Notes under the pieces: generated by a model
Database searches by the model: none
What the model was told of the DNA's origin: nothing
The model's input: the letters and a program-made list of their open reading frames with translations, nothing else
NCBI GenBank assembly: GCA_002746215.1
Contig: NVWI01000010.1
Location: forward strand, 93,688 to 129,498
Direction: 5' to 3'
DNA length: 35,811 nt
Source of the DNA: SAR86 cluster bacterium
Lineage (GTDB): Bacteria; Pseudomonadota; Gammaproteobacteria; Pseudomonadales; Pseudohongiellaceae
Part shown: one piece after another, positions 1 through 35,811 of the stretch
Numbering within the stretch: position 1 is the first letter of the stretch
Layout of the letters: each line of letters opens with the position of its first letter
Position numbers and translations under genes: made by a program

Positions 1-120
1 AAAAAGTGTAGCTAAATATGAGTAAATAAGGCTCAAATATGTAGTAAAAACACTAAAAACTGAGATTGACCAAGATCACAAGCCTTTGATTTATATAAAT
101 AAAAATATCAAAAAGGCAAA
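1..120. other. AT-rich flank without a gene
   Basis: I see no open frame with a credible start and no 5' half of a tRNA here. The bases just before 121 (ggcaaa) cannot pair as the 5' strand of the anticodon stem, so the tRNA piece that follows has no 5' half at this place. Together with 166-342, which is also AT-rich and gene-free, this is probably the end of an integrated element that extends left of the window. Confidence 0.5.
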
Positions 121-165
121 CTTCGAACCAGTTGGTCGGGAGTTCGAATCTCTCCAGGCGCGCCA
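121..165 (+). other. 3' fragment of a tRNA-Arg gene (attachment-site remnant)
   Basis: The segment can be numbered exactly as tRNA positions 32-76. The anticodon loop CTTCGAA is at 121-127, the 3' anticodon-stem strand CCAGT at 128-132, a 5-nt variable loop at 133-137, the T stem GGGAG/CTCTC at 138-142 and 150-154, and the T loop TTCGAAT at 143-149. The acceptor strand CAGGCGC is at 155-161, the discriminator G at 162 and an encoded CCA at 163-165. The acceptor/CCA end resembles arginine tRNAs, whose genes commonly end in GGCGCGCCA. Read literally the anticodon is TCG; the loop is one base from the CTTCTAA loop of tRNA-Arg(UCU). Everything 5' of the anticodon loop is missing, so this is not a working tRNA. 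It fits the distal attachment site of an element that recombined at the anticodon loop of an intact tRNA-Arg gene left of the window. Confidence 0.75.
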
Positions 166-175
166 TTTTATCTAT
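143..175 (+). repeat. left direct repeat (att-like)
   Basis: This is a 33-bp direct repeat of 3853-3885 at an offset of 3710 bp. Mismatches occur only at 155 (c versus t) and 169 (t versus c). It spans the T loop, the 3' acceptor strand and CCA of tRNA-Arg, plus ten bases beyond CCA. The identity beyond CCA shows that the duplicated core is longer than the tRNA itself. Confidence 0.8.
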
Positions 176-342
176 ATCCTAACGATAATCTTCATTAACC
201 GTTGCCCCAAAGAATCTAATTTGTCCCATTGATATATATACTTTTTAATATGTCGATATACGTTTGCTTTGTAAGGATGGCATTTAGGAACGTTGCCTTA
301 TAAAATATTGTTTTCACATATAAATATAATTTGGCTCATTGG

Positions 343-1186
343 ATGAAAGAAATAATTGATGCAATTAGATTGGCGCTATTAGAAAGGGCCTCTAGCCCTT
401 TACTAGGTAGTTTCACAATTGCTTGGTCTTTATGGAACTATAAAGCTCTTTTAATACTATTTTCAAAATTAGCGATTAATGAGAAGTTTAGATTGCTGAA
501 TCAGTTATATGGAGTACTGGTATTTTATTCCCTTAGATAGCTCATTCTTTTATCCATTGCTAATAGCTTTGCTTTTTGCTGTAGGTTTTCCATTTATAAA
601 TACTGGAATTTATGCAATCACAATAATAGCGCAAAAAATATATAACAAAATAAAGGAAGGGGTATTAAGTGAATCTAAAGTACCTTATTCGACTTTTTCA
701 GAATTAAGAAAAACTTATGAAGATAGCGTGGTCGATAATGAAAATGATCTAGCAAAAAAAGAAACTCAAATTTCAAAATTTGCAGAAGAGAATCAAAACT
801 TAGTCGAAAGGATTAAAGAATTAGAGTTAAGTGTAAATGAATCTGCAAATAGTAATGTTGAGTCAAACGATGATAATGAAAGTGAAAAAGCCGATGATAA
901 TTCGAACGGAGATGTTTTAAATGATCCTAGCCTACCAGGTATAGTTAAAGTTAATGCTGACCAAGTTGTAATTTTACATTACCTTTCTCAGAATCCTGAG
1001 AATTATCCATTAAATGTTTTACATAACAATATTAGAGGTAAGCTTAAAGGAGACATGATCGATTTTAGATCTGATTTGTCAGAACTAGTTAAAGATAAAT
1101 TGCTACAGCTGAGAACTGGCGGTTATTCAAGTACAGATCTTGGAGTTACACTATACAACAAAATGCGAAAAGAAAAATCTACCTAG
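343..1186 (+). pseudogene. frameshifted membrane protein with coiled coil and winged-helix-like C terminus
   Basis: Two overlapping frames appear to be one gene. The first (TTG 331 or ATG 343 to 540) encodes a segment with ERASSPLLGSF and WSLWNYK and a first hydrophobic stretch. The second (open from about 509 to 1186) continues with a strong membrane segment (FFYPLLIALLFAVGFPF), a charged coiled coil (about 40 residues after the membrane segment), an acidic Asn/Asp/Ser-rich linker, and about 75 C-terminal residues that look like a winged helix. I recall uncharacterised membrane proteins with the same SSPLLGSF and WNY pattern joined directly to the second hydrophobic segment, so a one-base shift near 500-525 is the simple explanation. 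It could instead be a sequencing error. The base composition is very AT-rich, and the gene is the first of the island. Function is unknown; membrane proteins of this sort occur among phage-defence and island cargo genes, which is only a hint. Confidence 0.55.
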
Positions 1187-1242
1187 CAGGCTTTATAAAT
1201 AGCTTTTTCCTTCTATATATATCTGTTGTTTTCAAAATCAAG

Positions 1243-1303
1243 AAATCAAGGGGTCAGGTTACTTGATTTTAACCACTGTATGCGAATTCAGAAATCTTGA
1301 GGG
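1243..1303. repeat. REP-like repeat, two degenerate units (AAATCAAG hairpin)
   Basis: An inverted repeat AAATCAAG (1243-1250) / CTTGATTT (1262-1269) encloses an 11-nt loop containing GGGTCAGG. It is followed by a unit starting AACCACTGTATG (1271-1303) that recurs in degenerate form at 7001-7033. The hairpin recurs at 7023-7048 and 15062-15086. It lies 40 nt 3' of the RIO kinase stop codon, so on that transcript it would form a 3'-end hairpin. Confidence 0.6.
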
Positions 1304-1309
1304 CTAAGT

Positions 1310-2161
1310 CTACTTTTCTGCTTCAATCAGGCGCTCTTGCCGGTTTTGCTCTTCGACTAAGGCTGCTTCTATTTCCCCCAACACCCCGTTGACATCGGCC
1401 TCCTGTGTGTTTTCAGCAAAGGAGCCAGTTAACTCTATTTCAGGGTGTAATTCACCGTCTTCGTATAGTTTCCAGATTTCTTTGGCGTAATGGGTATTTA
1501 GCAATTCTGGTGCGTACTGGCCGTAATAACTGCTTATCTTGTTTACGTCACGCAGCAACATGGACTCAGCATTATTATTTGCTGCGGCATCCACCGCTTG
1601 CGGTAGGTCGATAATTACTGGGCCATTTTCATCTACCAATATATTAAACTCTGATAAATCACCGTGTACCAGACCGGCACAAAGCATGCGCACCACGAAG
1701 CGCATGACTTGGGAATGACCTTCTAAGGCCTGTTCGGCTGACATAGCCACCTCGCTTAGACGTGGAGCCACGATTCCTTCGCTGTCAGTGATTAATTCCA
1801 TTAACAAGACGCCATCAACACACCCGTAAGATTGAGGAACTCGTACACCCGCATTGGCAAGTCTAGTGAGAGCATCTACTTCGGCATAATGCCAAACTTC
1901 TTCCTGTTGTTTACGGCCAAACTTTGAGCCTTTTTCCATAGCGCGAGCACGACGACTATTACGTGTCTTACGACCTTCTTGATAAAGCGCTGCCTGTTTG
2001 AAGCCACGCTTGGCTGCTTCTTTGTAGACTTTAGCGCAGCGGATTTCAGAATTGCAGCGCACTACATAAACATCAGCCTCCTTACCACTCATTAGCCTAC
2101 TGATGACTTCATCAATTAGACCTTCTTCTAACAAGGGACGGATTCGTTTTGGGATTTTCAT
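1310..2161 (-). CDS. RIO-family serine/threonine protein kinase
   Basis: This is an atypical protein kinase of the RIO1-like fold, 283 residues from the start chosen here. Visible features are an N-terminal KIPKRIRPL segment, the nucleotide-loop region SGKEADVYVV (residues 25-34), the catalytic loop HGDLSEFN (H166, D168, N173) and the metal-binding IIDLPQ aspartate (D185), which stands in for the DFG motif as usual in RIO kinases. The open frame can start at GTG 2179, but ATG 2161 aligns with the MKxPKRI start I recall for the Pseudomonas homologue; neither start has a strong ribosome site. Substrates of the bacterial members are not established. It sits alone inside the island and is flanked on both sides by REP-like repeats. 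Its codon use looks chromosomal rather than AT-rich, which suggests a separate origin from its island neighbours. Confidence 0.9.
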   Translation of the reverse strand: MKIPKRIRPLLEEGLIDEVISRLMSGKEADVYVVRCNSEIRCAKVYKEAAKRGFKQAALYQEGRKTRNSRRARAMEKGSKFGRKQQEEVWHYAEVDALTRLANAGVRVPQSYGCVDGVLLMELITDSEGIVAPRLSEVAMSAEQALEGHSQVMRFVVRMLCAGLVHGDLSEFNILVDENGPVIIDLPQAVDAAANNNAESMLLRDVNKISSYYGQYAPELLNTHYAKEIWKLYEDGELHPEIELTGSFAENTQEADVNGVLGEIEAALVEEQNRQERLIEAEK

Positions 2162-2217
2162 GGCGTCTTTGTACAGCACTTTAGCTTGAGAATATACAGT
2201 ATGGTAATCATTGTGTA

Positions 2218-2412
2218 TTTGGGGTCAGAGTAAAAATTCACATCTTGAGTTCAGTTTTACTCCGACGCCTATCCGTTAAACCAAGCCTGAAAAGGAGTTT
2301 TTACTCTGACCCCAAATCAATTTCTATTTTTTAGCCTGAAAAGGAGTTTTTACTCTGACCCCAAATCAATTTTCCAAATCAATTTTTTTACTTTGACCCC
2401 AAATCAATTTTA
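2218..2412. repeat. array of 'GGGGTCAGAGTAAAAA' REP-like repeats
   Basis: Copy A (2218-2236) reads TTTGGGGTCAGAGTAAAAA on the plus strand. Copies B (2284-2323) and C (2333-2372) are identical 40-bp units in the opposite orientation (agcctgaaaaggag followed by tttttactctgacccc), 49 bp apart. Copy D (about 2383-2410) is partial with one base changed (CTTTGACCCC). A degenerate piece lies at 2252-2265. Copy A against B makes an inverted pair able to fold. The array fills the space between the RIO kinase and the Fic stop codon at 2414. Such repeats are commonly spread by RAYT-type (REP-associated tyrosine) transposases acting in trans; none is in the window. Confidence 0.8.
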
Positions 2413-2413
2413 T

Positions 2414-3625
2414 TTACCAGAGCTGAGGGAATATCACTGCGATTGAGGAGGGTGATAGGTTTAAACTAATATCTTTTCTCTTCGGCGCATTAATCAAATG
2501 TTCCTTTGCCATCTTATTTAAAATAGGGCGTATTGTGGACTCACCTTTACCAAGAATTTTGTATAACTCAGCTCTGCTCATATCACCTCTTTCAAGTAAT
2601 GTTCTATAAATATCTTTAGATTCAATTCTTAAAGGTGCTAGCTTGTCTCCATTGTGATCAGTAAAAGAGCCCCTAGCTCTATATTCAAAATATATATCTA
2701 TTCGGGTTCTTAAGTTATGTGGATCTAATAAATCTGAGAAATATTTAACTTGATCTAACGCAGTATCTAGAAAATATTCAATAAATGAAATTAAGCCTTT
2801 ATCAGAAAGGATCCCTCTTCCATCTGTATCCCCTTGTCGAGATTTATCTGCTAAAGAAAGTGCTCTATAGTATGAATCTGTGTCTCTTCCTAGTCCTCTT
2901 GAGATTGTCCATAAACCTGATCCTCCAAGTCCAGCTAATTTTAATTGGCAATCTGTAAGTAATCTTCCAACTCTTCCGTTGCCGTCCATAAATGGATGTA
3001 TCCAAGAAAATCTATGATGAGAACAAATTGCTGCAAGTATTTTGTTGGTTCCAAATATTTTGTTAAAGTCGTAAGATGAGGTATACCATTTAATATAAGC
3101 GTCAATTTGTGAAGGTTCAGGCGGGATGTGGTCGCCAACTTTCACATTATGTTTTCTAAATGCACCTGGTGTAATAGATATTATTTTTCCAGCCTTATCT
3201 TTTACTGGCTTGTTATTTTTGTCTTTTACAATTAGATATTCTTTCGGCAAATATTTAAAAAACTGCTCATGAAGCAATTTCATGAATGTAGGGTCGTAGA
3301 CGTCATCCTTGTCAAAAAGAATACTGCCTGTAAGTTTCAACTGAATTTCTAAATGGCTTAAAATCTCATTTATGCCTTTGCTTTTTTTAGTAGTATCTTT
3401 TTCCCCATATTGAGTTTTAAGAATTTCATTTGGTAAAGTTGGGTTTCCTTCAATTTTATTACTATAGAAACTGTTAACTAATCGCAATAGTTGCTCGGTT
3501 TGAGCTCTGATAGGTTTAGGTATGTTTGCATTAAGCGCAGCATCAAGAGTGACAAGCTCTAGAAGCTTGTCTTGGTGTGAGCCAGGTAGGTTGTTAGTGA
3601 TATATGGTGTCAAAGAAACTGTCAT
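2414..3625 (-). CDS. Fic-family protein, class II, with winged-helix C terminus
   Basis: A predicted Fic enzyme, a fold that usually transfers AMP from ATP to a target hydroxyl. Numbered from ATG 3625 (403 residues), it has an N-terminal Fic-associated helical domain with the inhibitory motif S55-N-K-I-E59-G60, matching (S/T)xxxE(G/N). The Fic core carries the complete catalytic motif HPFMDGNGRVGR (210-221), and the C-terminal winged-helix segment is at about 330-395 (SRAELYKILGKGESTIRPIL). The inhibitory helix precedes the core, which defines class II. The frame stays open to 3730, but the extra 35 residues are an AT-rich hydrophobic translation with no family match, so I reject that start. 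No antitoxin partner is next to it, as expected when the inhibitor is built in. Strongly AT-rich, probably transferred. Target unknown; a role in island maintenance or phage defence is only inference. Confidence 0.9.
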   Translation of the reverse strand: MTVSLTPYITNNLPGSHQDKLLELVTLDAALNANIPKPIRAQTEQLLRLVNSFYSNKIEGNPTLPNEILKTQYGEKDTTKKSKGINEILSHLEIQLKLTGSILFDKDDVYDPTFMKLLHEQFFKYLPKEYLIVKDKNNKPVKDKAGKIISITPGAFRKHNVKVGDHIPPEPSQIDAYIKWYTSSYDFNKIFGTNKILAAICSHHRFSWIHPFMDGNGRVGRLLTDCQLKLAGLGGSGLWTISRGLGRDTDSYYRALSLADKSRQGDTDGRGILSDKGLISFIEYFLDTALDQVKYFSDLLDPHNLRTRIDIYFEYRARGSFTDHNGDKLAPLRIESKDIYRTLLERGDMSRAELYKILGKGESTIRPILNKMAKEHLINAPKRKDISLNLSPSSIAVIFPQLW

Positions 3626-3852
3626 GGTTATAATTTTAAAGAAAACTATAATTATATCAATAGGTAATAATAATATATTTAATATTTCAAGGTTATAGAT
3701 ACTGTTATAGGTGATTAATATCTGTCCCAATAAGAAAACTAAAAGATAATAAAAACAACATATTATGAAGTTATGATAAGGAGTTTGATTGGGACATTGT
3801 AATATAATAACTGTTTGATTTTGTTATAAAAATACTCTAAAAGGTAACAGGC

Positions 3853-3885
3853 TTCGAATCTCTCTAGGCGCGCCATTTCATCTAT
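3853..3885 (+). repeat. right direct repeat: tRNA-Arg T-loop to CCA fragment
   Basis: This second copy of the att-like repeat begins at the first base of the T loop (TTCGAAT) and runs through the acceptor strand, discriminator G and CCA (3873-3875). Upstream bases no longer match the tRNA, so the break is at the T loop, unlike the left copy, which retains sequence back to the anticodon loop. The repeat runs into the MATE gene: that gene's TAG stop (3882-3884 on the plus strand) lies inside it. Before insertion, tRNA-Arg and the MATE gene were therefore probably convergent and only a few bases apart. Confidence 0.75.
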
Positions 3886-5252
3886 TCAAGAGTCGCGGTA
3901 TAGCGACTAATCCACCAGGTTATCAATAGCCCGGCAAGCAGGTTGCCGATGGCGGCGCCGACAAATAAACCGCTGATTCCACTTAGAGCGGCACCAATCA
4001 AGGCTAGAGGAACATAAAAAACAAAAAAGCGCAGCAGGCTAGCAACCAGGGCATTGCGTGGGGCATGCAAAGCGTTAAAGCTGGAAGCACTCAAGACGAC
4101 CATGCCCTGGAATGCATAGCTGGCTGGGAGAATCCTGAGAATAGTAATTATTACCTCTCTGACCTCCTGCTCGGATGAAAAAATCGCAGCAATAAATGGG
4201 GCAGCCAACGCGACTACAAGGTACAAAACAAACTGCAATACTATAATAAATTTAAGGGATAATTTTAGGCCATGGCGCAAGCGGTCATAGGCTTGGGCGC
4301 CAAAATTTTGGCTGATAAAGGGCGGTAGACTCATGGACATACCCAGTACCACAATCAGCACCAGAGCCTCTATCCGCATGACCACACCGAAACCAGCAAC
4401 AGCCGAGGGGCCATAAGCGGCCAGAGTTGCAGTAATCACCCCAGTCGCCAGTGGAGTAATCATGTTGGCCAGGGCTGCGGGCAGGGTAATTTTCATCAAT
4501 TGGACCCAATCTCGGGTCAATTTGCTAAAACCGGGCCAAATAAGTTTCAACATTTTTTCTTTCACAGCCAGGTAGTACCAGATAAAAATATTGGTCATCA
4601 CCCAGGTGAGAACAGTAGCAATGGCAGCCCCTTTGATGCCAAAGGCTGGCAATGGACCGGGGCCAAATATCAGCAATGGATCAAGGATGAAATTGGTAGC
4701 AGCCCCCATCATCATTAAGCGCCCCTGCAAGTTGGAGTGACCACAGGCGCGCATGACAGCCGTGCCCGCAAACTGTACAAGAATAAGAGGGATGCCCAGA
4801 TACCAGACACTCAAAAAGTCGTTGATCAAGTCTACTGTTGGTGGGCTTGCCCCCATGAGTGTGAATACCCACGTAATAGAGGCAAGTGCCGGGTAGATCG
4901 TGAGCAAGCCAAACAGGTAACCAAATGCGACAGCGGCATAGGTCAATTCCACCGCCTTTTCTTTGTTGTTGGCGCCAATGGATTTGGCTATCAGGGCTGA
5001 GGTGCCAATAGCCAGGCCAACCCCAAGATAAGTAACCATAATCGTGGCAGGAAAGGTAAATCCCAGGGCCGTCAGTTCCTGAGTGCCTAACTGACTCACA
5101 TACCAGGTATCTGCCAGGTAAAACAGGACCATGGCAATGGCGCCAATGGTGATAGGTACAGAAGTTCGGTATAAAACCTGACCTACCGGATCATGGAGCA
5201 GGTCTGGTTTGGCAGAAGAATAGGTTTTGCCTGTGAGGAGACGGTAGAGCAA
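3882..5252 (-). CDS. MATE family multidrug/Na+(H+) antiporter
   Basis: A 456-residue inner-membrane exporter of the MATE family, which couples Na+ or H+ entry to export of cationic drugs and metabolites. About twelve hydrophobic segments in two similar halves are visible, with family-typical stretches such as VLFYLADTWYVSQLG near residues 43-57, CGHSNLQGRLMMMGAATNF after TM5, and NMITPLATGVITATLA opening the second half. Length is normal. The frame opens at TTG 5252; there is no ATG before the first helix and no clear ribosome site, so the start is uncertain. The stop codon is inside the right att-like repeat of the island. It appears monocistronic, 128 bp from the next gene. Substrate unknown. 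Confidence 0.93.
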   Translation of the reverse strand: MLYRLLTGKTYSSAKPDLLHDPVGQVLYRTSVPITIGAIAMVLFYLADTWYVSQLGTQELTALGFTFPATIMVTYLGVGLAIGTSALIAKSIGANNKEKAVELTYAAVAFGYLFGLLTIYPALASITWVFTLMGASPPTVDLINDFLSVWYLGIPLILVQFAGTAVMRACGHSNLQGRLMMMGAATNFILDPLLIFGPGPLPAFGIKGAAIATVLTWVMTNIFIWYYLAVKEKMLKLIWPGFSKLTRDWVQLMKITLPAALANMITPLATGVITATLAAYGPSAVAGFGVVMRIEALVLIVVLGMSMSLPPFISQNFGAQAYDRLRHGLKLSLKFIIVLQFVLYLVVALAAPFIAAIFSSEQEVREVIITILRILPASYAFQGMVVLSASSFNALHAPRNALVASLLRFFVFYVPLALIGAALSGISGLFVGAAIGNLLAGLLITWWISRYTATLE

Positions 5253-5380
5253 ATTAGGATCACGTAGTATGAAGAATAAGTAGTTTAATTCTACAATATA
5301 AATTTACTTAATTGGTTAGAGATAGAGTATCTGGTTGCAACTAATCAAATTACTCTGGCCCTTTGATTCCCAATCTACAA

Positions 5381-5854
5381 CTAAAGTAACAAATCTGACT
5401 CAATGGCATGAAAAGCGCTGGCTGACTGTATAAGGGATTTTGCGGTGAGTTCTTTCACGCCATATACCTGTGCATTTACTTTATATTTGCTAATGATTTT
5501 ATCCAGCAGTTGATCAAAATCGCCATCGCCCGAAAGCAAAATTACGGTATCAACATTTTCGGCTGACTCTAATACATCTATTGTAATGCCTACATCCCAA
5601 TCGCCTTTTGCAGAACCATCACTGCGCTGAATATATGGCTTTAGTTTTAAGTTAAAACCAATGTGTTTAAGGGCTGTTTGAAATTTATGTTGTTTATCAT
5701 CACCTTTATGGGTGGCGTAAGCATTGGCAATAACAATAAGTCCTGTGGATTTAATCTGTCGCCAAAACTCACGATAATTAAATTGTCGACCATAAGCGTC
5801 ACGAGTTGTGTAATAAATATTTTGAACATCAACGAAGATAGCAATTTTATTCAT
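5381..5854 (-). CDS. NYN/LabA-like (DUF88) PIN-fold nuclease
   Basis: A 157-residue single-domain protein of the NYN family, PIN-like predicted metal-dependent ribonucleases. The acidic active-site set is visible: D9 in IAIFVDVQN, D85/D87 in KGDWDVGI, and D110/D112/D114 in LLSGDGDFDQLL. It ends just after the domain (DLLL), so there is no added OST-HTH/LOTUS or zinc domain. Its start overlaps the yaeQ stop by four bases (ATGA), so translation is probably coupled. It is the last gene of a three-gene run with yaeQ and yehS. RNA target unknown; the family assignment is firm, the function inferred. Confidence 0.88.
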   Translation of the reverse strand: MNKIAIFVDVQNIYYTTRDAYGRQFNYREFWRQIKSTGLIVIANAYATHKGDDKQHKFQTALKHIGFNLKLKPYIQRSDGSAKGDWDVGITIDVLESAENVDTVILLSGDGDFDQLLDKIISKYKVNAQVYGVKELTAKSLIQSASAFHAIESDLLL

Positions 5855-6390
5855 TGCGGGTTCTGTAACACAGACCAGTTTACTTCACACTCGCCGTTCT
5901 TGGCGGCTATGTAGGCTGAGTTTTCAGTAATCGTTACTGACAAGTCCATAGTCCGCTCGACTAAACTGGTTAAGGCTTTTATTTCATTAAGAGGAAACTG
6001 AAAAACGGCGGCATTTAAATCTTTAATACTTGCCTGCCCTTGCGACCACCAGGTATCTGATTTTTTATTGAAGCAATACACTTTTACCTGTTGCGCAAGG
6101 CGAGTGGCTTTTTTGATTCGATCCGGGGCAGGTTCTCCTACATCTATCCACAGCTCCAGAACATCATCTAATGTTCGCGCCCAAAGATCCGGCTCTTCGG
6201 TTGCGCTGAGGCCTTTGGCAAAAGTTAGATTGTCTTGCGCGTTAAGGCAAAAAGCCAACATGCGTACCATCATGCGCTCAATCGTTTCGGATGGATGCTG
6301 GGCAATAGTTAAATTGAGCGTGTCGTAGTAATGTCGATTGGTGTCTGACAAGGCAATACGCAATTTGTAGATAGTGGGTTTAAGTGCCAT
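5851..6390 (-). CDS. yaeQ: YaeQ family protein
   Basis: A 179-residue cytosolic protein of the YaeQ family, which has a PD-(D/E)XK nuclease-like fold but no settled biochemical role. Recognisable stretches are MALKPTIYKLRIALSD, RHYY followed by HPSETIERMMVRMLAF (about 32-47), EEPDLWARTLDDVLELWIDVGEPAPDR and KVYCF. The E-W-x-D and VYCF elements are family hallmarks. Length is normal. It follows yehS by 21 bp and overlaps the NYN gene by 4 bp, so the three are likely one transcript. Confidence 0.95.
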   Translation of the reverse strand: MALKPTIYKLRIALSDTNRHYYDTLNLTIAQHPSETIERMMVRMLAFCLNAQDNLTFAKGLSATEEPDLWARTLDDVLELWIDVGEPAPDRIKKATRLAQQVKVYCFNKKSDTWWSQGQASIKDLNAAVFQFPLNEIKALTSLVERTMDLSVTITENSAYIAAKNGECEVNWSVLQNPQ

Positions 6391-6411
6391 TATTTTTTGT
6401 CAACTAAAGCC

Positions 6412-6939
6412 TTAAGCCTGCGGCCATTTAAATGCAGCCTCTTCAACCACTTTATCTGCTTGATCATCCGCCGCATCATTAGTGTTGCGATGTTTTATTT
6501 GTAAGCCGTTAAGAAAGTTTCTTAATATTTGATCTTTACATTGCCGATAATGTTTATGATCGACTCTGCGAAAAAAAGCGCTCAACTCATGTTTGCTCAG
6601 GGTGAAATCCGCTAGTTTTAAAAGCGCCAGAATATCTTCTGCTTTTAAATTCAGTGCAATTTTTATTTTCATAAAAACCATATTATTAGTGAGCTTTTTT
6701 TCTGGTTGGGGTTGTTCACCCTCACGCTTGCCACGTCTATCATTAATAAAGCCATTGAGGAAGGTCGCCAGCATTTCATCGTCGCAAGATTTGAAATTGG
6801 GATCATCATCTTTTTTAAGCCAATTACTGATTTGTTCACGAGTAGCTTTGAACCCTGCTGCTTCAAAACAAGCCATCATTTTTGAATCACTTAGATCAAA
6901 AATATAACGCAATCGTCTTAGACAATCATTATTAGTCAC
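6412..6939 (-). CDS. yehS: DUF1456 protein, YehS-like
   Basis: A 175-residue protein with two similar DUF1456 repeats: residues about 4-68 (LRRLRYIFDLSD, ISNWLKKDDDPNFKSC, FLNGFI) and about 86-150 (FMKIKIALNLKAEDILALL, FFRRVDHKHYRQCKDQ, FLNGLQ). This matches E. coli YehS; the function is unknown. The start is GTG 6939, supported by AAGGA seven bases upstream. It heads the yehS-yaeQ-NYN run. The short Asp/Ala-rich C-terminal tail is extra relative to E. coli. Confidence 0.93.
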   Translation of the reverse strand: MTNNDCLRRLRYIFDLSDSKMMACFEAAGFKATREQISNWLKKDDDPNFKSCDDEMLATFLNGFINDRRGKREGEQPQPEKKLTNNMVFMKIKIALNLKAEDILALLKLADFTLSKHELSAFFRRVDHKHYRQCKDQILRNFLNGLQIKHRNTNDAADDQADKVVEEAAFKWPQA

Positions 6940-7000
6940 TGTTAAATCCTTGTTGTTGTAGCATTATTTTAATTGCCCCAATGGTATTGAAGAAGTTATA

Positions 7001-7048
7001 AACCATTGTATGTGAATTTAGTAAATTAAGGGGCAGGTTGTTTGATTT
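7001..7048. repeat. REP-like repeat, second dispersed copy
   Basis: AACCATTGTATGTGAATTTAG (7001-7021) matches 1271-1291 with three changes. It is followed by a decayed hairpin AAATTAAG/TTTGATTT (7023-7030, 7041-7048) around GGGCAGGTTG. It ends 8 nt from the stop codon of the secreted protein gene at 7057, so it would be at the 3' end of that minus-strand transcript. Confidence 0.5.
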
Positions 7049-7056
7049 AAGAACAA

Positions 7057-7743
7057 TTAATCTCCAGCAGCCCAACCCGCAAAAAACCACTTACCTGCTC
7101 TTTTTTCAAAAAAACATCGATAGCCGACTGGGCTATTTATCTGGCTAGCAGAAATATTGCCTTTACGCCCATCAGCCAGTTCAATTTCAACCCAAAGAGG
7201 GTTATCAATATTGTCTGGATTTGTGTCAGGCCACCAGTCACTGACCACGACAATAACCTGGCCTAATGTCTCCATGATTCGTCCACCAGGCACATCAACT
7301 ACTTCGGCTGCATTATTAGTAATTGCGCCGGTTGAAAAAATCCAGTCAATTGTTGTAGGCCAATCGTTGGGTTCCTGAGGGTATCTATCGGTATAAGGCG
7401 CTGTGTATTGTGCTTCAACATCGGCTTCAAGCCAATCCTGAGGAGAAAAATAACCGCCTTGTTTTAAAACACTGAGTAAATTTGGACTAATTTGCTCCCA
7501 GAAATCTGCAAGTTCAGCGAGCCCACCAGAGCCACCAAAACCATTCATGACATCATCAATGCTATTTTTAAATATAAACTTAGTGTCATTAGCCTCTATA
7601 GCTTGAATAAATTCAGTTCGAAAATTTAAAAAATCAGAATCTTGCGAAGCTTCATCAAAAGCAGGAAAGGGCATCACCTGAGCAGAAACGTTAATGCTTA
7701 GTAAAATGAAGCCTATTAATGTAAATACTAATTTAAGATGCAT
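7057..7743 (-). CDS. secreted protein of unknown function
   Basis: A 228-residue protein with a clean signal peptide (MHLKLVFTLIGFILLSINVSA, cleavage likely after A21). The mature part begins with acidic helices, has a Gly-rich FGGSGGLAELADF segment, a W/P-rich centre, and a C-terminal half that looks like a small beta domain (IVVVSDWW, WVEIELADGRKGNISAS, GYRCFFEKRAGKWFFAGWAAGD). The closing 'FEKRxGKWxxxxxxAGD' pattern is common at the end of periplasmic SH3-like or NTF2-like proteins, but I cannot place it in a named family. Monocistronic by spacing; a REP-like hairpin lies right after the stop. Confidence 0.75.
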   Translation of the reverse strand: MHLKLVFTLIGFILLSINVSAQVMPFPAFDEASQDSDFLNFRTEFIQAIEANDTKFIFKNSIDDVMNGFGGSGGLAELADFWEQISPNLLSVLKQGGYFSPQDWLEADVEAQYTAPYTDRYPQEPNDWPTTIDWIFSTGAITNNAAEVVDVPGGRIMETLGQVIVVVSDWWPDTNPDNIDNPLWVEIELADGRKGNISASQINSPVGYRCFFEKRAGKWFFAGWAAGD

Positions 7744-7803
7744 AAATAAAATCTTATTGAATATGCCTGTATTATATAACCAAAGGAGCCAGAGTCATTT
7801 AAT

Positions 7804-8082
7804 CTAGGAAAAACTTATCTGTAATTTTTTTCCTGTCACCTGAGCAACATTCGCCAGGGTATTTAAAGTAATGCTGGTGTTTTCTTCATCCAGTAAACGC
7901 TTAAGACCACTACGGCTAGTATGTAGACGTTTGGCTAATTCAGTTTGGCTCAATTTTTGCTCTTCCATGACCTGTTCTAACTGCCAGACAACAACACGTT
8001 TAATAGCTTCAGCTTGGGCTTCTGCCAGCAGGTTTTCCTCATTCAAAAAATCATCAAATTTGCTGCCAATATGCTTGTTCAT
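7804..8082 (-). CDS. XRE/HigA-type antitoxin
   Basis: A 92-residue DNA-binding antitoxin. The helix-turn-helix is at about residues 43-63 (LSQTELAKRLHTSRSGLKRLL), followed by the fourth and fifth helices with SITLNTLANVAQVTGKKLQISF, typical of HigA-like proteins paired with Gp49/RelE-like toxins. It overlaps the toxin stop by four bases and has a strong ribosome site, GGAGG, ending seven bases before the ATG and lying inside the toxin gene. It should repress its own promoter at 8433-8462 and neutralise the upstream toxin. Confidence 0.9.
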   Translation of the reverse strand: MNKHIGSKFDDFLNEENLLAEAQAEAIKRVVVWQLEQVMEEQKLSQTELAKRLHTSRSGLKRLLDEENTSITLNTLANVAQVTGKKLQISFS

Positions 8083-8426
8083 TTTTCACCTCCGAGAATT
8101 AAATCCCGTCTTTTTTTTGCTTTGCTTAAATCATTAACAGGCGTCTTTTGAGTTTTCTTGATAAAGCCATGCAAGAGAACCATTTGGTTTCTATAGACAG
8201 TAAAAAGAACCCTGGAAATGCGTTTGCCTTTCAGAGAGCACCGAACCTCCCAAAGGCTATTGTCCATTTTTCGGACTAGCGGCATGCCCAAAGGCCAACC
8301 AAGTTCTATTGTTTTAATATCTTGACCAATAATTAATCGATCTTGCTTATCTAACGATAGTAACCAATCTTTGACGGGTTCCTTGTCATTGCTGAGTTTA
8401 AAAAAGACAGCAGAAATCACTTTCAT
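8079..8426 (-). CDS. RelE/HigB-like (Gp49 family) toxin
   Basis: A 115-residue toxin from ATG 8426 (MKVISAVFF). Family features are DKEPVKDWLLSL, GWPLGMPLVRKMDNSLWEVRCSL, RISRVLFTVYRNQMVLLHGFIKKTQKTP and a basic C terminus, matching the phage-derived Gp49-like/HigB group of ribosome-dependent mRNA interferases. The frame is open to 8462, but that extension would run through the promoter and operator, so I use the internal ATG. Toxin-first order (higBA-like) with the antitoxin overlapping by ATGA. No Shine-Dalgarno sequence precedes the ATG; the predicted transcript starts at or next to it. Confidence 0.88.
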   Translation of the reverse strand: MKVISAVFFKLSNDKEPVKDWLLSLDKQDRLIIGQDIKTIELGWPLGMPLVRKMDNSLWEVRCSLKGKRISRVLFTVYRNQMVLLHGFIKKTQKTPVNDLSKAKKRRDLILGGEK

Positions 8427-8432
8427 GGGGAA

Positions 8433-8462
8433 ATTGTACCAAAAATGGTACGCATAAGACAA
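8433..8462 (-). promoter_or_regulatory. toxin-antitoxin promoter with palindromic operator
   Basis: On the minus strand, TTGTCT (8457-8462) and TACAAT (8433-8438) are separated by 18 bp and form a good sigma-70-type promoter. A perfect palindrome GTACCA-AAAA-TGGTAC (8436-8451) covers the spacer and most of the -10, the expected place for antitoxin autorepression. The -10 ends six bases before the toxin ATG, which puts the expected transcription start at about the A of the start codon. Confidence 0.65.
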
Positions 8463-8560
8463 ATTATTTTAGGTCATCCTTAGGTCTTAGTTAGCTGCTC
8501 TAAGAAAAAGGGGGCGGGGTGGGAAATCGGACAGTTGCTCAGTCTATCTTCGACAAAGCA

Positions 8561-8935
8561 CTATTGTATCTGTAGCTCCTGCCCATCAGACATTCTTATC
8601 GTTAAGAGACGTATGAGCTTGCGGCCATCTCGCGTGGGGTTGCCTGTGACGGTTATTGTTTGCCCGGACTGCAAGGTGTTTGGTGTGACGCCTTTACGCG
8701 TCAACATACCTGGTGTTGTCGTTTCGACCTCCCACATAACCTGAGACTCATCGCCAAGGGTTTCAACAAGTTGGATATAACTGTGAGGTGCAATGAACCT
8801 GAATGCGGCTACTTCACCTGTTATGGAAATAGTATTCGATACATCAAATAGTGCATTAAAAGAGTGGTGCGCCTGTGCGTTCACGGTCATTGCGAGGAGT
8901 AGAATTGCCCCAATGATTAACTTTAGTTTCGCCAT
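8561..8935 (-). CDS. exported DUF6152 family protein
   Basis: A 124-residue periplasmic protein with signal peptide MAKLKLIIGAILLLAMTVNA-QA and likely cleavage after A22, so that the mature protein starts HHSF. The rest is a small beta-barrel-like domain: SITGEVAAFRFIAPHSYIQL, WEVETTTPGMLTRKG, GQTITVTGNPTRDGRKLIRL. This matches DUF6152, function unknown. The exposed N-terminal His-His and the IAPHSY histidine could bind a metal, which is inference. The gene follows a larger secreted protein on the same strand with a 36-bp gap, a pairing I have seen for this family. Confidence 0.85.
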   Translation of the reverse strand: MAKLKLIIGAILLLAMTVNAQAHHSFNALFDVSNTISITGEVAAFRFIAPHSYIQLVETLGDESQVMWEVETTTPGMLTRKGVTPNTLQSGQTITVTGNPTRDGRKLIRLLTIRMSDGQELQIQ

Positions 8936-8971
8936 AGTTGTTCTCTTTTTACACTCTTTCTATTTTGCTTT

Positions 8972-9619
8972 CTAAAAACGGCTATCAGCCGGATCGCATA
9001 CGGATTCAAAAATCATACCTTCAGGATCAAGTTCCCAGGTAAAACTACGGGGCCAGGGGTTTGCGAAAGTTTGTGGTGCTGTGATCTCGACATCTGCTTC
9101 AAGCCCACCGTCTTCGCTTAGGCGATAGCGCTCGGTGACAGTGACATCACCATATTGTCTCAGACCCGCACCACTAAGTAGCCCTGCGGCAACGCTATTT
9201 GTTTCAATAACAAGCTCATTCTGTTCCCAGTGCCCCAAGGAATATCCCACGCGACTTGGTGGTAGGTATGCAGGGGGTTCTCTGTCATCCATATAAATGC
9301 GACGAATCATCCCGAAAGATTCATATAAAAATACAATCATTGCGTCCGTTTGAACAATTTCAAAGGGATATATGATGAGACCGCTACGTGGAAATCCCGG
9401 CATGACACAGCGTATGTTGGGGTCGCTTAAGGGGTCGAAAGTTTCAATATCTGCCTGTGCTTGTGATGTTAGAGCAGGCATGTTGGCTGTGATGATGCTA
9501 CGTGGCGTGGTTGCGAGCCAGACGCCACTCATGTCGGGGGCATCTTGAGCGAGTAATTGAGTGTTTGCAAAAAAGACTGAGCAGGTGAAAAACAGGGCAA
9601 GTTTCCATTTCTGTCTCAT
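8972..9619 (-). CDS. secreted protein, companion of DUF6152
   Basis: A 215-residue exported protein starting at ATG 9619 (MRQKWKLALFFTCSVFF; cleavage after about A24, LLA-QDA). The frame opens at 9676, but the upstream 19 residues would displace the signal peptide. The mature part begins DMSGVWLATTPRS, a pattern seen at the start of many secreted 'SGVW' proteins. Later come RRIYMDDREPP, SLGHWEQNELVIETN, and VTERYRLSEDGGLEADVEITAP. These resemble the repeat-like beta unit of uncharacterised proteins found with DUF6152 in marine proteobacteria. Probably co-transcribed with the DUF6152 gene. Function unknown. Confidence 0.75.
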   Translation of the reverse strand: MRQKWKLALFFTCSVFFANTQLLAQDAPDMSGVWLATTPRSIITANMPALTSQAQADIETFDPLSDPNIRCVMPGFPRSGLIIYPFEIVQTDAMIVFLYESFGMIRRIYMDDREPPAYLPPSRVGYSLGHWEQNELVIETNSVAAGLLSGAGLRQYGDVTVTERYRLSEDGGLEADVEITAPQTFANPWPRSFTWELDPEGMIFESVCDPADSRF

Positions 9620-9756
9620 ATGTTTACCCAAAAAGTAAAACCTGAATAATTGAAGCATTTGACTAATTTCATTCAATTTTAATAAAGAAAGTAGTTTATA
9701 ACGAAAGTTTCTTTAAAAGACATTTTTATTTCTACTCTAGCCCCTTTACTTAGAAC

Positions 9757-10797
9757 TTATCTGCCTTTTAATTTAAGCGATTCTTTTACTACTTTTTTAT
9801 GGAAACGGACGGTCTTTTTGTCAGTACTTCGGCGTTCAGAAATACTGGCCGCATTGAATGCTTGCTCACGTGATAACTTCAAAAAATTGTTCAAGCGGCG
9901 CTCATCAAGTTCACCACTCTGCAGAGCGTTCCTAACTTTACAACCGGGTTCACTTTCATGTTGGCAATCACTAAATTTACAATTTTTTGACAGCGCGTCG
10001 ATATCAGCAAAGGCTTCAGTCACACCATCTTCATAACCACTTAGCTGAATTTCTCGCATACCTGGCGTGTCAATAATCATGGCGCCTTCCTGCATGGCTA
10101 GCAAGGAACGTCGGGTAGTGGTATGTCGACCCTTGGCATCGTCTTCACGAATAGCCTTGGTCAGCTGGGCTTCTAAACCTAATAGGTTATTTGTCAGGGT
10201 AGATTTGCCGGAGCCTGAAGAGCCTAACATGACAATAGTTCTACCAGTTTGGCACCAAGGATGTAGTGCTGACACACTGGAAGAGTCAAGGCCATTAATC
10301 AACTCAACACAAAGCGAAGAGTTTAGGTTTTGCACTTGATCTTTATAGTTTTCAGGCTCAGGACATAAATCAAGTTTGCTCAAGACGATAACCGGCTCGG
10401 CGCCTGCTTCATAAACCAGGCTCAGGTAGCGTTCTATTCTATTTAGATTGAAATCCTGATTAAGCGAACAAACAATAAAAGCAGTATCAACATTTGTAGC
10501 AATGAGTTGTTCTGAATTTTTAGCACCTGCCGCTTTTCTTCGGAAGCAGCTTTGCCGATCAAGCACTCTGGAAAAAATTTCAGATTCATCAAGCAGTATC
10601 CAGTCGCCTACGGTAAAAGGTGGCATTGTCTTAGTTATATTTAATATTTTTATACCGGTTTCTGTCGCAACTTCAATAATCGTTTTATGTTGTTCAATTA
10701 TTCGAGCAGGTTTGGATGAGCCTAATTCCTCTAAAAGTAATTGTTGTTGAAAAAATGGTTGCCAGCCTAATTTGGCTAATGATGTCTTGTGGTTCAC
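9757..10797 (-). CDS. rsgA: ribosome small-subunit-dependent GTPase RsgA
   Basis: A circularly permuted GTPase that acts late in 30S maturation. From GTG 10797 (346 residues) it has an N-terminal OB-fold with LGWQPFFQQQL, the G4 motif SKLD (140-143), the P-loop GSSGSGKST (192-200), G3 DTPG (243-246) and the zinc cluster C273-x4-C278-x-H280-x5-C286, all complete. The longer frame (to 10851) is less likely because AGGGG lies six bases before the GTG and homologues begin near LGWQPFFQQQL. It resembles the second, YloQ-like RsgA copy of some proteobacteria. The housekeeping copy may lie elsewhere. A possible leader with a 16-codon reading frame precedes it. Confidence 0.93.
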   Translation of the reverse strand: MNHKTSLAKLGWQPFFQQQLLLEELGSSKPARIIEQHKTIIEVATETGIKILNITKTMPPFTVGDWILLDESEIFSRVLDRQSCFRRKAAGAKNSEQLIATNVDTAFIVCSLNQDFNLNRIERYLSLVYEAGAEPVIVLSKLDLCPEPENYKDQVQNLNSSLCVELINGLDSSSVSALHPWCQTGRTIVMLGSSGSGKSTLTNNLLGLEAQLTKAIREDDAKGRHTTTRRSLLAMQEGAMIIDTPGMREIQLSGYEDGVTEAFADIDALSKNCKFSDCQHESEPGCKVRNALQSGELDERRLNNFLKLSREQAFNAASISERRSTDKKTVRFHKKVVKESLKLKGR

Positions 10798-11204
10798 GAT
10801 AAACCCCTGACGTATGTGCACCATTAATTGTGCTATAAACAGACATAACAATTAACGGTGCGTCAATAATAGATAGGGCTATTTGCCCCGGCGTAGTAAT
10901 AAAGTTAGCGCCGGGCTACGTGAACGATTGAGGTGAGATTGAACACTAACCTGAAACGTTTACCCAGCTAGGCGTTAATAGGGTTATTACAATCATGTTT
11001 TGCTCTCCTTATGTGTTCGAAGTGTTAATGTACTCGCCCTTAAATCTTTGTTTTATGAATTAATTCATAAAGGTGCTATAAGAAACTATATTGAAATACT
11101 CAATAAGCTTAAATGATAATACCGATATATAACTTACTTTAGTGCAGGGGCAGCGATAAGATATCATCTGTTCAGCAATTCACCCACTATTTAATGAGGA
11201 AAAA
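10798..11204. other. divergent intergenic region, rsgA / NIPSNAP
   Basis: About 400 bases without a long gene. They contain a 7-bp GC-rich hairpin (CCCGGCG 10887-10893 / CGCCGGG 10909-10915, 15-nt loop), a minus-strand mini-frame at 10946-10996 and an AT-rich stretch (11040-11130) likely to hold the divergent promoters. The ribosome site GAGG at 11192-11195 serves the plus-strand gene. I see no riboswitch I can name. Confidence 0.5.
10946..10996 (-). CDS. possible 16-codon leader peptide upstream of rsgA
   Basis: Starting at ATG 10996, the frame reads MIVITLLTPSWVNVSG and stops at TAG. AAGGAG lies eight bases before the ATG, the best ribosome site in this region. The GC-rich hairpin at 10887-10915 follows about 30 nt after the stop, and rsgA starts about 150 nt after it. 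That order (good ribosome site, tiny frame, hairpin, gene) suits a translated leader or attenuator, but a chance frame of this size is easy to get. Low confidence. Confidence 0.25.
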   Translation of the reverse strand: MIVITLLTPSWVNVSG

Positions 11205-11594
11205 ATGAATATAAAAAAAATAATATCAACTAGTCTATTCGCTTTGATATTAACTGCTCCTTTGACGCAGGCTGAGGTCTATGAGTTAAGAACTTATACT
11301 ACCCATGAAGGCCGTCTTGATGATTTGTTAGCCCGATTTGAAAATCACACCGTTGGCCTGTTTGAAATGCATGGTCTGCGTAACGTGGCTTATTGGGTGC
11401 CCCAGGACCAGGCTGACACCTTAATCTATATTATTGCGCATCCGGATAGAGAATCTGCCACTGCTAACTGGGATGCTTTTAGAAATAATCCTGAGTGGGT
11501 ACAAGCCCGAGCAGAATCACGAGAAAATGGCGCATTAGTTAAAGGGATTGTTTCAGTTTATATGGAAGCAACGCCTTGGTCGCCTATGCAATAG
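11205..11594 (+). CDS. exported NIPSNAP family protein
   Basis: A 129-residue protein with a signal peptide (cleavage after about A23, TQA-EVYELR) followed by one NIPSNAP domain (ferredoxin-like dimeric alpha/beta barrel): YELRTYTTHEGRLDDLLARF, HTVGLFEMHGLRNVAYWVP, IIAHPDRESATANWDAF, NNPEWVQA. The export signal is notable, as the family is usually cytosolic or mitochondrial; exported single-domain versions do occur in marine bacteria. The start ATG follows GAGG with a good spacing. The next gene, an exported methyltransferase-like protein, is 105 bp downstream with its own ribosome site. Function unknown. Confidence 0.9.
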   Translation: MNIKKIISTSLFALILTAPLTQAEVYELRTYTTHEGRLDDLLARFENHTVGLFEMHGLRNVAYWVPQDQADTLIYIIAHPDRESATANWDAFRNNPEWVQARAESRENGALVKGIVSVYMEATPWSPMQ

Positions 11595-11699
11595 AGTAAG
11601 TACATAGCAGTAGCTTTCATAACCTTTAAATGGAATAAGACAAGAAGCTATAATGCTTTTTTATGGCGAATTACTTGTTAAAAAAATCCGGAGAATAGA

Positions 11700-12458
11700 A
11701 TGACGATTAATAAAAGAAGTGTACGTTTATTTGTACTGGTGCTGTTTGGTTTTGGTATTTCCTACCAAGCAGTTGCCCAGGAATACAGGGCCCCAGCTAA
11801 TACGCCTGTGCATATAAGCAATGCGGTTGAATCGAATGATAGAAGTGATGAAGAGACTGCGCGTGATGCCAATCGTTTACCGGCTGAAATTTTAACCTTA
11901 GTTGATTTAAATGAAGGCGATACTGTTATTGAGCTGTCAGTCTTGGGTCAGTATTACTCGAATATCATTGTCAATGCTATTGGTTCTAACGGTAGCCTTC
12001 ATATGTATGATTTAGTGGCCTTTGAAGATTTTGGTGCAGAAGCCGGCAATGCTTTTGCAGCAGCACATGCCAATGTGGAATATAGCCTACAAGATTACGA
12101 TGCCGCCGATTATCCAAATGGTGCGGATGCTGCGTATCTCATTCTTGGCTACCATGACCTGCCGGCGCGAGGTAATGATACTGCGGGAATGAATAATATG
12201 TTGTATGCAGCACTAAGGCCTGGTGGCAAGTTCCTTATCATTGATCATAAGGCTCAGGATGGTACAGGCTGGAGTGTCGCAGAGACTATTCACCGTATCG
12301 ATAGTAATACAATCATTGAAGAAGTCACTGCTGCTGGTTTTGAATTAATTGCAGATAGTTCTTTGTTAGCTCATCCCGAAGATAGTAAAGATGCCAATCC
12401 TTTTGGATTGGCTGGGCTTACTGATAGAACGGTATTGGTTTTTCAAAAACCATTCTAA
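11700..12458 (+). CDS. exported methyltransferase-like protein (COG4798 type), degenerate SAM motif
   Basis: A 252-residue protein with a signal peptide ending at about A26 (AVA-QEY). The body follows predicted exported methyltransferases of the COG4798 group: SDEETARDANRLPAEIL, GDTVIEL, AAYLILGYHDLP, ALRPGGKFLIIDHKA, HRIDSNTIIEEVTAAGFELIADSSLL. Motif I is odd. Where relatives have a Gly-rich turn such as PGGGYYT, this protein has ELSVLGQYYS (about 78-87), so SAM binding is doubtful. It may be an inactive or repurposed member. GGAG precedes the ATG by seven bases. A strong terminator follows the stop. Periplasmic SAM supply is itself unexplained for this family. Confidence 0.8.
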   Translation: MTINKRSVRLFVLVLFGFGISYQAVAQEYRAPANTPVHISNAVESNDRSDEETARDANRLPAEILTLVDLNEGDTVIELSVLGQYYSNIIVNAIGSNGSLHMYDLVAFEDFGAEAGNAFAAAHANVEYSLQDYDAADYPNGADAAYLILGYHDLPARGNDTAGMNNMLYAALRPGGKFLIIDHKAQDGTGWSVAETIHRIDSNTIIEEVTAAGFELIADSSLLAHPEDSKDANPFGLAGLTDRTVLVFQKPF

Positions 12459-12477
12459 GAAGTTTTATAGTAGGAAC

Positions 12478-12507
12478 AAAAAGCCCCGAATTTACGGGGC
12501 TTTTTTA
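12478..12507 (+). terminator. rho-independent terminator
   Basis: An 11-bp stem AAAAAGCCCCG (12478-12488) / CGGGGCTTTTT (12495-12505) with loop AATTTA is followed by T. It lies 20 bases after the methyltransferase-like gene. The A-run on the other side lets it also stop transcription of the convergent FMN-protein gene. Confidence 0.9.
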
Positions 12508-12541
12508 TATGAGCTTTTTATTTTAGTTTTTAAAAGAATGA

Positions 12542-13195
12542 TTAATCATCCCTTTTTTCATATTTTTGCAATTCTTCAAGTGTGATCGTGCCGCCTTGTC
12601 CGTCTGCTTTACCTTGATCTTTAGAAGGCAGCATTTCTTGAAATAAATCTAATTTTTTCCATTGCGGTAAAGGTGTCTCGGTATCTTTTTGCGGAACATA
12701 CTCTGAGGTTTCAACTCTTTTATATTTATGAATGTAGCGCGGGCAATTAATCCATATTTCAGTCGTTTTTATTCTTACGATGAGTTGAGCTTCTTCATAC
12801 TCCGTTAATAAAGGATCATCATTTGAGACGGTCGCTTCGCCATATATTCTTAAGCGGTGAGGGTTTTCAAAATCAATGAATAATATGCCAACTTTATTGT
12901 TGATGGTTATATTGCCTGCCGAAAGAAACATGCCGTTGCCATCATAGCTTGGAAAAGCCAGCGTATTTTTATCGACTACTTTAACAAGACCTTTCTCGCC
13001 ACCTTTATAGGAAACAGAGGGTCTGCCCAAATGATCGACAGTGCTGATGAAAAACATATCCCGGCTTTCTATAAAGGCTTTTTCTTCATCAGTGATTTCA
13101 GAATGAACAATAACGCTCTCTACTGAGTCTGCTAATTTTCGGGTTTCAAATTCGTCCTGAAAACCTCTGTGTTGTTCACCGTAGAGTTTGCTCAT
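12542..13195 (-). CDS. pyridoxamine 5'-phosphate oxidase family (FMN split-barrel) protein
   Basis: A 217-residue cytosolic flavoprotein-type barrel. Family features are FIESRDMFFISTVDHLGRPSVSYKGG (residues about 41-66), LAFPSYDGNGMFLSAGNI, VGILFIDFENPHRLRIYGEA and IWINCPRYIH. These match the PNPOx-like group often annotated as FMN-binding pyridoxamine oxidase-related proteins, not the biosynthetic PdxH, whose C-terminal PLP motif is missing. An AGGTG precedes the ATG. The reaction is not predictable; many relatives reduce or bind flavin, F420 or haem. It stands alone, downstream of the nitrile hydratase operon on the same strand with a 136-bp gap. Confidence 0.88.
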   Translation of the reverse strand: MSKLYGEQHRGFQDEFETRKLADSVESVIVHSEITDEEKAFIESRDMFFISTVDHLGRPSVSYKGGEKGLVKVVDKNTLAFPSYDGNGMFLSAGNITINNKVGILFIDFENPHRLRIYGEATVSNDDPLLTEYEEAQLIVRIKTTEIWINCPRYIHKYKRVETSEYVPQKDTETPLPQWKKLDLFQEMLPSKDQGKADGQGGTITLEELQKYEKRDD

Positions 13196-13331
13196 ATCAA
13201 CACCTGAAATTATTGATTAAAAAATGTAAAAAAATAATTTTATAGAGATATCTGTAAGCTTTTCTTTCTAAATGACATCAAGCTATAAGCAGAAATTAAG
13301 CAAATAAAAATACTAGAAGATTAAAAGTAAT

Positions 13332-13625
13332 TTATGCTTTCGCCAGTTTTTTTTCCAATAAATTTTCTAGAGAAACTAACCAGCTTTCGAAATAACCTCT
13401 GCTGGGATGAAGCGGGTTATCGCCTTCAGCGTCTTTAATCGAGGAAATTAATTCACGTTGAAACTCTGCCCAATCAAAGAGGCCTTGGTTTGCAAGGCTT
13501 ACTGCAATCGCGAAAGATTTGCGTTCCCAGTCATCATGGAAAACCATTTCACCATTTTTACGCGGCAGGGTGGCTGCCCCATTCATTTCGGCAATTTCTG
13601 GCTTAGCTATGCGTTCTTCATTCAT
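13332..13625 (-). CDS. nitrile hydratase accessory (activator) protein
   Basis: A 97-residue protein homologous to the N-terminal part of nitrile hydratase beta (FHDDWERKSFAIAVSL here, FHADWERKVFTMNIAT in beta), the hallmark of the small activator that carries cobalt into the alpha subunit by subunit exchange. Other features are LFDWAEFQRELISSI and YFESWLVSLENLL. Its ATG overlaps the alpha stop by four bases (ATGA), so translation is coupled. It is the last gene of the beta-alpha-activator operon. Confidence 0.9.
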   Translation of the reverse strand: MNEERIAKPEIAEMNGAATLPRKNGEMVFHDDWERKSFAIAVSLANQGLFDWAEFQRELISSIKDAEGDNPLHPSRGYFESWLVSLENLLEKKLAKA

Positions 13626-14257
13626 GGCGCAGAGACCTTAGTGACACCAATCATGGAGTCTCTTTCAACTATAGCTGCTAGTTCGCTTTCACTAAGGTTT
13701 TCAGTGCCTTCAGGGCGCTCAGGAATCACCAGATAACGAATTTCAGCACTACTGTCCCAGACCCGAACCTCAACATCATCTGCCAGGGTGGTACCGAATT
13801 CTGCTAGTACTTTTCTGGGTTCGATAACAACTTTTGAACGATAGGCAAAACTTTTATACCAGGCTGGTGGTAGCCCGAGTACCGGCCAGGGATAACAAGA
13901 GCATAGGGTACAGACCACAATATTATGAATTTCTGGGGTATTTTCCACTGCGACCATATGTTCGCCCTGGAGCCCACCATAACCCAGTTCGGCTATTGCA
14001 GACGTGGCATTTTCAAATAAGCGCTTTTTAAAGTCAGGATCAATCCAGGCGCGAGCAACGACGTTGGCGCCATTCATTGGGCCGAGGTCGTTCTCATAAA
14101 TATCGGTTAATTTATCGAGGGCGTCCTGAGAGACCAGGCCTTTCTCTAGTAAAAGTGCCTCCATCTTATTAACGCGCTCGGTAAGTGCCTTATTCTCGGC
14201 GTCGTCACGAGCACTTTCATGATAGGGATTGGGGGTGTCATGGTTATGTGTAGTCAT
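13622..14257 (-). CDS. nthA: nitrile hydratase, alpha subunit, cobalt type
   Basis: The catalytic subunit that hydrates nitriles to amides. From ATG 14257 (211 residues), the metal-claw motif C116-T-L-C119-S-C121 lies in VCTLCSCYPWPVLGLPPAWYKS. Threonine in CTLCSC marks the non-corrin cobalt form (iron enzymes have CSLCSC). The two outer cysteines of the claw are normally oxidised to sulfinate and sulfenate. Other features are LVSQDALDKLTDIYENDLGP, GANVVARAWIDPDFKKRL, and VRVWDSSAEIRYLVIPERP. The frame opens at 14299 inside beta, but ATG 14257 starts just after the beta stop with AAGG upstream. Complete; partners on both sides. Confidence 0.96.
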   Translation of the reverse strand: MTTHNHDTPNPYHESARDDAENKALTERVNKMEALLLEKGLVSQDALDKLTDIYENDLGPMNGANVVARAWIDPDFKKRLFENATSAIAELGYGGLQGEHMVAVENTPEIHNIVVCTLCSCYPWPVLGLPPAWYKSFAYRSKVVIEPRKVLAEFGTTLADDVEVRVWDSSAEIRYLVIPERPEGTENLSESELAAIVERDSMIGVTKVSAP

Positions 14258-14262
14258 TTTTT

Positions 14263-14931
14263 CTAGCCTTTTGATTCCGATTCCAGATAGTCTTCCCAAA
14301 GGTCAATATAAACACAATCTTTACGCTCAACGTTCTCGCCCCATAAAGTTTTGGCTTCAAATCGGACTGTATAAAGAGGTTGCGCGTTTTCACCAAGATC
14401 ATGTGCATGGCTATCGGGGAGAACATGTGATCCATTGTAATGTGTTATTACACCAACTTTGCCTTTGACATAGTTGGTTGCGCGGTTATGGCCTTTAGAT
14501 TCCAGGTTGCGAACTCGCACTCTATCGCCAACCTTGTAAGCAGGGTTCAGTCTGCCGTCTTCTCTGGTTGCTGGAACGCCAGCTCGAATTAAGCCTTCTA
14601 CCATAGCGGCATCCGGTGGAGGATGAGGGGTTTCTTTATGGTTAATGGCCTTACCTGTTGCAATCTCTTCGTCGGATAAATAGCCAAGATCTTTGCCCAT
14701 GATTTCAATGCCGCGTAACCAGCGTTGATAATAACCACTATTTATATATTCTTTTGTGTCCATGCGTTCGACAGCATGTCGGGCTCGATCTACCGGGCCT
14801 AGAAATGCCAAAGTAGCGATATTCATGGTGAAAACCTTTCTTTCCCAATCAGCGTGAAACACCGGTTCATCAGTTTCTTGAGGTATAGGGCCGAACTGCG
14901 TCATACCGCCCATGTCATGTATGTTATTCAT
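14263..14931 (-). CDS. nthB: nitrile hydratase, beta subunit
   Basis: The structural partner of alpha, 222 residues, typical length. It begins MNNIHDMGGMTQFGPI, the canonical beta N terminus, then FHADWERKVFTMNIA, YYQRWLRGIE, and the C-terminal SH3-like barrel YKVGDRVRVRNLESKGHNR, GKVGVITHYNGSHVLPD, LYTVRFEAKTLWG and VYIDLWEDYLE. Order beta-alpha-activator is the usual cobalt-type arrangement. No amidase or aldoxime dehydratase is in the window, so the amide product must be handled elsewhere. The upstream 176 bp hold the promoter and a REP-like hairpin. Confidence 0.96.
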   Translation of the reverse strand: MNNIHDMGGMTQFGPIPQETDEPVFHADWERKVFTMNIATLAFLGPVDRARHAVERMDTKEYINSGYYQRWLRGIEIMGKDLGYLSDEEIATGKAINHKETPHPPPDAAMVEGLIRAGVPATREDGRLNPAYKVGDRVRVRNLESKGHNRATNYVKGKVGVITHYNGSHVLPDSHAHDLGENAQPLYTVRFEAKTLWGENVERKDCVYIDLWEDYLESESKG

Positions 14932-15061
14932 TTATATGGCCAAAGAATAGAAGGTATTTGTACTATCTCGCACAGTAATTTAAAAATCAAGAATATTATG
15001 CGGATTGAAATATAGGAGCGTGTAAACGCATAATGTAGAGGGTTTATCTAACAACCAAGGC

Positions 15062-15086
15062 AATCAAGGGGTCAGGTAACTTGATC
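15062..15086. repeat. REP-like hairpin, third dispersed copy
   Basis: AATCAAG (15062-15068) / CTTGATC (15080-15086) encloses GGGTCAGGTAA and is nearly identical to 1244-1268. It lies 22 nt 3' of the yheS stop, so on that minus-strand transcript it forms a 3'-end hairpin without a T-run. Confidence 0.55.
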
Positions 15087-15107
15087 ATACAGGGGGCTTA
15101 TCTACAG

Positions 15108-16991
15108 CTATTGCTCTGAGTGTTCCATCTTTTCTGTGTTATTTAGCCACTCTTCTTCCAGCTCAGAGGTTGCAGAAATTAGCTGAGCCCTTTCTTGCAG
15201 TAGTTTATTTAGTTTATCTTTTTGGCCGTCTTCATAGAGAGCTGAATCAGCCAGTTTTTCTTCAATGGCACTAAGCCTATTTTGATTTAACTGGATATCT
15301 TTTTCCAATTTGGCAGTATTAGTACGCAAGGATTTCAAATGATTGCGTTTTTCAGCCGCTTGTTGACGCAGTTCTTTTTTATTTAACTTGCCTGCTTTTG
15401 CCTGACGGGGTTTATTATCGGATTTATTACTTTCCAGTAAGAGTTTTTCGTAATCATTGAGGTCGCCTTCAAAAATATCCAGCTTGCCGTCTTTTACCAA
15501 TAAGAATTGATCGACTGTATTCCCCAATAAATGTCGATCATGTGAAACCAGAATCAATGCGCCTGAAAATGCCTGCAAACCAACCGTCAGGCTGTGACAC
15601 ATTTCAAGGTCCAGATGGTTAGTTGGCTCATCCATCAGCAGCAAATTGGGTTTCTGCCAGACTACCAGTGCTAACGCCAGGCGAGATTTCTCACCACCAG
15701 AAAAATGTTCAATGGTTTCAGTGACTCTATCTCCCTGGAAATCAAAACCACCGAGAAAATTGCGAATCTCTTGTTCTCTTACCTGCCCATTCAATGACTG
15801 AATAAGTTTCATCGGCGTGGCTGAGATATCTAATTCATCCACTTGATGCTGAGCACAATAGCCGATTTTAATGTGGTCGGAGCGATTAATCTCGCCGCCT
15901 AATAAAGGTAGTTTTCCGGCAAGAACTTTAAGTAAGGTCGACTTGCCTTGGCCGTTAGACCCTAATAGACCTATACGTGAGTCAGAGCGAATATTAATAG
16001 AAAAGCCCTGTATCAATGGGGTTTCATAACCAATAGCAATCTTATCGCAGGCAAGTAAGCTGGGTGGTAGTTTTGCTGGTTCAAGAAATTTAAAGTGAAA
16101 CGGTGAATCAATGTGAGCCGGCGCAATATCTACCATTCGACTAAGCTCTTTTATGCGACTCTGAGCCTGGCGAGCCTTGGACGCCTTCGCACGAAAACGT
16201 CTTACAAAATCTTCGATTTCTTTTTTGCGTGTTTGTTGTTTTTCATACTGAGCTTGTTGTTGGGCCATGCGCTCGGCTTTTTGCTTTTCAAAAGCACTGT
16301 AATTACCGCGATATAAAATCAGTTTTTTATTTTCAAAGCTGATGATATGACCGACCACGACGTCCAGGAAACTGCGATCATGAGAAACCAGTAATAGGGT
16401 TCCCTGATAGCGCAACAGCCATTGTTGCAACCACAGTGTGGCTTCCAGATCTAAATGGTTAGTGGGCTCATCTAGTAGCAGCAAGTCCGAAGGGGTCATT
16501 AAAGCCTGAGCAAGATTCAAGCGAATGCGCCAGCCACCTGAAAATTCATCGACTGTGCGGGTAAAGTCTTCCGGTGGAAAACCCAGCCCGGACAATAATT
16601 GTTCAGCTCTGTTCTGAATGGTCCAGCCACCATGTAAATCTAGCTCTGCATGTAACAGCGCCAGTTTGTGATCATCATTAGCCTGTTCAGCCTGGGCGAG
16701 TTGCTTCTCTATATCTCGAAATTTGATATCACCATCAATGACATATTCTATTGCTGAGCTTTGCGAGCCTTTGGTTTCTTGACGCATTTGGGATTTGCGT
16801 AAGTCTTTTGGAAAGTCGAGTTCACCGGTATCAGGGCTTAATTCCCCCATCAGCAATTTGAACAAGCTGGTCTTGCCGGTGCCATTACGACCGATGATGC
16901 CAGCCTTTTGTCCGGCATAGACGGTAAGCGCCACTTCATCAAGTAATAGCTGACTACCCAAGCGTAGGGAGATGTCTTGTAATGAGATCAT
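15108..16991 (-). CDS. yheS: ABC-F ATPase YheS
   Basis: A 627-residue cytosolic ABC-F protein with two ATP-binding domains and no membrane part; family members act on ribosomes during translation. Domain 1 has Walker A GRNGTGKT (34-41), signature FSGGWRIRLNLAQAL, and Walker B LLLLDEPTNHLDL. The interdomain linker (FVRRFRAKASKARQAQSRIK) is the YheS-type P-site-tRNA interaction region. Domain 2 has GSNGQGKST, FSGGEKSRLALALVVWQ and LLLMDEPTNHLDL. Both catalytic glutamates are present. The charged C-terminal coiled coil (about 535-620) is also typical. Full length compared with E. coli. No clear ribosome site before the ATG. Confidence 0.96.
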   Translation of the reverse strand: MISLQDISLRLGSQLLLDEVALTVYAGQKAGIIGRNGTGKTSLFKLLMGELSPDTGELDFPKDLRKSQMRQETKGSQSSAIEYVIDGDIKFRDIEKQLAQAEQANDDHKLALLHAELDLHGGWTIQNRAEQLLSGLGFPPEDFTRTVDEFSGGWRIRLNLAQALMTPSDLLLLDEPTNHLDLEATLWLQQWLLRYQGTLLLVSHDRSFLDVVVGHIISFENKKLILYRGNYSAFEKQKAERMAQQQAQYEKQQTRKKEIEDFVRRFRAKASKARQAQSRIKELSRMVDIAPAHIDSPFHFKFLEPAKLPPSLLACDKIAIGYETPLIQGFSINIRSDSRIGLLGSNGQGKSTLLKVLAGKLPLLGGEINRSDHIKIGYCAQHQVDELDISATPMKLIQSLNGQVREQEIRNFLGGFDFQGDRVTETIEHFSGGEKSRLALALVVWQKPNLLLMDEPTNHLDLEMCHSLTVGLQAFSGALILVSHDRHLLGNTVDQFLLVKDGKLDIFEGDLNDYEKLLLESNKSDNKPRQAKAGKLNKKELRQQAAEKRNHLKSLRTNTAKLEKDIQLNQNRLSAIEEKLADSALYEDGQKDKLNKLLQERAQLISATSELEEEWLNNTEKMEHSEQ

Positions 16992-17102
16992 GGCTTAAGA
17001 GTCAATTAGGTAGTAAGGGGCTTTAACAATTCATGCCCGGAAAAAGGAGGCCATTCTAGAGGATAAGAGATTCAAATCAAGTGATGCTGTCACTTCCAGA
17101 TT

Positions 17103-17738
17103 TTATTCTGTGGCTTGGTCATACTCGATCGAAAATTTATGTATTGCGGCGACATCACCTTGTAGCAAACAGGGCATAGCTGAGTCGAGTTTTACTTCAT
17201 CCCAAAACCACCAACTCAGTGATTGCAGAATCAAGATTTCATCATCGGTGAAACGCATTTTAACAGGTTTGGCAGGGTTGCCGGCAACAATACTGTAAGG
17301 CGCGACATTGCTTGAAACCACAGATGAAGCCCCAATCACCGCGCCATTACCAATACTAACACCGGATAAAATCTTAACATCATCAGCAATCCAGACATCA
17401 TGGCCAATAATGACATCACCTTTGGTGGCAGGGTGGCCGACTATGTTTTTTGCGCTTTCACGAAATATAGAAAAAGGGTAGGTAGTAATCCAATCAACTC
17501 GATGATTGCCGCCCAGATAAATTTTCACACCGTCAGCAATAGAACAATAGGAACCCATTTTAAGAGTGGCCGCTTCTCCCCAGTGCAGAACTGTGGGTTC
17601 ACCATAAGTGCCTGGGCCAACGTCATAAAGACTTTTCCAGGAGGGTTTATCGCGCTTAAAGAAGAAACGCTTTAATAATGATTTTGGCTTCAAGGTTGCT
17701 TCCCTATGAATAGCTGATAATGAAACCCAGGGTCTCAT
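17103..17738 (-). CDS. CatB-like hexapeptide acetyltransferase
   Basis: An acyl-CoA transferase with a left-handed beta-helix fold, about 211 residues from ATG 17738 (TTG 17747 is possible). Repeats are visible in GSYCSIADGVKIYLGGNHRVDWITTYPF, DVIIGHDVWIADDVKILSGVSIGNGAVIGASSVV and PYSIVAGNPAKPVKMRF. The histidine in GGNHRVDW is the expected catalytic base of the xenobiotic acetyltransferase group. The C-terminal WWFWDEVK segment also fits. The acceptor is unknown: relatives act on chloramphenicol or streptogramin, but many modify sugars or surface polysaccharides. Resistance is not shown. Stand-alone gene. Confidence 0.88.
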   Translation of the reverse strand: MRPWVSLSAIHREATLKPKSLLKRFFFKRDKPSWKSLYDVGPGTYGEPTVLHWGEAATLKMGSYCSIADGVKIYLGGNHRVDWITTYPFSIFRESAKNIVGHPATKGDVIIGHDVWIADDVKILSGVSIGNGAVIGASSVVSSNVAPYSIVAGNPAKPVKMRFTDDEILILQSLSWWFWDEVKLDSAMPCLLQGDVAAIHKFSIEYDQATE

Positions 17739-17912
17739 GATAAGCAATGGCTAGCTAAGTGTTAGTTTGAGTGAAAATCAAAAGAATAAATAGCATTAAT
17801 CTTGCTTCTTAAGGACAAAGCTAAACAAGAAACTAGGTTATAACAAACATTGAGTTCAATAAAATATTTTGTAGCAAGAAGAGATTAGTTCATAAAACCA
17901 ACTTTGGAAATA

Positions 17913-19223
17913 TTATGGGGTGTGAGAAAGGGCGCGCTCTAATATAGGATCATTGCGATTAAAATAGTCTTCTGATCTAAGGAGTAGGCTTAAATGTGGT
18001 TCGTGAGTGAGGCGATCTGGATTAGATGAATCAAACTCATGATAAAGGGTAGCCAGACGAATGATGAGATCTGGGTGGTTTGGAAGCTCTACATTGACTA
18101 CGTCACCGAACTGGTTTGGCCCTCCGCCAGTTGGTTCGCCAACGAGGATAACGTTTGTTTCTTTTTCGAGCTCAGTGATGAAATTGCCAGCGGCAGAGAA
18201 GGTTCCCCTCCCGATTAAGGCATAAAGTACGCCATAACGATTGATACCTAGATGATTTTTCAGTGCGGTAATAAGGGGTGGGAATGTTGTGTTATCACCG
18301 CCTCCGTTGAGCCTGACATCTATAACAACTCGATCTAGCTCGTTGTTATCAAAGGTACTTATGATTCTGTCTGCCAGGCTTTCCAGTGTTTCCCCTTCTG
18401 CTGAAAGCTCGAATGTGCGGTTGTATTGAATATAAAGTGCGGTTTCATCATCAAGAATTCGTAGCCACCAGGCAGCGCTTGGGTTCGATAACCAAAGCGA
18501 CTCTTCGTCCTCGGGCGGCAAAAATGGATAAGGCCATGAATTATCGGTCAGAATAGTACGGGAGACACTTGCGCCGTTTGCCTGGATTAAATCCATGCTT
18601 ATCGCATGACTGTCTGGTGACAGGTAGAGTGCCGAAAGCAACCCGGGCATGACGAGAAATCTCGGAATTTTGATAAGCAGGTTAGTGTCATTGTCTGTGG
18701 CTATTAAAGGGCTTATAGCTTTCACCACATCATCAATTGGAGTTCCTCCAAGAGCATTGACACGAGCTCCGATAAGGTCGGCATGGTCTTCGTTAGCATC
18801 GACAATAAACCATCCGTCTTCGAATTGGTAAAGGTATATTGGCACCATCCCAAAGACTAGTTGAGGATACAGGCCACTATGTCCTTCTTTCCCAGAACTT
18901 GCGAGCATGCCAAAAAGTCTCATCATCTCAACAATGATTTGGTCATCTTCTAAGTTAGATAAACTTTCGTTAAGCTCGGTGTAGGCTTGCTGGAATTCGC
19001 TGCGACTGAGCCCATGGTAGGGGTTGGGATGTATGAGTTCGATCTGCTTGATGAGAAATAATAGGTCTTCCTCCCAAGCTGCAACTCGGCTGTTTTGCGG
19101 GATTGAGCTGCTATTAATCTGAGCGAAAGAATTTTGAATGAAGGGATTAAAAAATGCGAGAAAAAAAATTAAAAAAATATTTTTAATATTAAAAAGTTTC
19201 GTCACTCTATATTTTTTATTCAT
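17913..19223 (-). CDS. secreted S41 family peptidase-like protein
   Basis: A 436-residue exported protein with a hydrophobic N-terminal signal (ending near A34). The N-terminal helical domain (WEEDLLFLIKQIELIHPNPYHGLSRSEF) is typical of S41-family peptidases with an IRBP-like organisation. A PDZ-like centre with GARVNALGGTPIDDVV follows. The catalytic core has VVIDVRLNGGGDN and the serine motif GRGTFSAAGNF, with S343 as nucleophile. GEPTGGGPNQFGD follows, as in related proteases. C-terminal processing or tail-specific proteolysis of periplasmic proteins is a family-level guess. Divergent from the M20 peptidase gene across 200 AT-rich bases. Confidence 0.88.
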   Translation of the reverse strand: MNKKYRVTKLFNIKNIFLIFFLAFFNPFIQNSFAQINSSSIPQNSRVAAWEEDLLFLIKQIELIHPNPYHGLSRSEFQQAYTELNESLSNLEDDQIIVEMMRLFGMLASSGKEGHSGLYPQLVFGMVPIYLYQFEDGWFIVDANEDHADLIGARVNALGGTPIDDVVKAISPLIATDNDTNLLIKIPRFLVMPGLLSALYLSPDSHAISMDLIQANGASVSRTILTDNSWPYPFLPPEDEESLWLSNPSAAWWLRILDDETALYIQYNRTFELSAEGETLESLADRIISTFDNNELDRVVIDVRLNGGGDNTTFPPLITALKNHLGINRYGVLYALIGRGTFSAAGNFITELEKETNVILVGEPTGGGPNQFGDVVNVELPNHPDLIIRLATLYHEFDSSNPDRLTHEPHLSLLLRSEDYFNRNDPILERALSHTP

Positions 19224-19425
19224 TTCATTGTTGTCTCAATACATTGAGTATCGCATAAAAGCATAATATATATTTTATACTACGGCTATGGATAGATGGC
19301 TGGTTAATTATTATTTTTAAATGACTTTAAGCGCTTAAAAATTAAAAAACTTTTTATAGAAAAGTAAGTAAACTGTCGATTTAATGAAATCTAAAGAGTG
19401 TATAAACTCCTGTAAGGAATCCGCC

Positions 19426-20994
19426 ATGGGCAACATAGTGAAAAACGTAAAAAGTTGTAGAGCCATTAGCTTATTTGGTATTACTGCATTGTTACTTTGT
19501 AGTAACGCCTTAGCTCAGACCTTTAGTTCACTGGAAGTAAGCCAGCTTGTCAGTGAATACCGTGAGTCAAGGGAAGCGTTGATTATCAATGACTTCGTGG
19601 AGTTACTGTCACTGCCTAATATTACGGTTAATCAGGACGATATGGATGTCAACGTAGAGCATATTACTGCTTTGCTAGAAGCGAGGGGCTTCACTACACA
19701 GCGTCTACAATCAGGTGGTTCGCCCTACGTTTATGCTGAAATGATGCAAACTGGTGCAACAGAAACACTGCTTTTATATGCGCATTATGACGGTCAGCCA
19801 GTGCAAGTCGAAAACTGGGTCTACCCGCCATTTACACCAACTTTATTAGATGCGCCGATACAAGCAGGCGGGCAGCCGATTGAGATTGACGAGGTTTCTG
19901 GCAGCTTTGATCCTGAATGGCGGCTTTATGCTCGCTCGGCTGGTGATGACAAGATGCCCATTATTGCGCTTCTGCATACGCTGGATGCTTTGGCTGCTTA
20001 TGATATTGATCTGTCCGTTAACTTGAAGATATTGTTTGATGGGGAAGAAGAAGCGGGCTCGCCATCACTTGGGCGAATAATAGATGAAAATCCGGGCTTG
20101 TTGGATGCAGACTTGTTGCTGTTTTGTGATGGGCCAATGCACCAGTCTCGCAATGCCCAACTGGTTTTCGGGGCGCGGGGTTCTAAAACGCTTGATCTCA
20201 CCACTTATGGCGCAAATAGACCACTGCATTCCGGGCATTATGGCAATTGGGCGCCTAACCCGATTATGCAACTTTCTTATTTGCTGACGAGTATGCGCGA
20301 CGAATCAGGTCGTATTCTTATTGACGGCTATTACGCTGATGTAGCACCTATCAATGATCTTGAGCGCTCCGCTATTGCGGCAATGCCCGATATGACAGAA
20401 GCATTGAAAAATGAATTGGCGATTAATACGCCAGAAGGCGGTGGAGCCAAGCTGGAAGAATTAATCAACCTGCCTGCGTTGAATGTGCGCGGATTCTCAG
20501 CGGGTGGTGTTGGCGCTTTAGGACGTAATATCATTTTATCCACGGCAACAGCATCCTTAAATATCCGGCTGGTTTCCGAGCAGCAACCAGCAAGAGTAGA
20601 AGAATTGATAGAGGCGCATATAGCAGAGCAAGGCTTTCATATAGTTTATGCCGATCCAAGTGATGAAATTTTAAGAAACAATGAAAAAGTGATTAAACTC
20701 GATTGGCGAGGAGTCGGTAGCCCGGGAATGAAAACGCCTCTAGATGATGCAATGTCTCAACGCCTGGTGCAACTTATGCAAAGTGTGACACCTGAGCTGA
20801 TTATTACTCCAAGCATGGGAGGCAGCCTGCCGTTGGATGCATTTGATAGCCGGATGGACACGCCCATCATTCTTTTACCGTTGGCAAACCATGATAATAA
20901 TCAGCATGCAGAAAATGAAAATATTCGTTTACAAAATATGTGGGATGCGATGTCTGTATTTGGGGTTATTCTGGCCAACTTCGGTTTAAGATAA
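19426..20994 (+). CDS. exported M20 family metallopeptidase
   Basis: A 522-residue zinc peptidase (carboxypeptidase/dipeptidase type). I choose ATG 19426 over 19384 because AAGGA sits seven bases before it and a proper signal peptide then follows (cleavage after about A30, ALA-QTF). Metal and catalytic residues are visible: HYDGQP (H120, D122), SAGDDKM (D174), DGEEEAGSP (E207 base, E208), and the C-terminal histidine in LPLANHDNNQHAENENIR. A dimerisation domain interrupts the catalytic one (about 235-420). The export signal suggests periplasmic peptide breakdown. With the divergent S41 gene it forms a protease pair, though no functional link is shown. Confidence 0.92.
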   Translation: MGNIVKNVKSCRAISLFGITALLLCSNALAQTFSSLEVSQLVSEYRESREALIINDFVELLSLPNITVNQDDMDVNVEHITALLEARGFTTQRLQSGGSPYVYAEMMQTGATETLLLYAHYDGQPVQVENWVYPPFTPTLLDAPIQAGGQPIEIDEVSGSFDPEWRLYARSAGDDKMPIIALLHTLDALAAYDIDLSVNLKILFDGEEEAGSPSLGRIIDENPGLLDADLLLFCDGPMHQSRNAQLVFGARGSKTLDLTTYGANRPLHSGHYGNWAPNPIMQLSYLLTSMRDESGRILIDGYYADVAPINDLERSAIAAMPDMTEALKNELAINTPEGGGAKLEELINLPALNVRGFSAGGVGALGRNIILSTATASLNIRLVSEQQPARVEELIEAHIAEQGFHIVYADPSDEILRNNEKVIKLDWRGVGSPGMKTPLDDAMSQRLVQLMQSVTPELIITPSMGGSLPLDAFDSRMDTPIILLPLANHDNNQHAENENIRLQNMWDAMSVFGVILANFGLR

Positions 20995-21030
20995 GGCTTA
21001 TTAAAAAACCTGTTATGGAGCAAGCTAAGT

Positions 21031-21463
21031 ATGGAGTTTAGTGAAAGGCAAGCTACAAACTCCGATTTGCAGTGGTTATGGAAAACTTACAAAAGCTTGT
21101 TAAAAGAATATATTACTGAGCAATGGGGTTGGGATGAGAGCTTTCAGTATGAGGGCTTTACCCTTACTCCCACCTTCAAAATTCAAAATAATTTCTATAA
21201 ATAATGAAGATATAGGTGCATATTTAATAAACAAATATTCCGATTATTTTAATTTAGACATGCTTCTTATCGTAAAGAGATATCAGAACAAAGGTATAGG
21301 GCGACAAATAGTAGAAAAGATAAAATTATTAGCAAGCAAAGAAAATAAGTCATTAAAATTAAGCGTGATAAAAACAAACCCAGCCAGTAATTTTTATAAA
21401 CATATGGGGTTTCAAGTTGCTGGGGAGAAAGAAGGAAGCATAAAATTTGAATATGCTTCATAA
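21031..21463 (+). pseudogene. GNAT family acetyltransferase, frameshifted
   Basis: Two frames make one GNAT domain. The first, ATG 21031 to TAA 21204, encodes MEFSERQATNSDLQWLW, then LLKEYITEQWGWDESFQYEGF, the usual N-terminal helices of this group. The second is open through 21463 and has LDMLLIVKRYQNKGIGRQIVEKI (the acetyl-CoA-binding Q/RxxGxG/A motif as YQNKGIG) and NPASNFYKHMGFQVAGE. Joining them needs a one-base shift near 21160-21185, close to ACTCCCACC. GGAG is found eleven bases before the ATG. It is either a recent pseudogene or a sequencing error; no other change is visible. Confidence 0.75.
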
Positions 21464-21538
21464 CAATGAGTTTAATCAATGGATGCAGATAAACGAGCCT
21501 AATAAGAAAAAGTTGTTATCAGGTGTAAGTAAATTAGC

Positions 21539-22825
21539 TTATAAAGTAGTAAAAAATATCGCAGCCAGAAAACCTAACAAGGTCGATATCCCTGTGACAC
21601 CACCGCCTCGATGATAGGCTTCAGGCAACATGGTTTCGGCAATAACAGTTAACATTGCGCCAGCGGCTATACCTTCAACCAGTGAAAAGGTTGTTAACTC
21701 TACGCCGACAAAGAAAACACTGCCAAGCCAGGCTCCAATTCCCGTAAAGATCATCAGTGAAGTCCACATAATGAGAATTCGATTAAAACTGTAGCCTTGT
21801 TCACGCATGCCCAATGAACTGGAAAAGGCTTCAGGAAAGTTAGAAAGAAATAAACCTGCTATCAATGACAGGCTGATACTTGCATGCAACATACTGGCGC
21901 CGATGACAAAAGACTCGGGAATCCCGTCCAGGAAGATACCCAGCCAGATAGCCAGAGGCGCAGCGCTATAGCTTGCAGCAGCCTCTTTAACATCACTTGC
22001 TGTTGGGGCAGTAATGGCATCGTCGACTCTATGTTTGGCTGCGTCATACCAATCCTCAGCCTGTTCTTCACTTAATGTTTTTTCTGCGCCTAATTCTTTA
22101 AGTCTGTGCTCAGTTACCTCGATGATGGCTTTGGCGAAGCTGGGTATTACTTTTACCAGCTCATCAAAATCTTCTTTCTTTAATACCCAGGCAGACACTT
22201 CTCCATCGGCGATGACCGATGCTGTATGCAAATTCCCCGTTAATAAGGAAATTTCTCCGACCACATCATCAGCCCCTAATGATGCAAGTTGGCGCTGCTG
22301 TATTTCATCAACGACCCTGACCTGACCTTGATCAATTATGTAGAGGTTCTCACCTTCTTTTCCTTGTGTCATGAGCGCCTGCCCGGGCTGAAAAGTTTGC
22401 CGTTCGATCAATGGAACCAGGTGCTGTATCTGCTGAGGAGGCAATGCATTGAAAAGGGGGGATCGGCTTAGACGTTTAAACAAGCGTTTAAAGTCTTTGC
22501 TCTTGGATCGTGTGAGATAACTTACCGTGGTGCCAACTTTACGCAGGAATCCGCCCTGGCTGTTAATCCATGCATTTAATGCTACAAACAGGAACCCGCC
22601 AATCAGGCAACCGACGGCGAGTTGAGAGTAATGGCCTCGGTTCAGAGATTCAACAACAAGGTCAATGGTAAGAGCAGCCAACAGAGCGCCACCACCAAAC
22701 GCCATTAAGGCGGCTATCACTCGGTTACCAGGCGTCCAGAATCTGGCAACAATAGCGCCTAGTGGTAGGGAAGCCGCGCTGATTAATCCAAATATAAAGG
22801 CTTGTAGGGCAAGAGATTCTGGCAT
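21539..22825 (-). CDS. ZIP family metal transporter with an inserted cyclic-nucleotide-binding domain
   Basis: A 428-residue membrane protein. Three N-terminal hydrophobic segments (about 6-28, 36-58, 69-87) and five C-terminal ones match the ZIP divalent-metal transporter fold. The long loop between segments 3 and 4 carries a complete cNMP-binding/Crp-like beta-roll (about 114-235: LFNALPPQQIQHLVPLI, FQPGQALMTQGKEGENLYIIDQGQVRVV, VVGEISLLTGNLHTASVIA). Segment 4 has D300-GIPE304 and segment 5 has N329-FPE332 where classical ZIPs use HNxPEG and HExPHE. The phosphate-binding cassette keeps G190-E191, but H200 replaces the usual arginine, so true cAMP binding is uncertain. A C-terminal PEAYHRGG follows. 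It is either a ligand-gated metal carrier or a repurposed sensor. Confidence 0.85.
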   Translation of the reverse strand: MPESLALQAFIFGLISAASLPLGAIVARFWTPGNRVIAALMAFGGGALLAALTIDLVVESLNRGHYSQLAVGCLIGGFLFVALNAWINSQGGFLRKVGTTVSYLTRSKSKDFKRLFKRLSRSPLFNALPPQQIQHLVPLIERQTFQPGQALMTQGKEGENLYIIDQGQVRVVDEIQQRQLASLGADDVVGEISLLTGNLHTASVIADGEVSAWVLKKEDFDELVKVIPSFAKAIIEVTEHRLKELGAEKTLSEEQAEDWYDAAKHRVDDAITAPTASDVKEAAASYSAAPLAIWLGIFLDGIPESFVIGASMLHASISLSLIAGLFLSNFPEAFSSSLGMREQGYSFNRILIMWTSLMIFTGIGAWLGSVFFVGVELTTFSLVEGIAAGAMLTVIAETMLPEAYHRGGGVTGISTLLGFLAAIFFTTL

Positions 22826-22958
22826 AGTGCGATTTAATTAACTCGGTAATTAGTCTACTCTTATGTTTGATACATTAGAGAGAATAAGGTTCATAAAAAC
22901 AATAGCGCTACGGTTAAAGTCGTAGGTTCTTGTTTTTTATCAATCCCCGAGGGCTCGT

Positions 22959-24143
22959 ATGAAATTAATTATCAAATTACTGCTCGGAATAGTTGCCGGA
23001 TTATTAATTGGTTTGTTTGCCCCAGAGGGGGTTGTCCGTCTTTTAGTGACTATCCAGACGGTTATTGGTGCATTTATTGTATTCCTCATTCCTTTTATTA
23101 TTTTGTTTTTTATTGCTCATGGTATATCCAGCCTTCCACATTCATCCGGTAGGCTTTTAGGCTTAACCATAGTCTCTGCTTATGTATCAACAATCGTAGC
23201 AACCTTAATTGCCTGTTCGATTGCACTTATTTTGCTTCCAACTTTATTAAATGGCATAGATCCTGAATCAGTAAATGTTCAGGCAAAAGAAATTATGCCT
23301 TTTATAGAATTTAGAGTGGAACCCGTAATGGGTGTCATTACTGCCTTATTAACTGCATTTTTGTTTGGCATTGGTATTCAGCTTACGGCTTCCAGCGTGA
23401 AGACGACGGCATTAAAAGATATGGTAGCGCAGGGCAAACTAATCGTTGAAATTGCGATAAGAAAAGTCGTGATACCACTTCTACCTTTTTATATTGCCGG
23501 TATTTTTACTGACCTGGCTGCCAATGGCACTGCCTTTGTCTACCTCTATACTTTTGCCAAAGTTTTAGTATTGGTAATCGTGTTGCATTGGTTATGGATT
23601 CTGGTGCTTTATGCTATTGCGGCGATGGTCTCCGGTAGAAACATGTTTAGTTTAATTAAGGTTATGTTGCCGGCATATGTAACGGCTATTGGCACGATGT
23701 CCAGTGCAGCAACGATCCCGGTTACACTGCGTCAGGCGCAAAAAAATAAAATTTCAGAACCTACACGCGAATTTGTGATTCCACTTTGTGCCTCAATTCA
23801 TTTATCCGGTAGTTCTATTACTATCATTACTTGTGCTGTTGCTGTGATGTTGTTGTCACCTTCTTTGCCGACACCGGGTTTGTTAATGCTGATTCCTTTT
23901 ATTCTTACTTTGGGTGTGATTACGATTGCCGCTCCGGGCGTTCCCGGCGGAACTATTTTGGCGGCACTCGGCATATTGGCGAGCATACTGGGTTTTGATG
24001 AGGCTACATTAGCTTTGATGATTGCTCTGTTTTTAGCTCAGGACAGTTTTGGTACAGCCTGTAATATATTGGGTGATGGTGCGATAGCTATCATCGTTGA
24101 TGCTGAAGCAGGTAATAATGCAGAGATAGTGGATAAGGCCTAA
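22959..24143 (+). CDS. dicarboxylate/amino acid:cation symporter (DAACS/SLC1)
   Basis: A 394-residue inner-membrane symporter of the glutamate/aspartate/C4-dicarboxylate family. Signature parts are the hairpin 1 serine-rich AIGTMSSAATIPVTL, the TM7 region CASIHLSGSSITI, hairpin 2 APGVPGGTILAALGIL, and TM8 QDSFGTACNILGDGAIAIIV (the NxxGD signature). The C terminus (DAEAGNNAEIVDK) is short. GAGG lies six bases upstream of the ATG. The next gene, metY, is 134 bp downstream. The substrate is probably acidic amino acid or dicarboxylate; the SLC1 arginine that separates these is not obvious here, so I leave it open. Confidence 0.93.
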   Translation: MKLIIKLLLGIVAGLLIGLFAPEGVVRLLVTIQTVIGAFIVFLIPFIILFFIAHGISSLPHSSGRLLGLTIVSAYVSTIVATLIACSIALILLPTLLNGIDPESVNVQAKEIMPFIEFRVEPVMGVITALLTAFLFGIGIQLTASSVKTTALKDMVAQGKLIVEIAIRKVVIPLLPFYIAGIFTDLAANGTAFVYLYTFAKVLVLVIVLHWLWILVLYAIAAMVSGRNMFSLIKVMLPAYVTAIGTMSSAATIPVTLRQAQKNKISEPTREFVIPLCASIHLSGSSITIITCAVAVMLLSPSLPTPGLLMLIPFILTLGVITIAAPGVPGGTILAALGILASILGFDEATLALMIALFLAQDSFGTACNILGDGAIAIIVDAEAGNNAEIVDKA

Positions 24144-24277
24144 AGGTTACAAGGGGAAATTATATTCATAGTTGCCAGAACTTGAGCTAAAGGTAATATA
24201 GGCTTCTGAACTTGTCTGAATTATCAGTCTTTAAAAAACACATAGCTTAGAAATAAAATTTAAATAGAGGAAGAGAA

Positions 24278-25552
24278 ATGAAATTAGAAACCATAGCCCT
24301 CCATTCCGGATATGACGGTGACCCGGCAACCAACGCAGCCACAACACCAATATATCAAACCACTTCCTATACTTTTGATAATACTCAGCATGGTGCAGAT
24401 TTATTTAACCTGGCGGTACCAGGCAATATTTATACACGCATTATGAACCCAACGACGGCGGTGCTTGAAGCACGCTTGGCTGAAATGGAAGGAGGTATTG
24501 GTGCGCTGGCTGTTGCTTCTGGCATGGCTGCGATTACTTATGCAATTCAGGCCATCACTAGAGTTGGCAGCAATATTGTCAGCACCTCTCAGCTCTATGG
24601 TGGCACTTACAATTTTTTTGCGCATACCTTGCCCGCTCAAGGGGTAGAAACGCATTTTGCGTCGTTCGATGATCATGCAGGCCTAGAAGCCTTAATTGAT
24701 GAAAATACCAAAGCGCTTTTTTGTGAAACCATCGGTAACCCGGCAGGTAATGTTGTCGATATTGAAGCACTTGCCGATATCGCGCATCGGCATGGTATTC
24801 CTCTAATCGTTGATAACACCGTTGCCACACCTTTTTTATGCAAGGTTTTTGATTTCGGTGCGGATATTTCCATTCACTCTCTAACCAAATACATCGGTGG
24901 TCATGGCACGTCAATAGGCGGCATTATTATTGATTCAGGAAAATTTGATTGGTCCGCCCATAAAGAAAGATACCCAATGCTAAATGAGCCAGACCCTTCT
25001 TATCATGGCGTGGTATATACCGAGGCGCTTGGAGAGGCCGCTTATATTGGTCGTTGTCGTGTTGTGCCTTTGCGTAATACGGGCGCTGCTTTATCACCGC
25101 TCAATGCCTTCCAGCTTATGCAAGGATTAGAGACCTTGGGTTTACGAATGGAACGCCATTGTGAAAATGCGCTTAAAGTCGCGGAATATTTAGAAGCACA
25201 TGTCCAAGTTGAATGGGTTGGTTATGCCGGTTTGAAATCCAGCCCTTATTATGAAATTTGCCAGAAAATAGTGGGTGGTCGCCCATCAGGAATTCTGGTA
25301 TTTGGCATTAAAGGCGGTGAAGCTGCAGGGGCTAAATTTATTGATGCATTGCAGATGATATTGCGTTTAGTGAATATTGGTGATGCAAAATCTTTAGCTT
25401 GTCATCCAGCATCGACTACTCACAGACAGTTAAATGATGCTGAGCTAGCAACAGCTGGCGTCAGCAAAGAAATGATTCGTTTGTCGATAGGCATTGAGCA
25501 TATCGATGATATTCTTGCCGATATTGAGCAGGCCTTGAAGGCAGCAAAGTAA
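24278..25552 (+). CDS. metY: O-acetylhomoserine (thiol)-lyase / aminocarboxypropyltransferase
   Basis: A 424-residue PLP enzyme of the Cys/Met metabolism class that makes homocysteine directly from O-acetylhomoserine and sulfide. Motifs: ATTPIYQTTSYTF, YTRIMNPTT, SGMAAITYA (PLP phosphate region), IPLIVDNTVATPFLCKV, the PLP lysine K204 in SLTKYIGGHG, and the C-terminal SLACHPASTTH and IRLSIGIEHIDDI. Length fits MetY and exceeds MetB/MetZ. The ribosome site is AGAGGAAGAG before ATG 24278. I see no SAM or SAH riboswitch in the 134-bp leader. A strong terminator follows, so it is a single-gene unit. Confidence 0.95.
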   Translation: MKLETIALHSGYDGDPATNAATTPIYQTTSYTFDNTQHGADLFNLAVPGNIYTRIMNPTTAVLEARLAEMEGGIGALAVASGMAAITYAIQAITRVGSNIVSTSQLYGGTYNFFAHTLPAQGVETHFASFDDHAGLEALIDENTKALFCETIGNPAGNVVDIEALADIAHRHGIPLIVDNTVATPFLCKVFDFGADISIHSLTKYIGGHGTSIGGIIIDSGKFDWSAHKERYPMLNEPDPSYHGVVYTEALGEAAYIGRCRVVPLRNTGAALSPLNAFQLMQGLETLGLRMERHCENALKVAEYLEAHVQVEWVGYAGLKSSPYYEICQKIVGGRPSGILVFGIKGGEAAGAKFIDALQMILRLVNIGDAKSLACHPASTTHRQLNDAELATAGVSKEMIRLSIGIEHIDDILADIEQALKAAK

Positions 25553-25596
25553 GTAGCAATAAAATAACAAAATCTAGAGCTAAAAAATCAGCCAAT

Positions 25597-25635
25597 AAAA
25601 AGGGCGAAGTGTATTTTAAATACTTCGCCCTTTTT
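25597..25635. terminator. bidirectional rho-independent terminator
   Basis: Arms AAAAAGGGCGAAG (25597-25609) and CTTCGCCCTTTTT (25623-25635) pair perfectly over 13 bp, and the stem continues with AT pairs inside. A-run and T-run flank both sides, so it serves metY on the plus strand and the convergent anchor-protein gene on the minus strand. Confidence 0.92.
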
Positions 25636-25671
25636 ATACCTGCTTACACTTACACAGGTGTAACGTGCCTT

Positions 25672-26322
25672 TTAAAAAATACCGTAATCAATGATCTCGT
25701 TATAATAACCAGTGACATTCAAGGTGATGGTTACGGGTTCTTCATTAATGTTTAAAAACAGCCAGCCATGCTCGCCATAAAAGGGAGCAGTTAAGGAACC
25801 GCTACTTTTATTGAGGCCTTCTTGCCTCTCTTTATAGCGAACAAAAAAGTCTGGACCAAAAGATGCTTCGTGGCCGTGGAAGTCGAAATACACATTCTCG
25901 CCACCAACAACTTCCCAGGAATAGATAATAACTTTACCCTCATCCAGTACGGTTTTAATTTCTGTTTGCTCGAAAGCGCCTAATTCAATCGTCATACTCA
26001 TTGTGCGTGCTGTTTCTGTTTGATCCTGGAATACAGAGGGGTTTGGCAGGGCTACCGGGTCACCAAACATGGGGATTTCAATTTCACGAACGACTTCGTT
26101 GCCGCCAATAATGTCGATAATTTCAATTGTTTCATAAGGCTCTTCAGCCAGATCGTTTAATCCCGTTAATTCACCGAAGCCAGTTGGATCAATGCCGTAC
26201 TCAGCCGGCAATACAACTAATACCAAGAGAACCAGCGCCCCAATAATAGTTGCCGTAGTTGCCTTTAGTAAATTAGCAGTTGAAGGTGCTTCAACTTCAG
26301 GGTTTGAATTATTCTCACTCAT
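25672..26322 (-). CDS. single-pass membrane-anchored protein, HupE-associated
   Basis: A 216-residue protein with one N-terminal membrane segment (about 23-42, ATIIGALVLLVLVVLP) and a soluble part expected outside the membrane. The outer domain has an acidic first half and a beta-rich C-terminal half with YFDFHGHEASFGPDFFVRY and GSLTAPFYGEHGWLFLN, a cluster of histidines that may bind metal. Such genes are often labelled 'transmembrane anchor protein' and sit next to HupE/UreJ genes, as here. GAGG precedes the ATG. Probably co-transcribed with hupE-like 26389-27081 (66-bp gap), which is upstream on the same strand. A metal-handling role is inference from the neighbour and the His cluster. Confidence 0.75.
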   Translation of the reverse strand: MSENNSNPEVEAPSTANLLKATTATIIGALVLLVLVVLPAEYGIDPTGFGELTGLNDLAEEPYETIEIIDIIGGNEVVREIEIPMFGDPVALPNPSVFQDQTETARTMSMTIELGAFEQTEIKTVLDEGKVIIYSWEVVGGENVYFDFHGHEASFGPDFFVRYKERQEGLNKSSGSLTAPFYGEHGWLFLNINEEPVTITLNVTGYYNEIIDYGIF

Positions 26323-26388
26323 TTTTTTTCCTCAATATTCTGCAAACTTTATTAAAATGATTTCGGCCAGACTATTTTCCAGGGTGTC

Positions 26389-27081
26389 TCAGGCTGTAAA
26401 GTAACCGGTTAATTGATAACCGACTAGCATAAACCCTGCGGTCATGATCACAAGATTGGTTGCTACGGCCCCCTTTATGAAACTGTCATGCTGCCGCCAT
26501 AATTGAAAGGCAAGCAGAATAAATGTCAGAGCAGCCAGTTGTCCCAGTTCAACGCCTATATTGAAACTGAGCATGTTACCTACCAGGCCTTCCGGAGATA
26601 GAGACAAGTCTTGAAGCTTGGTAGATAGTCCAAAGCCATGCACCAGACCAAATAAAAACACGGCAGCTTTAGTGTTTATGTTAATGCCAAGACGTTTAAA
26701 GCCGCCGATATTTTCAAAGCCTTTGTAAACTACGGATAAGCCAATAAATGCATCAACAATATAAGCATCAGCCCGAATCCCGCCGAGAATGCCCGTCAAC
26801 AGGGTCAAGCTATGTCCAATGGCAAAAAGACTGACATAAAGTGCAACGTCTTTCAGGCGGTATAAAAAGAAAATCACACCAGCAAGAAACAACAAATGAT
26901 CATAACCGGTAAACATGTGCTTGGCGCCAAGGTACAGGTAAGGAAAAAAACTAAAGCCTGTAACGCCTTCTAGGAAAGCTGCATCTTCTCCGGAGACTCC
27001 ATGAGCAAATGCTGCGCCAGTAAAAATCAATAAAGGCAGGAAGCTTAATAAGGAAAGTTTGTGTTTTTCAATTAGTTTCAT
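26389..27081 (-). CDS. HupE/UreJ family membrane protein
   Basis: A 230-residue membrane protein with a signal-like N terminus (cleavage after about A26, AFA-HGVSG) and about six hydrophobic segments. The family signature LGAKHMFTGYDHLLFLAGV (His and Asp in the first segment), FAIGHSLTL, and FGLVHGFGLS (conserved H-G) are all present. HupE and UreJ proteins transport nickel or cobalt for hydrogenase and urease. Neither enzyme is in this window; the cobalt-type nitrile hydratase 11 kb away is the only Co enzyme seen here. Substrate is therefore open (Ni, Co or another metal). Confidence 0.88.
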   Translation of the reverse strand: MKLIEKHKLSLLSFLPLLIFTGAAFAHGVSGEDAAFLEGVTGFSFFPYLYLGAKHMFTGYDHLLFLAGVIFFLYRLKDVALYVSLFAIGHSLTLLTGILGGIRADAYIVDAFIGLSVVYKGFENIGGFKRLGININTKAAVFLFGLVHGFGLSTKLQDLSLSPEGLVGNMLSFNIGVELGQLAALTFILLAFQLWRQHDSFIKGAVATNLVIMTAGFMLVGYQLTGYFTA

Positions 27082-27205
27082 AAGTTACTAAATATTTATT
27101 TAATTAATAAAAGATTCTACTCTGACAAGGTGTCTTTGTAACCCATATGGCTTTAATCAGGAAGAATGCAGAGCGCAGTTTCATATTTCTTCCGCATTGT
27201 ATTTT

Positions 27206-28522
27206 TTAAAGTAAAACCAGCGCTAAAATTTGCACTATTAGCAGCCCCGTAAACCCCATTATCATGCTGGCAATCGTATGTGTTTTTAAAGCGGTTGCTG
27301 TATCCATGTTTGAAAATTTTGCTATAACCCAAAAGTAAGAATCGTTGACATGAGAAACGGTTATTGAACCCGCGCCAATAACCAGAACAACTAGCGCTTT
27401 ACCAAGGGTGGAATCAAAGCCTAAAGCTGTCATAAGGGGAACCATAATTGCAGCGGTTGTGATAATGGCAACGGTGGATGATCCTTGAGCAGTCTTTAAA
27501 AAAGCGGCTATCAAAAATGGAATCAACATACCGAATGCGCCGAGATCAACAAAGTTACTGGCTATCTCACTCAGGTTTGTTTCGCGCAATACAGCACCAA
27601 AAGCGCCGCCAGCACCCGTAATCAAAATTATTAGTCCGGCTTTTTTTAAGGCTTCTTCAAGCCAGAGGTGTTGGATTTTTTTTCCGCTGCGAACCATTAA
27701 AAAAGAAAGCACGGCGCCAATAAGCAGGGCGATGATGGGGTCGCCAATGAAGACAAAAAAGTTAAATATGCCGTTTTCACCGAGTGGTGATGATGGCAGT
27801 TGGGCAATTGATTTTATCGCGATTAACACGATAGGTAAGAGAATTGGCATGATAGCTAAGGCGAATGAAGGCGGTGTTTGTTGGTTTTCTGCCTCCTCGC
27901 TAAGTTCGAACTCAATAACATAATGACTACAGCCCTTGCTCGCCCAAAGTATAGCGACCAACATCACAGGAATAGACACGACTATACCGAGTATTAAGAC
28001 CCAACCTATATCGGCGCCAAGCGTTGCAGCTGCTGCAAGCGGTCCCGGAGTCGGAGGCACAAAAACATGAGTCGCATACAAACCGGATGCCAGCGATACA
28101 GTAAGTACGGCCAGTGGAATATTGGCGCGTTTGGAGATTGCCTTATTAAGTGCTGACAGGACAATAAAGCCTGAATCACAAAACACCGGAATGGAGACGA
28201 TATAGCCGGTTAATCCGATTGATAGTGGGGCATGTTTTTCGCCAACACTGTCTAAGATTTTATTGGCTAGTACTTTAGCCCCGCCACTTCTATCAAGGTA
28301 TTCACCTATGATGGCGCCTGCTGCGATGACAATGCCAATGCTTCTTAGGGTGGCGCCAAACCCATCAGCAAGAGAGTTCATTAAATTAGCAGGCGTTAGC
28401 CCGCCAACAAACCCTATAAATAAAGCACCAAATAAAAGACCCAAAAATGGGTGTAGTTGAAATTTAATCGTTAGCCATACAATGACGGCGACGGTGATAA
28501 GTAGCCAAAGAAAAATAATCAT
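27206..28522 (-). CDS. GntP family permease (gluconate:H+ symporter type)
   Basis: A 438-residue permease with about twelve membrane segments. Family stretches are FLGLLFGALFIGF, AAGAIIGEYLDRSGGAKVLA, IPVFCDSGFIVLSALNKAI, LYATHVFVPPTPGPLAAA, LIPFLIAAFLKTAQGSSTVAIIT and GSITVSHVNDSYFWVIAKFS. The length is normal. AGGA precedes the ATG. Family members take up gluconate or related sugar acids; a substrate cannot be fixed from sequence. With the plus-strand PQQ sugar dehydrogenase 1.2 kb away, periplasmic sugar oxidation followed by sugar-acid uptake is a reasonable but unproven pairing. Confidence 0.93.
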   Translation of the reverse strand: MIIFLWLLITVAVIVWLTIKFQLHPFLGLLFGALFIGFVGGLTPANLMNSLADGFGATLRSIGIVIAAGAIIGEYLDRSGGAKVLANKILDSVGEKHAPLSIGLTGYIVSIPVFCDSGFIVLSALNKAISKRANIPLAVLTVSLASGLYATHVFVPPTPGPLAAAATLGADIGWVLILGIVVSIPVMLVAILWASKGCSHYVIEFELSEEAENQQTPPSFALAIMPILLPIVLIAIKSIAQLPSSPLGENGIFNFFVFIGDPIIALLIGAVLSFLMVRSGKKIQHLWLEEALKKAGLIILITGAGGAFGAVLRETNLSEIASNFVDLGAFGMLIPFLIAAFLKTAQGSSTVAIITTAAIMVPLMTALGFDSTLGKALVVLVIGAGSITVSHVNDSYFWVIAKFSNMDTATALKTHTIASMIMGFTGLLIVQILALVLL

Positions 28523-28640
28523 TTTAATTCCTGTTACTGCTGGCTTGTTTCAAGGTTTTACTAAGCATAACGAGATTCTAACTGAGAAAATATAGAAAAG
28601 GTCGAGGCAGGCTAAATGAGTTGAATGTAGATTTCATGCT

Positions 28641-29570
28641 TTAGGTAACCAGTAAGACAAAAATACTACTCGTGAAGACAGAAAGCATTGCTGAGATAAC
28701 AACAGCTGAGGCTACCTGGCTTTCACACGCTCGATATTTAAGTGAAAAAATATAGGGGCCGATGCCTACTGGCATAGATGACAACAATACTGCAGTACCT
28801 GCCCATAAGGGATTAACCTGAAATATGTGAAAGAGAAATATATATACCAGCGTTGGTAGTAATAAGAGTTTCATGATGACGATAATCATCGTACTGCGAA
28901 GATTTCCAGTAATTTTATAGCGTGTTAGCGCGCCTCCCAGAGCAAATAATGCCATTGGTGAAGCCGCTTGTGCGATGAGGTCAAGCGTATTTAAAATTGC
29001 AGTGTGTAGAGGAATGTTTAAAAGATTGACGGTTATTCCGGCAAGCAAGCTTCCCGTAATGGGGTGTGTCACCAGGTCTTTTACAACACTGACTAAGTGC
29101 CGCAGGATTGAGGTTGAAGACTCTTTTCTAGCTTCGGCAATAATAGTGCCGAATGTGAATAAAAGAATATTATGGGTCGAAATGATAATGAAAAGTGGAA
29201 GGAAAGCTTCATCACCAAAAACCTGAATGCAAAATGGAATGCCAATAACTGTAACGTTTGAGTAGGCACCTCCCATACCAAATACGCTATATTGAACATT
29301 GCTGTAGTTAAGAAATAATTTCCCGATCAGCATTCCCAGTAGATAAACGATCAATATAGAACTATAAAACCCTCCCATGAGATTCCAGTCTATAAAGTCA
29401 GGAAATATTGTTGTGGCCGTGCCGTTAAAAAGTAAACAGGGGATTAAAAAACTAAAAGAAACTTTTTCCAGAGTGACCCCATTGGCATTGGATAAAAGTT
29501 TCTTATAGCGAACTAGATAACCGATTATTGCAATAGCAACAACAGGAAAAATAGTACTAATTAGTTGCAT
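28641..29570 (-). CDS. AEC family transporter (auxin efflux carrier-like)
   Basis: A 309-residue membrane protein, ten predicted hydrophobic segments in two halves. It starts MQLISTIFPVVAIAIIGYLVR, with FLIPCLLFNGTA, FGMGGAYSNVTVIGIPF (family-typical NxxxxGxP region), HPITGSLLAGITVNLL and the second repeat PMALFALGGALTRY and MPVGIGPYIFSLKY. Bacterial AEC members transport malate, malonate or other small carboxylates. Its own start ATG has no strong ribosome site. Separated from the GntP gene by 118 bp on the same strand. Confidence 0.92.
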   Translation of the reverse strand: MQLISTIFPVVAIAIIGYLVRYKKLLSNANGVTLEKVSFSFLIPCLLFNGTATTIFPDFIDWNLMGGFYSSILIVYLLGMLIGKLFLNYSNVQYSVFGMGGAYSNVTVIGIPFCIQVFGDEAFLPLFIIISTHNILLFTFGTIIAEARKESSTSILRHLVSVVKDLVTHPITGSLLAGITVNLLNIPLHTAILNTLDLIAQAASPMALFALGGALTRYKITGNLRSTMIIVIMKLLLLPTLVYIFLFHIFQVNPLWAGTAVLLSSMPVGIGPYIFSLKYRACESQVASAVVISAMLSVFTSSIFVLLVT

Positions 29571-29718
29571 AAGATATTGGTTTTACAAATATGAGCGGGT
29601 GCGTATGTTAGCATAAGTCAGGTGGAACTAAGGTCAGGTTTGGACTATAGATGCCGTGAAGTAGACTTTGTATAAATTATATATGTATAAATATTTTGTA
29701 TGGTTTTAGCTATTTTAA

Positions 29719-31248
29719 ATGAGAAAAAGTATGCGTTTGTTTAAAGAGAGTGCGGTAAAACTTAGGATAGCTGTAGTGATGTTATGGAGCGTTAATATTG
29801 CTATGGCGCAAATTAACAACCCGTTTTCAGAGCCTATTCAAAAGCAGGGTTTGAGTGTTGAAATCAGGCAGTTGACTCAGCTACCTGATACGAGTGGGAT
29901 GTATTCAGCAGAAAAAGATCGCCTTTATGCCGCTATAGCAAGAATTGGTTTTGTGCGAGAACTCTCTGATGGTCGTCGCTTTGTCAACGATGCTCGGGGC
30001 CAGCTTTATTTTTTGGAGAATGGCACTGAATCTTTACTGTATCTCAATATGGCCGAACGGTTTCCTAATACCGGTTATCTGGACTTACAGAGTGGATTTA
30101 TTGGCTTCGATTTTCATCCTGATTTTTTAACGAATGGCTTGTTCTATACCATTCATCTTGAAAATCGAGCAGCAGACAGCCCATCGCCAGATTTTGTGCC
30201 TCCAGGATTTACTGCCGCCGATGCTCCTTATCACAGCGTTATTACTGAATGGCGGGCAGATGACCCCTCAGCGCCCATGTTTTCGGGTTCCCAGCGCGAA
30301 ATTTTTCGTGGCGGGCAGGTGGTTAATTCATTTTTTCATCCCTTTGGCTTCGTAGGCTTTAATCCGACTTCTGAGCCTGGGGATCCTGATTATGCTTTGC
30401 TCTATACCAGTGGCAGTGATCTGGGATTCAGTAATGGCGGCGGACCAAATTCTGTAAACCCCGGACAGTTACAAAGACTGGATACATTGACCGGTGCAAT
30501 CCTGCGGATAGATCCACGCAGCCCTGCTGAGACCGGCGGTGAAAAGGGCATGGGTGATTACACAATTCCTGCGATTAACCTTTATGCCAGAGATGGAGAC
30601 CCAGCAACTTTTGGCGAAATTTATGCCCATGGTTTTCGTAATGCCCATCGCCTTAGCTGGGATTACTCGGACGGCACAATGTTCGCTGCTGATATTGGCA
30701 TGAGTCAGGTTGAGGAAATTAACATAGTTGTTGAAGGCCATAATTATGGCTGGATGCAACGCGAAGGTATTTTTGATAATGCCGTGAATTACCCTGAAGG
30801 GGGTTTGGGCCTGGTTTACTCGTTGGCGGACGAAATCCTCAATGGCGAAGTTAATGATGGCTTTACTTATCCTGTGGCCATGTATGATCACACAGAAGGT
30901 TTGGCGGTTACGGCAGGTTTTGCTTATCGGGGCAGTGCGCCGGCATTACAGGGTAAATTTATCTTTGGTGATATCCAGAGGGGTCGACTTTTTGCAGCTG
31001 ACCTGGCCGAATTGAAAGCGGCGGATGACGGTATTCCAAGTACGGTTGCTGCAATCGAAGAAATTCAACTGTATCAAGTTGATGCAAATGGCGTTCGTAG
31101 CGATGTTGATTTTTGGGCGTTAATTGAAGCAGTAAAAGGTGAATCAATAAGTCGAGCTGACCTGCAAATTAGCGAGGGTCGTGATGGTGTAATTTTTATT
31201 ACCTCAAGACAGGATGGCGTTATCAGGGTCTTGGGTTCTGCAGAATAA
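29719..31248 (+). CDS. exported PQQ-dependent sugar (glucose/sorbosone-type) dehydrogenase
   Basis: A 509-residue six-bladed beta-propeller enzyme, predicted to oxidise an aldose or related alcohol with PQQ in the periplasm. The signal peptide ends near A30 (AMA-QIN). Diagnostic stretches are GFIGFDFHPDFLTNGLFYT, HSVITEWRA, LDTLTGAILRIDPR, IYAHGFRNAHRLSWD, ADIGMSQVEEINIV, GHNYGWMQREG, PVAMYDHTEGLAVTAGFAYRG and LQGKFIFGDIQRGRLF. The histidine of FHPDF and that of HGFRN are in expected positions. ATG 29719 and ATG 29731 are both possible. PQQ biosynthesis genes are not in the window. A long inverted repeat follows the stop. Confidence 0.9.
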   Translation: MRKSMRLFKESAVKLRIAVVMLWSVNIAMAQINNPFSEPIQKQGLSVEIRQLTQLPDTSGMYSAEKDRLYAAIARIGFVRELSDGRRFVNDARGQLYFLENGTESLLYLNMAERFPNTGYLDLQSGFIGFDFHPDFLTNGLFYTIHLENRAADSPSPDFVPPGFTAADAPYHSVITEWRADDPSAPMFSGSQREIFRGGQVVNSFFHPFGFVGFNPTSEPGDPDYALLYTSGSDLGFSNGGGPNSVNPGQLQRLDTLTGAILRIDPRSPAETGGEKGMGDYTIPAINLYARDGDPATFGEIYAHGFRNAHRLSWDYSDGTMFAADIGMSQVEEINIVVEGHNYGWMQREGIFDNAVNYPEGGLGLVYSLADEILNGEVNDGFTYPVAMYDHTEGLAVTAGFAYRGSAPALQGKFIFGDIQRGRLFAADLAELKAADDGIPSTVAAIEEIQLYQVDANGVRSDVDFWALIEAVKGESISRADLQISEGRDGVIFITSRQDGVIRVLGSAE

Positions 31249-31267
31249 AAGTCAAAATCAGCATAGA

Positions 31268-31319
31268 AAGCCTTCTACAGATAAGTAAAATAAATAATTT
31301 ATTTATCTGTAGAAGGCTT
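31268..31319. terminator. 17-bp inverted repeat between convergent genes
   Basis: AAGCCTTCTACAGATAA (31268-31284) and its perfect reverse complement (31303-31319) flank an 18-nt AT-rich loop that can extend the stem by a few weaker pairs. It lies between the PQQ dehydrogenase stop (31248) and the stop of the convergent SLC13 gene (31325). No clear U-tract follows on either strand, so a rho-independent terminator is plausible but not textbook; it could equally be an mRNA 3'-end stabiliser. Confidence 0.6.
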
Positions 31320-31324
31320 GCCTG

Positions 31325-32833
31325 TTAATCCACTCCCAACAAGGGCATTGCTACCCAGTAAATCATCACACCTATAACGAGCATGCCTAAAAGATTAAAC
31401 CAGATACCAGCACGTACCATTTGACCAATGGTAAAGCGTTCGGTAGAAAAAATGATCGCATTAGGTGGCGTTGCAACCGGTAACATAAAGGCACAACTGG
31501 CGCCCAGTCCGGCAGGAATAATTAGCCACAGAGGATTCATGCCAAAGGCCGGGGCAATGGCCGCAAAAATTGGTATAAGTGTTGCCGCAGTCGCGGTGTT
31601 GGACGTTAGCTCAGTCAGTAACATCATGATGGCCAGCACGGAAAGAACAATTACGACTTGGGGTAAATCCACCATGCCGATTGCAAGGCTGCCGACATAG
31701 CCACTGACGCCATAGCGATCCATCATGGCAGCCAAACTTAAACCGCCACCATAAAGCAGTAACATTCCCCAGGGAAGTTTTTGCGCAGTCTCCCAGTTTA
31801 CCAGTGGTTTATCGTGCTTATCTCCAGCGGGAATACAAAACAGGCTAAGTGCGGCAATAATAGCAACGCCGCTATCACTTAAGCCTGAAAAAGGTTGAAT
31901 TCCCCCGATAGCAAGATCACTAATCAATGGGCGGGTGATCCACAGTGTTGCCATGGTTAGGAAGACCCAGAGTACTCGCCATTCCGGGGTGGTCATCGGC
32001 CCCAGATTTTTTTGTTCGCGGTCAATCAGTTCTTCTATTCCCTCTACCGGTTTCTCGCCGACGGGTAAAATCCAGCGCGTTAAAATCAGCCAGCCCAAAG
32101 GTGTAAACACAAGAACAATAGGTACGCCAAAACTCATCCAGCGGGCGAAACTGATTTCAATATCAAGCTGACTTTGTAGGAAAGAGACAACAAATACATT
32201 CGGAGGAGTGCCCACAATTGTTCCTATACCTCCAATGATGGCCCCATAAGCAGTGCCAAGTAGCAAACCCGTCGAGAGATTACGGTTTTCCTGACTGGAA
32301 GGCATATCCTCTCGTTCGGCGACCAGGGCGATTACGCTGAGTACAACAGGTAAGAGCATCATGGTTGTTGCGGTATTGCTGATCCACATGCTGCCAGCGG
32401 CAGCGATACCCATAAAGGTGCCGATAATTCGTCGGGGTGTATTGCCGGCTAAACGTAGGGCCGAAAAGGCAACACGCTTATGCAGTTGCCAGCGCTGCAT
32501 AGTAAGCGCTACGACAAAACCTCCCAGGTATAAATAAATGACTTCATTGGCATAAGGTGCGGAGACTTCACGGATACTCAGTCCGCCGATGGCGGGTAAT
32601 AAGGCTAGAGGTATCAGGGCGGTTGCATAGACGGGAATTGCTTCAGTAATCCACCAGACCGCCATCCAGCCGACAACGGCGGCAATGGTGCGGGTTGAAT
32701 GCTCCATGCTAATGGATTCACCACTAATGCTGGAATACTGCTCAGGCATTAACAGAAAAATTATCAGAGCAACGGCAGGCCCGGCAAAAAGACCAAATTT
32801 ACGTAGCGTTTTACTGGAGTCAGTTAAGTTCAA
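31325..32833 (-). CDS. DASS/SLC13 family sodium:anion symporter
   Basis: A 502-residue membrane transporter of the divalent anion:sodium symporter family. Both hairpin SNT motifs are present: MWISNTATTMMLLP and ELTSNTATAATLIPI, with AFMLPVATPPNAIIFST near the C terminus. It starts at TTG 32833 (no upstream ATG), with AGAGG five to six bases before it. Substrates in the family are succinate, malate, citrate or sulfate; the paired SNT/T motifs favour dicarboxylates, but this is uncertain. It faces the methyltransferase gene on the same strand with a 130-bp gap. Confidence 0.94.
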   Translation of the reverse strand: MNLTDSSKTLRKFGLFAGPAVALIIFLLMPEQYSSISGESISMEHSTRTIAAVVGWMAVWWITEAIPVYATALIPLALLPAIGGLSIREVSAPYANEVIYLYLGGFVVALTMQRWQLHKRVAFSALRLAGNTPRRIIGTFMGIAAAGSMWISNTATTMMLLPVVLSVIALVAEREDMPSSQENRNLSTGLLLGTAYGAIIGGIGTIVGTPPNVFVVSFLQSQLDIEISFARWMSFGVPIVLVFTPLGWLILTRWILPVGEKPVEGIEELIDREQKNLGPMTTPEWRVLWVFLTMATLWITRPLISDLAIGGIQPFSGLSDSGVAIIAALSLFCIPAGDKHDKPLVNWETAQKLPWGMLLLYGGGLSLAAMMDRYGVSGYVGSLAIGMVDLPQVVIVLSVLAIMMLLTELTSNTATAATLIPIFAAIAPAFGMNPLWLIIPAGLGASCAFMLPVATPPNAIIFSTERFTIGQMVRAGIWFNLLGMLVIGVMIYWVAMPLLGVD

Positions 32834-32963
32834 ATTTTCCTCTCATATTTTTCTGAATAAAATCAGCAGCGGACAGAAGCAGAATAATAGTAGCTAGAGC
32901 TTGCTGGTTAAAACAAGTGTTTTGGCCGCGTTGTGTGGTTGTTGAAAATAAGACGGATGATGA

Positions 32964-33806
32964 TTATGCGTCACCACTAATCAAGATGGCAGTGGCTTGC
33001 ATATTGATATTGCCATCTGGAAATTTCTCATGAATTTTTCGGAAAACATCGTTTTTAATTTTCTCTTTCATTGCCGCATCGGCATTACTCATGGCGGCTA
33101 CGATTGGGGCGCCAACTTCGGTGGTCATTTCCCAATAAGTCTCTGCGTCTAGAGAGAGAGTGGTGCCAAGTTCAGATGCTGAGATGTTTTTAAAGCCCGC
33201 TTTTTCAAACTGATTGACCATAAACTCCGGTTTAGCGCAGCGAAACATGCCAGGCGCAGCGGCGGGAGGAGGGGATAAATCCATTAGTTGGCTGATGGTG
33301 CCCATGGTAACGGTTACCCAAAAATTCTTATCTGGGGAAGACCAGACGGATATAGCAAGGCGAGCACCGGGCTTCAGGACGCGTCGCATTTCATTCAGGG
33401 TCGCTGCGATATCGGGGAAAAACATAAAGCCCATACGACAGCTCATGGCATCAAAGGTCTGATCAGGAAAAGGCAGCTTAGTGACGTCACCAGTTTTAGT
33501 TTTATAATTTGTTATGTTGCGATTGGCGGCATTTTCCTGGGCTGTTGCTAACATTTTTTCTGACAGGTCTATAGCAATAACCTTGCCCTTATCGACAATC
33601 CCGGCTATTGATAAACCCGGCTCGCCGGTGCCGCTTGCGACATCCAAAACGGTATAGTCATTTTTTAACGCCAGTCGCTGAATGATTTCATCGCCGAAAG
33701 GCTTTAGAAACTGCATGGTAACGGGGTCCCACTTTTTCCAGCCAGTGGAGAACTTATCCCAGGATTCCCGTTGTTGATTAACAATATCGTTCAAATCACC
33801 AGCCAT
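32964..33806 (-). CDS. class I SAM-dependent methyltransferase (UbiE-like)
   Basis: A 280-residue cytosolic methyltransferase. Motif I is VLDVASGTGEPGLSIA (about 53-68), motif II KVIAIDLSEKMLATAQENA, motif post-II TGDVTKLPFPDQTFDAMSCRMGFMFF, and motif III EMRRVLKPGARLAISVW; all are intact. The C-terminal half resembles the UbiE/Coq5 and arsenite-type families, but no substrate is evident. AAGGAG lies upstream of the ATG. It sits between two SLC13 genes, which gives no clear pathway hint. Confidence 0.9.
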   Translation of the reverse strand: MAGDLNDIVNQQRESWDKFSTGWKKWDPVTMQFLKPFGDEIIQRLALKNDYTVLDVASGTGEPGLSIAGIVDKGKVIAIDLSEKMLATAQENAANRNITNYKTKTGDVTKLPFPDQTFDAMSCRMGFMFFPDIAATLNEMRRVLKPGARLAISVWSSPDKNFWVTVTMGTISQLMDLSPPPAAAPGMFRCAKPEFMVNQFEKAGFKNISASELGTTLSLDAETYWEMTTEVGAPIVAAMSNADAAMKEKIKNDVFRKIHEKFPDGNINMQATAILISGDA

Positions 33807-33956
33807 TTAAGTAAGCTCCTTGGTAAAACACCTGCGCATGGTACACATAATTAGATAACTGAAACAAGGAACAGGCTTGTTGGGTAGTGCATTATTTTTA
33901 GCTAATTAATTGGGAGGCTGTTTTGTTGCAAAGCGATACTTTAGAATGTTGCACCC

Positions 33957-35423
33957 ATGCTTGTCATGTTTAGTGCTCGACAAAAAGTAGGCCTGTTTTT
34001 AGGGCCCGGTCTGTTTATTCTCATGTTGCTGCTGCCTGTTCCCGAAGGGATGAGCCCGGAGGCAGCAAGAGTTGCAGCGGTTGCTATGCTGATGGCCAGT
34101 TTCTGGATGGCGGAAACCGTTCCCTTTGCGGCCACAGCAATGTTGCCGATCTTTTTATTCCCCTTATTGAAAGTGATGCCTACCGCAGAGGTAACACCTG
34201 CGTACGGGAATCATATTATCTTTTTGTTGATGGGCGGTTTCCTGATCGCCATTGCGATGCAGCGTTGGCAATTACATCGACGTATTGCATTAACCATTAT
34301 TTGCAAGGTTGGCAGCAGCCCCCAACTGTTATTACTGGGTTTTATGTTGGCTACTGCTGTTTTATCAATGTGGATCAGCAACACCGCGACAACCATGATG
34401 ATGGTGCCGGTTGCGATGGCGATTATTGATCAAAACCGGGAGCAATATGAAAAGCGCACACAGCAAAAAATTGGGACAGATTATTTTGGCGTGACTCTCA
34501 TGCTGGGCATCGCTTATGCGGCATCTATTGGGGGTGTTTCAACCCTGGTAGGCACTACCTCGAATGCTATTTTTGTCGGCATGGTAGAAACGCTTTATGG
34601 TATTCAGATCAGTTTTTTTGGCTGGATGAAAATCGGTTTGCCGATCTCATTGGTCATGTTTTGCGTGGCCTGGTGGGTGTTAAAGACCAAATTAAAGAAC
34701 AGTCCGATGGCCATGCAGAATAATGAGGCTGATTTACAAAAGCATGTCAGGCAAACACTTGATGATATGGGAACGATTAGCAGAGAAGAAACTTATGTGG
34801 CTCTTGTTTTTTCAATGGTCGCTTTGCTCTGGATTGTCCGTGGTTTATTTCAGCCTGAATTTTTATCCATGATCAGTGATCCGGGTATTGCCATGATGGG
34901 CGCTTGTAGTTTGTTTATTATCCCGGCAGGGAAGCAGCATGGAGGCTTTCTTTTAGATTGGAGTACAGCTAAAAAAATCCCCTGGGATATGATTCTTATG
35001 GTGGGCGGAGGTTTTGCACTGGCAGGTGGATTTATGGATAGTGGTTTGACCGAATGGTTGGCAAACGAAATGAGTATTCTCCGGCAGGTACATTTCTTTA
35101 TTGTTATTCTTGCCGTTGTGCTGATAGTCACTTTCTTGACTGAGGTGACGTCCAATGCCGCGACAGTTTCCCTGTTTGTTCCGGTCATGGGAGCATTGGC
35201 CTTGACTATGGACTTGCATCCTTTCGCGCTGATTGTACCGGTTACAATAGCCTCTTCAATGGCGTTTATGTTGCCGGTTGCGACACCACCTAATGCGATA
35301 GTTTTTGCCAGTCGGCAGGTGACAATTGAGCAGATGATTAATACCGGTATTAAACTGAATTTGTACGCCATAGTACTCATCAGTGTATTAAGTTATTTAT
35401 TATTGCCGTTGATTCAGCAATAA
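33957..35423 (+). CDS. second DASS/SLC13 family sodium:anion symporter
   Basis: A 488-residue paralogue of the 31325-32833 product, with the same order of motifs: MWISNTATTMMMVPVAM, TEVTSNAATVSLFVPVMG and AFMLPVATPPNAIVFASRQVT. The second hairpin reads SNAAT where the paralogue has SNTAT, so the ion/substrate site may differ. ATG 33957 and ATG 33966 are both possible and neither has a good ribosome site. The gene is divergent from the methyltransferase, sharing a 150-bp AT-rich promoter region. Probable role: uptake of a dicarboxylate or other divalent anion. Confidence 0.93.
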   Translation: MLVMFSARQKVGLFLGPGLFILMLLLPVPEGMSPEAARVAAVAMLMASFWMAETVPFAATAMLPIFLFPLLKVMPTAEVTPAYGNHIIFLLMGGFLIAIAMQRWQLHRRIALTIICKVGSSPQLLLLGFMLATAVLSMWISNTATTMMMVPVAMAIIDQNREQYEKRTQQKIGTDYFGVTLMLGIAYAASIGGVSTLVGTTSNAIFVGMVETLYGIQISFFGWMKIGLPISLVMFCVAWWVLKTKLKNSPMAMQNNEADLQKHVRQTLDDMGTISREETYVALVFSMVALLWIVRGLFQPEFLSMISDPGIAMMGACSLFIIPAGKQHGGFLLDWSTAKKIPWDMILMVGGGFALAGGFMDSGLTEWLANEMSILRQVHFFIVILAVVLIVTFLTEVTSNAATVSLFVPVMGALALTMDLHPFALIVPVTIASSMAFMLPVATPPNAIVFASRQVTIEQMINTGIKLNLYAIVLISVLSYLLLPLIQQ

Positions 35424-35438
35424 AGCAGCAGCTAGTTT

Positions 35439-35811
35439 TTATTGATCAATATAGCGAGCGAAGGCTGCGGAGTAGCGCTCAATAAATCCATCAGCGGTAT
35501 TCTCTAAAAAGTAGGCGGGGATATTATTATTGTCAGCTATTATTATTGCCTGCTCGGTTCCCATAACGTTAAAGGCAGTCGCCAGGGCATCAGCAATCGC
35601 TGCTGTCTCAGCTATTACGGTCACTGAGGCTAAGGTATGGTTAACAGGCCTTCCGCTACGAGGGTCGATAGTATGCGAGTAATAGACACCATCAAGCTCA
35701 TAATAATTTCGATAATCGCCAGAACTTGCAACACTCTGATCGTTGATTTGAATAGTTCGAATGGTATTGCGAGTGATGGCTGAACGCTCTGGCGTTTCAA
35801 TGGCAATTCGC
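35439..35811 (-). CDS. apbE: FAD:protein FMN transferase (ApbE), C-terminal part
   Basis: The reading frame enters from the right edge of the window and stops at 35439; only the last 124 residues or so are visible. ApbE hallmarks are present: SSGDYRNYYE, SHTIDPRSGRPV and SVTVIAETAAIADALATAFNVMG. Together they support the catalytic domain that transfers FMN to Thr/Ser of partners such as NqrB/C or RnfD/G, usually in the periplasm. The short GTG-started frame at 35624 is merely an internal valine, so no start is in view. It is convergent with the SLC13 gene (15-bp gap). Confidence 0.9.
   Translation of the reverse strand, partial: RIAIETPERSAITRNTIRTIQINDQSVASSGDYRNYYELDGVYYSHTIDPRSGRPVNHTLASVTVIAETAAIADALATAFNVMGTEQAIIIADNNNIPAYFLENTADGFIERYSAAFARYIDQ

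Follow-up and report, generated by a model that had tools for sequence, protein, structure and literature searches.

The closest described system is BbZIP from Bordetella bronchiseptica (PDB 5TSB, 8GHT, and others), a transporter of the GufA type. According to PMC9873690, TM1, TM4, TM5, and TM6 of BbZIP make up a moving elevator, and TM2, TM3, TM7, and TM8 form a static scaffold. The TM3-TM4 loop is described there as short and partly disordered, and a cytoplasmic helix contacts alpha3 and alpha4 and hyperactivates the protein when deleted. From this domain assignment, the TM3-TM4 connection is a covalent tie between the scaffold and the elevator. The same connection is the second intracellular loop (IL2), and replacing its histidine clusters resulted in faster transport in BbZIP and ZIP4, as reported in PMC13192868. 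Other relatives are recorded as "ZIP family zinc transporter" in Rhizobium, Deinococcus, Pantoea, Comamonadaceae plasmids, and other genomes. These insert-free ZIPs have approximately 240-254 aa and lack a cyclic nucleotide-binding (CNB) domain.

CNB domains are known from channels, kinases, and regulators. Among carriers, the sperm Na+/H+ exchanger SLC9C1 is gated by cyclic nucleotide. SLC9C1 likewise has a carrier and a CNB in one chain; however, it belongs to another transporter family, and PMC11120249 describes a C-terminal CNB and a voltage sensor, whereas the CNB reported here is internal. Bacterial MFS transporters fused to a CNB, mentioned in a review (PMC10710835), also represent a recruited CNB in another family, a likeness drawn without regard to the CNB position. 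Searches of the open-access PMC literature, a scope outside which most subscription journals fall, yielded no description of a ZIP with an inserted CNB.

The window (the whole stretch of 35,811 nucleotides analysed here) carries a gene for a CNB-inserted ZIP-type transporter of 428 aa (21539..22825 including the stop codon, minus strand), supported by the ORF, Pfam, a structural model, and dN/dS. The gene is a single frame, with ATG at 22825 and TAA at 21541-21539, and its parts are all encoded on the minus strand. TM1-TM3 and the GGFLRK motif after TM3 (residues 91-96) occupy residues 1-100 (22526..22825), as defined by the model, a TM1-3 profile, and the conservation of R95 and K96. The beta-roll of the CNB covers residues 123-244 (22094..22459) and was recognized by PF00027 and by fold matches to PKG I and MloK1. 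Linker helices defined by the model and W259 join the CNB to TM4 (residues 253-285; 21971..22069). TM4-TM8 span residues 289-428 (21542..21961), based on the Pfam Zip stretch, a comparison of the subfamily profile with BbZIP, and the model.

The original prediction described a ZIP protein with a CNB between segments 3 and 4, and it agrees with the Pfam cNMP_binding match and with both folds in the AlphaFold model. cNMP_binding (PF00027) matched residues 143-225 with an E-value of 1.5e-18 and 67 bits against a cut-off of 27.5, which places the insert among CNB domains. For Pfam Zip (PF02535), the best stretch was 265-419 (E 2.5e-6), and its 27.4 bits lie below the curated cut-off of 35.1 bits, taken as the detection threshold. 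A Zip search of both membrane halves, a negative outcome of which the original prediction named as counter-evidence, resulted in weak matches for the halves alone (E 0.011 and 0.0012). That of the N-terminal half is non-colinear, as it aligns to profile positions 236-321, away from the first helices. Family profiles, built from the corresponding parts of a 71-row alignment, matched 26 of 26 insert-free ZIP loci with both TM1-3 (E 8e-20 to 9e-7) and TM4-8 (E 6e-45 to 4e-8). Therefore, both membrane halves belong to the ZIP family by sequence homology. Since the 26 loci were found via matches of the window protein, mostly in its C-terminal half, TM1-3 gives the more independent of the two results.

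The AlphaFold2 model was built from the same alignment (the window protein and 70 homologues) and reached a mean pLDDT of 85.7 and a pTM of 0.72. It predicts an eight-TM ZIP fold over both halves, comprising TM1 (5-29), TM2 (34-62), TM3 (66-89), a helix (97-120), the CNB (123-244), the linker helices (253-285), TM4 (289-314), TM5 (319-342), TM6 (347-371), TM7 (377-407), and TM8 (410-427). The top structural matches were eight BbZIP entries (Z 22.6-24.7, rmsd 2.2-3.7, 211-244 residues, approximately 1..428). The next were CNB domains over model residues 104-249, including PKG I (4ku8, Z 18.0) and MloK1 (1u12, Z 17.7). Among the matches listed, the CNBs of PKG, MloK1, HCN, SthK, and CNG share the fold (Z 15.9-18.0, 117-145 residues), and the GE at the start of the cassette is also common to them and the window protein. 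A PDB sequence search with the window protein gave only CNB chains among the 60 of 190 matches listed, and a first PDB fold search gave only CNB entries among the 50 of 1003 listed; the ZIP fold came from the second structural alignment. When a profile of six insert-free relatives was submitted against the PDB, the clear matches were BbZIP chains only (E 8.5e-18 to 3.2e-17). In the model, ZIP-like membrane halves enclose a central CNB, and we regard the fused ZIP-CNB architecture as close to certain.

The window protein and BbZIP have the ZIP fold in common over both halves, with 23-25% identity, and their metal sites were compared in an alignment read by eye. The TM4 motif is D300-G-I-P-E304, and the TM5 motif is S328-N329-F-P-E332. 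E304 and E332 keep the places of BbZIP E181 and E211, whereas D300, G301, S328, N329, and T361 stand at H177, N178, Q207, D208, and E240, respectively; L48 and D55 align with M99 and S106. The identities of D300, E304, N329, E332, and H200 were correctly given in the original prediction. Its statement that the histidines of segments 4 and 5 are changed holds for D300, at the place of H177, but not for N329, which aligns with D208, while S328 is the residue aligned with Q207. No variation occurs at D300, G301, E304, N329, P331, E332, T361, or L48 across 80 rows (the window protein and 79 relatives, with tandem-CNB rows and L058 included), so the conservation of the four named membrane residues was borne out. 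D55 in TM2 (codon 22661..22663, minus strand) is acidic in the same 80 rows (E 43, D 37). The selectivity filter proposed for human ZIP8 includes Q180, the counterpart of BbZIP S106 (PMC10372143).

The canonical His-containing binuclear site of the GufA/ZupT type (H177, N178, E240) is replaced by D300, G301, and T361. Judged from the alignment, the primary metal site keeps three carboxylates, and the second site is degraded. This suggests a carboxylate cluster (D300, E304, and E332, with D55 at the mouth) that would accept Mn, Fe, or Zn without the usual His. Transport could be altered due to the degraded second site (N178 to G301, E240 to T361) and the replacement of the TM4 His by Asp. In the tree, 18 insert-free ZIPs group with the fusions; DG[IV]PES and SN[LIV]PE are present in 17 of them, and RK after TM3 in 15 (both by eye). 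The metal site is thus independent of the insert, and a reading of the altered site as the mark of a fusion or of a lost transporter is not supported. In the 71 rows, residues 55 (TM2) and 84 (TM3) covary (D,N 26; E,D 26; E,N 17; D,D 2), which may reflect a coupling between the two or common descent.

With one genome scanned per species, 388 pattern matches and 180 confirmed relatives were obtained, and the best 80 were kept; insert-free ZIPs may be among the remaining 100. In these best 80 of 180, all matches span nearly the whole query, and all titles are MAGs. Approximately 20 phylum-level names were counted from the MAG titles, among them Spirochaetota, Bacteroidota, Planctomycetota, Elusimicrobiota, Rokuibacteriota, Verrucomicrobiota, and Armatimonadota, a spread that rests on bin labels, which can be wrong. 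The CNB was confirmed by Pfam in 78 of the 80 (70 single-CNB members and 8 of 8 tandem members), with L058 and L089 outside this check. Pfam Zip was detected at E 0.01 in 60 of 71 single-CNB rows and 7 of 8 tandem rows. In the aligned relatives, the CNB is always inserted at the same place, between TM3 and TM4, as the original prediction had asked. L089, a frameshifted match, was left out of all counts except the 80-relative match scan and the neighbour survey. The eight tandem members and L058 are outside the 71-row alignment, although L058 is inside the 80-row conservation count and the tree; L033, L034, and L035 are outside all three. L006/L058 (G001) has an in-frame TAG at codon 8 in an otherwise intact gene, which may have a downstream start or be decaying. 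In L034 (G059), the N- and C-terminal parts are in different frames, due to a frameshift or an assembly error.

The distribution of the fusion family is patchy. Within the window's genus, the fusion was found in four of five genomes, the window's own among them, and that draw as a whole gave 5 of 57. It was present in 5 of 390 genomes of the order, and only in the window's own among 398 genomes of a phylum-wide draw. The phylum of G772, a Bacteroidetes MAG genome, gave 8 of 296 genomes including G772, and the match of G786, one of the eight, starts only at position 93. The 47 pattern matches in viral contigs contained no relative, and none of the 271 plasmid records with a match covered 80% of the query. 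A Sinorhizobium plasmid match spans 55-257, and no ZIP-like ORF was found there among plus-strand ORFs of at least 200 aa. Regarding a single origin of the fusion, the 18 insert-free ZIPs arise in the tree at an unresolved fork within the fusions, and the test of the 80 fusion rows as one clade resulted in a p-AU of 0.493, by which a single clade is neither rejected nor proven. This tree has very long branches for some insert-free rows (L147, L032, L045) and unsettled bootstrap, and it was built without L054 and L142, which escaped the ORF pattern, and L145, which was unlisted. We regard the protein as a non-canonical member of the ZIP superfamily.

The window gene is flanked by opposite-strand ORFs: a GNAT-type ORF (21134-21463) is convergent with it, and an SDF symporter gene (22959-24143) is divergent from it. 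At three loci of the same genus, the fusion gene has an SDF symporter gene on one side and an M20 peptidase gene on the other; the window has the same setting, plus the GNAT ORF in between. Neither gene was found adjoining the fusion at the L059 locus. Clustering of 483 neighbour ORFs from 74 loci (6 of 80 were dropped, as the simple ORF caller gave no centre ORF) revealed no family in more than seven loci. Likewise, when Pfam families were counted in 40 close co-directional neighbours (from 43 ORFs with a gap below 100 bp, three of 84-91 aa being excluded), none occurred in more than three members. Due to the lack of a conserved neighbour gene, neither a metal nor a nucleotide role gets support from the neighbourhood.

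The phosphate-cassette region of the CNB covers approximately residues 190-204. We take E191 and position 200 to be the Glu and Arg places of the cyclic nucleotide-binding cassette. The window protein has the Glu (E191) and an intact GEISLLTG core; however, unlike in known CNBs, the phosphate-binding Arg is replaced by His (H200, codon 22226..22228, minus strand). Position 200 is R in 45, H in 17, and another residue in 9 of the 71 single-CNB members, a cleaner tally than the 26 H of the 80 rows, which counts tandem rows. H200 is therefore not conserved, a point that the original prediction had raised. As a pair, the two cassette places hold E+R in 45 of the 71 rows and E+H in 12, with another combination in the other 14. 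All four same-genus proteins harbor H200 and the E+H pair, whereas L007/L059, the closest relative from another genus, and both Rokubacteria members (L064, L066) retain R. On a membrane-only tree (CNB columns excluded; 63 rows with R or H), at least five R/H interchanges were counted, so the difference has more than one origin, the count being blind to direction. Two other CNB proteins of the window's genome have Arg at this place.

Since the cassette Glu and Arg are kept in 45 of 71 members, the ligand of the family at large is probably a cyclic nucleotide, cAMP or cGMP. For the window protein, cAMP or cGMP is an uncertain ligand, a reading weakened by H200 in all four same-genus proteins; with His at the Arg place, the CNB of this genus may differ in its ligand or in the affinity for it. 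Class III cyclases (PF00211) matched in 9 of 9 genomes searched, with seven matches in the window's genome, and are a possible ligand supply. PF00211 also matched in G002, which belongs to the genus but lacks the fusion, and in 5 of 14 control genomes; a class I cyclase was not found in the nine genomes searched. The cyclase matches G000:C4:166635-167090 and G000:C17:598019-598474 have an identical score and frame length, possibly due to a duplicated stretch or assembly redundancy.

In the four same-genus genes, dN was far below dS in every comparison with an estimable dS, although several dS values were saturated. Over six same-genus pairs, dN was lowest in TM4-8 (0.02-0.05), the most constrained part, followed by TM1-3 (0.05-0.10), the linker (0.14-0.20), and the CNB (0.17-0.22). 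In the four pairs with an estimable dS, the CNB had a dN of 0.17-0.19 against a dS of 1.1-2.9. Within the genus, the CNB is under purifying selection, yet freer than the other parts.

We lean, with moderate confidence, towards a ligand-gated elevator as the best explanation, based on the predicted fold, the insertion site, conservation, and purifying selection. The protein would be a divalent-metal carrier of the ZIP superfamily whose IL2 houses a cytoplasmic CNB. A small molecule produced in the cytoplasm would bind the CNB, and the hinge movement would pass through the post-CNB helices, with the invariant W259, to TM4. This coupling would ease or restrain the sliding of the metal-carrying domain, and uptake would thereby be switched post-translationally. 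We infer the cytoplasmic side, transport, ligand, gating, direction of the effect, and metal from the features above. Regulatory gating by the CNB appears likely. R95 (80 of 80 rows) and K96 (78 of 80) after TM3, and W259 (80 of 80) before TM4, are candidate coupling points.

That two neighbouring genes were joined by chance or during assembly is extremely improbable; no point in favour of this was found, and the homologues led us to reject it. All 80 kept relatives, from separate assemblies, match both membrane parts and the insert, and 78 of these matches are free of internal stops and frameshifts. Separate adjacent genes, which the original prediction named as counter-evidence, were not seen either, as the family CNB profile found no CNB ORF in the 26 insert-free ZIP loci with flanks of 1-1.5 kb. 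A transceptor, that is, a non-transporting ZIP whose CNB signals metal occupancy, or the reverse arrangement, would explain the sensory domain and the replacement of the His ligand and second-site ligands. We consider it quite unlikely, since the same motifs in 17 of 18 insert-free ZIPs mean that this site is no mark of lost transport, TM4-8 is the part under the strongest constraint, and no conserved partner gene was found to receive a signal. The sensor-only alternative is disfavoured.

A less remote possibility, though still a rather doubtful one, is that the window protein and the other non-Arg members have lost cyclic nucleotide binding in their CNB, which would serve in docking, dimerisation, restraint, or binding of another small molecule and would still tune the elevator. 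The H200 of all four genus members carrying the gene, the repeated R/H interchanges, and the faster evolution of the CNB relative to TM4-8 argue for it, as does the absence of the full E+R pair in 26 of 71 single-CNB members and in all 16 tandem CNBs (by eye). However, E191 and the GEISLLTG core are intact in the window protein, purifying selection on the CNB persists, and R is kept in L007/L059, L064, and L066.

Beyond the window, the ligand-gated elevator might extend to a widespread, undescribed family of CNB-bridged ZIPs, gated by a cyclic nucleotide or another ligand without a transcription step and with the sensor doubled in one clade; we put this forward tentatively, at a little under an even chance. 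Since this design recurs across many lineages of uncultured bacteria, a small molecule inside the cell may act there as a direct switch of metal transport. If true, second-messenger signalling would be linked directly to trace-metal uptake, and a ZIP carrier would be available whose elevator motion could be driven by a soluble ligand via IL2. The CNB would be a domain insertable inside a carrier fold, beyond additions at the ends. Natural R, H, and tandem variants are available for comparison within the family.

The tandem members, with two CNBs between TM3 and TM4, are 8 of the best 80 relatives (L093, L107, L110, L112, L118, L123, L125, L133). They have 605-616 aa and form one clade (support 100/93), and two separate CNB stretches were reported by Pfam for L093 and by the family CNB profile for L093 and L110. 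A post-CNB Trp is present in each unit (W266 and W441 in L093) and does not vary among the eight; therefore, the copied unit seems to be the CNB plus its coupling helix. Read by eye, the cassette Glu is absent from 16 of 16 CNBs, and His occupies the Arg place in 15 of 16, the Arg being in the first CNB of L107. Both tandem sensors may thus be off the cyclic nucleotide standard. The model of a tandem member was weaker (pLDDT 76.8, pTM 0.47). L035, from another genome of the order, has two CNBs as well. The 685-aa open frame G835:C11:8044-9873 gave two overlapping matches, both including the CNB, and is perhaps another tandem form.
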